64,000 bases of DNA from an uncultured Nitrosomonas sp. GTDB taxonomy: Bacteria; Pseudomonadota; Gammaproteobacteria; Burkholderiales; Nitrosomonadaceae. The stretch's first letter is position 1. The number at the start of each line of letters is the position of its first letter. The stretch is from the NCBI GenBank assembly GCA_949281375.1, contig CASDLT010000026.1, positions 1 to 64,000 of the forward strand, read 5' to 3'. Below the pieces are notes generated by a model. The model was not told the origin of the DNA. It did no database searches and worked only from the letters and a program-made list of their open reading frames with translations. Made by a program: the position numbers and the translations under genes. This document shows, piece after piece, positions 1-64,000 of the stretch.

Positions 1-87
1 AGCCAGCATCTTACGTGCTCCTTCTCTCAGCACTTCCTGCAACGGATGGTCTGGTGTATTCAGCTTTAAAACATTATTATCTGTCAT
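1..87 (-). mobile_element. N-terminus of an IS256-family transposase, cut by the window edge
   Basis: The minus strand reads an ATG followed by 28 codons running off the window. The peptide contains HPLQEVLREGARKML, which resembles the conserved start of IS256-type transposases. An AAGGGAACACCGC stretch in front of the ATG gives a plausible ribosome-binding site. Only the first 29 residues are visible, so it cannot be said whether the transposase is intact. The element's outer end should lie somewhere in the roughly 100-150 bases before the ATG, but I could not fix its terminal repeat. Family assignment is by memory of the N-terminal motif. Confidence 0.6.
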
Positions 88-184
88 TGCGGTGTTCCCT
101 TTTTTATTGGTTGATCTGCCGAGATCTTTACCAACAGGTTATACCGCTTTCTTCTCCTGACATACACCAGAAATAATCATAGCT

Positions 185-216
185 CTCAATACTCCCGTTT
201 TAGCTAGAGTATTGAG
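185..216. terminator. 10-bp perfect inverted repeat between transposase and lipoprotein gene
   Basis: CTCAATACTC and GAGTATTGAG form a perfect 10-bp stem around a 12-base loop. It sits 15 bases beyond the stop codon of the minus-strand lipoprotein gene, where a terminator would be expected. No T-run follows on either strand, so it may instead be part of the end of the neighbouring IS256-type element. Confidence 0.45.
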
Positions 217-231
217 GCCAGCTTGTGATAA

Positions 232-1518
232 TTATGGATTCGTCCTTAGCATCATGGGTTGAAACCGCCGGAGTGTTCCCGGAGCAATTAGATTTTTTAT
301 TTCCAGCGATTTAACAGCCGAAGCAGGGGCGCAGTTGGCAATCTGTACCAATTTTACGACCAGCGGGTTGAATTCGACATTGACGCTGGTGTAACTGCCG
401 GCGTCATCGCCACTGCGGTCACCGCGGAACGTAAAACGTTTGACCGGGCCACTGGGGCCGCCACCCTGCTGATCATCGTTATGATCGGTATCGACGTAAT
501 GGATGGAGCTTTTAGTATTGCCTACGATGCTGTCAATGCGGTAGCCGGATGGTGCTGGAAAATAGGCCTCGATGGTATGGGTTCCTTCCGCTGTCGTCCA
601 GTCACTCTTTGTTTCCTTGGCTTTCATCCAAAGGCGAAAATCGACATGGGTGCCTTTGTTAATCCATTCCCCGGTGGCCCATACTTCGGGGCCGTTTCCT
701 GAAAAATCGCGATCGCCGCGGGTATGGGGTGGCGTATATGACACCGTGGCTTGGCTGGGGAAAGGAGGATTTAAGGTTTTTTCTTCGCATACCGGCGTTG
801 TGGGCTGAATGACTGCAATGCTGGAAATCGGCCGGTTTTCCCATTCCAGCGTCAAGCGATCACTAGCGCTGGATAATGGCACGCCATTGGAGCCGAGATT
901 GAGCGTCATGTGATAGTGCGTCAAGCGGTCGAGCTTGGAAGAGACATCAGTGGCGCCGGATTTGCTATGCAGCAAAACCTTGATGGGCGTGGTATCGAAA
1001 TCATAGCCGAAGAATTCAAGTTTATTGCGGCGGCTCGTGTCCAGTGCCATATCAATAGCGGGCGGAACGACGCTGCATAATGCCGGTTCAACCGGCGGCA
1101 CAGATTGATGCAGCAAACGCGCGCGAATTCTGGAGAGCGCCTGGCGTACGCGTGATCCGATAAAATCCACATTGCAGCGCAGTTCCGTACCGGTCGCCGC
1201 CACGCTGCGGCTGAGCAGATCGGATACTTCGTTCCGCACGGTGGATTGGGCGTCGGTCGTCAATTTATCGGTGGTTTGCTGCAATACTGTTTGCCACGAG
1301 GATGAATTGCGATCCAATGCATCGATAGCATCATCGAGGGCGGCGACGGTATTTCCGGTGACGTCACTGACGGTATCGGTGACGCGGTCGATTTTTTCAC
1401 CGATGCTGCAACCGGCGATGATCACCGGCAGGCAAGCAAAAACGGCGCAGATGATCAATCTGGGCATTCTTGTGGCTGGCTGAGCGGGGCAAAACGGAAA
1501 GGCTGTGTGGGTGTTCAT
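232..1518 (-). CDS. Lipoprotein of unknown function, 428 aa
   Basis: I do not recognise a family. The start is supported by AGGAG nine bases before the ATG. An alternative start at residue 18 has no clear ribosome-binding site. A hydrophobic segment ends in the lipobox VIIAGC near residue 37, so the protein should be lipid-anchored and periplasm-facing. The next 60 residues are rich in Thr, Asp and Val and may form a helical linker. The body is Ser/Thr-rich and contains a Gly/Asp-rich stretch near residue 350 (NDDQQGGGPSGP), suggesting an extended surface-exposed region. It stands alone between an IS256-type element and bipA, so context gives no clue to its function. Confidence 0.7.
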   Translation of the reverse strand: MNTHTAFPFCPAQPATRMPRLIICAVFACLPVIIAGCSIGEKIDRVTDTVSDVTGNTVAALDDAIDALDRNSSSWQTVLQQTTDKLTTDAQSTVRNEVSDLLSRSVAATGTELRCNVDFIGSRVRQALSRIRARLLHQSVPPVEPALCSVVPPAIDMALDTSRRNKLEFFGYDFDTTPIKVLLHSKSGATDVSSKLDRLTHYHMTLNLGSNGVPLSSASDRLTLEWENRPISSIAVIQPTTPVCEEKTLNPPFPSQATVSYTPPHTRGDRDFSGNGPEVWATGEWINKGTHVDFRLWMKAKETKSDWTTAEGTHTIEAYFPAPSGYRIDSIVGNTKSSIHYVDTDHNDDQQGGGPSGPVKRFTFRGDRSGDDAGSYTSVNVEFNPLVVKLVQIANCAPASAVKSLEIKNLIAPGTLRRFQPMMLRTNP

Positions 1519-2102
1519 GCTGTCGATCTCCTGATTGAGTTGGGAAAAACGCGCATTCGTGCTGCAATGGGCAGAAATAGAAAGGAAGTGCCATCTTGAC
1601 TATAGAATAAAATTTGCTGGCTCGTCAAACCGCGCCGAGCAGTGTTCCGGCACCCGTCAAGGCGACTATGAAAAATGTCTGCGAGCGGCGATCAGCAAAG
1701 GAGTGTCGTCAATCGCGGCGGATTTCAATCAAAACCAGACATTAAATCGAAAAAAGGTTAACGATGCAGCGGGTGGAAATGAATTGGCTCACTGCCATTG
1801 AATGGACGATCTGGGGTTGGCAAGGCGTTGAAGGTGGTCGTGCACGGCTTGCGGCAGGGAATCCAGCATTCGTACTTCTTTGCGCAAGGAATGGTATGGA
1901 TTCAGCCATACCATCTTGCTAGCACGTATTAAAGCGGTTATTTTCGAAGCTTCCCCAAAAGCCAGCGCTGATTACTCGGCTATCCGAACAACATGCTTGC
2001 AAACGCGGAACCTTATGCCCGCAGCCATCAATTTCTGCGTGCATAAGTGCCGGTTCATGCCTTTCCGGCGCCCCCGGATTGATCAACGCTTGCTTGGCAA
2101 TA
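1519..2102. other. 584-base spacer between the lipoprotein gene and bipA
   Basis: The track offers a plus-strand ORF of 88 codons (1535-1801) and minus-strand ORFs that are shadows of the bipA end. None has a ribosome-binding site or a familiar sequence. The only protein-like reading is the short minus-strand ORF listed separately at 1789-1914. In that frame the reading stays open for about 18 more codons upstream without a standard start, so the spacer may hold the worn remains of a longer gene. Confidence 0.4.
1789..1914 (-). CDS. Possible small protein of 41 aa, or remnant of a longer gene
   Basis: This ORF is too short for the ORF track. The translation (MVWLNPYHSLRKEVRMLDSL...) has a protein-like composition, with alternating charged and hydrophobic residues that would form an amphipathic helix. 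The same frame stays open upstream (GEASKITALIRASK...) but has no ATG, GTG or TTG until a stop. It could therefore be the tail of a truncated gene rather than an independent small protein. No family recognised. Confidence 0.3.
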   Translation of the reverse strand: MVWLNPYHSLRKEVRMLDSLPQAVHDHLQRLANPRSSIQWQ

Positions 2103-3914
2103 TCAGGCTGCGCGCGCTGCGCGTTTGCGTTCATGTTCGAGCAGGAAGCGCTTGCGGATCCGGATTGTCTTGGGCGTGATTTCCACCAATTCATCATCGG
2201 CGATGAATTCAATCGCGGATTCCAATGTGAGCTGTATCGGCGGCGTCAGGGTCACCGCTTCATCGGTGCCGGAAGCGCGGATATTGGTCAATTGCTTGCC
2301 TTTGATCGGATTGACGACCAAATCGTTGTCACGGCTGTGTATGCCGATCACCATGCCTTCGTACAACCGGTCGCCGGGGCTGACGAACATGCGGCCGCGG
2401 TCTTGCAGTTTCCATAGAGCATAGGCGACTGCTTCGCCATGTTCGGACGAAATCAGCACGCCATTGCGCCGCGGCGGAATTTCTGGCCGCATTGGCGCAA
2501 ATTCATCGAAGACGTGGCTCATCAGACCGGTGCCACGGGTCATGGTCATGAATTCGGACTGAAAACCGATCAAGCCGCGCGCCGGAATGCGGTAGTCAAG
2601 TCGCACGCGTCCTTTGGCGTCCGAGACCATGTCCATCAAATCGCCTCGACGCATACCCAAAGCTTCCATGACGCCACCTTGATGAGCTTCCTCGACGTCA
2701 ACCGTCAGCATTTCGAACGGTTCGCATTTGACGCCATCGATTTCGCGAATGACTACATGCGGGCGCGATACTGCCAGCTCGTAGCCTTCGCGGCGCATGT
2801 TTTCCAGCAGAATGGTCAGATGCAATTCACCGCGCCCGGAGATCAGAAATGAATCGGTTTCGGCGGTTTCATCGAGCCGCATCGCAACATTGGTCAACAG
2901 TTCCTTTTCGAGACGTTCGCGCAACTGGCGGCTGGTGACGAATTTGCCTTCCTGGCCGGCAAAAGGCGACGTGTTCACCTGGAAGGTCATGGTCAGCGTG
3001 GGTTCATCAACCGCGAGGACTGGCAATGCTTCGGGCTTGTCGACATCGGCCAGGGTAGTGCCGATGCTCAGTTCTTCGATGCCGTTGATCAGTACGATGT
3101 CACCGGCCAGCGCTTCTTTCATTTGCACCCGTTCCAATCCGTGGAAACCGAGGACTTGGTTGACTTTGGCTTTTTTCGGCGGTTTGTCGCCCATTATCAC
3201 CATGACTTCCTGATTGGGCTTCAACTTGCCGCGATGAATGCGGCCTATGCCGATGCGGCCGACGAAACTGGAATAATCCAGCGCGCTGATTTGCAGTTGC
3301 AGAGGTTCATCCGGATTGCCGGTAGGTGCAGGCACGTGTTTGACAATGGTGTCGAATAACGGGCGCATATCCGGGCTTGGTTTATCCTGATCGAGCGTGG
3401 CAAAACCATTCAACGCCGATGCGTACACGACTGGAAAATCCAGTTGCTCATCACTGGCGCCGAGCTTGTCAAACAAATCGAAAGTCTGGTCGACCACCCA
3501 ACTGGCGCGGGCACCCGGACGGTCGACTTTGTTGATCACAACGATAGGTCGCAGTCCAAGCGCAAGCGCTTTTTTGGTAACGAAGCGAGTTTGCGGCATC
3601 GGGCCTTCGACGGCGTCAACCAACAGTAATACGCCATCGACCATCGACAGCACCCGCTCGACTTCCCCGCCAAAATCGGCATGTCCGGGTGTATCGACGA
3701 TGTTGATATGAATATTCTCATAATCAATCGCGCAATTCTTGGCCAAAATAGTAATGCCGCGTTCCCGTTCAATATCGTTGGAATCCATCACTCGTTCGGA
3801 AATTTGCTGATGCGCGGCAAAGGTGCCCGCTTGATGCAGCAACTTGTCAACCATTGTGGTTTTGCCATGGTCAACGTGGGCGATGATGGCGATATTGCGG
3901 ATTGGACGAGACAT
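2103..3914 (-). CDS. typA: GTPase BipA/TypA
   Basis: Ribosome-associated translational GTPase of the EF-G/LepA group. It binds 70S ribosomes and helps 50S assembly and growth under cold or stress. The G motifs are clear: AHVDHGKTT near residue 12, ERERGITI near 50, DTPGH near 74 and NKVD near 128. The later part contains [19 protein letters not shown] and the [16 protein letters not shown] stretch of the C-terminal domains. The length of 603 residues is normal. AGGAATCATC precedes the ATG. The gene is divergent from the ornithine cyclodeaminase-family gene, and the two share an intergenic promoter region of about 200 bases. Confidence 0.96.
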
Positions 3915-4128
3915 GATGATTCCTCAAAAAATAAGCGATTAGATGATACGGTGCGGGGCCGGTATTATAGCAGTTGATCTTGATGATTCCTATGATCAAT
4001 TTGGAGTACTGTGCAAAGGCAATAAAACTGCGGTAAAGTTCAATCCAGCCCATCATCTCAGGATGTGAATCATACAAACCTTTCCACCCATTCGATATCT
4101 TTCCAGGGACGTACTGCAATCGCTGCGC

Positions 4129-5040
4129 TTGACGCCGCAGCATGTGATTGCCAGTATCGAGCAGATGTTGCTCGGCCGCAACCTTCAAAAAGTTTGGAAC
4201 GCGCCTAAAGCGGTGATTACACCACCCGATGGCCGCTATATGATGGCTACGCTAGCGGCTGCTGATGACCCCCCCTTTCTTGCCGTCAAAGCGCTGGTGC
4301 TGAATCCGCATAATCCCACGCAAGGATTGGCAAGCATCAATGCCCTGGTGACGTTGCTCGATAGTCGCACGGGCGTTCCGCTGGCGATACTGGACGGTAA
4401 CTGGGTGACTGCCGAGCGGACGGCGGGATTGAGTGCAGTTGCAGCCAAACGGCTTGCCAGACCCGACGCGTCGATTATTGCTTTCATTGGTTGTGGTGTT
4501 CAGGCCCGCAGTCATTTACACGCTTTTGCGGCTTTGTTCCCGCTTAAAGAAGTACGGATATTGGGTCGGGGAGCGGCAAGCCGGGAAGCATTTTGTCGCG
4601 ACGTGGAAAACATGGGATTGCCGGCCATGATGCCGCATACAGCACAAGAAACCATTCAAGAAGCAGATGTGATCGTCACATCGGTAACCCTATCGCCGCA
4701 ACTGCGGCCTTTTCTGGATGCACGCTGGCTGAAACCAGGCGCATTCGTGACTATGACCGATTTGGCCGCTCCGTGGCTGGCAGACAGTTTGTCATTTCTG
4801 GATCGCATCATTGTCGATGATATCGAACAGGAGACTAGCGCGGCTAAGCCGCTGGTCGATCCGAAATTGATCGCGGGAGATTTGACCGGTTTGGTAACGG
4901 GAACTGTACCTGGCCGCAGTACATCAGAAGAACGCACAGCTTTCGCTTTTCGAGGATTGGCACTCGGCGATCTGGCGGTGGCGGTTTTGGCGTACCAGCG
5001 CGCCTGTACTGGTTCACAAGGTGCGCTGGTAAATGATTGA
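4129..5040 (+). CDS. Ornithine cyclodeaminase / mu-crystallin family protein, start uncertain
   Basis: NAD(P)-dependent Rossmann protein of the OCD family, whose members include ornithine cyclodeaminase, alanine dehydrogenase and ketimine reductases. The nucleotide-binding motif is AFIGCGVQARSHLHA, and ILDGNWVTAERTAGLSAVA is the conserved segment before it. The substrate cannot be told from sequence. The track start is a TTG, but the same frame upstream reads RYLSRDVLQSLRL, which matches the usual N-terminus of the family. The true start therefore lies upstream. That frame contains only ATT, ATA, ATC or CTG codons before the stop at 4066, and the one ATG (4063) is directly followed by TGA. 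The gene thus uses a rare start codon or carries a small lesion at its 5' end. Confidence 0.82.
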   Translation: MTPQHVIASIEQMLLGRNLQKVWNAPKAVITPPDGRYMMATLAAADDPPFLAVKALVLNPHNPTQGLASINALVTLLDSRTGVPLAILDGNWVTAERTAGLSAVAAKRLARPDASIIAFIGCGVQARSHLHAFAALFPLKEVRILGRGAASREAFCRDVENMGLPAMMPHTAQETIQEADVIVTSVTLSPQLRPFLDARWLKPGAFVTMTDLAAPWLADSLSFLDRIIVDDIEQETSAAKPLVDPKLIAGDLTGLVTGTVPGRSTSEERTAFAFRGLALGDLAVAVLAYQRACTGSQGALVND

Positions 5041-5168
5041 TGGAATACTTGAGAAAACTACCGTGCTAGCGGCCGGGTTGCTGGCGAGTGAGATGAAACA
5101 GGATACAAGTTGCTCATTTAATAAATTTTGATTTGCCTGACTGCCGCTTGTTGCCGTGTCCCTATTCC

Positions 5169-7277
5169 TTAAAATTCTTCCCAATCATCGCCGCCCCCTG
5201 CCGCCATTTTGCGCGGTTGGGTTGATGTGGTTTCTTGCTTCATTTCGACGGGTTGCTCCGTATGCTTTGTTGCTGAACCACGGTTGGGCAATTTGGCTAT
5301 CGCAGCCGGACGACGGTTTTGTTTGATGGCCATCGCAGGCTCTGAATGGGATTCCGCTAGCTTGAAAGTATTGATCGCATGCGTTAATGCCTGCGCTTGC
5401 TCCTGCATTGATTCAGCCGCTGCCGCTGCTTCTTCCACTAAAGCGGCATTTTGTTGCGTGACCCGATCCATTTGGGTAACGGCTTGATTGACCTGCTCGA
5501 TGCCCGAGCTTTGTTCTTGCGACGCGGCGGATATCTCGCTCATGATATCGGTAACGCGTTTCACTGCGCTGACGATTTCATTCATGGTTGTTCCGGCTTC
5601 ATCAACCAGACGCGTGCCATTCTCTACTTTAGCCACCGAATCGCTGATCAGGTCTTTTATCTCTTTTGCAGCGGATGCGGAGCGCTGTGCCAGGGTGCGA
5701 ACTTCGGTCGCTACCACCGCAAATCCCCGCCCTTGTTCGCCAGCACGGGCTGCTTCCACTGCGGCATTCAGCGCCAGGATATTAGTCTGGAACGCAATGC
5801 CATCGATGACGCTGATAATCTCGACAATTTTTTTCGAGCTTTCGTTGATGGAATTCATCGTCTGCACTACTTGACCCACGACTGTGCCGCCTTTTATTGC
5901 AACTTCGGTAGCACCAGCAGCCAGTTGATTGGCTTGGCGCGCATTGTCGGCGTTTTGTTTGACGGTGGAAGTCAACTCTTCCATCGAAGATGCGGTTTCT
6001 TCCAGGTTGGATGCTTGCTCTTCGGTGCGTTGACTCAAATCCGAGTTGCCTGAAGCGATCTCTCCCGATGCCGTAGCGATTTGATCCGTGCCGGTACGCA
6101 CTTTGGCGATTAAATCGATGAGATTGCCGTTCATTGTTTTCAGTGCTTGTAATAACCGCCCTGTTTCATTCGATGAAGTCACCTCGATTTGCTTGGTGAG
6201 ATCGCCGGTCGCGATGGCATTGGCAATATTAATGGCTTGTTGCATCGGTTGCGTGATGCTGCGCACGATGAAGATTGCAAACAGGAGGGTGACGGTGAGT
6301 ATAGCTGCCAGAATGCCAATCGTGAAATATACCGTCTGTTGAAGATTATTCTGCCGCGAATGTAGCGCTTGTACAAGAGACTCGGCGGCGAAGAAATTAT
6401 AGTCATAGATCGCATCAATCGTACGCGTATAGTCAGAAAAATAATCCGCTGACGGCATTTTTAGCTCTTTTGCCTGTAACAATTCCTGATTTGTCATATT
6501 CAGTATTTTGTCAATCATCGCTTTGACTTCATTACCTTTTGGCCCAAGCGAGGTTTTCATGTTGACATCGGATTGCATCGCTCGTTCGACATTGCGCATA
6601 AAATCAGAAAAAAACAGACTTACATTGCTGAACATACCCGCCAATTTAGTTTGTCCCTCAATATCAATTTTCCCCGCAGCCAGAATCGATGTGCCGGTGG
6701 CCCGCATTAGGCCGATATTTTCCGCTAATCTGGGTGCGTTATACATCGTCGCATTCATCAGGAAATAAGTGTTATTTTCGGGGTCGAGCAATAAATCGGA
6801 TTCGATGAGTATTTCTTCGCTGAGGAGCATCAGTTCCTGAACTATTTTAGTATGTTGCGCCGTACTGTCGGGTGTGTTGAGCTGACGCGCCATGACTGCT
6901 CTTTGAATGTCTAGGATGCGTTGCTTTTGATTTGACCAAACAGATACATTGCGAGCCGAGATATTGGCTTCCTTGAGCTTGGCATCGACTGAATCGATAA
7001 ATTTGTTTAGTTCACGCTGGGTTTCAGAAATGCGATTAGCAAGTGCCTCATTTCCATTTAATAATGCAGCAGATAGGCCACGATGTTGTTGCAGGTATTG
7101 TATGGCTTTTTGTAAAGCAATGATGGGTCCTGTGCCAGCTGCTTCGCGTTTGGTGATCTCGAGTTGGTGAATCACTGTATTGACGTAAAGCGTCATCGGC
7201 ACAGCTGCTATAATCAATAAGGAAACCGTCAGAATAATCAGTTTCTGTGACATATTCATTTGATTTAACAGCTTCAT
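5169..7277 (-). CDS. Methyl-accepting chemotaxis protein with periplasmic helical sensor domain
   Basis: Transmembrane chemoreceptor of 702 aa. TM1 spans about residues 12-32 and TM2 about 315-338 ([17 protein letters not shown]), followed by HAMP. The cytoplasmic hairpin carries the signature tip [20 protein letters not shown]. The periplasmic part of about 280 residues is mostly helical. Its start ([19 protein letters not shown]) resembles NIT-type nitrate/nitrite-sensing domains, but the ligand is only a guess. The protein ends in DWEEF, which fits the C-terminal tether pentapeptide that binds CheR and CheB in high-abundance receptors, so it probably supports its own methylation. No che or flagellar genes are nearby. 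Confidence 0.93.
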
Positions 7278-7313
7278 GGCAATTACTCCGTGGTAGACAA
7301 TTCGTAGGAATTT

Positions 7314-7341
7314 TCATACGGAAAATAAAACGCACTCTTTA
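7314..7341 (-). promoter_or_regulatory. Possible FliA (sigma-28) promoter of the chemoreceptor gene
   Basis: On the minus strand TAAA is followed after 15 bases by TCCGTATG, partly matching the sigma-28 pattern TAAA-N15-GCCGATAA. The -35 and spacing fit, but the -10 shares only CCG. It lies about 40-65 bases before the chemoreceptor start. Chemoreceptors are commonly in this regulon, which is the main support. Confidence 0.25.
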
Positions 7342-7587
7342 GTTCCTTGAAGAGGAAATAATGCCAATGAGCAGCAGTGATAAAAGTGCTCAGATAGACG
7401 AAAACCTTGTTACTACAACGATAAAACGTTCAAAGTAACTTCAAAAAAACACTGTGGTTACGGTCAAATTATTTCGAAATAGGCTCAAAATGCGAGCTTA
7501 GTCATTTACATGTCTTTTAATTCCAATTTCACTTGCCTGATTATTGCGTATTATTTTTTTCAGCATTTCCTTAACATTTTTGAAGAG
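7342..7587. other. AT-rich spacer between chemoreceptor and small membrane protein
   Basis: About 250 bases without a convincing reading frame. It contains A/T tracts consistent with promoter DNA for the minus-strand chemoreceptor. I see no repeat, hairpin or RNA motif of note. Confidence 0.4.
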
Positions 7588-7785
7588 TTATTTATTATTT
7601 GTGTCCGCCCCCGACATCAAAAATTTGACCAATAACGCAAAAATGAAAGGTATGGTGCTTAACGCGGTGACCATATAGTGCTCAGCAGTAAATTGATCGC
7701 CTTCATCCATGATGATATAACCAAAAAAAATTGTGATCGGTGTGATGATCGATAATGCAATGACCAAATTGAAGAGTCCTTTCAT
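7588..7785 (-). CDS. Small inner-membrane protein, 65 aa, unknown function
   Basis: Two membrane segments are visible, about residues 5-25 (LVIALSIITPITIFFGYII) and 38-58 (MVTALSTIPFIFALLVKFLM), joined by a short acidic loop (MDEGDQFTAEH). A Lys/Asn-rich tail follows. An AAAGGATACGAGCAC stretch before the ATG is an acceptable ribosome-binding site. I do not recognise the family. It stands alone between the chemoreceptor and cutA, which gives no functional hint. Confidence 0.5.
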   Translation of the reverse strand: MKGLFNLVIALSIITPITIFFGYIIMDEGDQFTAEHYMVTALSTIPFIFALLVKFLMSGADTNNK

Positions 7786-7930
7786 GTGCTCGTATCCTTT
7801 CAGTAATGATGCTGGGAAGTATATGCCTGTTGATCTGGGATGCCCAGTTTGGCAACGTTCGTCATTTCATTTAGCCGCTGTATCGATTGACGGGGTAAAA
7901 TCCGCAATCGTAGATCTATGAAAACTTTTT

Positions 7931-8254
7931 ATGGAAACTGTACTGATCATCAGCAATTTTCCCAATAAAAAATCGGCCATGCTGTGCGCCGAAGCGCTGA
8001 TCGATCAGCGTCTGGCGGCTTGTGTCAATGTTTTAAGTCCGTGCGCATCAGTGTATCACTGGCAGGGAAAGATCGAATCAACGGATGAGGTGCCGATTCT
8101 AATCAAAACCCAACGTCAGCATTATGACCTGGTTGAACAGTTGATCAAGATGATGCATCCTTATGAACTTCCGGAAGTAATTCTGGTTCCTATACAAACT
8201 GGCTTGCCTGCCTATTTACAGTGGGTTACCGACGAAACCACGATAACTGATTAA
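7931..8254 (+). CDS. cutA: Divalent cation tolerance protein CutA
   Basis: Small trimeric cytoplasmic protein of the CutA1 family, linked to copper tolerance though its exact role is unsettled. The 107-residue length is typical. Family hallmarks are the ferredoxin-like fold start, RLAACVNVLSPCASVYHWQGKI in the centre, and the C-terminal HPYELPEVILVPI stretch. The start lacks a good ribosome-binding site, but an N-terminus at VLIISNF is normal for the family. It is followed after 16 bases by dsbD, a pairing common in proteobacteria that suggests an operon handling metal and thiol stress. Confidence 0.93.
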   Translation: METVLIISNFPNKKSAMLCAEALIDQRLAACVNVLSPCASVYHWQGKIESTDEVPILIKTQRQHYDLVEQLIKMMHPYELPEVILVPIQTGLPAYLQWVTDETTITD

Positions 8255-8270
8255 CCTCTTCTGACTACCG

Positions 8271-10217
8271 ATGCGATTATTTCAATTTTTGTTACTGATG
8301 ATATGTTTTGCGGGCGCGAGCGTGTCTGCACAGGAAAATGGATCTTCTTCCAGCTTATTTTCAAAATTGCAGGGCCTGGGCATCAATCTAGGCCAAACCT
8401 ATCCACAGGAACTGCTGCCGCCGGATGAAGCTTTCAAGATATCGGTTGAAGTTCGCGATGGCAACACCTTGATTGCCAATCTGACGCCAGCGAAAGATTA
8501 TTATTTGTACCGCGACAAGATAACCTTTGTCCCGAAACAGGACGGAACAGCGATCGACAAAGTGCTTTTACCGCCGGGAAAAATGAAGGAAGATTTGACT
8601 TTCGGCCAGACCGAGGTTTACTACAAGCCGATCCAAGCGGTCATTTCCTTGTCGCGGGAGGATCTCTCTGATCAACAACCGCTCACATTGACGGCGACCT
8701 ATCAAGGTTGCAATGAACCCGTCGGAGTTTGTTATGCACCCATTCATAAAGTCGTCGAATTGACGCTGCCCGCCGTGAAAGCCGCCATTGATGCGGTTGC
8801 TGAATCCGTCAGTAGTCCGGCCACTGCCGCCGGGATTGACGCTACGGCTGAACTGTTCCAAATGCCGTCGAAAGCGCCTGCCATCGAAACGGAAGCCTAC
8901 AAAATTGACCAGATGTTTCAAACGGGAGATTTCTGGCTGATCCTGACGGGATTTTTCGGTATCGGTTTGTTGCTGGCGTTCACGCCCTGCGTGTTTCCGA
9001 TGTTTCCGATCTTGTCCGGCATTATCGCCAATCACGGCAAACATGTGACCAAGCAGCATGGATTCATTCTGGCGCTGGCGTATGTCCTCGGAATGGCGAT
9101 CACCTATGCCATTGCCGGTGTGGCTGCGGGCATGTCTGGGGCGATGCTTTCTGCTGCCTTGCAAAATGTGTGGGTATTGGGAACATTTGCACTGATTTTC
9201 GTATTGCTGTCTTTTTCGATGTTTGGATTTTACGAATTGCAATTGCCGGGTTCGCTGCAAACGAAGTTATCGCAGGAAGCCGGGCAGTTGAAAGGTGGAC
9301 AGTTGACCGGCGTTTTTGGCATGGGTGCCTTGTCTGCGCTGATCGTTGGTCCGTGTGTCGCAGCTCCGCTGGCCGGGGCGTTGTTGTATATCAGCCAGAC
9401 CGGAGATGTCGTACTGGGCGGCTCAGCACTGTTCATGATGGCTTTGGGCATGGGCATGCCATTGCTGTTGCTGGGCGCGTCGGCAGGAGCGTTGCTTCCA
9501 AGAGCCGGTGCATGGATGGAATCGATCAAGCGGTTTTTTGGCGTGCTGCTGCTGGGTGTCGCGATCTGGCTGATTTCGCCGGTGATCAATGATGTGGTGC
9601 ATATGTTGTTGTGGGCAGCATTGCTGATCATTTCCGCGATTTATTTGCATGCCATCGACCCGTTGCCCGAAAGAGCTTCCGGATCACAAAAATTTCTCAA
9701 GGGCGTTGGCGTCATTGCTTTGTTGCTTGGAATTGCGTTGTTGATCGGGGTGTTGTCGGGCAGTCGTGATGTTTTGCAACCCTTGTCGAAACTGGGCGTG
9801 ACCAATGCAGGCTCGGCTAGTATGGACATGAACGGAGTAGCGGCTGGAAGTTACCAGAATTTGCCGTTTCAACGCGTTAAGTCGGTGGCTGAATTGGATG
9901 AATACATCCGTCAATCCGAGGATAAATACATCATGGTAAAGTTTTATGCCGACTGGTGTATTTCCTGCAAGGAAATGGAGCGTTTCACGCTATCCGATGC
10001 GCAAGTGCAGTCGCGCTTGCGGGATGTGGTTCTGCTGCAGGTTGATGTGACCGACGGCACGCCGGATGATGCTGCGTTGCTCAAGCGCTTCAAGTTGTTC
10101 GGACCACCTGGGATTTTGTTTATCGATCCTCAGGGAAAGGATGTTCCCGACATCAAAATTATTGGTTTTCTGAACAAAAAGGATTTCTTGACGGTGCTCA
10201 ATGCCGTATTAATCTAA
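8271..10217 (+). CDS. dsbD: Thiol:disulfide interchange protein DsbD
   Basis: Inner-membrane reductase that passes electrons from cytoplasmic thioredoxin to periplasmic partners, including disulfide isomerases and cytochrome c maturation factors. All three redox modules are visible. A signal peptide (to about residue 20) precedes the alpha domain with paired cysteines in GCNEPVGVC. The multi-helix membrane domain has TPCVFPMFPI and VGPCVAAPLAG. The C-terminal thioredoxin domain has ADWCISCKEME. The length of 648 residues is usual. The gene follows cutA and precedes a TlpA-like thioredoxin that DsbD could reduce. In a cytochrome-rich organism this supply would matter for heme attachment. Confidence 0.96.
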   Translation: MRLFQFLLLMICFAGASVSAQENGSSSSLFSKLQGLGINLGQTYPQELLPPDEAFKISVEVRDGNTLIANLTPAKDYYLYRDKITFVPKQDGTAIDKVLLPPGKMKEDLTFGQTEVYYKPIQAVISLSREDLSDQQPLTLTATYQGCNEPVGVCYAPIHKVVELTLPAVKAAIDAVAESVSSPATAAGIDATAELFQMPSKAPAIETEAYKIDQMFQTGDFWLILTGFFGIGLLLAFTPCVFPMFPILSGIIANHGKHVTKQHGFILALAYVLGMAITYAIAGVAAGMSGAMLSAALQNVWVLGTFALIFVLLSFSMFGFYELQLPGSLQTKLSQEAGQLKGGQLTGVFGMGALSALIVGPCVAAPLAGALLYISQTGDVVLGGSALFMMALGMGMPLLLLGASAGALLPRAGAWMESIKRFFGVLLLGVAIWLISPVINDVVHMLLWAALLIISAIYLHAIDPLPERASGSQKFLKGVGVIALLLGIALLIGVLSGSRDVLQPLSKLGVTNAGSASMDMNGVAAGSYQNLPFQRVKSVAELDEYIRQSEDKYIMVKFYADWCISCKEMERFTLSDAQVQSRLRDVVLLQVDVTDGTPDDAALLKRFKLFGPPGILFIDPQGKDVPDIKIIGFLNKKDFLTVLNAVLI

Positions 10218-10241
10218 GCTGCCTTTCACGATAAGGTTACA

Positions 10242-10352
10242 ATGAGTCCATTCAACCAGATTCCAGGTCGATTGCAGGAACGCATTAGCCGCTTGGCTTG
10301 CCGCATATCAGGTTGTCATAAGTGCATTTCTGCATCTCCAATTGAAAGGTAA
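10242..10352 (+). CDS. Possible small protein of 36 aa between dsbD and the thioredoxin gene
   Basis: An ATG with AAGG seven bases upstream opens a 37-codon frame ending just inside the ribosome-binding site of the next gene. The peptide has a basic, cysteine-bearing centre (LACRISGCHKC). The position allows translational coupling to the TlpA-like gene. There is no family match I know of, so it may be chance. Confidence 0.3.
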   Translation: MSPFNQIPGRLQERISRLACRISGCHKCISASPIER

Positions 10353-10356
10353 ATCG

Positions 10357-10917
10357 ATGTCAATATTGAAACAAATCGTGTTGTATGCCGCGGTAGCGGC
10401 AGTGTCACTGGGTGCGGGTATCTGGGCGCGAAACCATTTCAGCGCTGTCCCGCAAATTCCTTTGACCGATGAAATCAGCCAGGAAGGTGCCAAGGCCCTT
10501 CTTGCGGCGAATCTGCCCGATATCCAGGGCCAAGATCAGGCGATATCGCAATGGCTGGGGAAAGTGATGGTCGTTAATTTTTGGGCAACCTGGTGTATTC
10601 CATGTCAGGAGGAAATTCCAGAATTCATTGAAACACAGAAAAAATTCGGTGATCAGGGTCTGGTATTCGTCGGAATTGCGCTCGATCAGACGGACAAAGT
10701 CAAAACGTTCAGCCAGGACTTCGGCATCAATTATCCGGTGCTGGTGGGTAGCATGAGCGCGTGGTCTTTGGTTGAAGCGGCCGGGAACAAAATGTCGGTG
10801 CTGCCGTATACGGTAATCATCAATCGTTCCGGTGAAATTGTCGAAACCTATCTGGGGCGGGTCAATCAGGATAAGCTTGAGAAGGTGGTGGCTCCGCTAT
10901 TGAAGGAAAAGGCATAG
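10357..10917 (+). CDS. TlpA-like membrane-anchored thioredoxin
   Basis: Periplasmic thiol reductase of the TlpA/ResA group. The chosen ATG has GAAAGG seven bases upstream. The track's TTG start five codons earlier is less likely. An N-terminal hydrophobic segment (ILKQIVLYAAVAAVSLGAGIWA) anchors the protein. The active site is WATWCIPCQEE. The conserved cis-proline region is VLPYTVIINRSGEI. The length of about 186 residues is normal. Directly downstream of dsbD, it is the natural recipient of DsbD electrons and probably serves cytochrome c maturation or metal-site assembly. The exact partner is inferred. Confidence 0.9.
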   Translation: MSILKQIVLYAAVAAVSLGAGIWARNHFSAVPQIPLTDEISQEGAKALLAANLPDIQGQDQAISQWLGKVMVVNFWATWCIPCQEEIPEFIETQKKFGDQGLVFVGIALDQTDKVKTFSQDFGINYPVLVGSMSAWSLVEAAGNKMSVLPYTVIINRSGEIVETYLGRVNQDKLEKVVAPLLKEKA

Positions 10918-10970
10918 TTATTAAATCTAACGAAATAGTTGTCTTGAGATTAAAAAAGGAGAAACGAATT

Positions 10971-11504
10971 TTGTTACGTAAAAATTCATTCCTTGAATTG
11001 ATGCTAGTGGTTTTACTGCTGATTTTGACATCGCTTCCGTTGAATGCCGGTGAACTTTCAAACGAGAAGCGATTGGATGAAGTTGCTGGGCGTGGTTCTC
11101 ATGTGATGCCTTTTGGATTAGAAAAAACTACTCATGTTTTTTCCAAAACGAATACAGGTGGCATTCAGCAAGTTCTGGTGAATGAAAAATCCGATGACGA
11201 ACAAATTCGCCTGATACGGTTGCACTTATCGGAAATTGCGAAGGAATTCCAGAAAGGCGATTATTCAAAACCGGAAAAAATTCATGATGCTACCATGCCT
11301 GGACTGGTGGAGTTGAAAGCGGCCAAGCCCGGCCAGATAAGAATTGCGTATAAAGAGCTGCCTGATGGCGCGGAAATCACCTATTCCACACATATCGAAC
11401 AACTCAAACTGGCCATTCACCGATGGTTCGATGCCCAGTTAAGCGACCACGCCCGTCATGCCGTGCCGGGGCACCCGCATGATTCTAGTCATCATCACCA
11501 TTAG
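10971..11504 (+). CDS. Exported protein of unknown function with His-rich tail
   Basis: The track start (TTG at 10944) lacks a ribosome-binding site. A TTG at 10971 has AAGGAG nine bases upstream and gives a clean signal peptide (LELMLVVLLLILTSLPLNAG), so I use it. The mature protein is about 150 residues with no cysteines. It contains the segments MPFGLEKTTHVFSKT and IHDATMPGLVELKAAKPGQI, and ends in HPHDSSHHHH. I recognise a conserved hypothetical type but no named domain. The His-rich tail could bind Cu, Ni or Zn in the periplasm. It is followed by crcB after nine bases, so the two are probably co-transcribed. Confidence 0.7.
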   Translation: MLRKNSFLELMLVVLLLILTSLPLNAGELSNEKRLDEVAGRGSHVMPFGLEKTTHVFSKTNTGGIQQVLVNEKSDDEQIRLIRLHLSEIAKEFQKGDYSKPEKIHDATMPGLVELKAAKPGQIRIAYKELPDGAEITYSTHIEQLKLAIHRWFDAQLSDHARHAVPGHPHDSSHHHH

Positions 11505-11513
11505 TAGTAGGAG

Positions 11514-11936
11514 ATGGCAAAACATGGTCAATCCGATCGCGCGAGAATTTATATTTTCAATGCGATAACTGCCATCTGTTTGGGGGCATCTCTTGGCGCC
11601 GTCCTGCGCTGGCTGCTGGGCATGTCGCTCAATGCACTTTTTCCGGCCATTCCACTTGGCACACTGTCGGCGAATCTGATCGGTGGTTACCTGATCGGCA
11701 TCGCGCTCGCCATATTCGCCCATCATCCCAGCCTAGCACCCGAGTGGCGCCTGTTTGTCATCACCGGTTTTTTGGGAGGGCTGACCACCTTTTCGACATT
11801 TTCCGCTGAGGTCACCACATTGATTCAAGAAGGACGAATGCTGTGGGCGGCAGGTGCGATCAGTGCGCATGTGATTGGTTCGCTGGCGATGACAATGCTT
11901 GGACTGGCGACCGTTTCCGCGTTCAAAGCCCTCTGA
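11514..11936 (+). CDS. crcB: Fluoride ion channel FluC/CrcB
   Basis: Small dual-topology membrane protein that lets fluoride leave the cell. Four hydrophobic helices are visible, with the family signature [15 protein letters not shown] and an N-terminal [10 protein letters not shown]. The length of 140 residues is slightly above the usual 120-130 because of a charged N-terminal extension ([13 protein letters not shown]). TAGGAG lies just before the ATG. The DUF190 gene follows after 16 bases, an arrangement seen in many genomes. I find no convincing fluoride riboswitch. Confidence 0.95.
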
Positions 11937-11952
11937 CCTCAGGGAGAATGCC

Positions 11953-12279
11953 ATGAAAGGCTATCAGCTGACTTTCTTCACCCAGCAAGACCGCCAGCAC
12001 AATCACGCGCCGCTCGGTGAATGGCTGCTGCAAGCGGCCATGAAACTGGGCATTGGCGGCGCCACACTGATCGTTGCCACAGAGGGCTTCGGGCATGACC
12101 GCAGATTGCACGCCGCGCATTTCTTTGAACTGGCCGATCAGCCAATTGAAGTGACGATGGCTGTTAGCGAACAGCAGGCAGAACGCATGTTTGAATACCT
12201 GGAGCAGGAAAGCGTGAAGGTGTTCTATGTCAAAACGCCGATCGAGTTCGGCGTGACGGGAACATCGCGGTGCGATTGA
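11953..12279 (+). CDS. DUF190 family protein, CrcB partner
   Basis: Soluble protein of 108 aa of the DUF190 family, frequently encoded beside CrcB. The ORF track begins earlier, but the ATG at 11953 has AGGGAGA in front and gives the family start MKGYQLTFFTQQ. The conserved core is GIGGATLIVATEGFGHD, and a later segment reads PIEVTMAVSEQQAERMFEYL. The fold is PII/CutA-like, suggesting a trimeric regulator, possibly of the fluoride channel. That role is inferred from co-occurrence. Confidence 0.88.
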   Translation: MKGYQLTFFTQQDRQHNHAPLGEWLLQAAMKLGIGGATLIVATEGFGHDRRLHAAHFFELADQPIEVTMAVSEQQAERMFEYLEQESVKVFYVKTPIEFGVTGTSRCD

Positions 12280-12381
12280 AGGCTCCTCGTTCTTTGCCTG
12301 ACCCTGTTTCAAGAACGGTTGCGGCCGAGCATGCACGGCTGATAAAGTCAGGCTCCGATTTTGATTATCAAGGAGCTATCA

Positions 12382-12870
12382 GTGCAAAAACTATCCATGA
12401 TCATGACTTGCTGGCTGATTTCCACATCAGCCATGGCAGCAGATAAAGACAGCAGGGAAATACTTATGCTCTCCGAAGCGCAGCGCGGGCATGTCTTGCA
12501 GGAAATGCGCGGATTGCTGGCAGGCACGCAAGAGATTGTAGCTGCATTGTCTAAGGATGATATGGCCGCCGTCTCCAAAGCCGCCCGTCCTCTGGGATTG
12601 GGCATGGCGCACAAAGCCGAGGATCATCTGAAAGACGCATTGCCTAAGGCGTTCATGCAGCTTGGCATGTCCCTGCATCAGCATTTCGATCAAATTGCCG
12701 CGGATGCAGACGCAAGGAAAGACCCGAAGCTCACGCTGCGGCAGTTGAGCGATGCCATGAGCAAATGCCTTGCCTGTCACGATGCCTATCAAATCAGCAC
12801 GGCATCGACACCCGGACAGCCGGCGCAAGCCGAGGAACATCAGCATCAACATCAGGGCCACTCTCATTAA
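12382..12870 (+). CDS. Periplasmic single-heme cytochrome with His-rich C-terminus
   Basis: A GTG start with AAGGAG seven bases upstream is preferred to the upstream TTG of the track. A short signal peptide ends near SAMA. The mature protein is helical. KCLACH near residue 138 is a c-type heme site placed close to the C-terminus, as in cytochrome c' four-helix bundles, and methionines and histidines lie in helices before it. The last 20 residues are very His-rich (EEHQHQHQGHSH). A cytochrome c'-like role in NO or electron handling is possible but not shown. The gene has its own leader and is convergent with the broken methyltransferase. Confidence 0.75.
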   Translation: MQKLSMIMTCWLISTSAMAADKDSREILMLSEAQRGHVLQEMRGLLAGTQEIVAALSKDDMAAVSKAARPLGLGMAHKAEDHLKDALPKAFMQLGMSLHQHFDQIAADADARKDPKLTLRQLSDAMSKCLACHDAYQISTASTPGQPAQAEEHQHQHQGHSH

Positions 12871-12894
12871 TGCTGACAGAGTAAAACCCAGCCT

Positions 12895-13688
12895 TCAAGA
12901 TTTTTCCGTTTCGAACAATATGGCTTGCATCGGGTAACGCATCGGGTTCGAGCCATATTCTTTTGTGAAAGCTTCCGTCAACGCCGTGATGATTTCTTCC
13001 GGATCGACGCTACCGCGATCCCTGATTTCAAACAGCAGAGGTGAATACACCAAAGCGCGCGCAAAGGACGGCACATCGAAAATATCGTATTCATGGCGGT
13101 GAACCGAGATGACGATGGGATCAAAACCGGTATTTATCAGCGATTCCTTGATAGGATCGATCTGATGGCAGGAAACAGGGCTGCACAGAAACCGGGGTGT
13201 ATTCGACGGAAAAAATTGTTTCAATATTTCAAAGCTCAAACTGGCGAACGGATTGTAGCGCTCGGAATCCCAGACTCCGAACAGGTAGCGGCTGTTGCGC
13301 TTCAATACCCGATATGTCTCGCGGAAGGCCGTTTCGGGATCGAAAAACATGATGCCGAACTGACACACCACTGCATCGAACGCTTCGTCATCGAATGGCA
13401 GCGCGGTAGCATCGGCGTTCTGGAATGTGATCTGTTCACTGGGAAGAAATTCGCTGCGCGCCAGATCCATCATCGAATCGCTGATGTCGATCGCGGTCAG
13501 ACGGGCTCCTTGGGCAGTAAATTGCGCAAATGCCGGGTGACGATGCCGGTGCCGGCGGCGATCTCCAGCACATCACTGGGCGATCGTTCCGCAATGCGCC
13601 GTGCGGTGTCGTGGCCAAAGTGCTCGAACAGCATCGGGCCCAGATCGCGATCGTAAGGGATGACGACTTTGTCAGCATACGTTGTCAT
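12895..13688 (-). pseudogene. Class I SAM-dependent methyltransferase with a one-base frameshift
   Basis: Two overlapping reading frames together make one methyltransferase of about 264 aa. The first frame (13688 down to 13497) has the SAM motif VLEIAAGTGIVTRHL and runs into a stop just after LLPKEPV. The second frame continues with RLTAIDISDSMMDLARSEF, the expected motif II, then DAVVCQFGIMFFDPETAF and VLKRNSRYLFGVWDS. One extra G in AAGGAGCCC would restore the reading LLPKGARLTAID. The lesion is thus a single-base deletion in a short G run, either a real recent mutation or a sequencing error. The substrate is unknown. Confidence 0.8.
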
Positions 13689-14239
13689 AACATGTTCTCC
13701 ACAAAATCAAATTATAAAGCAAGCCTGACCGATCATCTCAAGGCATTGATTAGACGCCGCTGCAACAGCAAACATCCGAGTGGCATGAATTATGAGTCGC
13801 CGGGATCCGGTATCAGAATGTTTGTCTTAAATTGTTTTTCATCATTTGTCGGTTGTGACGGTCGAACTGCTGCCTGGAGCGCTGGTTCAGCGACCTGGAA
13901 AACTGGAATCCGATTACGCTGTAAATGTTCGGCTGTCAGCCATTCGACGATCGCCATTCCGGCCGCTTCGCAAAACTGCCGTCCGCAAAAAAAAACCGTC
14001 ATTGTGAATATGAATGCGGTAAGATGCTTTTCAGGAATGGAATGCTTTGTGCACTCACATAGATGCGGGCTACTCTGTCCATCAATACCTCGCATTCTGA
14101 TTTTTGCGAATACTTACCGGAGAATTCAAAAGCTTGTAATTTTGAGTTGAATGAGGTTACTGAAGGTGGTACAGCAAGGTTCAACAATCTGAATGTGACG
14201 AGGGACATTTTTCCGATAATCAATTAGGAGAACCTCATC
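13689..14239. other. 550-base spacer with one doubtful minus-strand ORF
   Basis: Between the methyltransferase and the BON lipoprotein. The best frame is a minus-strand ORF (13790-14095) whose internal ATG gives MTVFFCGRQFCEAAGMAIVE and a 70-residue product. It crosses a run of nine A/T bases and has no ribosome-binding site or known domain. The plus-strand 206-codon ORF across this region is low-complexity in meaning and overlaps the methyltransferase antisense. The last 90 bases before 14240 are likely the promoter and leader of the BON gene. Confidence 0.3.
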
Positions 14240-14593
14240 ATGATACAGATCCAGCAGCAGCAACTAGTCAATCAATCGTTCCCGATTGTACTTTTCATCA
14301 TTCTGCAAACATTCCTTTTTTCGGGCTGCACATCCACCCCAGCCTTTGAGGGAGCGCAGGAACGCTATGATGATATTATGATCACCACCCAGATCCATGA
14401 AGCCATTCTCGATGATCTATCCCTCCGGCCTTTCGATATCAATGTCAGGACCACTAAAGGCATCGTGGAGCTGAGCGGCACCGTCAATACCCGCGACGAT
14501 ATGGACAAGGCCATGGCGATTGCCCGCAGTGTCAAAGGTATTCGTTTTATCAAGAACGACATGAGAACGGCAGGAACTGGCGATTACAACTAA
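14240..14593 (+). CDS. BON-domain lipoprotein
   Basis: AGGAGAACCTCATC precedes the ATG. The N-terminus ends in the lipobox FSGC near residue 30, so the protein is lipid-anchored. A single BON domain fills the rest: AILDDLSLRPFDINVRTTKG, then the family hallmark VELSGTVNTRDDMDKAMAIA and VKGIRFIKNDM. BON proteins (OsmY, DolP) associate with phospholipid membranes and help envelope integrity under stress. The protein has one BON domain where DolP has two, so the exact role is open. It stands alone with its own leader. Confidence 0.88.
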   Translation: MIQIQQQQLVNQSFPIVLFIILQTFLFSGCTSTPAFEGAQERYDDIMITTQIHEAILDDLSLRPFDINVRTTKGIVELSGTVNTRDDMDKAMAIARSVKGIRFIKNDMRTAGTGDYN

Positions 14594-14831
14594 TGCTCAG
14601 GAAATTCTGGAAAGGTGGCAAGTCATGATCAAGCAAAGCGAAATCAGGATACTAAATACAGTAGTTTTTAGAACTTCCTGGGGAAAGTTTTAAACATGTG
14701 CACCGCTCATCGCTCGCTATCCTTTTCAGATTTTCCTGACACGTTGGCGCTTAGCTCTGAAGTTCAATCCTCAACGTAAGGAGTTTCGGGATTGATCGGG
14801 AAGACGATCTGTTCAAGCCGATGGAGCTGAG

Positions 14832-15218
14832 ATGTCCTTAGCAGATGCCATACTTATTATTCATTTTTTCTACGTTCTGTTTGTTGTAGGCAGCCTGCCC
14901 GTCATTTGGTTGGGCGCGCGACTCAAATGGTCACTTGTCCATAATCGCTGGTTCCGGTATTTGCATCTGGCAGCGATTGGAGTCGTCGTCGTTGAATCTC
15001 TGCTAGGCGTCGTTTGCCCGTTAACAGTCTGGGAAAGCAGCTTGCGTCAGATTGAGATGGATCGAAGTTTTCTGCAGTACTGGATTCATAACATCATGTT
15101 CTACAATGTGACGGAAGGTATTTTGACAGTGGTGTACGTTTTGTTTGCAGCTTTGGTTGCTGCAACTTTTATATGGGTGCCGGTGGATCCGAAACGCAAA
15201 GATGCCGAATTATCCTGA
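14832..15218 (+). CDS. DUF2784 family membrane protein
   Basis: Four-helix inner-membrane protein of 128 aa, family DUF2784, function unknown. It begins [20 protein letters not shown], typical of the family, and shows [24 protein letters not shown], the most conserved stretch with its Cys and Glu. A tail KRKDAELS ends the protein. GATGGAGCTGAG provides a ribosome-binding site. It is convergent with ttcA, and the two coding regions overlap by nine bases at their 3' ends. Confidence 0.88.
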
Positions 15219-16109
15219 TAGGGATTCGGTTTCTTCAGTGGCGGGCGTGAGCATTTCTTCAATGGTGGGCTCAAAGGTTTCTTCGTCAAAAGCGGTATCG
15301 CCATCCTTGAAAGGTTGCCCTTGTGGTTTTAAATTGACGAAATCATAACGGCTAGTGTCGGCTAAATGCGATAACTGGATGTTTTGCAGGGATCGGAACA
15401 TCGTTTCCAACCGGCCGGGAAATTTTTTGTCCCAATGCTGCATCATTTCTTTGATGACTTGCCGTTGCAGATTTTTCTGCGAGCCGCAGAGATTGCAGGG
15501 AATGATTGGAAAATCGGCAAGTCCCGCATAGGTTTCCAAATCTTTTTCTTTGCAATACGCGAGCGGGCGAATGACGATGTGCTTGCCGTCGTCGCTGATC
15601 AGCTTTGGCGGCATGGCTTTCAGTTTTCCGCCATAGAACATATTGAGAAACAGGGTTTCGAGTATATCGTCCCGGTGATGGCCCAGCGCTATCTTGGTGG
15701 CGCCGAGCTCGCTCGCGACCCGGTACAGAACGCCGCGTCGCAGTCGCGAGCACAGGCTGCAAGTGGTTTTTCCGTCTGCAATCACGCGTTTGACGACACT
15801 GTAAGTATCCTGCTCGATGATCCGAAACGGCATGCCGATTTTGCTCAAGTAAGTGGGTAATACTTCTTCTGGGAACCCCGGCTGCTTCTGATCCAGATTC
15901 ACCGCAATCAATTCAAAATCCAACGGTGCATGTGCCTGCAGGTTGCGCAGAATATCGAGTAGCGCATAACTATCCTTGCCGCCCGATAAGCATACCATGA
16001 CACGATCTCCCGCTTCGATCATGTTGAAATCGGCAATGGCCGTTCCTACTAGCCGACGAATGCGTTTTTGTAATTTATTGGCGTTATAGAGTGTTTTTTT
16101 CTGCATCAT
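15210..16109 (-). CDS. ttcA: tRNA 2-thiocytidine biosynthesis protein TtcA
   Basis: ATP-dependent iron-sulfur enzyme that thiolates cytidine 32 of tRNA. The PP-loop motif is [10 protein letters not shown] near residue 46. The Fe-S and catalytic cysteines lie in [13 protein letters not shown] and [12 protein letters not shown]. The conserved [16 protein letters not shown] stretch is present. The length of 299 residues is usual. Two adjacent ATG codons at the start are possible and no strong ribosome-binding site is visible. Sulfur comes from a cysteine desulfurase, but there is no sign of operon linkage to the sulfur island further on. Confidence 0.95.
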
Positions 16110-16264
16110 TTTTTATCAGTGCATCGTAAAAATTATTCAGTTTTGTGAGTGAGCGTTCTAAATCTTATGGCAGAATATCAATGAAACGCATGGAACAATT
16201 TGGCATCAACAACTTCTAACAATGTCGAATGAACGGGCTCAGGAATAATTTCAAGGAGAATTGT

Positions 16265-16714
16265 ATGAACAAGCGCCTTATGATTATACCATTTGTAACC
16301 TTGATCCTGCTTTCAGCCAATAGTTACTCCGCTACCGAAGCAATCGATATCGGTCATCCGGGCGATGTTGGCAAAGTTACCCGGACTATTGACTTGTCTC
16401 AGGTGGATAATCGGTTTCTACCGGCAGAAATTACTGTTGAAGAAGGGGAAACCATACGATTCGAGATTAAAAACAACGGAAGCAGCAGGCATGAAATGCT
16501 CATTGGTTCGATGGCGGACCTGAAGGAAGTTGCCGGCATGCGACACAAGTTTCCCGATAAAGCGCATGATGAAGCGAATCTTATGCGGCTCGAACCGGGG
16601 GAACAAAAACAATTAGTTTGGCAATTTTCGAGCGCTGGCATAGTGAATTTTGCATGCCCGCTGCCAGGCCATTTCAAAAAAATGCGTGGAATAATCACTG
16701 TGGAGAAAAAATGA
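16265..16714 (+). CDS. Periplasmic cupredoxin
   Basis: A blue-copper fold protein of 149 aa. The ATG at 16265 with AAGGAG seven bases upstream is preferred to the upstream track start, and a signal peptide ends near SYSA. Copper ligands can be read as the His in SSRHEML and the Cys, His and Met in CPLPGHFKKM, a full type 1 site. It starts a coupled run with the DUF411 protein (ATGA overlap) and a cytochrome c lipoprotein. This layout suggests copper handling or electron transfer. It resembles CopI-type copper-tolerance cupredoxins more than azurin, but that is an impression. Confidence 0.85.
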   Translation: MNKRLMIIPFVTLILLSANSYSATEAIDIGHPGDVGKVTRTIDLSQVDNRFLPAEITVEEGETIRFEIKNNGSSRHEMLIGSMADLKEVAGMRHKFPDKAHDEANLMRLEPGEQKQLVWQFSSAGIVNFACPLPGHFKKMRGIITVEKK

Positions 16715-17247
16715 GAAAACAAATCGGGACTCTGGTTACAGGGTCAATCATGATGATGGGACTGCTGGGCGTCGCATCGCACGCCGGTGCAACGGCTACC
16801 GTTGAAGTCTATAAAAGCCCAACCTGCGGATGTTGCGCAAAATGGGTGGACCATATGCGGGATCATGGCTTTACCGTCAATACTCACGATGTCGGCAATA
16901 AAGAAATGAGAAAAAAATCGGGTATTTCTGAATCGCTGGGTTCATGTCATACCGCCCTGGTGAATGGATATGCGATTGAAGGGCATGTGCCGGCGCCTGA
17001 CATTATCCGTTTGCTGAAAGAAAAGCCAAAAGCCGTGGGCCTTTCGGTACCGGATATGCCGCATGGAACGCCCGGCATGGAAGGAGCCAGAAGCGATCCT
17101 TACAATGTGCTATTGATCAAGGAACGCAATGAGGAGCGCAAGGACACCACGATCTATAACCGCTATGATCCGCATGCCAAGAAAGCACAGACTGTGCAAC
17201 CCGCAGCAGATGCTGAGAAAAATAGCTCTGTCATGCGGTTGAAATAA
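16711..17247 (+). CDS. DUF411 copper-associated periplasmic protein
   Basis: Its ATG overlaps the stop of the cupredoxin gene (ATGA), so translation is coupled. The longer track start lies inside the cupredoxin gene and is rejected. A signal peptide ends near SHAGA. The DUF411 core follows with the metal-binding motif SPTCGCCAKWVDHMRDHGF near residue 37, then SCHTALVNGYAIEGHVPAPDI and the GLSVPDMPHGTPGME segment. DUF411 proteins are often next to copper-resistance genes. The C-terminal 50 residues (ERNEERKDTTIYNRYDPHAK) are an extra polar tail. The copper role is inferred from family and neighbours. Confidence 0.87.
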   Translation: MRKQIGTLVTGSIMMMGLLGVASHAGATATVEVYKSPTCGCCAKWVDHMRDHGFTVNTHDVGNKEMRKKSGISESLGSCHTALVNGYAIEGHVPAPDIIRLLKEKPKAVGLSVPDMPHGTPGMEGARSDPYNVLLIKERNEERKDTTIYNRYDPHAKKAQTVQPAADAEKNSSVMRLK

Positions 17248-17262
17248 TTCTGGCTGTTGTCT

Positions 17263-17730
17263 ATGACGAGATTTTTTTTCCTGATACTTGGCATCATTTT
17301 ATTTCTTACCGCTTGCAAGGATTCCGCGATAGTCGGAGCCTTCCTGCAGCCTGCGATTAATCCCAAGACTGGTTTGATCGAACGGAAGCTTGACCAGGCT
17401 CAGATTGAACGTGGTGAGCGCATCTATACCTCCCATTGCGAAGGTTGCCATGGCGCCAATGGCGCAGGGACGCCTGACTGGCGCAAGCCGAACGCGGATG
17501 GCAAGTATCCGCCGCCGCCACTGGATGGTACCGCGCATGCCTGGCATCACTCGACCGAGGTTCTGAAAAAAACCATCCTCAAGGGCACACCCCCAGAGAT
17601 GGGTTCGATGCCTGCCTGGGAAGGAAAGTTGACGGAACAGCAAGTCGATGACGTTATTGTCTGGATAAAATCGTTATGGCCGGATGAAATTTATGATGTT
17701 TGGTTCAAGAATTTCGAGGGCAAATCGTAA
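17263..17730 (+). CDS. Cytochrome c lipoprotein
   Basis: The start is set at the ATG two codons inside the track ORF. The N-terminus ends in LFLTAC, a lipobox near residue 20, so the protein should be lipid-anchored. The c-type heme motif is CEGCHGANGAG near residue 62, and a Met ligand candidate lies in PEMGSMPAWEGKLTEQQVDDVI, the usual C-terminal part of class I monoheme cytochromes. It is the third gene of the cupredoxin-DUF411 run, 15 bases downstream, so electron exchange with the cupredoxin is plausible. Confidence 0.88.
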   Translation: MTRFFFLILGIILFLTACKDSAIVGAFLQPAINPKTGLIERKLDQAQIERGERIYTSHCEGCHGANGAGTPDWRKPNADGKYPPPPLDGTAHAWHHSTEVLKKTILKGTPPEMGSMPAWEGKLTEQQVDDVIVWIKSLWPDEIYDVWFKNFEGKS

Positions 17731-17791
17731 GTCACAGATTTTTTGTGTCCGGGAACTGATTTCTCATTTGTAAAATTGTCAGGACGAATCA

Positions 17792-19021
17792 TTGAAAACG
17801 TATTTAGTGGGCGGATCGGTTCGCGATGAACTGTTGGGATTGCCGATAACAGATCGTGATTATGTCGTGGTCGGCGCGTCGCCCGAGGATATGGTGCGGC
17901 TGGGTTATCGTCCAGTTGGCAAGGATTTTCCGGTTTTCTTGCATCCGCATACGCACGAACAATATGCCCTGGCCCGAACGGAACGTAAAATTTCCCGAGG
18001 TTATAAAGGGTTTGAAGTATTCACGTCTCCCTACGTAACCCTGCAGGAAGATCTGGCCCGGCGCGATCTTACGATCAATTCGATTGCCAAGGATGAAGCG
18101 GGTAACATCATTGATCCTTTCAATGGCGTTGCCGATCTGGAAGCTGGGCTGCTGCGCCATGTCAGCCCTGCGTTTTCAGAAGATCCGGTGCGCATCCTCA
18201 GGGCTGCGCGATTCGCTGCACGCTTCAGCTTCCGAATGGCGCCGGAGACGCTGACACTGATGACCGACATGGTACATAACGGCGAAGTCGATGCGCTGGT
18301 GCCCGAGCGTGTCTGGCAGGAACTCTCCAGAGGTCTGATGGAGAAACATCCCTCCCGAATGTTTTATATGCTCCGTGAATGTGGAGCATTGGCGCGAATC
18401 CTACCAGAAATCGATGTGCTGTTTGGTGTTCCCCAGCCGGCGCATGCTCATCCTGAAATCGACACCGGCGTTCATATCATGCTGGCGATTGATTACGCTG
18501 CGGCCAGTAATTTTTCGTTGTCAGTCCGTTTTGCCACACTGATGCATGATCTGGGCAAGGGTACGACCCCTCCTGAAGAATGGCCGCGACATATCGGTCA
18601 TGAAGCCCGGAGCATTGATTTGACGCAAGAATTATGCGAACGGCTTCGAGTTCCGAAAGAGTGTCGCGATCTTGCTTTGTTGGTTGCACGATATCACGGC
18701 GACGTGCACCGAGCAGAGGAACTGAAACCTTCGACCATTGCTGACATGTTGCAGGCCGTGGATGGCTATCGCAAGCCACAGCGCTTTGAAGAGTTTTTGC
18801 AAGCGTGCGGCAGCGATTTCCATGGCCGGCCTGGCTTTGCCTCAAGGCCATACCCGCAGGCAAAGAGGTTACAAAAAGCGCTGATCGCGGCCAGAGGTGT
18901 GGATGCAGGCAGAATTGCCGCGGAGCTTAGCCAGAAGCTTTCCAAATCTGACGAATTGCCGGCTGCAATTCATGCCCAGGTACGCGCCGCACGCATCGGA
19001 CGCATCAAAGCGGATGCGTGA
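17792..19021 (+). CDS. cca: CCA tRNA nucleotidyltransferase with HD domain
   Basis: Adds or repairs the CCA end of tRNAs; the multifunctional form also has HD phosphohydrolase activity. It uses a TTG start giving the invariant MKTYLVGGSVRDELLGLP. The catalytic acidic residues are in TDRDYVVVGA. The neck and body follow with RRDLTINSIAKD and EDPVRILRAARFAARF. The HD domain in the last 180 residues has LMHDLGKGTTP. The length of 409 residues is standard for the class with the HD domain. It is the last gene before a convergent lipoprotein. Confidence 0.95.
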   Translation: MKTYLVGGSVRDELLGLPITDRDYVVVGASPEDMVRLGYRPVGKDFPVFLHPHTHEQYALARTERKISRGYKGFEVFTSPYVTLQEDLARRDLTINSIAKDEAGNIIDPFNGVADLEAGLLRHVSPAFSEDPVRILRAARFAARFSFRMAPETLTLMTDMVHNGEVDALVPERVWQELSRGLMEKHPSRMFYMLRECGALARILPEIDVLFGVPQPAHAHPEIDTGVHIMLAIDYAAASNFSLSVRFATLMHDLGKGTTPPEEWPRHIGHEARSIDLTQELCERLRVPKECRDLALLVARYHGDVHRAEELKPSTIADMLQAVDGYRKPQRFEEFLQACGSDFHGRPGFASRPYPQAKRLQKALIAARGVDAGRIAAELSQKLSKSDELPAAIHAQVRAARIGRIKADA

Positions 19022-19036
19022 GATGTGTGTTGATGA

Positions 19037-19654
19037 CTAATCGATCAATTTAGAAAACGTTCTGATTTTGGGAGGTGACGTCAGATCGGTTTTGTTAAAG
19101 CTGAACAGGAACAATAACGTATAGGCGTTATAGAACGTATCGGCGATAAATGGTGATGATGAAGCGATGAATCGGCCTGAAGGCATATCAAACACGTCCA
19201 AATGAAAGCGTGAATACCCGCTTTGCAGTTCGGCCTTGAAAAGCGCCAACTCGGGCAAGGAAATCGGAATCAACGATGCTTGAACGGGTGGAATACCGAA
19301 GAATGTCGTCCCCACTTCGGAACCCAGTGAATCAATCACAACATTGACGCGATGCGTTGCATTTTCTGGCCCTTCCTGCACCGTATATCCCAATAATCCC
19401 AACCATCCGGCAACCAAGCCCTTCGCCATATCCTTATCGGGAGTCAACCCTGTCACTTCCAGCTTGACGATGGCGCCTTTGGGCATTGGCAACGCCAGAT
19501 CAATTTGTTTAGGCAGACTGCGCGACACTGCTTCGCTGATGAGCAGTTGCTCAGTGGCTGTTCGTGCTGTATTCGTTACTTTCTGTGTTGTTGAGCAAGC
19601 TGATAAAAATCCTGTCACCAGTGCGGTAAAAAAAAGCATATGAATCGGTTTCAT
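19037..19654 (-). CDS. Lipoprotein of unknown function, about 205 aa
   Basis: The internal ATG at 19654 gives a compact signal peptide ending in the lipobox FLSAC, with GGGAG 12 bases upstream. The longer start adds ten polar residues and is less likely. The mature part begins with a Thr-rich linker and then has KQIDLALPMPKGAIVKLEVTG, GYTVQEGPENATHRVNVVIDS and a hydrophobic segment near the C-terminus (FYNAYTLLFLFSF). I recognise it only as a conserved hypothetical of DUF6655 or similar appearance and do not assign a family. It is convergent with cca, with 16 bases between the stops. Confidence 0.65.
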   Translation of the reverse strand: MKPIHMLFFTALVTGFLSACSTTQKVTNTARTATEQLLISEAVSRSLPKQIDLALPMPKGAIVKLEVTGLTPDKDMAKGLVAGWLGLLGYTVQEGPENATHRVNVVIDSLGSEVGTTFFGIPPVQASLIPISLPELALFKAELQSGYSRFHLDVFDMPSGRFIASSSPFIADTFYNAYTLLFLFSFNKTDLTSPPKIRTFSKLID

Positions 19655-19769
19655 GGCAAATGTGCACTCCCTGTTAAATTTCATAATCTGATGTTTTTTC
19701 TTTTATTGCCTAAATAGTCTATCGCAAAGTGGATTGATGTGGTTGAGCATTATGGATTGCCGCCAGTCC

Positions 19770-19940
19770 CTAGTGATGATCCGTTGCTAATGTTTCAAAC
19801 CTTGACGTTGAACAGCGTCCAACCTCAGGCTGAATCGCGTTCTGATCGCGCTCCATGACCTTGATGGGCTCCTCATCAAAGATGCGGTGTGGCTCAGGAT
19901 TGTAAAGTCTCGTTGTTACTATGATCTTGTTCATCTCCAT
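19770..19940 (-). CDS. Possible small protein of 56 aa
   Basis: Below the track cut-off. The frame reads MEMNKIIVTTRLYNPEPHRI... and has a credible composition with charged helices (FDEEPIKVMERDQN). A second ATG two codons in is preceded directly by GGAG, which is too close for a ribosome-binding site. It sits in the 480-base spacer before the sulfur island and has no known family. It could be a small regulator or chance. Confidence 0.3.
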   Translation of the reverse strand: MEMNKIIVTTRLYNPEPHRIFDEEPIKVMERDQNAIQPEVGRCSTSRFETLATDHH

Positions 19941-19984
19941 GTCTTTGTCAGCTGAAATTCTGAATGAGGATCATTCACATGAAG

Positions 19985-20164
19985 AATTTTTCAGTCGATT
20001 GGACATATGTACCGTTTTCATTAAGATTTAATTTATTGATATTTCATTGGAAAAATTCCTATATAACCTTAAAATATATTTATTTAATTAAAAACTATTT
20101 TTGTTTATATAAGATTGCTGCTATTGTTCGCTTCCATTAAATTTTTACCATTCAGGCGTTGTAA
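19985..20164 (+). promoter_or_regulatory. Very AT-rich leader of the sulfur island
   Basis: About 180 bases directly before yezD consist largely of A and T tracts (for example AAATATATTTATTTAATTAA), far more than the surroundings. TATATAAG near 20107 could serve as a -10 region. A CysB-type activator site would be expected here for a sulfate-uptake cluster, but no reliable consensus exists to call it by eye. Confidence 0.4.
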
Positions 20165-20365
20165 ATGAATATTGATTTAGAAGCAAAACCTCTCAGAGAG
20201 AACAATAAGCGCGTACCCGTCGACGTAGCGCAGGAAATTTTACGGGCTGTGGACGGGATTGAGTATGGATCCGTCGAGATCGTGATTCATGACGGTAAAG
20301 TTGTACAAATTGAGTGTCGGGAAAAAATTCGCGTGAATCAAGGACGTAAGGCATCAAAATCATAA
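20165..20365 (+). CDS. YezD family small protein (DUF2292)
   Basis: Protein of 66 aa. The conserved core is EILRAVDGIEYGSVEIVIHDGKVVQIECREK, which matches YezD/DUF2292 proteins commonly found beside sulfate or sulfonate uptake genes. The C-terminus is basic (RVNQGRKASKS), suggesting nucleic-acid or anionic-partner contact. It is the first gene of the island, followed after about 140 bases by the porin. Its function is unknown. A role in sulfur-limitation response is inferred from the company it keeps here and elsewhere. Confidence 0.88.
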   Translation: MNIDLEAKPLRENNKRVPVDVAQEILRAVDGIEYGSVEIVIHDGKVVQIECREKIRVNQGRKASKS

Positions 20366-20508
20366 TGCATCTGTTTGAAGCCTCATCCCTCAGGATCTTA
20401 TTGATCTCGCAATAACAATAAAACACCGACCGACAATGTAGGAGGTGAAACAGCAAAATCAATCAGTGACTCAACCGGATTTCCGGAGGGCTTACTTAGG
20501 AGAATAAA

Positions 20509-22176
20509 GTGCAGTTTTTTGGGTTTATATTTCGCGCAGCAGTATTGAGCGCATTGACAATGGCCATTGCCAATGCATCATCTGATCAAAAAACAACGTT
20601 AGATTTTCAAGTCATGCAGCAGAATTTCGTGCAAGTCGCGCAGCAGATGGCTGTTGATATGGGCAAACCGTTAGGCAATAAACCTTCCGATCAGGAAAAA
20701 TCATTGCCTGCGATTGAACCGGAAAAAAAAGTAGCAGAAGTTAAGAAACCGACCAGCTATCATCAACGATCTAACAGCTACGCCACCAATCCAGATTCCG
20801 ATCCGCCGCGCTACGTGCGCCAATTGAGCGATATCGGCGTGGAGGCATTCAAGGATGTCACCTGGCTGGATATCGGTTTTGAGCATCGTACCCGCTACGA
20901 ATGGCGTAACAACGACATACGGCGTATCGAGGGTGGCGAGGATAATCCGTTTTTCTTGCGCAATCGGGCCTGGATCGGGATAAAAAATATTCTGGATCCG
21001 TTCCGGTTCGCGGTCGAATTCCAGGATTCGCGCGTCTACAACAATAAACATGCCATTACCGATCAGGAAAGAAATGAGTTCGACCTGCTGAATGCCTATG
21101 GCGAATTGAATTTCAAAAAAGCGCTCGGTGTCGATGATCGCGGCAATGACCGTCCGATTCGTTTCCGTGTCGGCCGCATGGCGTATGAAGTCACAGACCG
21201 TCGTTTTATCGCACGTAACGAATGGCGCAACACCACCAATACCTTTGAAGGTTTCCGTCTGAATTTGGGAAAGGAAGCCAATGACTGGGAATTGGATCTG
21301 TTCGGCATGCAGCCGGTTAGACGCCTGCAAACCAAATTCGATGAAGCCAACGATCATTTATGGTTTTTCGGCGCAATCGGAACCTTGCGCAAATGGTCTG
21401 ACATAGCCACCCTGCAAGCTTATTACATGGGCCAGAAACAAACGGCTGACCCGAATGGCTTTACCGCCACCAACCGGCTTGACCGCCAGATCCACATGCC
21501 CGGATTCCGTATCTACGGCAAGGCTGCTCACTACTTTGATTTCGATGTCAGCTATAACCATCAATTGGGATTTAGTGGCGCAAACCGTGTTGATGCGCAT
21601 GGTTACACCATTGAACTCGGAAAAACCTTTGACCATGCTTGGAAGCCGCGCGTCAACTTGTTTTATGGCTATGCCACGGGTGATAAGAATCCGACCGATA
21701 ATGTCGACAACCGCTTTGACCGGTTCTTTGGATTTGCGCGGCCGTGGTCTGCCGATCATTACGTGATCTATGAAAATTTGAAAGCGCCTAAAATCAGGTT
21801 TGAGTTTCAGCCAACCCAAAAACTGGGGTTTGAAATGGGCTATGGTGGATATTGGCTAGCCAGTAAAACTGACCGCATGTTCGATATTCTCGATGGCAAT
21901 ATCAGCAATACCGTGCGCGATCCTGGATTCAATCGCGATCGCACCGGCCAAAGCGGCGATTTCGGCGGTCATTCCTTTGAAGGGCGGATACGTTATCAAC
22001 CCACGCCACGAATCAATACCATCCTCGGCTACACCCACTTCACCGCAGGTGAGTTTGTGAAAAACCGCATCGCTGCGGCGCCGCATTGCGACACCAGCGG
22101 CGTGCAGCCTTGCGTGGATCAACGCTCAGGCAATACGGATTTCCTGTACTTTGAAGTGTTAATCAGTCTTTTGTAA
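20509..22176 (+). CDS. Alginate-export-type outer membrane porin
   Basis: A GTG start has AGGAGA seven bases upstream. A signal peptide ends near AIANA, followed by about 80 polar residues. From residue 110 on, the sequence shows repeated amphipathic strands rich in aromatic residues and is of the alginate_exp (AlgE-like) type, with IGFEHRTRYEWRNNDI near the start of the barrel and the usual RVGRMAYEVTDRRFIARNEW segment. It ends in YFEVLISLL. Placed immediately before the sulfate-binding protein, it is probably the outer-membrane entry for sulfate or an organosulfur anion rather than an alginate exporter. That is inferred. Confidence 0.82.
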   Translation: MQFFGFIFRAAVLSALTMAIANASSDQKTTLDFQVMQQNFVQVAQQMAVDMGKPLGNKPSDQEKSLPAIEPEKKVAEVKKPTSYHQRSNSYATNPDSDPPRYVRQLSDIGVEAFKDVTWLDIGFEHRTRYEWRNNDIRRIEGGEDNPFFLRNRAWIGIKNILDPFRFAVEFQDSRVYNNKHAITDQERNEFDLLNAYGELNFKKALGVDDRGNDRPIRFRVGRMAYEVTDRRFIARNEWRNTTNTFEGFRLNLGKEANDWELDLFGMQPVRRLQTKFDEANDHLWFFGAIGTLRKWSDIATLQAYYMGQKQTADPNGFTATNRLDRQIHMPGFRIYGKAAHYFDFDVSYNHQLGFSGANRVDAHGYTIELGKTFDHAWKPRVNLFYGYATGDKNPTDNVDNRFDRFFGFARPWSADHYVIYENLKAPKIRFEFQPTQKLGFEMGYGGYWLASKTDRMFDILDGNISNTVRDPGFNRDRTGQSGDFGGHSFEGRIRYQPTPRINTILGYTHFTAGEFVKNRIAAAPHCDTSGVQPCVDQRSGNTDFLYFEVLISLL

Positions 22177-22204
22177 ACAATCTTAAATTTTGTAGGAGAA
22201 CGCA

Positions 22205-23209
22205 ATGACAATGAAAACCTGGATAACTACAAGTTTGCTTACCGCGAGCTTGCTGATCAGCAGTACTGTGCTGGCCGAAAAAACCTTATTGAATGTTTCA
22301 TACGATCCCACTCGCGAGCTGTATCAGGAATTCAATACGTCTTTTGCCAAATATTGGCAAGCCAAAAACAATGAAAAGGTCGTCGTCCGGCAATCGCACG
22401 GTGGCTCGGGCAAGCAAGCCCGTTCCGTCATCGATGGCCTGGAAGCTGATGTGGTCACGTTGGCGCTTGCCAATGACATTAATGCCATTGCCGAAAAAGC
22501 CAAATTGCTGCCGGAAGATTGGCAAAAACGCCTTGCGCTGAATAGCACGCCCTATACATCAACCATCATTTTCCTGGTGCGTAAAGGCAACCCCAAGGGC
22601 ATCAAGGACTGGGATGATCTGGCGCAACCCGGCATCGCCGTCATTACCCCGAACCCGAAAACCTCGGGGGGCGCCCAATGGAATTATCTGGCGGCATGGC
22701 AGTTTGGCACTCGCAAATTCAACGGCGACGAAAGCCAAGTCAAGGAATTCGTCTCGAATATCTACAAGAATGTACCGGTTTTGGATTCAGGTGCGCGCGG
22801 TTCAACCACGACTTTTGTTGAGCGTGGGGTCGGCGATGTACTGATTTCTTGGGAGAACGAAGCATTTCTCGCGCTGAAGGAATATGGCGCAAATAAATTC
22901 GAGATTGTCATTCCTTCATTAAGCATCCTGGCGGAGCCACCGGTCGCGGTCGTCGATAAGGTCGTCGATAAAAAGGGTACTCGTAAAGTCGCCGAAGCCT
23001 ATCTCGAGTATCTTTATTCCGAAGAAGGACAAGAAATCGCAGCCAAGCATTTTTACCGTCCTACCAATCAGAAGGTTGCTGAAAAGCACGCCGCGAAGTT
23101 TCCCAAGATTGAATTATTCAAAATCGACGAGGCATTCGGCGGCTGGAAAAACGCCCATAAAGCACATTTTGCCGATGGCGGCACATTTGATCAGATTTAT
23201 TTGAAATAA
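22205..23209 (+). CDS. sbp: Periplasmic sulfate-binding protein
   Basis: Substrate-binding subunit of the CysTWA sulfate/thiosulfate importer. AGGAGAACGC precedes the ATG. A signal peptide ends near STVLA. Family hallmarks are [15 protein letters not shown] at the mature N-terminus, [26 protein letters not shown] and [19 protein letters not shown], whose Ser/Gly backbone contacts bind sulfate. The length of 334 residues is typical. The permease and ATPase genes are not adjacent but lie 4 kb downstream on the same strand, with the encapsulin genes between. A tight UUCG stem-loop follows the stop codon. Confidence 0.95.
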
Positions 23210-23216
23210 AGGTAAT

Positions 23217-23234
23217 AGCGCGCTTCGGCGCGCT
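23217..23234 (+). terminator. UUCG-capped stem-loop after sbp
   Basis: AGCGCGC-TTCG-GCGCGCT is a perfect 7-bp GC-rich stem closed by the very stable UUCG tetraloop, seven bases after the sbp stop codon. No T-run follows and the next gene starts 19 bases later. It more likely protects the 3' end of the sbp message or thins out downstream transcription than ends it. This would fit the high demand for a binding protein. Confidence 0.75.
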
Positions 23235-23252
23235 TACAGAAAGGAGTGGAAC

Positions 23253-23567
23253 ATGGCTATTCTCATTGTCGGTGGTGACTACATCACCTCATTCAAACAA
23301 GTGGTTGCTAACCAGCATTCGATGCCGGTCGAACATTGGGATGGTCGCAAAAAAGAATTCAATAAACGTTCATTGCCCAACAAGATCCGGCTGGTCGTCG
23401 TGATATGTGATTATGTCAGTCATCGGCTTGCGCTTTCGATCAAAGAAAAGGCTAAACAGCGTGGTATACCGCTGCTTTTTTGCCATCGCTCGGTCAATGA
23501 GTTGAAACACAAGCTGCAACATATTTATTCAGCAGATCAAGAGGATTGTTGTCATTTTTTTCAATAG
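23253..23567 (+). CDS. DUF2325 domain protein
   Basis: Protein of 104 aa with a good AAGGAG ribosome-binding site. It begins AILIVGGDYITSFKQVV, the DUF2325 start, followed by VVVICDYVSHRLALSIKEKAKQ and PLLFCHRSVNEL. The fold looks like a small Rossmann-type alpha/beta domain. The last residues contain a cysteine pair (DQEDCCHFFQ). DUF2325 has no established function. Members occur alone or fused to other domains. Its place between sbp and the encapsulin genes makes a role in sulfur response or in loading or regulating the compartment worth considering, but nothing in the sequence proves it. Confidence 0.8.
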   Translation: MAILIVGGDYITSFKQVVANQHSMPVEHWDGRKKEFNKRSLPNKIRLVVVICDYVSHRLALSIKEKAKQRGIPLLFCHRSVNELKHKLQHIYSADQEDCCHFFQ

Positions 23568-23648
23568 AGAACTGATCCATTTCAAACGATTCTTTGATGA
23601 ATCGAACCCATATGACACGACAACGGACTTTTAACTGGAGATCGCTCC

Positions 23649-24482
23649 ATGAAGACATCCATAAATACATCATTTAAATCCGCCGATGAATTTGAACTGA
23701 TCCATTCGGCCACCGATTATGCACTTCGAAGGTCAGAAAACGGCTGGGTGAGCGGGCTTTTTTATCATTGCGAGATCACGAGTGTTTTTCAGCCCATCTT
23801 CAGCATCAACGATAATCGAACCATTGGACAAGCAGCTTACATTCGCTCCAAATCGAATGACGATGTTGAGCTGTGGCCTTGGCAGGTTTTCTCTCTGGCA
23901 TCCAAGGATGACCAGCTGATAGAGTTGGATCGCTTGTGCCGGGCAATTCATGCGCTCAATTATTATTTCAATCACGACTCGAAACTGGATCATTTATTTG
24001 TCGATGTGCATCCGCGATTGCTGGAAAGCGTCAAGGATGATCATGGCCGGGCATTCGAGAATTTTCTTGATCTGATCGGCATGAAAACGTCGCGGGTAGT
24101 GATAGGAATTCCAGCCATTGTGAATCGAAACTGGAAATTATTGCAACATGTCATCGCCAACTACCGTTCACGCGGCTATCAAATCGCCGCAAATTATAGC
24201 GGCACGCAAAGCGACTGGATGGTGGAGCTCGGTAGTTTATATCCCGACATCGTTCGCATCGAAGCGAGCGATCTGATCCAGCATGATGCAATCAACGCCT
24301 TGGCAGACACCATTCATGGCTTTGGTTCCAAGTTACTGGTGAGAGATATCGAGACCACAAAGCAATTAGCGACGGTCCTGCACACCGATGCGGATTATCT
24401 GCAAGGTAATTTATTGAGTGAACCGGTGCGGGAAATCACTAAGATTGAAGTGTTGCCGGTTTCAGAAGCAGAAGTTCATTAA
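23649..24482 (+). CDS. Degenerate EAL-domain protein
   Basis: Protein of 277 aa covering one EAL fold. The start VFQPIFSINDNRTIGQ aligns with the FQPI region of c-di-GMP phosphodiesterases, but the EALLR motif is replaced by AAYIR, so the catalytic glutamate is absent. The later DDFG region reads AANYSGTQ, and the KID motif reads RIEASD. All metal-binding positions I can place are changed, so it cannot be an active phosphodiesterase. It may act as a protein-binding or regulatory domain. No GGDEF domain is attached. TGGAGATCGCTCC precedes the ATG. It lies just upstream of the encapsulin gene in the same direction. Confidence 0.82.
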   Translation: MKTSINTSFKSADEFELIHSATDYALRRSENGWVSGLFYHCEITSVFQPIFSINDNRTIGQAAYIRSKSNDDVELWPWQVFSLASKDDQLIELDRLCRAIHALNYYFNHDSKLDHLFVDVHPRLLESVKDDHGRAFENFLDLIGMKTSRVVIGIPAIVNRNWKLLQHVIANYRSRGYQIAANYSGTQSDWMVELGSLYPDIVRIEASDLIQHDAINALADTIHGFGSKLLVRDIETTKQLATVLHTDADYLQGNLLSEPVREITKIEVLPVSEAEVH

Positions 24483-24591
24483 AAGATCTAAATATGACCA
24501 ATTGCTGATAATTGGTTACTTTCATTAACGCTGACTAGTGATATTGACGTCATTTGTCATTGTGGTGATTCATTAATTAAGGAAAAAATAA

Positions 24592-25509
24592 ATGACAGAT
24601 ATCCATCAAGCTCATACTGCATTGGGTGATGTAGCTGCTAGGACGCTGGCGAATGCGACCAAAACCGTTCCCATGATGGGAACGATTACACCGCGTTGGC
24701 TGACTCATCTACTGCAATGGGTGCCGGTCGAAGCGGGTATTTATCGTGTGAACAAAGTAAAGGATCCCGATCAGGTCGAAGTCGATTGCTCTGCCAAGGA
24801 TGAGCGTGAATTACCTGCGACCTTTGTGGATTATGAAGAGTGGGGCCGGGAATATGTATTGAACGCAGTTAATACCGTTCTGGATGTCCATACGCGCGTT
24901 TCCGATCTCTATAGCAGTCCGCATAATCAGATTCGCGAACAGTTGCGGCTCACCATCGAAACTGCAAAAGAGCGTCAGGAAAGTGAGCTCATCAACAACA
25001 AGGAATACGGTCTGCTTAATAATGCTGCTAAATCCATGAGAATAAAAACTCGCAAAGGCCCTCCTACACCGGATGATCTGGATGAGTTGATTTCGCGTGT
25101 TTGGAAAGAGCCGTCGTTCTTCCTGGCGCATCCTTTAGCGATCGCGGCATTTGGCCGTGAGTGCACACGCCGTGGCGTGCCTCCACCCACCACAACCCTT
25201 TTTGGCTCGCAGTTTTTAACATGGCGCGGAACCCCGCTCATTCCCAGCGACAAGCTCAACATTACCGGTGGCAAGACCAACATTATTTTGTTACGAACTG
25301 GCGAGAACCGTCAGGGAGTAGTAGGGCTATATCAACCTGATCTGCCAGGACAGCAAGGCATGGGATTGTCGGTGCGTTTCATGGGTATCAATCACAAAGC
25401 GATAGCATCGTATCTCGTTTCTCTCTATTGCTCTCTGGCAGTGCTGACAGAAGATGCGCTGGGTATTCTCGAACACGTGGATATCAGTAATTATCATGAG
25501 TACAAGTAA
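24592..25509 (+). CDS. Family 2A encapsulin shell protein (SrpI-like)
   Basis: Shell protein of a protein nanocompartment with HK97 phage-capsid fold, 305 aa. I recognise the family 2A type by TITPRWLTHLLQWVPVEAG near the start, the segment HNQIREQLRLTIETAKERQE, FFLAHPLAIAAFGRECTRRG and FLTWRGTPLIPSDKL near the end. There is no cyclic-nucleotide-binding domain, which separates it from family 2B. SrpI of cyanobacteria is induced by sulfur starvation and packages a cysteine desulfurase. Here the cargo gene overlaps the shell gene by 14 bases, so expression is coupled. AAGGAAAAAATAA precedes the ATG. The identity rests on motif memory and strong context. Confidence 0.9.
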   Translation: MTDIHQAHTALGDVAARTLANATKTVPMMGTITPRWLTHLLQWVPVEAGIYRVNKVKDPDQVEVDCSAKDERELPATFVDYEEWGREYVLNAVNTVLDVHTRVSDLYSSPHNQIREQLRLTIETAKERQESELINNKEYGLLNNAAKSMRIKTRKGPPTPDDLDELISRVWKEPSFFLAHPLAIAAFGRECTRRGVPPPTTTLFGSQFLTWRGTPLIPSDKLNITGGKTNIILLRTGENRQGVVGLYQPDLPGQQGMGLSVRFMGINHKAIASYLVSLYCSLAVLTEDALGILEHVDISNYHEYK

Positions 25510-27136
25510 GCATCGAGACGCCAGCTTGGACGGAATGCTGGATGCAGCCGCCCGGGCGGTCGATATTGAATTGCTGGCGCGGTTAACTGATGAAATATTG
25601 TCACCCTTGCCCGATTGGATAAAAAACGCAAATGCATCACCTTCCGCGCAATCACCTTACCCAGCACCCTCTGTGGAGATTCCCACATTTGCTTTGACGC
25701 ATTCTGTTGCGGCAATACCTTCTCCTGATCCAGTGACTGTTCCACTACCGTTTGAATCTGAGTTGCATGCCCTTCTCGCGCCATTCAAGAATGGCGCGTC
25801 TTTTTCCAATGTATCTGCCAGATCACCAAGCGGGTCTTCGTTTTATTTCCTTGATGAAATTGCTACGTCCGATCGCTTGGCGCAGTCAACCGATCCTATT
25901 TCTCTATCCCCGCCGTTTGATGTCAATCTCATCAAAGCCGATTTTCCGATTCTGAAAACCCGCGTCAATCATCGTCCGCTCATTTGGCTGGACAATGCCG
26001 CAACGACCCAGAAACCGCAATCGGTCATCGATCGGCTCAGTTACTACTATCAATACGAGAACTCCAACATTCATCGCGCCGCACATGAATTGGCTGCGCG
26101 CGCCACCGATGCCTATGAAGAAGCTCGAGAGAAAGTGCGGCGCTTTTTGCGTGCTTCTTCCGCAGATGAAATTGTTTTTGTTCGTGGTACCACCGAGGGC
26201 ATCAATCTAGTAGCTCAAAGCTGGGGAAGAAAGCATATCGAAGCGGGTGATGAAATCGTAATCACATGGCTAGAACATCATGCCAATATTGTTCCCTGGC
26301 AACAGTTGTGCGCTGAAAAAGGCGCGCGGTTGCGAATAGCGCCTGTCGATGATGATGGCCAGATTCTTCTGGATGAATATCAGAAATTGTTGGGTTCTCA
26401 CACAAAGTTGGTTGCTTTCTCGCAAGTATCGAATGCACTGGGCACCATCACGCCGGCTCGTCAAATGATCGAAATGGCGCATCGAGTCGGTGCGCGTGTG
26501 CTGGTCGATGGCGCCCAATCCGTTTCCCATATGCCAGTTGATGTGCAACAGCTCGATTGTGACTGGTTTGTATTTTCCGGTCACAAAGTATTCGGCCCAA
26601 CGGGGATCGGAGCGCTCTTCGGCAAGCTCGATGTGCTGAATGCAATGCCGCCGTGGCAAGGCGGAGGTAACATGATTCAGGATGTTACTTTTGAAAAAAC
26701 TATTTATCATAGCGCTCCCGCTCGCTTCGAAGCGGGTACGGGAAATATCGGTGATGCTATTGGGTTGGGTGCTGCAATTGATTACGTGGAGCGTATCGGT
26801 CTTGCCAACATCGGCCGTTATGAACATCAACTCATGGTTTACGCCACACGCAAGCTTTCTTCAGTTCCTGGATTGCACCTTATTGGTACGGCGCCTGACA
26901 AAGCGGGCGTGCTGTCGTTTGTGTTGCCTGGAATTGCATCTGAAAAAGTGGGTGAAGCGTTGAATCGTGAAGGCATTGCGGTGCGCTCCGGACATCATTG
27001 CGCGCAACCCATCCTGCGACGTTTTGGTGTGGAAACTACGGTGCGCCCTTCATTAGCGCTATACAACACTTGCGCTGACGTCGACGCGTTAGTCACTGCA
27101 GTGCATCGTATCCAGAATCAGCGTAATTATTTCTGA
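25496..27136 (+). CDS. Cysteine desulfurase, encapsulin cargo, with long N-terminal loading region
   Basis: Type II (SufS-like) PLP enzyme of 546 aa that releases sulfur from cysteine. The ATG at 25496, inside the last codons of the shell gene, is preferred to the track start. The catalytic domain begins near residue 141 (FDVNLIKADFPIL) and is complete: PLP lysine in SGHKVFGPTGIG (K364) and active cysteine in RSGHHCAQP (C502). The first 140 residues are Pro/Ser/Ala-rich and look disordered, with short hydrophobic islands IELLARLTDEIL and GSSFYFLDEI. Family 2A cargos use such an extension to enter the shell. No sufE or sufBCD is nearby, which favours sulfur storage over Fe-S assembly. Confidence 0.93.
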   Translation: MSTSKHRDASLDGMLDAAARAVDIELLARLTDEILSPLPDWIKNANASPSAQSPYPAPSVEIPTFALTHSVAAIPSPDPVTVPLPFESELHALLAPFKNGASFSNVSARSPSGSSFYFLDEIATSDRLAQSTDPISLSPPFDVNLIKADFPILKTRVNHRPLIWLDNAATTQKPQSVIDRLSYYYQYENSNIHRAAHELAARATDAYEEAREKVRRFLRASSADEIVFVRGTTEGINLVAQSWGRKHIEAGDEIVITWLEHHANIVPWQQLCAEKGARLRIAPVDDDGQILLDEYQKLLGSHTKLVAFSQVSNALGTITPARQMIEMAHRVGARVLVDGAQSVSHMPVDVQQLDCDWFVFSGHKVFGPTGIGALFGKLDVLNAMPPWQGGGNMIQDVTFEKTIYHSAPARFEAGTGNIGDAIGLGAAIDYVERIGLANIGRYEHQLMVYATRKLSSVPGLHLIGTAPDKAGVLSFVLPGIASEKVGEALNREGIAVRSGHHCAQPILRRFGVETTVRPSLALYNTCADVDALVTAVHRIQNQRNYF

Positions 27137-27385
27137 CGTACAATCGGGTTATCAATCTTGAAATCAAGTTTATAGGGAAGTGCTGAATAAAGTTGTGGCA
27201 ATGGATCAAGCAAGGCCAAATCAGGTGAAGAAATGCAGTTCCCAAGCGATAATGCGCATCGTTAGCCCAAAACAACAAGACAAGCACAGCAAGCTTTTCA
27301 GAACTTCCTAAAGGCCGGATCAACGTTTTAATCCTATCAGCAACAGTCTGGAACAGCGTAACAATTAATCAACAGAGGTATCTAA
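27137..27385. other. Spacer between cargo gene and cysT
   Basis: 249 bases with no convincing ORF. The minus-strand 76-codon ORF here lacks a ribosome-binding site and runs into the cargo gene antisense. The gap is large enough for a separate promoter for cysTWA, but I see no clear -35/-10 pair and no terminator after the cargo gene. Confidence 0.4.
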
Positions 27386-28219
27386 TTGAGTACTTTCAAA
27401 CAACACAGCATTTTGCCGGGTTTTAATTTGGCGATCGGATTTACATTGCTGTATTTAAGCTTGATCGTCCTGATTCCGCTATCCGCTGCGTTCATTCGCA
27501 CGGCTGAGCTGACGTGGTCGGAATTTTGGACCATTGTCACGGCTCCGCGTGTCATGGCGTCGTATCGATTGACGTTCGGTGCTTCATTCGCGGCGGCAAT
27601 GGTGAATGCGTTTTTCGGGCTTTTAGTGGCGTGGGTACTGGTGAGATACCACTTCCCCGGCAAAAGAATCGTCGATGCGCTCGTCGATCTGCCTTTTGCG
27701 TTGCCGACAGCAGTCGCCGGGATCGCATTGACAGCGTTGTATGCAGGCAATGGCTGGATTGGTCAATTTCTCGAACCGCTCGGCGTCAAGGTCGCGTTTA
27801 CGCCGCTGGGCATTTTTGTGGCACTGACATTCATTGGTTTGCCATTCGTGGTACGGACGGTGCAACCGGTATTGGAAGACATCGAAGCGGAATTGGAAGA
27901 AGCGGCAGCGACATTGGGCGCAAATCGCTGGCAAACGTTTTCGATGGTCATTTTCCCGGCGCTGTTCCCGGCCTTGATGACGGGGTTTGCGCTGGCGTTC
28001 GCGCGCGCCATCGGTGAATACGGATCGGTGATTTTCATCGCCGGCAACATGCCGATGGTTTCTGAAATTACGCCGCTGCTGATCATCACCAAACTGGAGC
28101 AGTACGATTACGCCGGCGCTACCGCCTTATCGGTGGTGATGCTGGTGATTTCTTTTATTCTGTTGCTGATCATCAACTTGTTGCAATGGTGGAGTCGGCG
28201 GCGTAGTAGTAAAACATAA
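27386..28219 (+). CDS. cysT: Sulfate ABC transporter permease CysT
   Basis: Inner-membrane subunit of the sulfate/thiosulfate importer, 277 aa with about six helices. A TTG start follows AGAGG at eight bases. The N-terminus ([29 protein letters not shown]) is typical of CysT/CysU. The ATPase-coupling EAA loop reads [27 protein letters not shown], and the family segment [18 protein letters not shown] is present. It starts the cysT-cysW-cysA run and works with the Sbp protein encoded 4 kb upstream. Confidence 0.95.
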
Positions 28220-28231
28220 GGTGATTTATTG

Positions 28232-29110
28232 ATGACTGCAATGACATTTCCTCTACCGGCGGGTACGCGCATTCAACGCGCGACCCAGGAACCCGCGTGG
28301 GTGCGCTGGTTTTTGATTGGACTGGCGCTGGTATTTTTGACGTTGTTTTTGTTTATACCTTTGGTGTCGGTGTTTTATGAAGCCTTCAAGAAAGGGGTAG
28401 ACGTTTATTTGGCTTCAATCACCGATCCAGATGCGCTTTCTGCTATCAAATTGACGCTTACGGTAGCGGCGATTGCCGTGCCTTTGAATTTAGTGTTTGG
28501 TATCGCCGCAGCATGGGCGATCGCCAAGTTTGAGTTTCGCGGCAAGAATTTGTTGATCACACTGATTGATCTGCCTTTTTCGGTATCGCCGGTCGTGTCT
28601 GGCCTGATTTATGTGCTGGTGTTTGGGCTACAGGGGTGGTTCGGGCCATGGTTGGCCGAGCATGACATGAAAATCATTTTCGCGGTACCCGGGATTGTGC
28701 TGGCGACGGTGTTTGTGACGGTACCCTTCATCGCCCGTGAATTGATTCCACTGATGCAGGCGCAGGGTACCGAAGAGGAGGAAGCCGCGGTTGTGCTGGG
28801 CACGAGCGGCTGGCAGACGTTTTATAAAGTGACGTTGCCAAATATCAAATGGGGCTTGCTGTATGGCGCTATCCTTTGCAATGCTCGGGCGATGGGTGAA
28901 TTCGGGGCAGTATCGGTGGTGTCTGGACACATACGAGGTAGCACCAACACGATGCCGCTGCATGTCGAAATTCTTTACAATGAATACAATTTTGCAGCGG
29001 CATTTGCAGTGGCTTCGCTGCTGGCGCTGCTGGCCTTGGTGACCCTCGTGCTGAAGACATTGGTCGAGCTCCGCATTAAACAACAAGACACTCCAAGAGG
29101 TTCCGAATGA
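28232..29110 (+). CDS. cysW: Sulfate ABC transporter permease CysW
   Basis: Second membrane subunit of the importer, about 292 aa. The ATG at 28232 has AAGGTGATT upstream; the track begins one codon earlier at a TTG. Six helices are visible. The EAA loop is [28 protein letters not shown], and the conserved [18 protein letters not shown] stretch identifies CysW. The stop overlaps the cysA start (ATGA), so the two are translationally coupled. Twelve bases separate it from cysT. Confidence 0.95.
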
Positions 29111-30204
29111 GCATCGAAGTCCTACATCTTTCCAAACATTTTGGCACATTTACGGCATTGCATGACGTCAACCTGCAAGTCAATTCCGGCGAGTTGCTGG
29201 CGCTTCTGGGGCCTTCCGGTTCCGGAAAAACCACCCTGCTGCGTGTTATCGCAGGGCTTGAAACTGCTGATAGCGGTCAGGTGCTGTTCCACGGTGAAGA
29301 CGCTACCGACCAGCATGTGCGCGAGCGCCAGGTGGGCTTTGTATTCCAGCATTACGCGCTGTTTCGCAACATGACGATTTTTGAGAACGTGGCGTTCGGT
29401 TTGCGCGTGCGTCCAAAGAAATTCCGCCCTTCCCATGCTGAAATCCGCGACCGGGTCATGGCATTGTTGCACCTGGTGCAATTGGATTGGCTGGCAGACC
29501 GCTATCCCCACCAACTTTCCGGGGGGCAGCGTCAGCGTATCGCACTGGCTAGGGCATTGGCGGTGGAACCCAAGGTACTGCTGCTCGATGAGCCGTTTGG
29601 AGCGCTCGATGCCAAGGTGCGCAAGGAGTTGCGTTCATGGCTGCGCAGATTGCACGATGACATGCACATCACCAGTGTATTTGTCACGCATGATCAGGAA
29701 GAGGCGCTGGAAGTTGCCGACCGCGTGGTGGTGATGAATGAAGGCCGTATTGAACAAATCGGCACACCTGATGAGGTGTATGAGCAACCCGCAAGTCCTT
29801 TTGTGTATGAATTCCTCGGCCATGTGAATCTGTTCCACAGCCGATTGCACCGTGGTCATGCATGGATTGGCGATATCGCCGTTGCGGCGCCGGAACATGC
29901 CGAAGCCGAAGAACGCTCAGCGATTGCCTACGTGCGACCGCATGAGATCGAGGTTGAACGCGTCCAAACCGGTGGAGCGGCCATGGCTGCGCTGGTCGTG
30001 CATATCTTGTCCATCGGTCCGATCGTGCGATTGGAGCTGGTGCGTAAAAACGATGAAGATATCACGCCTATTCAGGTGGAGATCAGCAAGGAGCGATTTC
30101 GTGAATTGCAACTGACGAAAGGCGATGAAGTGTTTATCAAACCCCGCCGGCTGGATTTGTTTCCAAATCAGTACGAAGAGGCGAGCAAATCGACTCGCCT
30201 TTGA
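29107..30204 (+). CDS. cysA: Sulfate ABC transporter ATPase CysA
   Basis: Drives the CysTW importer by ATP hydrolysis, 365 aa. Walker A is [10 protein letters not shown] near residue 36, the Q-loop region is [16 protein letters not shown], the signature is [15 protein letters not shown], Walker B is [12 protein letters not shown], and the switch histidine is in FVTHDQEEA. The C-terminal 120 residues are the TOBE-like regulatory domain with [12 protein letters not shown]. It is the last gene of the sulfur island. Its stop codon lies inside the outer arm of a large hairpin. Confidence 0.97.
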
Positions 30205-30261
30205 TCAGCGGCATTGATATGGCCAAGTAATCCATTCTTCGATTACTTGGCCGATCAAAGG
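30198..30261 (+). terminator. Large two-part hairpin closing the sulfur island
   Basis: An inner 12-bp perfect stem (GGCCAAGTAATC / GATTACTTGGCC) with an 8-base loop is enclosed by an outer 9-bp perfect stem (CCTTTGATC / GATCAAAGG). A 14-base bulge lies on the 5' side only. The outer left arm contains the cysA stop codon. No T-run follows, so it may be a terminator without a tail or an mRNA 3'-end stabiliser. Confidence 0.75.
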
Positions 30262-30396
30262 CTACGAAAGCGCTGAAAAGGACTGCGTCTGATTGTAGGG
30301 CGCGGAATCAACTGTTAATGCTCTATCATCCATGCTCCGCAGTGCGGGTTTGAATCCGGTTTCGCTTTCCATCGGCAAGGTCTTTTTCTAGCGTTT

Positions 30397-30969
30397 CTAG
30401 CCGATTAGGGCATCCTGTTTTTTTGATTTTTTCGAATGATCTTCATCTTCGTCATCCTCAACGTGATAGCCTTTGAAGGTATCGTTCAAGATGGGCGAAG
30501 ACTTCAATTCCCAATTCATCGAATTTCCGCGCTGTTCCAGAATGACCGATAAAATCTGGCCATTATATTGAACGCAGGGAATCGTCAACAGACCATTGCT
30601 CACTGTGGTGATACATTCCGTGACAGGTATTGGTGGAGCCGTCATGCAACCTGAGACATTCACCAGTTTGACATCGGTCGCCAAGCTAGCGCTGTTGTAG
30701 GTGGTAACCACTGCGGTGGTGTTTTTGATTGCGATGTCCGTCGCCTTGGTATCTGCATTCAAACCCAGTAAATTTAAGCCGGCATCAGAAAGACATGCGT
30801 TGTTGGTATTATCGGCGAGATTTTTTACGACGATTTGTGAGCCAGCTAAACTGTTTTCCACGATAAAAACCACATCGTCTTGTATCGCTACATTTTCAGC
30901 GAAGACGCTGGGTATTTCTGTGGCGAGCATTGATACGGCACAAGTAATCAAGCCAATTTTTTTCTTCAT
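30397..30969 (-). CDS. Exported protein of unknown function, 190 aa
   Basis: AAGGAGAAAGT precedes the ATG. A signal peptide runs to about residue 24 (PSVFA). The mature part has four or five cysteines (NNACLSDAG, VSGCMTAPP, VTECITT, TIPCVQYN) that could form disulfides, and a Ser/Thr/Val-rich beta-like pattern. The C-terminus changes to a charged tail (VEDDEDEDHSKKSKKQ). No family recognised. It is convergent with cysA, separated by the large hairpin. Confidence 0.65.
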   Translation of the reverse strand: MKKKIGLITCAVSMLATEIPSVFAENVAIQDDVVFIVENSLAGSQIVVKNLADNTNNACLSDAGLNLLGLNADTKATDIAIKNTTAVVTTYNSASLATDVKLVNVSGCMTAPPIPVTECITTVSNGLLTIPCVQYNGQILSVILEQRGNSMNWELKSSPILNDTFKGYHVEDDEDEDHSKKSKKQDALIG

Positions 30970-31507
30970 ACTTTCTCCTTTATGAATGAGTCACGATCTT
31001 CCGAACGCAGCATTTCTCGTTGAGTCCGGTTAGGCAAACGCTGATTAATTGGCTGCACGAGGGAATTGCTTCGTTGCGTAGTACTTGCTCACTTGGCTAT
31101 CGAATTGATAGGTCTCGGTTGCTGCATTCCATGCGCATTGTGTTTCATCTCGTTCGCCGAATTAATCAGCATCTCCTTAGGCAACGTCAATTTATTCAAT
31201 AGTTTTAAAAATTCTGAATGACTCCACTCAACGAGGCTGTATGAGAACCGGCTCCATACTGCTTTAACGTAGGACAATAGCGCATGCTGATTCGGCGTGC
31301 CATTGAGTTATATTTTTGTGCGTCGTATGTTTTTTTAATCTGGCAATAAAGAAGGATGGGGTGAAAATGATCGTGGAAAAGTCGGAAGCAGACTACAATC
31401 GATAGTCGCATTTTCTGTCGTCTGATATGTGCAAAAAGAAAAGCGCTAACTTAATCGCAGCCAAAAGCAGATAATTTTTTTAAATATTCGTCATAGCTAG
31501 GAAAAAT
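30970..31507. other. 538-base spacer with an 11-bp inverted repeat
   Basis: GCTGATTAATT at 31040-31050 and AATTAATCAGC at 31160-31170 form a perfect 11-bp inverted repeat framing about 110 bases. Short ORFs in the track (60-68 codons) have no ribosome-binding site. The framed segment could be a very small miniature element, but no flanking target duplication is evident. The last 80 bases before 31508 are AT-rich and may carry the promoter of the next gene. Confidence 0.35.
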
Positions 31508-32080
31508 ATGCCATTTAGTTATAGCAACCAGCTCAGCACCATCGTGGGTTATGCTGAGCAACAAAATCCCTCGATGATTCTGGGTGTTGGTATCGGAATG
31601 GGGCAATACGGGTTTTTGTTACGCACAAACTTGGAAAATATCAATCTTTTTGAAATTAACGGCGCTCATGCGCGCCAGCGTGACAAACGAGAGTGGAGAG
31701 TCAGAATTGATGGGATTGAAGGTTATCCAGGATACATCAATGCAGTGCATGAATATGCTTACACCAATTTATATATTGGTGATGCGCTGGAAATCTTGCC
31801 GACCTTGCAAGCCGGTGCTTACGATCTGGTATTGGCTATCGATATCCTTGAACACTTCGATAAAGGACAAGGCAGCGTCTTTTTGAAGGAATGTCAGCGC
31901 GTTTGCAAGAAAACTGTTCTGGTGAGCACACCCAGGGATTTCATCGAGCAGGAAGTAGTTGCAAATCCATTGGAAAATCATCGTTCCCATTGGACAGAAC
32001 AGGATCTAAGAGTGTGCGGCTTTGATTCTTTCTTGCCCGATTCGCTGAGTCTGATTGCCATCGCAAACGGTAAGCAATGA
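31508..32080 (+). CDS. SAM-dependent methyltransferase-like protein, 190 aa
   Basis: Class I methyltransferase fold. The SAM-binding loop is MILGVGIGMGQYGFLLR near residue 24, the acidic residue after strand 2 is in INLFEINGA, and motif post-I is YDLVLAIDILEHF near 105, followed by VCKKTVLVSTPRDF. It is short for the group, so the substrate domain is minimal. No substrate can be assigned. It is convergent with an ABC exporter gene, with 24 bases between the stops. Confidence 0.78.
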   Translation: MPFSYSNQLSTIVGYAEQQNPSMILGVGIGMGQYGFLLRTNLENINLFEINGAHARQRDKREWRVRIDGIEGYPGYINAVHEYAYTNLYIGDALEILPTLQAGAYDLVLAIDILEHFDKGQGSVFLKECQRVCKKTVLVSTPRDFIEQEVVANPLENHRSHWTEQDLRVCGFDSFLPDSLSLIAIANGKQ

Positions 32081-32104
32081 ACGATGCATAAGCTCACAGT
32101 GACT

Positions 32105-33817
32105 TTACCCAGCTTCAATCGGGAGCTGAGATAGCGGCTCTGCCGTGCCATTCGAAAGGATGAATACCCGGTCGGCAGCGTTGATCACCGCGGGCTGGTG
32201 GGAAACAGCGATAATGGTCAGATTGTTGGCCAAGTGTTGCAGCGTTTCACAAATGATGAGTTCGCTTTCCGGATCCAATGCGCTGGTTGGTTCATCCAGG
32301 ATCAGAAAGGATGGGTTATGCGCCAGTGCGCGGGCAATCGCGATGCGCTGGCGTTGACCACCGGACAATAATCCTCCCCGTTCACCCACGATCGTTTGCA
32401 GTCCTTCGGGCAATGCGCTGACAAAATCCCATGCGCCGGCTTGTTTCAATGCGCGTACGGCATCGTCGGGAGTCAATGCCGGCTCGCCGACTAAGATGTT
32501 GTTCATGACCGTATCGTGTAGCAGCACGGTATCCTGCGATACATATCCGATCATGTGGCGCCATTGTCGCAAGTTGAGGTCATGCAGGGGTATTCCGTCG
32601 ATCAGGATTTCTCCCGATTGCGGCTCCGTCAAGCCGCACAGCAGATCGAGCAAAGTGCTTTTACCGACGCCCGAGGATCCCATGACTGCGGTGAATGAAT
32701 TGATCGGAATTTCGATCGTGAGATCCTTAAAGATGTTTTTCTGGCCATAATCAAACTTGACATGCTGCAGGCTGATGCCTTTCTGCAAAGTTGGCTCGAG
32801 TGTTCCCGTGGTTCTCTCTGCTGCCATGCGCGCTTCTTCCGCAGCCTTGCGCAAAGCCCAGTAGGCGCTTTCTTGCGCGGCCAGCTGTTGATGCCGGCGT
32901 TGCGTCTTGTTCAACAATCCCAGGATGCGGGTCAGCAGAAATACCATCAGCATGACTTCAGGCAGGGATAATTCCCAGACTACCAGAGCAATGTACAAGC
33001 CGCTGGCAGTCAGCGCGGCCAAAATGGGTTCCTGCAGGGCGGTAAGTGCAGCCCTGTTCATGACTTCGCGTCGCGTGGCTTTTTCCAGTTGCTGTGTTTG
33101 CTCGCGCAGGATGGCGTCAGCGACGTTATCGCGCGCCATCGCTTTCAGTGATTTTACCGAACTGAGTACATCCGATAGGTATGTCAATAAATAACGCAAC
33201 AAGTGCGTTTGCTTGGTGCCAGCGCGGCGCGTTGCGCTGACCAGCCGATTCAGCACGATCAACAGGAATAAACCGATGACCAGCGACGCCAGTGTCGCTT
33301 CCCAGGAAATGAACAGCGCCACGATGGCGTACACCACGACCTGAATGGCCAGCGCAAGTACATTGACGCTATGCTCGAAACCATTGGCGGCGCGGTACGC
33401 TTCGGAGGCGATGGAATTGGCCAGCGAACCGACCGGTTGGCGCAGGTAATATTGCCAGCGGCTGGCGAGCAATGCCTCGATCAGATCCAGACGCAAAGCC
33501 GTGGCCACATGCGCAACGGTGTAACCCACCTGCCGGTTGGCCAGCAGAAGCACGATGCCCTTGAAGAACATGCCGCTGACGATAATGATCAAAATGGTGT
33601 CGAGCGTGGGATCGATGCCGATATCCTGCAACGCTTTTTCCATGAACTTGCCGATGCCGGATTCCTTGGTGTCACCGGATTCACCCACCGCAATCGATAA
33701 CAAAGGCAGCAAGGCGGTTAAACTCAATCCTTCGGCCACCCCGGCGATGAGCAACGCAACGAGCACGATGATGCTGCGCCGGGGAAATACCATGATGTAT
33801 GTCAGTAAGGTGCGCAT
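32105..33817 (-). CDS. ABC transporter, fused membrane and ATPase domains
   Basis: Half-transporter of 570 aa, expected to work as a homodimer exporter of the MsbA/PglK type. About six helices fill the first 310 residues, starting RTLLTYIMVFPRRSIIVLVALL. The ATPase domain follows: Walker A GSSGVGKSTLLDLL, signature [16 protein letters not shown], Walker B FLILDEPTSALDPE, switch histidine in AVSHQPAV. The cargo is unknown; lipid-linked sugars or lipids are usual for this architecture. It lies 65 bases from lolD in the same direction, so an envelope-lipid theme is plausible. Confidence 0.88.
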   Translation of the reverse strand: MRTLLTYIMVFPRRSIIVLVALLIAGVAEGLSLTALLPLLSIAVGESGDTKESGIGKFMEKALQDIGIDPTLDTILIIIVSGMFFKGIVLLLANRQVGYTVAHVATALRLDLIEALLASRWQYYLRQPVGSLANSIASEAYRAANGFEHSVNVLALAIQVVVYAIVALFISWEATLASLVIGLFLLIVLNRLVSATRRAGTKQTHLLRYLLTYLSDVLSSVKSLKAMARDNVADAILREQTQQLEKATRREVMNRAALTALQEPILAALTASGLYIALVVWELSLPEVMLMVFLLTRILGLLNKTQRRHQQLAAQESAYWALRKAAEEARMAAERTTGTLEPTLQKGISLQHVKFDYGQKNIFKDLTIEIPINSFTAVMGSSGVGKSTLLDLLCGLTEPQSGEILIDGIPLHDLNLRQWRHMIGYVSQDTVLLHDTVMNNILVGEPALTPDDAVRALKQAGAWDFVSALPEGLQTIVGERGGLLSGGQRQRIAIARALAHNPSFLILDEPTSALDPESELIICETLQHLANNLTIIAVSHQPAVINAADRVFILSNGTAEPLSQLPIEAG

Positions 33818-33882
33818 ACGGGAGTTGTCACAATAAATCTAGAAACATAGGAGCATTTATAGGTCGGATTGCAGGTTGAGGA

Positions 33883-34572
33883 TCATGCATTGGGAATATC
33901 ACGCAGAATTCCATCCATCAACTGCATGACCCGTTGGGCGCGATTGGCCAAGTTTGAGTCATGGGTAACAATGATCAGGCTGGCGTTGACTTTCTGGTTT
34001 AGCGACAGCATTAGATCGAAGACTGCTTCGGCGGTATGGCGATCAAGATTTCCCGTGGGTTCGTCAGCCAGAATGCAGGCCGGTTGCGTGACCAGGGCGC
34101 GGGCAACGGCAGCGCGCTGGCGTTCGCCACCGGACAGTTCACCCGGCGTATGGGTCAGGCGGTGGCTCAAACCTACCTGCTGCAAAATATCCGCTGCGCG
34201 GTCATAGGCGTCGTTGCGCGGCATGCGGCGAATCAGAAGCGGCATCGCGACATTTTCCAGGGCGCTGAATTCAGGCAGCAGATGATGAAATTGATAGATG
34301 AATCCCAGTGAATTATTGCGTAAGCGGCAGCGTTCTTCCTCATTGATGCGGGCGATATCCTGGCCGAGAATCGTGATTTCTCCGTGGGTTGGGGCGTCAA
34401 GTCCGCCCAGTACATGCAGTAATGTGCTTTTTCCCGAGCCGGAGGCACCAACGATCGCAACCATTTCGCCTTTGGTCAGCGTGAGATCGACACCCTTCAA
34501 TACTGGAACGACGACATCGCCCTGCGAAAATTGCTTGACCAGGCCGCGACAGGCAAGAACGGCGTCATTCAT
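33883..34572 (-). CDS. lolD: Lipoprotein-releasing ABC ATPase LolD
   Basis: ATPase of the complex that lifts outer-membrane lipoproteins off the inner membrane to LolA. It is 229 aa with Walker [19 protein letters not shown], where LGGLD is typical of LolD, the Q-loop [21 protein letters not shown], signature [15 protein letters not shown] and Walker [12 protein letters not shown]. It overlaps the lolC/E gene by eight bases, so the two are coupled. The window contains many lipoproteins that would be its clients. Confidence 0.96.
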
Positions 34573-35812
34573 AGCGCAAAGCCTCGGCTGGATTAACCTT
34601 GGAAGCGCGATAGCTGGGATACAGAGTCGCCAGTAAGGTCAGAATGAACGATGTGATGGCGACGGTTGAAATATCCGCCATCTGTGGATCTGTGGGGATT
34701 TTGCTGATGTAATACACTTCGCGCGACAGGAACTGAACATTGAGCAGCCATTCGATGAAGGCCACCACTTCTCCGACGTTATAGGCCAGCAGCATGCCAC
34801 CGGCAACGCCAAGGATGGTGCCAAAAACCCCAATGAACGTTCCTTGGACGATAAAAATTTTCATGATGCTGCGCGGACTCGCGCCGAGGGTTCGTAAAAT
34901 CGCGATATCCGATTGCTTATCGGTTACAGCCATGACCAGCGTTGACACGATATTGAACGCCGCAACGGCAATGATCAGTGCCAGAATCAAAGACAGCATG
35001 CGCTTTTCAATCTGAATGGCACGGAAATAATTGGCATGCTGTTTGGTCCAGTCGCTGATGAAGCTATCGGTGCTCAGCAGCGCCGGCAATTCGCTAACGA
35101 CGCGCGGTGCGGCAAACAAGTCATGTAATTTCAGCCGCACGCCCGATACTTCATCATTATCCATGCGATACAGCTTTTGTGCGTCAGCCATATGGATCAG
35201 CACAAGACCGGAGTCATACTCGAAATGCCCGATTTCGAATATGCCGACCACGGTGAATTGTTTCAGACGCGGTAAAACCCCAGCGGGTGTGACCTGGCCT
35301 TGGGGTGAAATCAGGGTGATTTTATCGCCTGTAAATGCTCCAAGCGTGCGCGCGAGTTCCATGCCGATGACAATCCCGAATTCTCCTGGCACGAGGTGAT
35401 CAAGCTCGCCGCTTGCCATGGTGTTGGCGAAATTGGCGACCTTATCTTCCATGTCGGGTAAAATACCGCGCACTAGTACTCCTTGCACGACCTGATTATG
35501 CGATAGCATGCCTTGTGCGCTGACGTAAGGAGCTGCTGCTTCGACATCAGTGTGCTTGCTGGCTTCTTCAATAGTTTGTTGCCAATTGCTCAGTTTGCCG
35601 TTCATGCCGGTAATCTGCACGTGCGAAGCGACTCCCAAGATCCGTGAACGGACTTCTTTCTGGAAACCATTCATCACCGACATCACAGTAATGAGCGCAG
35701 TCATTCCCAACGTAATGCCGAGAAGTGAAATGAGCGAAATAAAAGAAATGAAATGATTGCGTTTTTTGGCGCGCGTATAACGCAAACCAATGAAGAGTTC
35801 ATACGGGGACAC
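34565..35812 (-). CDS. lolC: Lipoprotein-releasing permease LolC/LolE family
   Basis: Inner-membrane subunit of the Lol release complex, 415 aa. It has one N-terminal helix ([30 protein letters not shown]), a large periplasmic domain with [10 protein letters not shown], and three C-terminal helices in the FtsX-like domain ([39 protein letters not shown]). Only one such gene is present next to lolD. Betaproteobacteria often have a single LolC/E-type permease (LolF-like) that forms a homodimer, so the symbol is approximate. Confidence 0.92.
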
Positions 35813-36354
35813 GAATGTATTTTACCGATAATGAGTTTATTATCCCGAAGTGTGCCACATTTAGTCAGGGCATAACAAATAAACGATGAATTGCCTATCA
35901 TTCGTTTGTTGTGTTTCTATCCTCTATTAGAACACAGTAATTCCGCTACGCTTCGTTAAAGATAGATTGGAGCTGAATATTGATCTGGTGGGATGATGAG
36001 TAGTGGGCTCAAAACGAGTCGATAGCGGATCAAATGGGTAACCGGAGTTGCAAAATCGGAGGATGCTCAGGAAACGAGTATCTGGTTCAGGTGAGAATTC
36101 TCATCGGGCTGAAACTTGTTAATTAATCTCAGCTTGATGACGCAGTCTAAGAAATCTCAGCAGTGTTTACTGAGGTATATTGATTTTCCTAAAGTCCGGA
36201 GTTTCATAAAGTTAATACATGAGATGAAGGAAGAAGATGGAATTACCTCAATGAAATGAATGTTGGATGTCAGGTCAAAGCATTAGATGCTTATCGTCAG
36301 CGACGATGTCGGTTCACTGCCATTGATGTGGAGGAATTCCACCTTTGAAAAAGA
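35813..36354. other. 542-base spacer upstream of lolC/E, no supported gene
   Basis: No ORF above 60 codons is convincing. A 30-codon frame at 36257-36349 (MNVGCQVKALDAYRQRRC...) is the only protein-like reading and may be a remnant. The part next to 35812 should carry the promoter of the lolCD and exporter genes. No hairpin or RNA motif was found. Confidence 0.35.
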
Positions 36355-36633
36355 TTATTTCTCATGCCGCTTAAGATTACGATAAAAATTCTCGTGAGGC
36401 CCGAACGCCAGCAGCTTCAAACTATCCTTATCAAGAACACGGTATGCCAGCATACACAACTGGTTTGATAGACGAAACTTATACACTCGGATACCAAGCA
36501 GATCGCCAACTTTTGCTTCACCGCGCTCAGGTTCTGACGCGACGGTGCGCACTGCTTCGTCAAGGTCAGATTTCTGCTGTGGATGCAGCTTCTTCACAGC
36601 GCGCTCTAATGTCGGTGTGACATATAACCGCAT
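36355..36633 (-). CDS. RelE/ParE-superfamily toxin
   Basis: Protein of 92 aa starting at the ATG that shares a base with the antitoxin stop (TGATG). The core is VTPTLERAVKKLHPQQKSDLDEAV, with RVYKFRLSNQLCMLAYRVLDKDSLKLLAFGPHENFYRNLKR toward the C-terminus. The pattern of beta strands and a final aromatic-basic motif is that of RelE/ParE-like proteins. Whether it cleaves mRNA or targets gyrase cannot be told. Order antitoxin then toxin, with coupled translation, is the usual layout. Confidence 0.82.
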   Translation of the reverse strand: MRLYVTPTLERAVKKLHPQQKSDLDEAVRTVASEPERGEAKVGDLLGIRVYKFRLSNQLCMLAYRVLDKDSLKLLAFGPHENFYRNLKRHEK

Positions 36634-36842
36634 CAATCGAACTGATACTCGTTGGAGGATTCTTCTTGATCGGCGATCAGTATGTCGCGGATTATACTAA
36701 AAGGTAAATCAGGATTTTCTTCAGCGATCTTGCCAATCCGCGACCAATATTCGATTTGCTTGGGTACCGAGCGATGCTGGGTTTGCGCGTAGCGCTTGGC
36801 CTGAGCGACAAGGCTTTCTGATAGCTTCACGTTTACGGACAT
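36633..36842 (-). CDS. ParD-like antitoxin
   Basis: Protein of 69 aa. The ATG at 36842 has GGAG seven bases upstream. The longer track ORF has no such site. The N-terminal part (MSVNVKLSESLVAQAKRYAQTQHRSVPKQIEYWSRIGKIA) is a ribbon-helix-helix of the ParD-like type, expected to bind its own promoter. The acidic C-terminus (DQEESSNEYQFD) would wrap the toxin. Autoregulation of the pair is inferred from the family. It is divergent from hupB. Confidence 0.82.
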   Translation of the reverse strand: MSVNVKLSESLVAQAKRYAQTQHRSVPKQIEYWSRIGKIAEENPDLPFSIIRDILIADQEESSNEYQFD

Positions 36843-36983
36843 AGTAATCTCCAAACTAAAGAGACATCTTAGCTTAATTGGCGCCACAAAGGAACCTGGC
36901 AAATATTTTATACTCAGTTTTGTTCTGAAACGGCCTAAACAGCTATACTGCACGCCTTTTAACCAACCTGAGTATTTTAAGCG

Positions 36984-37262
36984 ATGAACAAAACTGAAAT
37001 GATCGAAGAAATTGCCAACCGCGCCAACTTAACCAAAGCCGATGCAGCGCGTGCCGTGAATGCACTACTTGATACCATCATTGAAACCGTTGCTAAAGGT
37101 GAGGATGTTACGCTGCCTGGTTTTGGTTCGTTTAAATCAGTTCAGCGTGCTGCCCGTGAAGGTAAAAATCCCAAGACGGGTGAGAAACTCCAGATTGCCG
37201 CAACAATCGCACCAAAATTTTCCGCAGGTGCTACCTTCAAGAGTACAGTGGCCAAGAAATAA
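36984..37262 (+). CDS. hupB: DNA-binding protein HU
   Basis: Nucleoid protein of 92 aa that bends DNA as a dimer. It starts MNKTEMIEEIANRANLTKADA and has the signature GFGSFKSVQRAAREGKNPKTGE, with the DNA-wedging proline region at PKTGEKLQIAAT. It lacks the IHF-type changes, so HU is preferred. It is monocistronic and divergent from the toxin-antitoxin pair. A weak inverted repeat (ATGGGGT / ACCCCAT, 24-base loop) lies after the stop. Confidence 0.95.
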   Translation: MNKTEMIEEIANRANLTKADAARAVNALLDTIIETVAKGEDVTLPGFGSFKSVQRAAREGKNPKTGEKLQIAATIAPKFSAGATFKSTVAKK

Positions 37263-37493
37263 ATAGATTAAACTGAATTCACTAGGGATGGGGTTTGCCG
37301 CTTTCGTGTAACTTTGACCCCATATCTCCAGCCTTGTCATTGGTGACAGTGGCATCAATCAGATCATGATTGAAAATGGCAGCTTTTCATTTTTCACTGC
37401 CAAATTTGTAGCTATTATGTGAAATCTTTTTGATGGGATTATTGATGGTAATTTATTTTCAATATGAACTAAATTAGCATGAATTCTGGATAT

Positions 37494-37586
37494 TGGCGGA
37501 GAGGATGGGATTCGAACCCATGTGCCAGGTTACCCTGACCAACTGATTTCGAGTCAGCGCCGTTGTGACCGCTTCGGTACCTCTCC
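37494..37586 (-). tRNA. tRNA-Ser, anticodon CGA
   Basis: The minus strand folds into a class II tRNA of 93 bases including an encoded CCA end. The acceptor stem is GGAGAGG paired with CCTCTCC. The anticodon loop in GACTCGAAATCAG reads CGA, decoding UCG. The variable arm is long, as in serine tRNAs, and the T loop has GGTTCGAATCC. It lies 47 bases downstream of the rpoH stop in the same direction. Confidence 0.96.
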
Positions 37587-37633
37587 GTTATATTGAAAGC
37601 GTTCTAACAATTTATGATTAACGCGAGTAGGGA

Positions 37634-38485
37634 TTATTGAACATGTGTTGTAATCACTCCTCGCATTTTTTGTAGTGCTTTAGCTTCAATTTGGCGAACA
37701 CGTTCAGCCGATACACCTAATTCATCAGCCAAGTCATGGAGAGTCGCAGTATCATTTTCTCTTAACCAGCGCGATTCGATGATATGCCTGCTGCGATCAT
37801 CGAGACTTGCAAGGGATTGCTGCAGACCTTGGTCTCGTAATATTGTGATCTGCTCTTTTTCAAGGATTTGCGAAGGCTCGGTTCCGTCTGTTAAATAATT
37901 GATGGGACTATAAGTGTCCTCGTCATCCTCATCTGAGGAAGGCTCCAAAGAAATATCTGAACCGTTGAAACGTTTTTCCATTTCAATAACTTCTTCAGAT
38001 TTAACACCGAGCTGTGTCGCCATTGCGTTTACTTCCCGAGGATTCATCGTATCTAATCCCTGTTTCATACTGCGCAAATTGAAGAACAGCTTGCGCTGTT
38101 GCTTGGTAGTGGCGATTTTAACCAACCGCCAGTTACGCATGATAAATTCATGAATTTCTGCCTTGATCCAATGTACAGCGAAGGATACTAACCGGACACC
38201 CCGTTCGGGATCAAAACGCTTAACTGCCTTCATTAGACCGATGTTGCCTTCCTGAATCAGATCGGCTTGTGGGAGTCCATATCCTTTATAGCCGCGGGCA
38301 ATTGCAACCACAAATCGTAAATGAGACAGAATCAATCGTTGCGCAGCTTCTATTTCTCCGTGATTCCATAAACGCCGAGCTAAAGAGGTTTCTTCCTCTT
38401 GAGAAAGAATAGGGAAAGCATTAACAGATTGAAGATAACTCTCCAGACTTCCGCCCATTGAGGGTAAGGTTAAAGCATTCGTCAT
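37634..38485 (-). CDS. rpoH: Heat-shock sigma factor RpoH (sigma-32)
   Basis: Alternative sigma factor for heat-shock promoters, 283 aa. Region 2 has DLIQEGNIGLMKAVKRFDPERGVRLVSFAVHWIKAEI. The sigma-32-specific RpoH box is QRKLFFNLR. Region 4 has LHDLADELGVSAERVRQIEAKALQKMR. GAGGAGATTATTGCA precedes the ATG. A CIRCE inverted repeat lies 55 bases upstream, so transcription is probably repressed by HrcA at normal temperature. It follows ftsYEX in the same direction, the standard proteobacterial order. Confidence 0.97.
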   Translation of the reverse strand: MTNALTLPSMGGSLESYLQSVNAFPILSQEEETSLARRLWNHGEIEAAQRLILSHLRFVVAIARGYKGYGLPQADLIQEGNIGLMKAVKRFDPERGVRLVSFAVHWIKAEIHEFIMRNWRLVKIATTKQQRKLFFNLRSMKQGLDTMNPREVNAMATQLGVKSEEVIEMEKRFNGSDISLEPSSDEDDEDTYSPINYLTDGTEPSQILEKEQITILRDQGLQQSLASLDDRSRHIIESRWLRENDTATLHDLADELGVSAERVRQIEAKALQKMRGVITTHVQ

Positions 38486-38536
38486 TGCAATAATCTCCTC
38501 ATCAGATTTTTATTTACTCGTTCTTACTTTCCATCA

Positions 38537-38566
38537 ATTCTAGCACTCCGGTTATGAGAGTGCCAG
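38537..38566 (-). promoter_or_regulatory. CIRCE operator (HrcA site) overlapping a predicted rpoH promoter
   Basis: The sequence CTAGCACTC, nine spacer bases, then GAGTGCCAG matches the CIRCE consensus TTAGCACTC-N9-GAGTGCTAA at 15 of 18 arm positions with exact spacing. On the minus strand TAGAAT (38537-38542) would be a good -10, with TGGCAC 17 bases upstream as a weak -35. HrcA bound here would block the promoter. HrcA itself is not encoded in the window. Confidence 0.85.
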
Positions 38567-38603
38567 TCATTTGAAAAGTTTCTTTAGCGATTTATTTCTA
38601 ATG

Positions 38604-39515
38604 TTATCGAGGTTCGATTTGCCATAAATGGCTTGCTACTGATATGCGAGCACCTGACCAGCCTAAACAGGCGGAGAAAATTAACAAGCTCAAGCTGTCG
38701 TCAACAGATAAGTGCTGTAAATGAAAGTCAATATGATAAACGCGCGTGAGTCCGACGAGTTCTTCGTTCAATTTTTCAATGAAGAATGCAATGATCATCA
38801 ACGCTGCCACTCCGCTAAGAAACCCCTGCAATGTACCAAAATAAAGAAATGGTCGACGAATGAAACTATCCGTTGCACCAATCAATTTGGATATCTCGAT
38901 TTCATTCTGCTGAGTAAGAATTTGAAGGCGAATAGTATTGAACATGATAGCAATGATTGCAATGCTCAGAAAGATGGCCAGCATGAGTATCATAAATCGT
39001 CCCAGCTTCAGCAATTCATGTAAACGCTCGATCCAGACAGAATCAAACTGTACGTGTTCAATTTCAGGCCATTTTTGCATGGCATGACGCAATTGTTCCA
39101 ACGATTCAGATGAACTGGCCTGAGTATGAAGAATGAAAGTATCTGGTAAAGGATTTCGTGATAAATGAATTGTGATGTCAGTCCATCCACTGCTTTGCTG
39201 TAATTGATAAAGGGCAGCTTCCTTGGAGACATATTGAAAACTCACAATATTGGGATCTTCTTCTAGCCGTTTACGGATGTTCGCGAGGTCTTGGGGAGTC
39301 AAATCATATTTCAAGAACAAGCTCATCTGTGGTAAATCAATCGCTTGTCCAGCAGCCGATTGCACATTTTTCATGACGATGTAAATACCTGTGGGCAAAC
39401 TCATAGCAATGCCCATCACGATAATGCTCAGCAAGCTGGTCATCGGTGTAGAAAAAAGGCTTTTCAGCGTGTGCAGTAGCACGAAGGCATGCTGGGTTAT
39501 CCAGGTGCGAATCAT
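38604..39515 (-). CDS. ftsX: Cell division protein FtsX
   Basis: Membrane partner of FtsE in the divisome, controlling peptidoglycan hydrolases. It is 303 aa with one N-terminal helix (SLLSIIVMGIAMSLPTGIYIVM), a periplasmic domain with FQYVSKEAALYQLQQSSGW, and three C-terminal helices including MLAIFLSIAIIAIMFNTIRL followed by NEIEISKLIGATDSFIRRPF, the FtsX signature. Its start overlaps the ftsE stop by four bases. Confidence 0.95.
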   Translation of the reverse strand: MIRTWITQHAFVLLHTLKSLFSTPMTSLLSIIVMGIAMSLPTGIYIVMKNVQSAAGQAIDLPQMSLFLKYDLTPQDLANIRKRLEEDPNIVSFQYVSKEAALYQLQQSSGWTDITIHLSRNPLPDTFILHTQASSSESLEQLRHAMQKWPEIEHVQFDSVWIERLHELLKLGRFMILMLAIFLSIAIIAIMFNTIRLQILTQQNEIEISKLIGATDSFIRRPFLYFGTLQGFLSGVAALMIIAFFIEKLNEELVGLTRVYHIDFHLQHLSVDDSLSLLIFSACLGWSGARISVASHLWQIEPR

Positions 39516-40165
39516 GCCGCCAGCTTTCCTTGATTCAGGACGAGTATGCGATGTTGAGTATCTTCCAGTAAAGAACCATCATGCGTGGATATCATTACCG
39601 TAACTCCAACTTGATTGAAGGATGTGAACATGGACATGATCTCTCGCGCATAAGCAACATCCAGATTTCCTGTCGGTTCATCCGCAATTAAAATGTTGGG
39701 ACGATGCACGATCGCGCGCGCGATGCATAATCGTTGCTGTTCCCCTCCCGACAATGCGATGGGCATGGTTTTTTCTTTTTTTAGCAATCCGACTTTATCA
39801 AGTGCGGCGCGTACCCGGCTTGACCTTGTCTTGTTATCGAAATTACTGATCTGCAGTGGCAACGATACATTGTTGAACACATTTCGATCGAATAACAATT
39901 TGTGATCCTGGAAGATAAAACCAATTTGGCGGCGTAAATAAGGGATAGCGCTCAACTTGAGCTGAGCTATATTTTGTCCGCTGATCGTGATCGTCCCAGA
40001 AGAAGGACGTTCAATGGCGGCGATGAGCTTCAATAGCGTGCTTTTGCCGGCACCCGAATGACCTGTCAAAAATATCATTTCACCCGCGTCGATGTTCAGA
40101 TCGATGTTATTTAACGCTACATAACCATCGGCGTAGCGTTTCGAGACATTTTTAAAAATGATCAT
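39512..40165 (-). CDS. ftsE: Cell division ATPase FtsE
   Basis: ABC-type ATPase of 217 aa that works with FtsX at the septum. It begins [20 protein letters not shown]. Walker A is [14 protein letters not shown]-loop [20 protein letters not shown], signature [15 protein letters not shown], Walker [13 protein letters not shown]. It lies between ftsY and ftsX with 18- and -4-base junctions, as in most proteobacteria. Confidence 0.96.
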
Positions 40166-40183
40166 ACAGGCAAGGTTCGTTAA

Positions 40184-41230
40184 TCAATCAAACATCGCAT
40201 CAACAAAGTCCCTAGCGTCGAAAGGTCTTAAATCATCGAGACCTTCACCAACACCAATAAAACGCAGGGCGGGGGGATTTTGTGAATATTGACCTGCAAT
40301 CGCCGCCACTACTCCGCCTTTGGCCGTGCCATCCAGCTTGGTCAAAATCAAACCGGTGACATCCAATGCCGCATCAAAAGCTTTCACTTGAGCAATTGCG
40401 TTCTGACCCGTGTTGGCATCAAGCACGAGTAATACTTCATGAGGCGCATCCGGCATTGCCTTGGTAATCACTCGTTTGACTTTCTTGATTTCTTCCATCA
40501 AATGCAATTGAGTAGTGAGTCGCCCGGCAGTGTCCGCTAGTACGATGTCGATGCCCCTCGCTTTGGCTGAGTTGACGGCATCAAAAATCACAGCGGCAGG
40601 ATCACTTTTTTTGTTGGGATCGCCATCCGGGGCAATTACCGTGACGTTGTTACGTTCACCCCATACGATTAGTTGTTCCCGGGCCGCTGCTCGAAATGTA
40701 TCGCCAGCCGCCAGCAATACTGATTTTCCTTGCGATTGAAAATACTTGGCGAGCTTGCCGATGGAGGTTGTTTTTCCAACGCCATTTACGCCAGTTATCA
40801 TGATCACAAAAGGTTTGTGATGAGTGGTATCTAATGGCTGAGCTAGTGGTTCGAGCATCGTCATCAAGGATTCTTTAAGCGCTTGTTTCAATTGCGTAGA
40901 ATCAGTCAACGCATCACGCTTGACTTGCCTGCGCAAATTCTCAAGGATTTCATGGGTCGCAGTGACACCAATATCGGACGTCAGCAGAATTGTTTCCAGC
41001 TCTTCGTACAGTGCATCATCAATTTTGCCGCCACCGAATAAACTTGATAATTGCTTGCCCAGATTTTGACGGGTGCGAGTAAGCCCCATTTTAAGTTTGG
41101 CTGCGAAGCTGATCGGTTTATCTTCAGACGCATCGGATTCGGGTTCTGGATTAACGTCGACTTGAGGCGTATCCGTGTTCTTAGCGGTGGAATCAGGGGG
41201 ATTTTTATTCGATTTGAAAAAACTAAACAT
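40184..41230 (-). CDS. ftsY: Signal recognition particle receptor FtsY
   Basis: SRP receptor GTPase for co-translational membrane targeting. The internal ATG at 41230 gives the usual start MFSFFKSNK, and the track extension is rejected. A short acidic A domain (about 45 residues) is followed by the NG domain with MITGVNGVGKTTSIGKLAKYF, DTFRAAAREQL, VLADTAGRLTTQ and ILTKLDGTAKGG. It is first of the ftsY-ftsE-ftsX-rpoH run. A divergent M16 peptidase gene starts 81 bases away. Confidence 0.96.
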   Translation of the reverse strand: MFSFFKSNKNPPDSTAKNTDTPQVDVNPEPESDASEDKPISFAAKLKMGLTRTRQNLGKQLSSLFGGGKIDDALYEELETILLTSDIGVTATHEILENLRRQVKRDALTDSTQLKQALKESLMTMLEPLAQPLDTTHHKPFVIMITGVNGVGKTTSIGKLAKYFQSQGKSVLLAAGDTFRAAAREQLIVWGERNNVTVIAPDGDPNKKSDPAAVIFDAVNSAKARGIDIVLADTAGRLTTQLHLMEEIKKVKRVITKAMPDAPHEVLLVLDANTGQNAIAQVKAFDAALDVTGLILTKLDGTAKGGVVAAIAGQYSQNPPALRFIGVGEGLDDLRPFDARDFVDAMFD

Positions 41231-41311
41231 TCTGGTAGGCTCTACAAATATGCATGGGAATTCACCCAAAGCTTAATTTTATTCTGTTTACTCATATTTA
41301 GGTTAGTAAAA

Positions 41312-42712
41312 ATGAACCCAGATTATCGCATTAGCACAATTTTTCTTCCATTGTTCAGATGGATAGGGGTATCGGGTCTGCTGGTCTCGTGCTCAGCCTT
41401 TGCCAATCCGCATGCTTATATGCTCACCAACGGACTCAAGCTGATCGTGAAGGAAGATCACCGCTCGCCAGTAGTGGTTTCGCAAATCTGGTACAAGGTC
41501 GGAAGTATCGATGAAGTCAATGGCGTAACCGGCGTTGCGCATGTGCTGGAACATATGATGTTCAAAGGGACTGAAAAAATCCCCAACGGAGAGTTTTCGA
41601 AAAAGATCGCAGCCGCGGGAGGACGTGAAAATGCCTTCACGGGCTATGATTACACGGGCTATTACCAACAACTGCACAAGCAGCATTTGCCGATGGCGAT
41701 GGAACTCGAATCCGACCGCATGCGCAATCTGATTCTGACCAAGGAAGAGTTTGGTAAGGAAATTAAAGTAGTCATGGAAGAGCGCAGATTGCGGACTGAT
41801 GATCAAGCGCGTGCTTTGGTATATGAAAAAATGATGTCGGTTGCTTTTCAGGCGCATCCATACAAAAATCCAATCATTGGTTGGATGAATGATCTTGAGA
41901 GTATGAATGTGAGCGATGCACAAGACTGGTATGACCGTTGGTACGCTCCGAACAATGCCATCCTCGTCATCGTGGGTGATGTGAATGCGGAAGACGTGTT
42001 TCAGCTGGCGCAAAAATTCTATGGCGCTATCGAAAAACGGCCCCTGCCGCAGCTCGATGCTCGTAAGCCCCAGGTCGAACCGCCGCAGGTGGGTACCAAG
42101 CGGATCATTGTCAAAGCGCCGGCTGAATTACCTTATCTGATCATGGGTTATCATGTCCCGGCGATTAAAGATGTGACGACTGACTGGGAACCGTATGCGC
42201 TGGAAATGCTTGAAAGTGTATTAGACGGCCATGCATCGGCCAGGCTCAACAAATCACTGGTGCGTGAGCATCACATCGCTAATTCAGCCAGTGCAGGCTA
42301 TGGCGCAACCTCACGAGGCCCGAGCATGTTCTTTCTTAGTGCGGTGCCTAGTGCGGGAAAAACTGTAACCGATCTGGAAAAGGCATTGCGCGGCGAGATC
42401 GAAAAAATTATTAAGGATGGAGTTACCGAAGAGGAGTTGGCGCGCGTCAAGGCGCAAGTGATCGCAGGCCACGTCTATCAGCGTGATTCGATATTTTCTC
42501 AGGCCATGCAGATCGGCCGCATCGAAAGTATCGGGTTATCGTATCGCGACATTGATACCATTCTGGAAAAACTGAAAGCAGTCACTACTGAACAGATCCG
42601 CGAAGTTGCCAAGAAATATTTCAATGATGACACTTTAACGGTAGCTGTACTTGATCCACAATCCATAGAACAAAAGACGCCGACCAAAGCTCCGATTGGA
42701 TTAAGGCATTAA
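41312..42712 (+). CDS. M16 family zinc peptidase, exported
   Basis: Pitrilysin-type metallopeptidase of 466 aa. The ATG at 41312 is chosen because the track ORF starts within ftsY antisense. A signal peptide ends near CSAFA. The inverted zinc motif is HVLEHMMFKGT, with the downstream Glu ligand in KEIKVVMEERRLRTDDQ. The C-terminal M16C half is present. In many betaproteobacteria two M16 genes stand in tandem beside ftsY. Here only one is found, which may be enough if it forms homodimers. Confidence 0.92.
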   Translation: MNPDYRISTIFLPLFRWIGVSGLLVSCSAFANPHAYMLTNGLKLIVKEDHRSPVVVSQIWYKVGSIDEVNGVTGVAHVLEHMMFKGTEKIPNGEFSKKIAAAGGRENAFTGYDYTGYYQQLHKQHLPMAMELESDRMRNLILTKEEFGKEIKVVMEERRLRTDDQARALVYEKMMSVAFQAHPYKNPIIGWMNDLESMNVSDAQDWYDRWYAPNNAILVIVGDVNAEDVFQLAQKFYGAIEKRPLPQLDARKPQVEPPQVGTKRIIVKAPAELPYLIMGYHVPAIKDVTTDWEPYALEMLESVLDGHASARLNKSLVREHHIANSASAGYGATSRGPSMFFLSAVPSAGKTVTDLEKALRGEIEKIIKDGVTEEELARVKAQVIAGHVYQRDSIFSQAMQIGRIESIGLSYRDIDTILEKLKAVTTEQIREVAKKYFNDDTLTVAVLDPQSIEQKTPTKAPIGLRH

Positions 42713-42723
42713 TCTGGCCCGCT

Positions 42724-42758
42724 TTCTGGCAGTCGCTCAATGTAAGCGATTGCCAGAA
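42724..42758. terminator. Bidirectional terminator between M16 peptidase and EF-hand gene
   Basis: TTCTGGCAGTCGCT and AGCGATTGCCAGAA form a 14-bp stem with one G-T pair and a 7-base loop. It lies between two convergent stop codons 12 and 18 bases away. There is no strong T-run, but the placement and stability make a terminator likely. Confidence 0.75.
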
Positions 42759-42776
42759 TCTGCTTTGAGTATGATG

Positions 42777-43175
42777 CTAATGCTTGGTATCGCCTTGGCT
42801 GCCGTGATTATGATCGCTGCCTTTCTGATGATCATGTTTGTGCATATGCTTCATCATCATCTGATGCATCTCGGTATCGTCCAGGAAGCCGTCCTTGTTG
42901 GTGTCTTTCTTATCGAACAAGGTTTCGTGATGCTTCATGAATTCTGCCTTGCTGATTTTACCATCCTTGTCTTGATCAACCGATGACATCATGTGTTCAC
43001 ACTGATGACCGTGATGCTCGTCGGATTTGCCATCTCCATGTCCGCTGCTTTGCTTACTTTGATGTTGATGGCCGTTTTCCTTGGCCGCATCCGCAGCAAA
43101 CACCGAGGCCGTGCTCAATACCAGAACCAACGCCGTTCCGATTGTCATAACCACTAAATTTTTTCTGAGCTGCAT
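42777..43175 (-). CDS. Exported EF-hand protein with His-rich segments
   Basis: Protein of 132 aa; the ATG at 43175 has AGGAG seven bases upstream. A signal peptide ends near SVFA. Two EF-hands are visible, DQDKDGKISKAEF and DTNKDGFLDDTEM, both with all acidic loop positions, so calcium binding is likely. Histidines are abundant on both sides (NGHQHQSKQSSGHGDGKSDEHHGHQ and HMHKHDHQKGSDHNHGSQ), suggesting transition-metal binding as well. The function is unknown. It could act as a periplasmic metal buffer. Confidence 0.82.
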   Translation of the reverse strand: MQLRKNLVVMTIGTALVLVLSTASVFAADAAKENGHQHQSKQSSGHGDGKSDEHHGHQCEHMMSSVDQDKDGKISKAEFMKHHETLFDKKDTNKDGFLDDTEMHQMMMKHMHKHDHQKGSDHNHGSQGDTKH

Positions 43176-43318
43176 CGTGTTTCTCCTAAGTGTAAAGATT
43201 GGTGAATGAAAGATGAGTTTCCTTTCGGACTTTAGAAGTATCCAAGCGGGTAAAGTTCGAAGAATCGAAATACTCACTCTATTCTGATGGATTGGCGAAT
43301 CACATCAAACATTGCTGC

Positions 43319-43864
43319 TCAGGCCGTGATGAAATGCTGGCGATAATATTTCAACTCATTGATGGAATCGTAAATATCGGCCAAAGCCTGATGTTTGCTG
43401 TCCTTGGTGAGACCTGCCGTGATTTCGGGTTTCCAACGCTTGACCAATTCCTTCAGTGTGCTGACATCCAGATTGCGATAATGGAAATAAGCTTCCAGCT
43501 GCGGCATTGAACGGGCCATGAAACGGCGATCCTGACAAATGGAATTGCCGCACATCGGTGAAATGCCAGGGGGTATATGCAATTTTAGAAACTCAATCAT
43601 TTGCGCTTCCACCTCAGCTTCATGTAAGGGCGAGGCTTTTATTTTATCAATGAGGCCGGACTTAGCATGGGTTGATTTATTCCATTTGTCCATTCCCTCG
43701 AGCACAGCGTCGGGTTGGTGCACAACCAGCACAGGCCCTTCCGCAATGGTATTCAACTGAGCATCGGTAATGACCAAAGCCACTTCAATAATACGATCGG
43801 TATCCGGATTGAGTCCGGTCATTTCCATATCCACCCAGATGAGGTTATTGTTGTCTTGTGCCAT
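43319..43864 (-). CDS. orn: Oligoribonuclease
   Basis: 3'-5' exoribonuclease that degrades short RNA oligomers and the c-di-GMP product pGpG. It is 181 aa. DEDDh motifs are [42 protein letters not shown] and the final [18 protein letters not shown] with its Asp. The length and all catalytic residues fit. It is divergent from the M48 peptidase gene. Confidence 0.96.
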
Positions 43865-44007
43865 AATTATTTCGATATTTTTGAATGGAATGCGTCTAAT
43901 TGTGTCATATTGGCACTAGGCCGTCACTTTTATACTATTCATAAAAGCGCTGTGATAATACAAGTAATTAATCCCTTTCATTCTTTTATTTTTTTATTAA
44001 ATTTACT

Positions 44008-45264
44008 ATGCATACGTTTACATGGGTTTTTTTAATGGCGTTTGCGCTCACGACGCTGACGCAAATCTGGTTGTCCATCAGGCATATACGTTATGTGCGC
44101 GCTCATCAGAATCAGGTTCCAGAAGAGTTTTCCAGTCAGATCAGTTTGAGCGATCACCAGAAAGCGGCTGATTACACCTGTGCCAAATCGGCTGCGGGTT
44201 ATCCTAGCATAGTACTGCACGGCGTGCTCTTGCTTGTATTCACGTTAGGGGGAGGCTTGAACCTGCTGAGTGAATTCTGGGCGGGCTGGGTGAGTGATCC
44301 GTTAGCACACGGAATGGCGTTGATCATCAGCGCATTTTTTATCATGGGCGTGGCGGAAATTCCATTGAATTATTACCGCACGTTTGTCATCGAGGAGCGG
44401 TACGGTTTCAACAAGATGACGCCGGTGATGTTTTTCACTGATCTGATCAAGCAGAGCATTCTGGGGCTATTGCTGGGAGCGCCTTTGTTATTTTTCGTGT
44501 TGTGGCTGATGGAAAAAATGGGAGATGACTGGTGGTTGTATGCATGGTTGGCTTGGATTGGATTCAATCTGTTCGTGCTGGCAATTTTCCCCACTTGGAT
44601 TGCGCCGTTGTTCAATAAATTTACGCCATTGGAAGACACTGCACTCAAGGCGCGTATTGAGCAGTTAATGAATAAATGTGGCTTCAAGGCCAGCGGATTG
44701 TTCGTCATGGACGGCTCGCGTCGTAGCAACCATGGCAATGCATATTTCACCGGGTTTGGAAAAACCAAGCGTATCGTATTTTTCGACACGTTGTTGTCCC
44801 GGCTCAATCCGAGCGAGATCGAAGCCGTGCTTGCGCACGAATTAGGGCATTTCAAACATCGGCATGTAATCAAGAGGGTTATCATTTCATTCGCGATGAG
44901 CTTGGCTTTTTTATGGATTTTGGGTTATCTGATGAATCAGAGCTGGTTTTATGAAGGTCTCGGCGTGGAAGTCGATTCTGTGCCTTCAACCGCAATGGCA
45001 TTGCTACTGTTTTTCTTGGTCATGCCGGTGTTTACCTTTCTGTTTCATCCATTATCCAGCCTTTATTCACGTAAACACGAGTTCGAGGCGGATGCTTTTG
45101 CCGCGCGGAATTCATCGGCGGATGATCTGATTCATGCGCTGGTCAAACTGTATCAGGACAATGCCGCTACATTGACACCGGATCCGTTGCATTCGGCTTT
45201 CTACGATTCACATCCGCCCGCATCGATACGGGTGGCTCATTTACAAAGTCAGGGGCAAACATGA
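44008..45264 (+). CDS. M48 family membrane metallopeptidase (Ste24-like)
   Basis: Zinc endopeptidase of 418 aa with several membrane helices, of the CAAX prenyl protease 1 type. It likely degrades damaged membrane or envelope proteins, since bacteria lack prenylated CAAX substrates. The zinc motif is AVLAHELGHFKHRH near residue 275, with the third ligand Glu in SRKHEFEADAFAA. The N-terminal helices contain RTFVIEERYGFNKMTP, conserved in the family. It starts a coupled run with the pterin dehydratase and rsgA (four-base overlaps). Confidence 0.93.
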   Translation: MHTFTWVFLMAFALTTLTQIWLSIRHIRYVRAHQNQVPEEFSSQISLSDHQKAADYTCAKSAAGYPSIVLHGVLLLVFTLGGGLNLLSEFWAGWVSDPLAHGMALIISAFFIMGVAEIPLNYYRTFVIEERYGFNKMTPVMFFTDLIKQSILGLLLGAPLLFFVLWLMEKMGDDWWLYAWLAWIGFNLFVLAIFPTWIAPLFNKFTPLEDTALKARIEQLMNKCGFKASGLFVMDGSRRSNHGNAYFTGFGKTKRIVFFDTLLSRLNPSEIEAVLAHELGHFKHRHVIKRVIISFAMSLAFLWILGYLMNQSWFYEGLGVEVDSVPSTAMALLLFFLVMPVFTFLFHPLSSLYSRKHEFEADAFAARNSSADDLIHALVKLYQDNAATLTPDPLHSAFYDSHPPASIRVAHLQSQGQT

Positions 45265-45602
45265 ACACGACTGTGTGCGATTTAGCTTCCAAGCAGTGCC
45301 AACCATGCGAAGGCGGCGTACCGCCATTGTCCAGCGGTGAAATCTCTGCTTTGCTGCAGCAGATCAATGGCTGGCAACTACACGATAAACACATCAGCAA
45401 AACCTATACTTTCAAGAATTATTATCAAACCATGGCATTTGTAAATGCCGTGGCATGGATTTCTCATCGCGAAGATCATCATCCCGATATGCTGGCAGGT
45501 TACAGTCAATGCGTGGTGACTTACAGCACGCATGCGATAGGCGGTTTATCGGAAAATGATTTTATCTGTGCGGCTAAAATCGATCAGTTGTTTTCCATTT
45601 GA
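45261..45602 (+). CDS. phhB: Pterin-4a-carbinolamine dehydratase
   Basis: Recycles tetrahydropterin cofactor; the family is also involved in folate-like metabolism. It is 113 aa. It starts with KQCQPCEGGVPPLSSGEI, a cysteine-bearing extension common in proteobacteria, and has the catalytic AWISHREDHHPDM motif. No phenylalanine hydroxylase gene is in the window, so the pterin user is unknown. The ATG overlaps the M48 stop and the TTG of rsgA overlaps this stop. Confidence 0.92.
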   Translation: MNTTVCDLASKQCQPCEGGVPPLSSGEISALLQQINGWQLHDKHISKTYTFKNYYQTMAFVNAVAWISHREDHHPDMLAGYSQCVVTYSTHAIGGLSENDFICAAKIDQLFSI

Positions 45603-46480
45603 GCATTCGTTCCAAGACTTCGGCGCGAACATCCGGGCAAGTGATTGCTGCGTTCGGCCGACATTTCTCGGTTGAAATTCAGTGCGGAGACATCATTTCG
45701 TGCGTGATGCGCGGCAAAAAAGGCGGAGTGGCCTGTGGCGATCAAGTTGAAATTCAACTGACAACTGCCGGCCAAGGTGTGATCGAAATCATTCAACCGC
45801 GTACTTCGTTGTTATACCGTAGTGATGCGTTCAAGGAAAAAATCATCGCTGCCAACGTGAGTCAGGTGATTATCGTGGTCGCAGCCATTCCCAGCTTCAG
45901 CGAGGAATTGATCAACCGCTGTCTGGTTGCTGCGGAAAGTGCAAACATTTCGGTATTGATCGTGTTGAATAAAGCGGATCTAATCGAACCGACACAAGCA
46001 GCCATGAAAACGCTCTCGATCTACCAAGATCTGGGGCACCCAGTGCTCCAGCTCAGCGCTTTGGGCGATATCTCGACATTGCACCCTTATCTGACTGGAC
46101 ATTTAAATGTTTTTGCGGGCCAATCCGGTATGGGTAAATCCACATTGCTGAATGCATTGATTCCTCATGCCGAAAGAGCTACGGCGGACATTTCGGTGGC
46201 GCTTGATTCTGGTTGTCACACGACCACTCACTCGCAGCTTTATCGTATCGATGCAGCCACGGCAATTATTGATTCTCCAGGATTTCAGGAGTTTGGATTG
46301 AATCACATCAAGATCGAAGACGTGATGTGGGGTTTCAATGAGTTTCACCCTTATCTGGGTCAGTGCAAGTTCAGCAATTGCCGCCACCTTCAAGAACCAG
46401 GATGTGCGGTCGTGCAGGCTGTGCAGCAAGGAAAAATTCATCCCAAGCGGCTGGCTTTTTATCAACGTTTGCTGCGCTGA
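45599..46480 (+). CDS. rsgA: Ribosome small-subunit GTPase RsgA
   Basis: Circularly permuted GTPase that acts late in 30S maturation, 293 aa. A TTG start overlaps the previous stop (TTGA). An OB-fold is followed by the permuted G motifs: NKADLIE (G4), GQSGMGKSTLLNAL (G1) and DSPGFQEFGL (G3). The C-terminal zinc knuckle is CKFSNCRHLQEPGC. All are intact. The M48-phhB-rsgA order occurs in other betaproteobacteria, as far as I recall. Confidence 0.95.
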   Translation: MSIRSKTSARTSGQVIAAFGRHFSVEIQCGDIISCVMRGKKGGVACGDQVEIQLTTAGQGVIEIIQPRTSLLYRSDAFKEKIIAANVSQVIIVVAAIPSFSEELINRCLVAAESANISVLIVLNKADLIEPTQAAMKTLSIYQDLGHPVLQLSALGDISTLHPYLTGHLNVFAGQSGMGKSTLLNALIPHAERATADISVALDSGCHTTTHSQLYRIDAATAIIDSPGFQEFGLNHIKIEDVMWGFNEFHPYLGQCKFSNCRHLQEPGCAVVQAVQQGKIHPKRLAFYQRLLR

Positions 46481-46579
46481 ATAATTTGGGTCGCTTAAAG
46501 CCTTCGGTGTGCTTAGGGATCATTACCCTCATCGAAACGGGGCGCTTCAAATATACAAATGATTGAATGGCGGAAGCTA

Positions 46580-47320
46580 TCAGGCAATACCCGCCAAGCC
46601 TAACAGGCTCAAATCCAGAGTACCATTAACTATTACGTCGCCATACCAGTACTCATTAATCAGCACCGCAGTTTCGTCCGCGATCAGATTGGCTAATTCC
46701 TCATCGCTGCGTGTTGTCGGATCACTCAAAGCGTCGATGAGCAATGACCGATATTCGTTGATATTGGTAGCAGTATGAGAAAAGCTCTTGAGTACCGTTA
46801 ATTCGGAATCATCAAGCCAGGCATAAACATTGATCAAGGTGCCATATACTAAGGACTCGATGCTTTCCTGAGTTGCGGCAATATCGTTGCCCAAATCCGG
46901 AACACCGAGTTCATCCGGTGTGTAAAGTCCATCATCTTTCTGATAGCTGAATATAGGCTCAAAAAAATCACTGTAATCCAGAATTTCTACCTCGGCTTTC
47001 ACTAAGCTGCCAAGCGAGGATGTCGATAGCACATCGCTGCGGTTATTAAACCCAACAAGACTAAATCCATTATCTAATTCTGAGTTAAACAAGATATTGA
47101 TGTCATCAAGTTCGATGGTATCCAGCCCAAAAGAGCTAAAAAAGTTACTGATAGTTTCTGTTGTGTATCCCGTGATGTTGCTGAGGTGTTGAGTGGTGAT
47201 GCCAAATTCTTCTGCAGTATCAAAAATAATGTCAGGTTGCCTGATATTGGCCAAAATAAATTCGTTGGCGTAAGCGACGGTAATCTGATAGTGCGCTAAT
47301 ACTTGCTCCCCGGTAGCCAT
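46580..47320 (-). CDS. Acidic protein of unknown function, 246 aa
   Basis: No signal peptide and no cysteines. The composition is rich in Asp, Glu, Ser and Leu. GAGGTACCC precedes the ATG. The N-terminal half shows IFDTAEEFGITTQHLSNITGY and a near-repeat of the helix-turn pattern in TTETISNFFSSFGLDTIELDD. The C-terminus is hydrophobic (TLDLSLLGLAGIA). The acidic, Cys-free composition with a hydrophobic end resembles proteins exported by type I systems, but no GGxGxD repeats are seen. No family recognised. Confidence 0.6.
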   Translation of the reverse strand: MATGEQVLAHYQITVAYANEFILANIRQPDIIFDTAEEFGITTQHLSNITGYTTETISNFFSSFGLDTIELDDINILFNSELDNGFSLVGFNNRSDVLSTSSLGSLVKAEVEILDYSDFFEPIFSYQKDDGLYTPDELGVPDLGNDIAATQESIESLVYGTLINVYAWLDDSELTVLKSFSHTATNINEYRSLLIDALSDPTTRSDEELANLIADETAVLINEYWYGDVIVNGTLDLSLLGLAGIA

Positions 47321-47816
47321 GGGTACCTCTCAAAATGAATGAATGTGAAGATATTGCGAACGTATGATGAGACGAGAATGTTCGGGTTATTTTCTTGCTA
47401 GGGCGAGATCATAACAAGAGAGACTCTTGATCGTTGCATTTAGAAAGCGCTGGATTCCTACGGCACTCAGCCGTGCAACGTGTTGTACGCTACATGCTTA
47501 TCGATTATTCTCAAACTGGTTTTTTCATTTGTTGTGTTCAATCGGTCTTTAGATTCTTAACTCTTTTGTGCCTCTTTAGCAGCCAGGGATTATCTGGCAT
47601 GGATCCATGGTTAACAATGCGACAAATTGTCGCAGTCTTTCTTGTAAGGCGACATGCATCAAGTGAAACTTTTAATGGATGAGTGAGTCACGAATGAGAA
47701 GGTGTAAAAATTTGAAAGCAGAGCAAACATTTTTGGCAGGCTTCCGATGGGCTGATTATTGTATGATTGAGATTGGATCACGAAAGGGACTTCACTGAAA
47801 AACTGGACGGATAAAC
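47321..47816. other. 496-base spacer before the peroxiredoxin gene
   Basis: An 82-codon plus-strand ORF (47434-47682) covers part of it but lacks a ribosome-binding site and shows no recognisable domain. A small hairpin ACGGC-ACTCA-GCCGT occurs near 47461. The rest probably holds promoters for the genes on both sides. Confidence 0.35.
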
Positions 47817-48353
47817 ATGATGGAAGAATTAACCATTATCTTGGCGGTCGTTACATTAGGATTCATGTTCTGGTATTTCTCGCGGCCGACGGTTTCACTG
47901 AAAGTCGGTCAATATGCACCGGATTTTCACTTGCCTGATCAGCATGGAAAAACATATAGTCTGATCGATTTTCGAGGTCAATGGTTGGCATTGTATTTTT
48001 ATCCTAAAGACGATACACCGGGATGCACCAAGCAAGCCTGCACTTATCGAGATGGATTGCAAGAACTGGCTGATCTGGGCGCGGAAGTGGTTGGCATCAG
48101 CGTGGATGACGCCAATAGTCATGCGGATTTTGCAAAGAAATTTCATTTGCAATTCCCGTTATTGGCCGATACCACGGGGGGCGTGGCGGCGAGTTATCAT
48201 TCACTGATCAATCTCGGGATCGCCAAATTTGCAAAACGTAATACCTTCCTGATCGATCCGCAGGGAAAAATTGCCCGGTTGTATTTATCGGCAAGCGCTG
48301 CGCGAAATTCCACAGAAGTGATTGAAGACCTGAAAAGCTTGCGCACGGAGTAG
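47817..48353 (+). CDS. Membrane-anchored peroxiredoxin of the Bcp/PrxQ type
   Basis: Thiol peroxidase of 178 aa. The peroxidatic cysteine lies in YFYPKDDTPGCTKQACTYRD, and the second cysteine five residues later is the usual PrxQ resolving residue. VGQYAPDFHLPDQHGKTYSL opens the domain. Unlike E. coli Bcp, residues 4-22 (ELTIILAVVTLGFMFWYF) form a membrane helix. With few positive charges before the helix and Arg after it, the domain side is probably cytoplasmic, but this is not firm. It could protect the membrane from peroxides. Confidence 0.9.
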   Translation: MMEELTIILAVVTLGFMFWYFSRPTVSLKVGQYAPDFHLPDQHGKTYSLIDFRGQWLALYFYPKDDTPGCTKQACTYRDGLQELADLGAEVVGISVDDANSHADFAKKFHLQFPLLADTTGGVAASYHSLINLGIAKFAKRNTFLIDPQGKIARLYLSASAARNSTEVIEDLKSLRTE

Positions 48354-48455
48354 CATTCGTTTGTCGTATCGGCAGCGCTTTCTTGATTTCTATCAAAATA
48401 CAAACAATTTGTTACAAACATTATTGTACGAATTCACGCCCAGAGGAAGGTCAAC

Positions 48456-48827
48456 ATGGCAAATTTTACTGAAGAGCAGCTCACACAATTGAAAGCTGCG
48501 CTGCATAGACGCTACCTGAATTTACAAGAAGAAATTCACAATGAAATGGGGCATTCAGCGCAAGTGCGGGATTTCAATCTGACGGATTATTTAAATAATA
48601 TTCCCGACGACATCGATACCGCGCTGGTGGACCGGCAGATCAATGAAATGCGTGAACTGGAGATGTCGATGAAATATTTGAGCGATCTCGAGTTTGGCGA
48701 TTGCATCGATTGCGGCAAAGAAATAGGATTTGAGCGGTTATTGGCCTATCCATCCGCGCAGCGTTGCATCGACTGCCAGAACCAGTATGAAAAGGCCTTC
48801 CCTCATGAATCCAATCCTTCGCTCTGA
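48456..48827 (+). CDS. TraR/DksA family zinc-finger protein
   Basis: RNA-polymerase-binding regulator type, 123 aa. The coiled-coil is short. The tip reads DDIDTALVDRQINEM rather than the DxxDxA of true DksA. The zinc finger is CIDCGKEIGFERLLAYPSAQRCIDCQ, with all four cysteines. It is shorter than DksA (about 150 aa), so it is probably a DksA-like paralogue with modified activity. AGGAAGGTCAAC precedes the ATG. It is convergent with the Smr gene with five bases between stops. Confidence 0.9.
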   Translation: MANFTEEQLTQLKAALHRRYLNLQEEIHNEMGHSAQVRDFNLTDYLNNIPDDIDTALVDRQINEMRELEMSMKYLSDLEFGDCIDCGKEIGFERLLAYPSAQRCIDCQNQYEKAFPHESNPSL

Positions 48828-48832
48828 AACGT

Positions 48833-49411
48833 TCATTCAGGACGAGCAGCGGTCTTGAGTAGCACCACTACAGCGCCACTGCCGCCCTCTTCTGGCCGAG
48901 TCTGGCAGAATGCGAGGACGTACGCGCACTGAATCAACCAATTACCGATACGCGTTTTCAAAACCGGTTCGCGGTCTTTCGAGCTTAATCCTTTGCCATG
49001 AATGACTCGCACGCATCGATGCTGTTCTCGTAAACAGCTTGACAGAAAAATACTCAATTCCTGTCTTGCTTCATCGCGCGTCAGGCCATGCAGGTCAAGC
49101 GTACGCTGAATTTTCCAGTGACCCCGGCGCAAGCGTTTGAGTATCTGATGCGATATACCAGGCCGGGCAAAGGACCATTCATCTCCGGCTTCCATTTCTA
49201 AGGAAATGTGATCTGAAAGTGTATTATCCAGAACTTCCTGATCGGAATGTTTTTTTTTGCGCGGCAGCGGAGAAACAGGAGAATTGCGTGGAGTGACAGT
49301 GTTGGGCGCAGGCAAGCGCATGACATCTTGCATTTCCCTATGAAATAGCGTGCTTTCGTTATCTTTGTCGATAAAATTCTGATCAGTCACTGAATTTCCA
49401 GCAAATAACAT
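48833..49411 (-). CDS. Smr domain protein
   Basis: Protein of 192 aa with a C-terminal Smr domain: TLDLHGLTRDEARQELSIFL, then RCVRVIHGKGLSS and YVLAFCQTRPEEGGSGAVVVLL. The TRPEEGGxGA ending is characteristic of SmrA/SmrB proteins. SmrB cleaves mRNA at collided ribosomes, and this one resembles the SmrA/SmrB group. The first 90 residues are polar and poorly conserved, with a basic patch PLPRKKKH that might contact RNA. It lies nine bases after trxB in the same direction. Confidence 0.9.
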   Translation of the reverse strand: MLFAGNSVTDQNFIDKDNESTLFHREMQDVMRLPAPNTVTPRNSPVSPLPRKKKHSDQEVLDNTLSDHISLEMEAGDEWSFARPGISHQILKRLRRGHWKIQRTLDLHGLTRDEARQELSIFLSSCLREQHRCVRVIHGKGLSSKDREPVLKTRIGNWLIQCAYVLAFCQTRPEEGGSGAVVVLLKTAARPE

Positions 49412-49420
49412 TGATTGACA

Positions 49421-50389
<969 letters not shown>

Positions 50390-50399
50390 TCATTGAAAT

Positions 50400-51059
50400 T
50401 TAGTTACGAAGTAATTCAAGCACTACATTGTACCCGTAAATAGGCACTTTTCCTTCGGACTCGAGCTTTTTTGCGATCATCGCCGCACGTTCGGCAATGG
50501 ATTTGTTTCGTAGCAGTAAATCCGTACCATTGAGTGCTTCATCGGGAAAGTACATTTGCGTGGTTAAAGCTCGATAGCCCTGTTTCGAGATTTTAAAATG
50601 GATATGGGGGGGCCTGATCCAGTCCTTGTCTGCCGGATAAGCGCCGGGCATCACGGTTTTGAACTCAAAGTAGCCATTATGATCACTGCTCATCATCGCC
50701 CAACCCTGGAAATTTGGATCCAGGCGGGCTGGATTACGATCCGAGCGGTGGCGGTATCGACCGTTGGCGTCGGCTTGCCAGATATCCAGCAATGCGCCAG
50801 CGATGCGGTTCCCGGCAGTATCCAGCACTTGGCCACGCACCAGGATGCGCGGGCCTAGTGCCGAAGTCCCATGACCATCGAAATGCGTCAGATCTGCATC
50901 CTTGTCGCGCTGCTCATGGAGCGGATAAAACGGTCCTTGTGTCTCACCGGGTGTTGGCGTCAAGGATAGTAACTGAGCAAATCCATTTTTACCGAGTATT
51001 GTGACGAGCCCACTCAGGGCAGTTAATTTAAGAATTTTTCTTCTACAAAATTTTTCCAT
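50400..51059 (-). CDS. Exported intradiol ring-cleavage dioxygenase
   Basis: Non-heme Fe(III) dioxygenase of the protocatechuate 3,4-dioxygenase/catechol 1,2-dioxygenase superfamily, 219 aa. The N-terminus MEKFCRRKILKLTALSGL has a twin-arginine pattern followed by a hydrophobic segment, so it may be exported folded by Tat. The domain has TPGETQGPFYP, DIWQADANGRYRH (Tyr ligand), MPGAYPADKDWIRPPHIHFK (Tyr and two His ligands). The substrate is unknown, and in a presumed lithotroph its purpose is unclear. It lies 13 bases upstream of trxB in the same direction. Confidence 0.88.
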   Translation of the reverse strand: MEKFCRRKILKLTALSGLVTILGKNGFAQLLSLTPTPGETQGPFYPLHEQRDKDADLTHFDGHGTSALGPRILVRGQVLDTAGNRIAGALLDIWQADANGRYRHRSDRNPARLDPNFQGWAMMSSDHNGYFEFKTVMPGAYPADKDWIRPPHIHFKISKQGYRALTTQMYFPDEALNGTDLLLRNKSIAERAAMIAKKLESEGKVPIYGYNVVLELLRN

Positions 51060-51228
51060 GATTCATGCCTTTAACCCCAGAACTGGCGTGGTTGAGATAT
51101 CTGATCAATTTACATAGTATTCATAAGAATAGACTGTGTTCATCGCCATTAATTCTTTTACATTCATCTCATGGCGCTGTAGTCCATAGAGATTGCAATA
51201 GAAATCCAATATTTGAGAGATAAACCGA

Positions 51229-52515
51229 ATGAAATTCGCCTTATTCCCGTTTTTTGTAATGATCCTATTCTGTTTGAGCGAAGCTCGCGCCAATAATCTG
51301 ACCAGTTTATTCAAGAAAAGTAGATTGGAATTGGGTGGTTGGATTAATGGCGGAGCCACGTACAATGCTAATAATCCTTCCGATGGATTCAATGGCACAG
51401 TGACATTCGCCGATCGCGCCGAGCGATTTCAGTTAAACCAATTCAATTTATTTTTACAGCGCTCCGTGGAATCAGAGGGCAGCCAATGGGATATTGGCGG
51501 CCGTTTTGACTTTTTGTTCGGAACGGACGCCATCTATGCGCAGGCTTTCGGTATTTCAGCTTTCGATGAAAATACGGGTGAACCTTCAAATAGAGGCAAC
51601 TGGGATCTCAATATATGCTGCAACTCAACCCGCACTTACGGTATTGCACTGCCGCAGGCCTATTTAGAAGCCTATGTTCCGTTTGGTGAAGGACTCAATA
51701 TCAAACTGGGACATTTTTATACGCCGATAGGCTATGAAAGTGTTCCCGCGCCAGACAATTTTTTTTATACGCGCGGTTACATCCTTAACAGTGGCGAGCC
51801 ATTCACGCATACGGGTCTGTTGACGAGCCTCTCGGTCACTAAAAATTGGCTTGTGCAAACTGGCGCAACCACCGGGAGCGCCACCGGTGGCTGGGATGGC
51901 GGTTTCGATAAGCAATTGGATAACTGGGGTGCATTACTGAATATCATCTGGAATAGCGACGATAAAAAAACCTCGGCCCAGATTGGCGGAACATACGGCA
52001 CCACGGCGGTCGATGAGCCTTGGTTGATGTATAGCACTGTCCTGCAGCGCTGGTGGACACCTAAAACCCATATGGTCATTCATCATACTCATGGCTGGGC
52101 GAGCAATATCAATCTCCCCGAGGGCATTAAAAATGCGTCGTGGTATAGCATCAACACGCATCTGACTTATGATTTATTTCGCGATGTGTCTTTGGGCATA
52201 CGTGCCGAGCGATTCCATGATCGGAATGGTTGGCGGGTTTTTTCGCCCTATCGCATACTCTCGGCCCTTAACAATAAGGGCGCCAGTTTTGCAGGCAATG
52301 TTCCTTTCATTAGCGCTCCAGCGGATTATTATGCCGTTACGCTGGGAGCCAATTGGAACCCAGGGAAGAGATTTGGCTGGAAGTCATTGGAAAATCTAAT
52401 CATTCGGAAGAATATCCGCTATGACAGAGCGGATGGCGTAGGCATGGCGTTCAGGCCATTTGATGGTAAGAAAGATCAATTTCTATTTTCGTTGGATGCC
52501 ACATTTTCTTTTTAA
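51229..52515 (+). CDS. Outer membrane porin, BBP2/OmpL-like
   Basis: Protein of 428 aa with a signal peptide (FALFPFFVMILFCLSEARA). It belongs to the beta-barrel porin-2 type: ELGGWINGGATYNANNPSDG at the barrel start, QLNQFNLFLQRSVE, GRFDFLFGTDAIYAQ, then many aromatic-bordered strands, ending in FLFSLDATFSF with the terminal Phe expected for BAM recognition. The solute is unknown. It is monocistronic with an AT-rich leader and is divergent from the dioxygenase gene. Confidence 0.85.
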   Translation: MKFALFPFFVMILFCLSEARANNLTSLFKKSRLELGGWINGGATYNANNPSDGFNGTVTFADRAERFQLNQFNLFLQRSVESEGSQWDIGGRFDFLFGTDAIYAQAFGISAFDENTGEPSNRGNWDLNICCNSTRTYGIALPQAYLEAYVPFGEGLNIKLGHFYTPIGYESVPAPDNFFYTRGYILNSGEPFTHTGLLTSLSVTKNWLVQTGATTGSATGGWDGGFDKQLDNWGALLNIIWNSDDKKTSAQIGGTYGTTAVDEPWLMYSTVLQRWWTPKTHMVIHHTHGWASNINLPEGIKNASWYSINTHLTYDLFRDVSLGIRAERFHDRNGWRVFSPYRILSALNNKGASFAGNVPFISAPADYYAVTLGANWNPGKRFGWKSLENLIIRKNIRYDRADGVGMAFRPFDGKKDQFLFSLDATFSF

Positions 52516-52798
52516 TTACTGCAAAAAATACACTCAGCATTATTTTATAGTGCTGGGTAACTTCTTAAATGGCCATTTTTCAGTGCTATTCTTCGGTTAT
52601 GAACGTTACACGTTTGCATTACCATACTGAGCATCAGAATATTTGCCGGCATTCTCACAAAAAGTAATTGATCGTGTACTGACTCAGCAAGAATTTCTAT
52701 CAAGGAAATCTTATTTTTAAAAAATACAGTGCAGCCTGCACATTAATTTGGCAGAATTGGCTGTTTAAAAATAACCTTTCACTAACCGGGGAAATGAA
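52516..52798. other. AT-rich leader of the glutamate dehydrogenase gene
   Basis: 283 bases without an ORF. It is AT-rich with scattered T tracts and probably contains the gdhA promoter. GGGGAAATGAA just before the ATG gives a ribosome-binding site. No riboswitch or strong hairpin was recognised. I looked for a sigma-54 pattern and did not find correct GG-N10-GC spacing. Confidence 0.4.
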
Positions 52799-54142
52799 AT
52801 GAAATACAAGAGTCTTGATGAGTTTAGTGCGTATGTGACTGAACGAAATCCGAATCAGCCAGAATATATGCAGGCTGTGACAGAAGTCATAGAAAGTTTA
52901 TGGCCTTTTATAACCGAAAATTCTCGATATGCTGAACATGGATTGCTCGATCGCTTGGTCGAGCCAGAGCGGATCATTATATTTCGCGTGTCGTGGGTGG
53001 ATGATCATGGCGAAGTCAGAGTCAATCGCGGCTACCGAATTCAGCACAGCTCGTCGATCGGTCCCTATAAGGGCGGTATTCGATTTCACCCGTCAGTGAA
53101 TTTGTCGATTCTCAAGTTCCTGGCTTTTGAGCAAACCTTCAAGAATGCATTAACGACATTGCCAATGGGCGGTGGCAAAGGTGGATCTGATTTTGACCCA
53201 AAAGGAAAAAGCCCCGGTGAGATCATGCGCTTCTGTCAAGCTTTCATCAGCGAATTATTCCGCCATATTGGTTCCGATACCGACGTTCCTGCTGGAGATA
53301 TTGGCGTGGGTGGTCGTGAGGTAGGTTTCATGGCGGGCATGATGAAAAAATTATCCAATCGCGCGGATTGCGTCTTTACGGGTAAAGGCTTGAGTTTCGG
53401 CGGTTCGTTGATACGGCCGGAAGCTACCGGTTATGGCACCGTTTATTTTGCTCAGGAAGTATTAAAACATGCAGGTCGTTATCTCGAAGGCATGCGGGTT
53501 TCGGTATCTGGTTCGGGCAATGTCGCACAATTTGCCGTTGAGAAAGCCATGGCTCAGGGAGCCAAGGTCATCACCGTGTCGGATTCGAGCGGTACCATCG
53601 TTGATGAAGCTGGATTCACACCGGAAAAACTGGCGATACTGAACGATGTCAAGAATCACCTTTATGCGCGGCTTGATGAATACGCCAAACGTGTCAATGT
53701 GACTTTCCTGCCAGGCGCGAAACCCTGGCATATCCCGGTGCAGGTAGCGTTGCCTTGCGCTACGCAGAATGAAATTACCGCCGAGGATGCGAAGACTCTG
53801 GTCAACAATGGCGTCATTTGTGTTGCAGAAGGGGCGAACATGCCTTCGACGGCAGAGGCAGTTGAATGTTTTATTCATAACAAGGTGTTGTACGCGCCCG
53901 GTAAAGCCAGCAACGCAGGCGGGGTGGCAACCTCTGGTCTGGAAATGAGCCAGAATGCGATGAGGATGTCATGGAAGCGAGAAGAAGTGGATGTGCGTTT
54001 GCAGGAAATCATGCGCGCCATTCATAAATCCTGCCTGAAGTACGGCACCAAATCGGATGGGAGCGTTAATTATGTGGATGGCGCCAATATTGCCGGCTTC
54101 GTCAAAGTGGCGGACGCCATGCTGGGGCAGGGCATCATTTGA
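52799..54142 (+). CDS. gdhA: NADP-type glutamate dehydrogenase
   Basis: Converts 2-oxoglutarate and ammonium to glutamate, 447 aa, hexameric type. The substrate region is GYRIQHSSSIGPYKGGIRFHPSVNLS, with the catalytic lysine segment LPMGGGKGGSDFDPKGKS and PAGDIGVGGREVGFM. The Rossmann motif is VSVSGSGNVAQFAVEKA, with Ser-Asp after strand 2 (TVSDSSG), the NADP-preferring form. For an ammonia oxidiser with high internal ammonium this would be the main assimilation enzyme. That link is inferred. Confidence 0.96.
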   Translation: MKYKSLDEFSAYVTERNPNQPEYMQAVTEVIESLWPFITENSRYAEHGLLDRLVEPERIIIFRVSWVDDHGEVRVNRGYRIQHSSSIGPYKGGIRFHPSVNLSILKFLAFEQTFKNALTTLPMGGGKGGSDFDPKGKSPGEIMRFCQAFISELFRHIGSDTDVPAGDIGVGGREVGFMAGMMKKLSNRADCVFTGKGLSFGGSLIRPEATGYGTVYFAQEVLKHAGRYLEGMRVSVSGSGNVAQFAVEKAMAQGAKVITVSDSSGTIVDEAGFTPEKLAILNDVKNHLYARLDEYAKRVNVTFLPGAKPWHIPVQVALPCATQNEITAEDAKTLVNNGVICVAEGANMPSTAEAVECFIHNKVLYAPGKASNAGGVATSGLEMSQNAMRMSWKREEVDVRLQEIMRAIHKSCLKYGTKSDGSVNYVDGANIAGFVKVADAMLGQGII

Positions 54143-54299
54143 TAATGTGCAGCTTCTGTTCAATTTCCAATGGTCTGAATTTCTGTTAGAAGGTGCGCTC
54201 ATGGGAAATTTACAATATGCGACCGGTGGTTGTGACTGATTGTAAGTGCTTGTTCTAGTGATTTGTCTATGTTTCGTGTAAGGCTGGATTGTCATCACT

Positions 54300-56213
54300 A
54301 TGAGAAATTATCTGTTGGGATTAATTCTTTTGGCTTGGGCCGGCGGGCTGGCAGCGAACCAGGACAGTGAGTTTATTGCCGCCCGGCAAGCATTCCAATC
54401 TGGCAATGGCAAGCGTTTGGATGAGTATGCGCCCCGCCTGAAGCGTCACGTGTTATGGCCTTACATTGAGTATTATCAACTGCGCATGCAGTTGCGGACA
54501 ACGGATATGGCCAGTATTCGTCATTTCCTTAGCCGCTATGAAGGCAGCTTGGTTGGAGATCGCCTGCGCTCAGATTGGTTGAAGATTTTAGGCAAGAGTC
54601 AACAGTGGCAAATTTTTGACAAAGAATATCCGCAACTGGTCAATAATGATACTGAACTATTGTGCTATGCCTATCAGCGCCGTCTCGACAACGGCGATCA
54701 AGAGATCATAAGGGATGCGCGAACGATCTGGAATACGCCGACCAGCTTGCCGGATAGTTGCATTGGAATTTTCCAGACATTGATTTTGTCCGGACAAATT
54801 TCCCGAGAGGATCTGTGGGCGCGAATCCGGCTGGCGCTGGAGGAGGGTCAAACCGGTGTGGCCACGCAGGTGAATCGCTATCTTCCTGACGCTGAAGCAT
54901 TGAATGTAACAAGTTTGAATAGCGCCGCCAAAAACCCCTTGCGCTATCTGGATACCCACAAAGGCCTGATCAAGTCGCGCAGTGATCGCGAAATTGCGTT
55001 GTTTGCCTTGCTGCGTTTGCTTCGAAATGATACCGATCAGGCATACAACCAATGGCTCAACATCAAGAACCGCTTGACTGCATCCGATCGTTCCTATTTT
55101 TTGTCTCGATTGGGGTACCGCGCGGCGATGCGTCATGATGCGCGCGCTTTGAATTGGTTCAAAGAAGCGCAAAATACCACGCAAACCTACCCCCCTAACG
55201 ATATCGCGTTGGGTTGGCAAGTTCGTGCAGCCCTGCGGGCTGGCAATTGGGATGACGTCCTGAATGCCATCAATAGAATGTCAGTGACCGAGCAGCAGGT
55301 GGATACGTGGCGCTATTGGAAAGCCCGCGCGTTGAAAATCAAAGGCAAGGTGCTCGATGCCAATACCCTATTCATTCCGCTAAGCGAGGAGCACAGTTTT
55401 TATGGCCAATTGGCGCGGGAAGAATTAGGAACGATATTGACTATTGCCGATAAGACCTATCGTGTGAGCAATGATGAGGTCAAATTGATGGAACGGAAAC
55501 CCGGCATACAACGAGCCTTGGCGTTTTCGCGCATGGATTTGAGAACGGAAGCATTGCGGGAATGGATCTGGACGATTCGCGACTTTACCGACGCGCAATT
55601 GCTGGCAGCTGCTGAAGTGGCTCGCCGTAATGGGTTGTACGATCGTGCCATCAACACAGCCAATAGAACCGTGTCGAAGCATGATTTTAATTTGCGTTTT
55701 TTATCTCCACATCGGCAGTCGTTGAAAAAGATCCTGCAGCAGCATGCGTTAGATGAAGCGTGGGTATACGGTCTGATTCGGCAGGAAAGCCGTTTTATTG
55801 CTGATATCAAATCGCATGCCGGGGCTGTTGGGCTGATGCAATTGATGCCGGCAACGTCACAGTGGGTCGCCAAGCAACTGGGGATACAAAATTTCCGTCA
55901 GCATCTGGTGACCGATGTCAACACCAATTTGCGCCTCGGTACGTATTACCTCAAGCACGTGCTCAGTACGCTGGATAATCAACCACTGCTGGCCTCTGCG
56001 GCCTACAATGCGGGTCCCGGACGGGCCCGGCGCTGGCGTGATCAGACCCGGGCGCTGGAAGGCGCAATCTACGCTGAAACGATTCCGTTCAACGAAACGC
56101 GCGATTATGTCAAGAAAGTCCTGAAGAATTCGATGTATTATGCCAAAGTATTGGATCATGGCCACAATGCTCCGACGCTGAAAGAGCGTTTGGGGGTTGT
56201 CGCCGCGAAATGA
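54300..56213 (+). CDS. slt: Soluble lytic murein transglycosylase Slt
   Basis: Periplasmic enzyme of 637 aa that cleaves peptidoglycan to anhydromuropeptides. A signal peptide ends near GGLAA. A long helical U-shaped domain (residues 25-460) is followed by the catalytic SLT domain: LIRQESRFIADIKSHAGAVGLMQLMPATSQWVA with the catalytic Glu, then NLRLGTYYLKHVL and AAYNAGPGRARRWRD. The length matches Slt70. The Hpt gene begins three bases after the stop. Confidence 0.94.
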   Translation: MRNYLLGLILLAWAGGLAANQDSEFIAARQAFQSGNGKRLDEYAPRLKRHVLWPYIEYYQLRMQLRTTDMASIRHFLSRYEGSLVGDRLRSDWLKILGKSQQWQIFDKEYPQLVNNDTELLCYAYQRRLDNGDQEIIRDARTIWNTPTSLPDSCIGIFQTLILSGQISREDLWARIRLALEEGQTGVATQVNRYLPDAEALNVTSLNSAAKNPLRYLDTHKGLIKSRSDREIALFALLRLLRNDTDQAYNQWLNIKNRLTASDRSYFLSRLGYRAAMRHDARALNWFKEAQNTTQTYPPNDIALGWQVRAALRAGNWDDVLNAINRMSVTEQQVDTWRYWKARALKIKGKVLDANTLFIPLSEEHSFYGQLAREELGTILTIADKTYRVSNDEVKLMERKPGIQRALAFSRMDLRTEALREWIWTIRDFTDAQLLAAAEVARRNGLYDRAINTANRTVSKHDFNLRFLSPHRQSLKKILQQHALDEAWVYGLIRQESRFIADIKSHAGAVGLMQLMPATSQWVAKQLGIQNFRQHLVTDVNTNLRLGTYYLKHVLSTLDNQPLLASAAYNAGPGRARRWRDQTRALEGAIYAETIPFNETRDYVKKVLKNSMYYAKVLDHGHNAPTLKERLGVVAAK

Positions 56214-56216
56214 GTG

Positions 56217-56588
56217 ATGAAGAAACCTGTTCTCGATCTGGATAAATTGAATCAACTACGGCGCCTGGATTCCGCGAATGGCGTTGTCGTTTTGCAGAAA
56301 TTAATACCCGTTTATCTTAAGTCCTTGCCTAAATATTTATCCCAAATTGAACATACCTTTGAATCCAGCGATAGCGTTCAATTGGCGCGGGCGGCGCATA
56401 CCTTGAAATCCAGCACTGTTATGATCGGCGCCGATGCGCTCGCTGATCTTTGTCACCAACTGGAAAGTCTGGCCAATGACAATCAAATGGATGCTGTGGC
56501 CCAGCAACTGGATTCATTGCGACATGAGTGCGCTCAAGTAATTGCTGAATTGGAAAAATTATTGGAAGAATATCGTCACCAGCAGTAA
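56217..56588 (+). CDS. Stand-alone histidine phosphotransfer (Hpt) protein
   Basis: Phosphorelay intermediate of 123 aa. The ATG at 56217 is used rather than the GTG before it. The phospho-acceptor site is ARAAHTLKSSTVMIGADALADLC, a full Hpt signature, in a four-helix bundle. A long C-terminal helix (VIAELEKLLEEYRHQQ) follows. No sensor kinase or response regulator is nearby, so the partner is an orphan hybrid kinase elsewhere. The three-base spacing to slt suggests one transcript. Confidence 0.9.
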   Translation: MKKPVLDLDKLNQLRRLDSANGVVVLQKLIPVYLKSLPKYLSQIEHTFESSDSVQLARAAHTLKSSTVMIGADALADLCHQLESLANDNQMDAVAQQLDSLRHECAQVIAELEKLLEEYRHQQ

Positions 56589-56635
56589 TCGGTTGCTGAA
56601 AAGTCATGTATTTCTTCCATCGATAAGGAGCACAC

Positions 56636-57814
56636 ATGCGGGAAGTTGTCATTCTGAGCGGAGTTCGAACAGCAATTGGTGATTACGGTGGCGCCCTTAA
56701 GCAAATTGCAGCGGTTGATCTGGCATCGATTGTTGTGCGCGAGGCGGTGGCTCGTGCCAGCATCGATTCTCAGGAAGTGGGTCATTTGGTGTTTGGCAAT
56801 GTTATCCATGGCGAACCTCGCGATATGTATCTGGCGCGGGTAGCGAGCATCAATGGTGGGTTGCCGCAGCATACGTCGGCATTAACCGTCAACCGGTTAT
56901 GCGGGAGCGGTTTGCAGGCGATTATTTCAGCCAGTCAACAAATTCTGCTCGGAGATACCGATGTCGCTGTTGCAGGGGGGGCAGAATCCATGAGCCGAGG
57001 CGGATATCTATTACCGGCTCTGCGGTGGGGCCAGCGAATGAATGATGGGAATACCGTTGACATGATGGTAGGTGCATTGACCGATCCGTTCGATCAGGTG
57101 CACATGGGGATGACCGCCGAGAATATCGCAGCAAAATGGCATATCAACCGCGAGGAACAGGATGCTTATGCCGCCGAAAGCCATCGCCGCGCACTGCATG
57201 CGATCCAGAACGGCTATTTTCAGGGGCAAATCGTGCCGGTCGAAATCATCGTGGATAAGAAAAAAGTGAGTTTTGATACTGACGAGCATCCGCGTTCTGA
57301 CACCAGCGCCGAAAATCTGGCCGCGCTACGCCCAGTTTTCAAAAAAGATGGAACGGTGACTGCCGGTAATGCCTCTGGCATAAACGATAGCGCTGCTGCC
57401 TTGGTGCTAATGGAGAGTAGCGCAGCGGAAAAGCGCAATCTGACGCCGCTGGCGAGGTTGGTCTCCTACGGGCATGCCGGTGTGGATCCTAAATTGATGG
57501 GAATCGGCCCGATCCCGGCCGTGCGGCAGGCACTGAGCCGGGCTAATCTGTCCGTGGCAGATCTTGACGTCATTGAGTCCAACGAGGCTTTTGCCGTTCA
57601 GGCATGTGCGGTGGCGAAAGAATTGCAATTCGATCCAGCGAAAACCAACCCAAATGGTGGCGCTGTTGCGCTGGGCCATCCAATTGGTGCCACTGGCAGC
57701 ATTCTGAGCATCAAGGCAATCTATGAGTTGCACCGCTGTGGCGGGCGTTATGCGTTAATCACAATGTGTATCGGTGGCGGTCAAGGGATCGCCGCAGTCA
57801 TTGAACGACTTTAG
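56636..57814 (+). CDS. Acetyl-CoA acetyltransferase (thiolase)
   Basis: Thiolase of 392 aa that condenses or cleaves acyl-CoAs. The nucleophilic cysteine is in NRLCGSGLQAI near residue 89, the catalytic His in GGAVALGHPIGATGS, and the second cysteine in CIGGGQGIAAV. AAGGAGCACAC precedes the ATG. The biosynthetic (PhaA/BktB) or degradative role cannot be decided; no other polyhydroxyalkanoate or beta-oxidation genes are near. Confidence 0.93.
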   Translation: MREVVILSGVRTAIGDYGGALKQIAAVDLASIVVREAVARASIDSQEVGHLVFGNVIHGEPRDMYLARVASINGGLPQHTSALTVNRLCGSGLQAIISASQQILLGDTDVAVAGGAESMSRGGYLLPALRWGQRMNDGNTVDMMVGALTDPFDQVHMGMTAENIAAKWHINREEQDAYAAESHRRALHAIQNGYFQGQIVPVEIIVDKKKVSFDTDEHPRSDTSAENLAALRPVFKKDGTVTAGNASGINDSAAALVLMESSAAEKRNLTPLARLVSYGHAGVDPKLMGIGPIPAVRQALSRANLSVADLDVIESNEAFAVQACAVAKELQFDPAKTNPNGGAVALGHPIGATGSILSIKAIYELHRCGGRYALITMCIGGGQGIAAVIERL

Positions 57815-57861
57815 CAAAGGCTCGCTCTATTTTTAGACTTGACATGTGCTTGTAGACGCGT

Positions 57862-58296
57862 ATGGTTACTATCTTCCAATCAATTTTTCATACTATGCGC
57901 ACTCTAGTTGTAGTCTTTATCCTTGCCATGTCAGTAACCGCCTGGGCTCAGCTGGATGATTCCACATTATCCGAAATCAGCAGGTTAGAAAAAGAAATGA
58001 TGCGGGTTTCGCAAGAATCGCAATCCACTTATCAGCAATTCCTAATGACTCAGGAATTGCGTCGCAATGAAATGATGGAATCACCTGATCCCACGCCGCT
58101 CAATTTCACAGGAAAAAGCGTACCCATCCCGAATTATGACGATTATGTCCAGCGCAGAATCGATAAGGACGAGCGGATTCAAAAATATACTGCGGATTTG
58201 GATCGTTTGTATGCGCGCTATAAAGAATTGGAAGGTGAAAAGGAAGCGCTGTTCGAAAAAATCAGAAATCTGGAAAGCAAGCCAGCCAGAGAATAA
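57862..58296 (+). CDS. Exported coiled-coil protein of unknown function
   Basis: Protein of 144 aa. The start could be ATG 57862 or ATG 57895; either keeps the hydrophobic segment MRTLVVVFILAMSVTAWAQ, which ends in a signal-peptidase site. The mature part is highly charged: SEISRLEKEMMRVSQESQ, then a Pro-rich linker and a long helix (IQKYTADLDRLYARYKELEGEKEALFEKIRNLE) with heptad-like leucines. No family recognised. It may interact with cell-wall or division proteins, but that is only a thought from its shape. Confidence 0.7.
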   Translation: MVTIFQSIFHTMRTLVVVFILAMSVTAWAQLDDSTLSEISRLEKEMMRVSQESQSTYQQFLMTQELRRNEMMESPDPTPLNFTGKSVPIPNYDDYVQRRIDKDERIQKYTADLDRLYARYKELEGEKEALFEKIRNLESKPARE

Positions 58297-58380
58297 AACC
58301 CGGTTTGCTTAAGGATTACGTCGTTCGAGTCCAATCGAACTTCCCTCCTGTTATTGCTGTTCCACTACTTTTTTTCAAAC

Positions 58381-58706
58381 CAGAATTGGATCTGGCCAGC
58401 AAATGCGGCAATAGTGTTGCGTCACCATAATCGTGAATGAAGATGATCAGGAGAACAAGGTGAACTCCGACAAATCAGCCGTGAGGACACGTATGGCGCT
58501 GGTAGGCTATCGCGAACAGGACAATTCCAGCGCGCGAACGAACAATAATCCCGGCATCACGACTAACACACCAATGCGATTATGAACATGTGCCTCGACG
58601 GTGCGATTCATAAACGCAGGGTTTCATGATGCAACATGACGCAAATGATCACGGTAATGCCGGCAATAAGGATAATCAGCAAGTGAAGAGCGTGTTCAGT
58701 GTTCAT
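58381..58706 (-). pseudogene. Decayed potassium-channel family gene
   Basis: The minus strand keeps pieces of a two-helix-pore membrane channel in three frames. Piece one reads MNTEHALHLLIILIAGITVIICVMLHHETLRL, with the HHETLRL motif of small ion-channel proteins. After a one-base shift follows NRIGVLVVMPGLLFVRALE, and after another shift IVLFAIAYQRH, matching the usual helix that ends in E-x-x-LFAxxY. An in-frame TGA is followed by a segment with DYGDATLL, resembling the YGD selectivity filter. The pieces are in order and on one strand, so a dead gene is likely. About half the expected length remains. Confidence 0.6.
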
Positions 58707-58837
58707 AAAAAAATCGATGATCAATCACAATACGCCCTGTAGCCGCATATAATAGAATGGATTGTAATGAACGAGCGGCGGTTATCGACATTTATCTCCG
58801 CTCTGCTGGTAAATAATAGCGGGTGTGAGGAGCATTC

Positions 58838-59662
58838 ATGGGTTATATCTCTGAGATCGTCGGGCGCGGATTAGCGAAATTCTTGACCAAGCCGGTCCGG
58901 CAGAGTGCACAGATTGCCACAGTTACCCAGCAGCAGTTATTGGAAAATCTGCAGCCTGGCGATGTGCTGCTGGTGGAAGGAGATAGCCGTATCAGTGTCG
59001 CCATCAAGTATTTGACGCAATCGACCTGGTCGCATGCAGCACTCTACGTGGGCAATGCGTTGCCTCACGATTCACCGTGGCAGTTGCCAAAGGTACTGGT
59101 TGAAGCAGATCTGAAGGAAGGAGTGCGCGCTGTGACGCTGGCTCAGTATGCGCAGATGCATACTCGCATTTGCCGTCCGGTCGGATTGAGCGATGAAGAT
59201 CGCAAGCGGGTAGTCGATTTTGTCATTGCCCGTCTGGGTCACCACTATGATTTGAAGCATATTTTTGATCTGGTGAGGTATCTATTGCCGACCGTTCCGG
59301 TTCCAGCCCGATTTCGCAGGCGTCTGCTGGCACTTGGCAGCGGTGATCCAACCCGAGCAATCTGCTCTACCCTTATCGCACAGGCCTTCGAGTCAGTGCG
59401 TTATCCCATATTGCCAGAGATTCGGCGTACTTGGTCGGATAATTCCATGCACGTCGACTGCTATGCCGAGATTTATCATATTCGGCATTACAGCTTGTAT
59501 ACCCCTCGCGATTTCGACATCTCTCCATTTTTCGATATTATCAAACCATCCATCGCGAATGGTTTTGACTATCGCTCATTGGCGTGGAGCGATAATGTAC
59601 AAGAATCGAGACTTTTACCCTGCGATCCGGAAAATCCGGATGAGAGAACTTCGGTTGGATAG
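58838..59662 (+). CDS. YiiX-type NlpC/P60-like cysteine hydrolase
   Basis: Protein of 274 aa of the permuted papain-like (YiiX/YebB) group. The catalytic triad can be read as His in TWSHAALYVG, Glu/Asp in VLVEADLKEGV and Cys in AICSTLIAQAFE. It opens with LQPGDVLLVEGDSRIS, the family start. There is no signal peptide, but hydrophobic and basic stretches (DLVRYLLPTVPVPARFRRRLL) could bind membranes. Such enzymes act on lipids or amides, and the substrate is unknown. GAGGAGCATTC precedes the ATG. Confidence 0.85.
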   Translation: MGYISEIVGRGLAKFLTKPVRQSAQIATVTQQQLLENLQPGDVLLVEGDSRISVAIKYLTQSTWSHAALYVGNALPHDSPWQLPKVLVEADLKEGVRAVTLAQYAQMHTRICRPVGLSDEDRKRVVDFVIARLGHHYDLKHIFDLVRYLLPTVPVPARFRRRLLALGSGDPTRAICSTLIAQAFESVRYPILPEIRRTWSDNSMHVDCYAEIYHIRHYSLYTPRDFDISPFFDIIKPSIANGFDYRSLAWSDNVQESRLLPCDPENPDERTSVG

Positions 59663-59720
59663 CTCAGACTTAGGTTCTGCATGAGTGGAGTGGCTGATTA
59701 TCGGTTAGCCAGGTTGGCAT

Positions 59721-59738
59721 GCATTATCTAAATAATGC
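59721..59738. terminator. Small hairpin between convergent genes
   Basis: GCATTAT-CTAA-ATAATGC gives a 7-bp perfect stem right after the darP stop (minus strand) and about 60 bases after the YiiX-type stop. AT content is high and no T-run follows, so terminator function is uncertain. Confidence 0.4.
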
Positions 59739-59740
59739 GC

Positions 59741-60313
59741 TCAGGTATCAGGAATGAGTGACTGCAATTCCTGAAACAATAGCCGGAAACTTTTCGGGGG
59801 CTTGTCAGAAACTTTTTCCTTTTGAGCATTACGAATCAATACTCGCAAATGCTGCATATCCCCCCCAGGGAATGCTTGAGCGAACTCGGTCAAAGCCTGC
59901 TCGTCGGTCAATAAGCGCTCACGCCAGCGCTCTAGCAGATGCAGCCGGGCCGTGTGCTGTATTGATACGCCCTTCCAGGCATCGAGTTTTTTCTGAATGG
60001 GAAGTACATCGATGGTACGCATCAATTTGCCGATATATTGCATTTGTCGGCGCTTTGCACCGTGTTTGTTCATGGGGCGAGCTAACTGAATAGCCTCGAG
60101 CAGGATGTCCGGTAAATCGAGTTCTTTGAGTCTTTTATCATCCAGATCAACCAGCTGCTCGCCAATATCCTGCAATGCGTGCATATGTTTTTTGCGCTGT
60201 GTTTTGCTCGGGACCGGGTCGAGCTGATCGTCATTTTCTGGGTTATTTTGCACGGTTACCTGTGTTGCAATGTCAAGAAGCGGTATCATAGCGCTTTGGA
60301 TGGGTTCGGGCAC
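59741..60313 (-). CDS. darP: Ribosome biogenesis factor DarP (YjgA)
   Basis: Dual-action 50S assembly factor, formerly DUF615, 190 aa. Recognised by SKTQRKKHMHALQDIGEQLVDL near residue 36, ARPMNKHGAKRRQMQYIGKLMR, and the C-terminal LRVLIRNAQKEKVSDKPPKSFRLLFQEL. An N-terminal extension of about 30 residues is not conserved, and translation may begin at the ATG ten codons later. It is divergent from pmbA, the common arrangement in proteobacteria. Confidence 0.95.
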   Translation of the reverse strand: MPEPIQSAMIPLLDIATQVTVQNNPENDDQLDPVPSKTQRKKHMHALQDIGEQLVDLDDKRLKELDLPDILLEAIQLARPMNKHGAKRRQMQYIGKLMRTIDVLPIQKKLDAWKGVSIQHTARLHLLERWRERLLTDEQALTEFAQAFPGGDMQHLRVLIRNAQKEKVSDKPPKSFRLLFQELQSLIPDT

Positions 60314-60369
60314 CTTTTTAATTATTCAATTTCTTATTACGGCGCAGGCAATGTGCCACATCGATATGT

Positions 60370-61728
60370 ATGGACAATCTACCAGTTTCTGATTCACGAT
60401 TTTCATATCCGCTAGGGACGCTGCAACAGATAGCGCGCGATATTTTGAGACACGCCGAGAAAGGGGGCGCTACAGCATGTGAAACCAACGTCTCGGATGG
60501 TTTTGGGCAAAACGTCACAGTGCGACAGAGCGCGGTCGAAACCATCGAATACAATCGAGACAAAGGCTTGTCAGTGACCGTCTATATCGGCCAAAAACGC
60601 GGCAATGCCAGTACTTCCGATTTTTCGCCTCAGGCCATCAGCGATACTGTGTCCGCCGCGCTTTCGATCGCCCGTTATACGGCGAATGATGATTGTGCCG
60701 GACTGGCAGATGCGGACTTATTGGCGCGGGACTATGCGCCGCTGAATCTATATTATCCGTGGGAACTTTCGGTTGAACAGGCGATTGAACTGGCTAAACA
60801 GTGTGAACAATCGGCTTATGAAGTCGATAAACGCCTTATCAATTCGGAAGGGGCAACTGTGTCCGCGAGTGAATCGCAGTTTATTTATGCCAATAGTCTG
60901 GGATTCATGGGCGGATATCCGCTGTCACGATACAGTATGAGCTGTGCGATGATTGCAGAACAGGCAGATGGCAAGCAACGAGACTATTGGTACAGTGTGG
61001 CGCGCGACGCAGCGGATATGGAATCTCCCACAAGTATTGGGCAGAAAGCCGGTAAACGCAGCGTAGCACGGCTCGGCGCACGTAAAATTGCGACGTGCGA
61101 AGTGCCAGTATTATTTGAGGCGCCGATTGCGGCAAGTTTGATTGGACATTTCGCCTCGGCAGTAAGCGGTAGCAATCTCTATCGAAAATCCTCCTTTTTA
61201 TTGGATAGCATCGGACAGCAGATTTTCGCCGCCGATATTCAAGTTCGTGAATCACCGCACCTGGACAAGGGTTTGGCCAGCAGCCCATTCGATGATGATG
61301 GCGTGGCAACCCGGCAGCGCCATGTAATACACGATGGCGTCGTACAAGGATATTTTCTGAGCAGTTACTCGGCCCGTAAGCTGGGTATGCGCACTACCGG
61401 AAATGCAGGTGGTACGCATAATCTCATCATGTATAACGCTGCACCGATGGATTTTTCAGCTTTGATGAAAAAAATGGATACCGGATTGTTGGTAACCGAG
61501 TTGATGGGACACGGCGTGAATTCTGTCACGGGTGACTATTCACGTGGGGCCTCAGGATTCTGGGTGGAGCGAGGTGAAATAGCTTATCCAGTGGAAGAAA
61601 TTACGATTGCGGGAAATTTGCGTGAAATGTTCCGTGGCATCGAAGCCATCGGTAATGATGTCATGGTACGCGGTTCTAAACAGTGCGGTTCGGTACTGAT
61701 CAACCGGATGACGGTCGCGGGCGATTAA
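60370..61728 (+). CDS. pmbA: Metalloprotease PmbA/TldE
   Basis: Partner of TldD in a heterodimeric protease that processes small peptides, 452 aa. The track start ATG gives MDNLPVSDSRFSYPLG. Family segments are NRDKGLSVTVYIGQKRGNAST, LFEAPIAASLIGHFASAVSG and the C-terminal ELMGHGVNSVTGDYSRGASGFWVERGEI. TldE lacks the zinc HExxxH motif of TldD, as here. tldD is not in the window. Confidence 0.95.
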   Translation: MDNLPVSDSRFSYPLGTLQQIARDILRHAEKGGATACETNVSDGFGQNVTVRQSAVETIEYNRDKGLSVTVYIGQKRGNASTSDFSPQAISDTVSAALSIARYTANDDCAGLADADLLARDYAPLNLYYPWELSVEQAIELAKQCEQSAYEVDKRLINSEGATVSASESQFIYANSLGFMGGYPLSRYSMSCAMIAEQADGKQRDYWYSVARDAADMESPTSIGQKAGKRSVARLGARKIATCEVPVLFEAPIAASLIGHFASAVSGSNLYRKSSFLLDSIGQQIFAADIQVRESPHLDKGLASSPFDDDGVATRQRHVIHDGVVQGYFLSSYSARKLGMRTTGNAGGTHNLIMYNAAPMDFSALMKKMDTGLLVTELMGHGVNSVTGDYSRGASGFWVERGEIAYPVEEITIAGNLREMFRGIEAIGNDVMVRGSKQCGSVLINRMTVAGD

Positions 61729-61790
61729 TTTCAAGCGCTTGTTCTTTTCCCGGTTCCATCTGCCGCGCGATGAATCGGCAAGTGGTGCAG

Positions 61791-62060
61791 TTATTTCTTT
61801 TTTAGAACGAATATGAATTCGCCGGTGGTTTGCGATAAAGACAGCAGTTTGTTCCCTGTCTGTTCTGAGAAAACCTGAAAATCAATGGCTGACGCTGGGT
61901 CCGTGGCAATGATCCGCAGCGTTTGTCCGCTGGTCATTGCTGCCAACGATTGCTTGGTACGCAAAATAGGTAACGGACATACCAAACCGCGCACGTCAAG
62001 TTCTTTGTCGATGGAATCGTTCGCGTTCAAAGGTTTCGTTGATAAGGCTTGCTCAGCCAT
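61791..62060 (-). CDS. TusA/SirA-like sulfur-carrier family protein
   Basis: Protein of 89 aa. The ATG at 62060 gives MAEQALSTKPLN; the longer track start lies inside the upstream gene. The family motif LDVRGLVCPLPILRTKQ carries the sulfur-binding cysteine. GQTLRIIATDPASAIDFQVFSEQTGN completes the fold. TusA-type proteins hand persulfide sulfur from cysteine desulfurases to tRNA thiolation or other acceptors. It overlaps the carboxypeptidase gene by eight bases. A link to the encapsulated desulfurase is possible but unproven. Confidence 0.9.
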   Translation of the reverse strand: MAEQALSTKPLNANDSIDKELDVRGLVCPLPILRTKQSLAAMTSGQTLRIIATDPASAIDFQVFSEQTGNKLLSLSQTTGEFIFVLKKK

Positions 62061-63318
62061 GGGAGCGCACAACCAGGCATTCCATTTTCTGGCGAGATAA
62101 ATTCTGGCAGGCCGACCGCGCCTGATTTTCCTGTAATCCAACCAATCGAGCGCGATAGAATTTACGGTTGCTCACTTCCACTTCAGTAATGACAACGGAG
62201 CCAGGCACCCAACGCGTCACTGCCTGGGCATGGGCCTGGGCCCGATCGTGAGCGTTGTACGAACCGATCTGTATTTCCCAACTTTTGTTGCGCGTGAACG
62301 AAACCTTCTGGGGTTGAGCGCGCAATTCCGTCCGGGCCGTTTTGATTGTCGCCGCGGGTTCAGGCGATTGTTTCAGCGGGCGAACGTTTTTTGCTGACGG
62401 TGCGGCCGGGCTGTTTTTTTTCGCAATGACAGGTGCTTTGGAGGTTGGCGATGAATTGCTGGCTAGCTGAATAGTTTTTTCGCCTGAGAAACTGCGTTCC
62501 AGCAATTGTGACATGTATTGATCGCGCGAAGCAGCCGTCGGACCGCCCATCACTACAGCAATCACACGGCGCTCACCGCGTTTGGCGGAAGTCGCAACGT
62601 TGAATCCCGACGCGCGAATAAAACCGGTTTTTAGGCCATCCACTCCGCGGGTATTGCTGATCATGCGGTTATGGCTGTTGTAGACAGTTCCCTGGTGACT
62701 GAATGATCGGGTTGAAAAGTAATGATAATACTGTGGAAAATCCTTCATCAATCGTATCGACAGCGTAATCAGATCTCGAGCCGTCGTTTTTTGTTCATGA
62801 TCGGGCAATCCCGAGGCATTTTTGAAGGTCGTGGAATGCATGCCCAAGGTACGCGCCTTGGCAGTCATCATGCGTGCAAAATGCATTTCGGTGTTGCCCA
62901 ATGCTTCTGCCACGACGGCGGCGACATCGTTGGCGGAGCGCACGATCAAGGCAGGGATCGCATCACGTACGCTCAGCGTGTCGCCGATTTGCAAATTGAT
63001 TTTGGTTGGCGGCATTTGCGCGGCATGAGCAGAGACAGGCATGCGGCTGTCCAACGTTATCTTGCGTTGCTCCAGAGCTTCGAATAATAAGTACAACGTC
63101 ATCATTTTGGTGAGCGAAGCCGGATAGCGGCTGGCATCGGCGTTGGATTCGTGCAGAACTTCTCCGCTCTCGGCATCGATCGCTATGGATGCGTGGCGCG
63201 GATTGGCGTGAACCGTGCGAGCATGCGCCAGCAGAACCATCGACAGCACAATAAGGGCTAAAGACAATCCCGCGCCCATTCGCTTCAAAATCACTGTTTG
63301 TCTGATACCGTTCATCAT
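62053..63318 (-). CDS. D-alanyl-D-alanine carboxypeptidase with SPOR domain
   Basis: Penicillin-binding protein of the S11 family that trims peptidoglycan stems. The start is taken at the first of two ATGs after a hydrophobic-poor leader; the track start adds 34 unlikely residues. A signal peptide (LALIVLSMVLLAHARTVHA) precedes the active-site motifs PASLTKMM (SxxK), VRSANDVA (SxN) and DGLKTGFI (KTG). A Lys/Pro/Ala linker leads to a C-terminal SPOR domain (WEIQIGSYNAHDRAQAHAQAV) that would bind denuded glycan at the septum. Confidence 0.93.
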   Translation of the reverse strand: MMNGIRQTVILKRMGAGLSLALIVLSMVLLAHARTVHANPRHASIAIDAESGEVLHESNADASRYPASLTKMMTLYLLFEALEQRKITLDSRMPVSAHAAQMPPTKINLQIGDTLSVRDAIPALIVRSANDVAAVVAEALGNTEMHFARMMTAKARTLGMHSTTFKNASGLPDHEQKTTARDLITLSIRLMKDFPQYYHYFSTRSFSHQGTVYNSHNRMISNTRGVDGLKTGFIRASGFNVATSAKRGERRVIAVVMGGPTAASRDQYMSQLLERSFSGEKTIQLASNSSPTSKAPVIAKKNSPAAPSAKNVRPLKQSPEPAATIKTARTELRAQPQKVSFTRNKSWEIQIGSYNAHDRAQAHAQAVTRWVPGSVVITEVEVSNRKFYRARLVGLQENQARSACQNLSRQKMECLVVRSHG

Positions 63319-63420
63319 AAAAATGCCTGAGAGTGACTGAATATTACCGTTAAGGCCATTCTCATACAATTGCAATTTTTGCAAATGAGAAATAAGGGCA
63401 AAAAACCGCCTTAAATTCAA

Positions 63421-63656
63421 CTACAAGACTGCCAGAGAGGATCACTCTGATGCACGGGCAGCGGCAATTAGCATAAAACATATATATTATTCATATGGTT
63501 GATGATAAATTGACGTGCTTGTGCTTTGCGATAGATCGGGAGTATTGATGTAAGCACATTGATCGTCAAATTGTAGTTTTCTTCATCACAATATTACAAA
63601 AACACTCTCAAGATGCGGTAGCATAGCGGCATTTCTTGAAATGTTGCCGATCGATT
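63421..63656. other. Divergent promoter region between the carboxypeptidase and argJ
   Basis: 236 bases, AT-rich in the middle (ATATATTATTCATATGG). It must serve both divergent genes. No clear -35/-10 pair or operator was called. No ORF. Confidence 0.4.
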
Positions 63657-64000
63657 ATGCCCGTTAATATTCCTACTTTGCTTCCTGAACATGTGTTGCC
63701 CGTTGACGGTATGACGCTCGGTATTGCCGAAGCGGGTATCAAAAAACCTAATCGCAAGGATTTACTGGTGATGCTGCTGGACGAAGGTTCACAAGTCGCC
63801 GGAGTGTTTACCCAGAATCGTTTTTGCGCTGCGCCAGTTGTTGTTGCGAAGCAACATCTGACCCGATCTCATATACGCGGATTAGTGGTCAATACCGGTA
63901 ATGCCAATGCGGGAACTGGAGAAACGGGCATTCGGGATGCATTGGTGGCATGTAATGAATTGGCCAGATTGACTGGGCTGGCGCCACAGCAAATTTTACC
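63657..64000 (+). CDS. argJ: ArgJ, glutamate N-acetyltransferase, 5' part only
   Basis: Absent from the ORF track because it runs off the window. The first 114 codons read [29 protein letters not shown], then [26 protein letters not shown] and [18 protein letters not shown], all typical of ArgJ. The enzyme transfers acetyl from N-acetylornithine to glutamate in the cyclic arginine pathway and self-cleaves before a conserved Thr, which lies beyond the window. It is divergent from the carboxypeptidase gene. Confidence 0.95.

Follow-up and report, generated by a model that had tools for sequence, protein, structure and literature searches.

Degenerate EAL proteins have been described in several regulatory settings. 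BluF is a degenerate EAL protein that has been proposed to descend from a phosphodiesterase and that antagonizes the neighboring regulator BluR (PMC3509220), and YdiV, also degenerate, acts on FlhDC and Fur (PMC3510510, PMC7515728). Residues R479 and D507 of FimX contact c-di-GMP (PMC3527489), and LapD binds this nucleotide with a KVL motif (PMC3032553). A link between such proteins and sulfur operons was not described in the literature open to us (subscription papers were beyond reach), and searches for encapsulin with EAL, CysB with EAL, sulfate transporter with EAL, and Nitrosomonas EAL with sulfate transport returned no relevant result. The main texts of the two papers that define the family 2A encapsulins do not mention EAL (PMC8049743, PMC8346489).

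Here, we studied a stand-alone EAL gene, EAL-1, within a 64,000-nucleotide stretch of DNA (the window) from an uncultured Nitrosomonas sp. (assembly GCA_949281375.1, contig CASDLT010000026.1, positions 1 to 64,000). The original prediction for this gene was that it encodes a catalytically dead EAL protein with a complete fold, retained next to an encapsulin as a regulatory or scaffold protein in the sulfur response.

Fold, catalytic positions and selection

EAL-1 (P0001; 23649..24482, + strand) encodes a degenerate stand-alone EAL-fold protein of 277 aa, an assignment that draws on the Pfam EAL match, a structure model, alignment, and dN/dS. The reading frame is exact, running from the ATG at 23649 to a stop codon that ends at 24482, with 277 codons and no internal stops. 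Pfam EAL (PF00563) matches the product with 85.2 bits against a cut-off of 31.3, covering positions 10-236 of the 236-position profile, and in NCBIfam no model reaches its cut-off. PadR and other weak Pfam and PDB matches fell under their cut-offs and were discarded. The AlphaFold2 model (m4c6316bf4b38; pLDDT 83.5, pTM 0.82) is loose only at residues 1-9 and 259-277, the C-terminal 19 residues being disordered, and its fold matches in the PDB are EAL domains, including 3n3t, BifA, YkuI, and MorA (E-values down to 1.8e-13, TM 0.62-0.67), with FimX and the Thiobacillus denitrificans protein 2r6o/3n3t also among the best. Among solved structures, YkuI is the closest in sequence (E 1.9e-7 with the single sequence and 1.1e-15 with the family profile A1). 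Profile match and fold thus both place EAL-1 in the EAL domain family, and the complete fold and intact gene that had been claimed for it are confirmed.

Residues were assigned by aligning EAL-1 with eight EAL domains from the same genome in which the motif is kept, and with five relatives that are stand-alone and intact. On the + strand, the former EAL motif (codons 62-64; 23832..23840) now reads A-A-Y, with E replaced by A and L by Y; the former DD of DDFG (codons 182-183; 24192..24197) is N-Y; and the former E of EGVE (codon 232; 24342..24344) is R. In the same alignment the metal-binding N corresponds to D119, the E of ExT to G153, and the catalytic K to R203. Among the eight classical positions Q252 is the sole survivor, all seven core metal and catalytic positions being replaced, and the residue set of c-di-GMP-specific phosphodiesterases (EAL glutamate, N, E, DD, K, E) is therefore absent. 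The claim that every placeable position is changed holds for the AAY motif and these seven core positions but goes too far elsewhere, because Q252 (of QG), R66 (of EALxR), Q48 (of FQP), and P259 are kept. Of the candidate nucleotide-contact positions, R66, D94, Q48, Q252, and P259 are retained, and L64 and E232 are changed.

Most of these features extend to the set of 70 EAL-1 sequences formed by orthologues and duplicates within the family. Of these, 69 have lost the EAL glutamate, and all 70 have lost the second D of DD and the catalytic K (R in 66); the first D is still D in 6/70 and in one of two MID proteins, and DD has also been lost in other degenerate relatives. Position 232 is R in 44/70 and E in none, and in several other degenerate relatives it is K or H. 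E153 is retained in 67/70, with G153 peculiar to the window protein and its closest relative, that of Nitrosomonas sp. JL21 (L047). R66 is kept in 68/70, Q48 in 70/70, Q252 in 67/70, and P259 in 57/70. Judged by these alignments, EAL-1 is a predicted catalytically dead EAL protein in which part of the old pocket is conserved.

The gene is maintained by strong purifying selection. Measurable pairs gave a dN/dS of 0.092 against the closest orthologue (L047, 86% identical) and of ~0.06 against two orthologues that are 76% identical, dS being saturated in more distant pairs; the same comparison gave 0.02-0.06 for Sbp, CysT, and CysW and ~0.13 for the DUF2325 gene. With one exception, the listed EAL-1 matches have intact reading frames. 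A pseudogene reading was rejected on the basis of dN/dS.

The sulfate-uptake operon and its optional encapsulin cassette

EAL-1 lies in an operon whose genes are all on the + strand, in the order porin, Sbp, DUF2325, EAL-1, encapsulin, cargo desulfurase, CysT, CysW, CysA. The first gene encodes an outer-membrane porin of the Alginate_exp type (20509..22176; Pfam PF13372, 328.7 bits) that is conserved upstream of Sbp, the sulfate-binding protein of the ABC transporter (22205..23209; NCBIfam NF008022, 523.5 bits). A small DUF2325 protein (23253..23567; Pfam PF10087, 55 bits) follows, recognized by synteny as a frequent companion between Sbp and EAL-1. Beyond EAL-1 come the two genes of an optional cassette, a family 2A encapsulin shell protein (24592..25509; NCBIfam NF041162, 528.5 bits) and the encapsulin cargo cysteine desulfurase (25454..27136; NCBIfam NF041166, 871.4 bits), and then the permeases CysT (27386..28219; Pfam PF00528), which is conserved near EAL-1, and CysW (28229..29110; assigned by ORF and synteny), and the ATPase CysA with its C-terminal regulatory domain (29107..30204; Pfam PF00005, PF17850, and PF12857). 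The listed start of the cargo desulfurase gene falls inside the encapsulin gene, whose last 56 bases (25454-25509) it shares in another frame.

The order Sbp-(DUF2325)-EAL-1-[encapsulin-cargo]-CysT-W-A recurs in nearly all of the family loci that were fetched. Most family operons encode the DUF2325 protein, of ~100 aa with a conserved HWxGR stretch, between Sbp and EAL-1, and most Nitrosomonas copies carry a C-terminal cysteine cluster. Two EAL-1 copies are adjacent, or nearly so, in six loci (L055, L080, L082, L083, L087, and L095), and the copies within one genome are clearly different; in L087 DUF2325 and EAL are duplicated together as one unit.

The genome of the window belongs to Nitrosomonadaceae, with Nitrosomonas, Nitrosospira, and Nitrosovibrio as its named near relatives. 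EAL-1 is present in 67 of 125 Nitrosomonadaceae genomes, a close Sbp in 95, and encapsulin in 31. Sbp of this type accompanies EAL-1 in 64 of the 67, and a further 31 family genomes have Sbp without EAL-1; thus, EAL-1 is not essential for the transporter. In many genomes that lack EAL-1, Sbp runs directly into CysT. In two genomes in which Sbp was not detected (L081 and L092, both on short contigs), EAL-1 adjoins a glycerophosphodiester phosphodiesterase gene, named from sequence, and not sulfur genes.

The encapsulin, in contrast to the transporter, comes and goes. It is present in 30 of the 67 EAL-1 genomes and absent from 37. In 19 genomes the encapsulin-cargo pair comes directly after EAL-1 (and ahead of CysT if CysT follows), in three Nitrosomonas genomes encapsulin lies after CysA, and in eight Nitrosospira genomes it is on a different contig or at least tens of kilobases from EAL-1. 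In Nitrosomonas sp. JL21, the first 25 encapsulin codons, 84% identical, persist between EAL-1 and CysT (L047 8813-8887), joined to the CysT leader, and this fused remnant indicates that the encapsulin-cargo cassette was deleted while EAL-1 stayed intact. In the reverse direction, EAL-1 occurs in 30 of the 31 encapsulin-positive family genomes, and among Sbp-positive genomes the two genes are associated (Fisher p = 1.2e-5, a statistic that ignores relatedness), a co-occurrence that we read as both being additions to the same type of operon. The consistent presence with the shell gene by which cargo and accessory proteins of family 2A encapsulins are recognized was not found for EAL-1. EAL-1 has its constant partner in the sulfate ABC transporter (Sbp-CysTWA) and not in the encapsulin. 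The 37 genomes without an encapsulin, the distant Nitrosospira copies, and the JL21 deletion leave a special link between the two unsupported, and the idea that EAL-1 belongs to the encapsulin system is corrected.

An intact stand-alone EAL gene also occurs ~1.5 kb from a family 2A encapsulin match (66% identical) in a Phaeospirillum MAG (L190 1-3742), where no sulfate genes were found beside the EAL gene.

Degenerate relatives in sulfur operons and their tree

Relatives of roughly 25-35% identity were collected by scanning named genomes together with samples of the class and phylum. Degenerate relatives lie between Sbp and CysT in L182, L183, L186, L188, L189, and L270, a set that includes Candidatus Nitricoxidireducens, Chromatiales USCg, and a Burkholderiales MAG. 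They lie beside Sbp or CysT, or one gene off, in Sterolibacterium, Rhodocyclaceae, and an uncultured betaproteobacterium (L179, L184, L185, L187), and adjoin Sbp or are one gene away from it in Methylococcaceae (L201, L206). Accumulibacter (L180) has the order encapsulin-cargo-EAL-CysTWA with a degenerate EAL, and L232 has the order Sbp-EAL-CysD-CysN. In Parvibium (L181), the degenerate EAL follows ssuD-ssuC-ssuB-mop (ssuD and mop were named by NCBIfam, ssuC and ssuB from their sequences only), and in L267-L269 it is found with an SsuB-like ABC ATPase, accompanied by CysT in two of the three.

Among the relatives from outside Nitrosomonadaceae, 20 are linked to sulfur genes or CysB, and 19 of these are degenerate, the exception being the intact protein of Deefgea (L196); 45 of 47 unlinked relatives keep every catalytic residue, the other two being degenerate (Fisher p = 1.7e-13, ignoring relatedness; many unlinked loci were read over only 1.5 kb on each side). 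Loss is graded. Some relatives, of the Rhodocyclaceae type, still have three metal-site residues (E, N, and E) and lack DD, so that the loss of activity we infer for them rests on the missing DD. The expectation that homologues in other sulfate clusters would share similar substitutions was borne out in Accumulibacter, Rhodocyclaceae, Sterolibacterium, Parvibium, Chromatiales, and Methylococcaceae, and with it the tie of the dead EAL protein to sulfur genes. A Ser_hydrolase gene (PF06821) directly follows both the degenerate EAL of Parvibium (L181 9908-11375) and the intact EAL of Deefgea (L196 9872-11341), hinting at a shared older sulfur context.

A tree of 56 proteins groups EAL-1 with the Rhodocyclaceae type (support 100/97) and, separately, a second Nitrosomonas lineage, EAL-2, with the Chromatiales, Methylococcaceae, and L232 types (100/98). 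These two degenerate clades unite with moderate support (91/87) as a clade of 35 rows beside the intact stand-alone relatives. The simplest reading of this topology would be one origin followed by stepwise loss of catalytic residues; the alternative, which we do not prefer, is that the losses may have occurred separately in the two clades. D94 is invariant in the degenerate clade, and R123 and H132, located just past the strand that bore the metal-binding N, reach 97% and 100%, respectively, versus 3/18 and 7/18 of the intact relatives.

EAL-2 is only ~30% identical to EAL-1 and lacks Q48 and R66, and the two may have different partners. It lies either after CysA or divergent from a LysR-type gene of the CysB family, with a gap of 135-245 bp in all six Nitrosomonas loci checked in which it does not follow CysA. 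The genome of the window has its own EAL-2 (C24:183246-184046), paired with a regulator (C24:182124-182993) that is distinct from its main CysB (C40:232854-233780); the two genes together span C24:182124-184046 (L111 6849-8825). The pair was found in five further Nitrosomonas loci, and in L244 the degenerate EAL adjoins a homologous regulator. Because genes of the CysB family commonly follow cysA in Betaproteobacteria, their nearness to EAL-1 counts for little as evidence; specificity is confined to the divergent EAL-2 pairs, which provide what appears to be the best hint of the partner class.

Candidate roles and comparison with known systems

The distribution points to sulfur-response regulators of a new, non-enzymatic family that is independent of the neighboring encapsulin. 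By analogy with BluF and YdiV, we give about even weight to the reading of EAL-1 as an inactive phosphodiesterase that has become a dedicated, non-enzymatic regulatory adaptor of sulfate uptake. The ancestor would have been a stand-alone c-di-GMP phosphodiesterase; the metal-binding residues would have been lost, and the protein then kept as a regulator of sulfur assimilation. EAL-1 would act by protein contact, most probably with a CysB-type regulator (or with the CysTWA transporter) whose activity it would alter with sulfur supply, and the retained Q48, R66, D94, Q252, and P259 may leave room for a bound nucleotide that gates the contact. The regulatory half of the role originally proposed in the sulfur response is thus plausible in the context of a sulfur operon; nothing points to the scaffold half.

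Several other explanations compete with the adaptor. EAL-1 could link sulfate uptake to c-di-GMP as a non-hydrolyzing receptor of this nucleotide, similar to FimX or LapD, and we regard this as unlikely though worth keeping in view. R66, Q48, Q252, and P259 are conserved in most orthologues; R66 and D94, the latter invariant in the degenerate clade, match FimX R479 and D507 by ungapped offset; and the genome encodes many other EAL proteins, mostly strong EAL matches. The retention of R66 and D94 is what gives this role its standing. However, L64 has become Y and E232 has become R, both near the nucleotide by motif, Q48 and R66 are lost in EAL-2, and the degenerate EAL of BluF binds no c-di-GMP even when consensus residues are restored (PMC3509220). 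A sulfur-status sensor, in which the former metal site now binds an anion or nucleotide of the sulfur pathway (sulfate, APS, PAPS, or O-acetylserine), seems to us distinctly improbable. It owes its place here to the change of acidic ligands to neutral or basic residues (E62A, D182N, D183Y, and E232R), and it would fit the near-invariance of R123 and H132 in the degenerate clade and the TIM-like phosphate-binding motif in EAL barrels noted in the FimX work (PMC3527489). The replacements vary between lineages, however, and thus define no single conserved new pocket except for R123 and H132.

We hold very little expectation that EAL-1 serves the encapsulin-cysteine desulfurase compartment as a component, scaffold, or accessory. 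The genes do adjoin in the window, nearly all encapsulin-positive family genomes have EAL-1, and encapsulin, cargo, and a degenerate EAL share one operon in Accumulibacter, but this reading is rejected by the distribution over genomes with no encapsulin or a distant one and by JL21, which deleted encapsulin and cargo and keeps EAL-1 under purifying selection; further, the EAL-1 model lacks a long disordered cargo tail. The least credible explanation, to which we give almost no weight, is that the gene is decaying or that it encodes an active phosphodiesterase whose residues are unusual. Loss of the EAL motif and the E, N, and E kept by several relatives could be read in this way, but dN/dS values of 0.06-0.09, frames that are almost always intact among the listed matches, and the replacement of all seven core positions in the window protein speak against it.

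Returning to the adaptor reading, a broader form of it is that stand-alone pseudo-phosphodiesterases, a widespread family with no name as yet, are the dedicated switch of bacterial sulfate (and alkanesulfonate) uptake, with a single YkuI-like origin and loss of the metal site within sulfur operons, controlling a CysB-type regulator or CysTWA and possibly gated by a sulfur metabolite or c-di-GMP; we advance this tentatively, with slightly less than even confidence. Regulation of bacterial sulfate uptake is usually explained via CysB and acetylserine. A conserved mid-operon protein in ammonia oxidizers, Accumulibacter, Rhodocyclaceae, and methane oxidizers suggests an extra layer of control, and the relatives offer stages of a passage from enzyme to regulator, from an intact protein near Sbp (Deefgea) through a half-lost metal site (Rhodocyclaceae) to a fully lost one (Nitrosomonas).

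Compared with described systems, the window resembles family 2A encapsulin-cysteine desulfurase loci (SrpI type) in having such a pair adjoining EAL-1, and differs in that EAL-1 is retained without encapsulin. YkuI of B. subtilis (PDB 2bas/2w27) is likewise a stand-alone EAL protein and the best PDB sequence match, and it is also among the top fold matches (TM 0.66), but its chain has 431 residues and binds c-di-GMP with Ca2+, whereas EAL-1 stops after the EAL fold, lacks the metal ligands, and has no second Pfam domain above cut-off, so that the EAL plus YkuI C-terminal domain architecture of the YkuI family is missing. The degenerate EAL domains of FimX and LapD share the fold, little or no catalysis, and some kept pocket residues; they are, however, parts of multidomain proteins with known c-di-GMP binding, whereas in EAL-1 the glutamate of the EAL motif is missing and R occupies the EGVE position. 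EAL-1 can also be likened to YdiV/RflP of E. coli and Salmonella, a single-domain degenerate EAL protein that acts through contact with other proteins and responds to nutrient limitation; YdiV is not known to lie in a transporter operon. BluF/YcgF of E. coli (BLUF-EAL) is a degenerate EAL encoded beside its regulator partner, as EAL-2 is divergent from a CysB-family gene, but EAL-1 has no BLUF or other sensor domain, and its candidate partner is of the LysR type rather than the MerR type. Like regulators of the BluF and YdiV kind, EAL-1 has the fold without the catalytic residues and is under selection. Degenerate EAL regulators are already a known kind; the link to sulfur operons appears new against the literature open to us.
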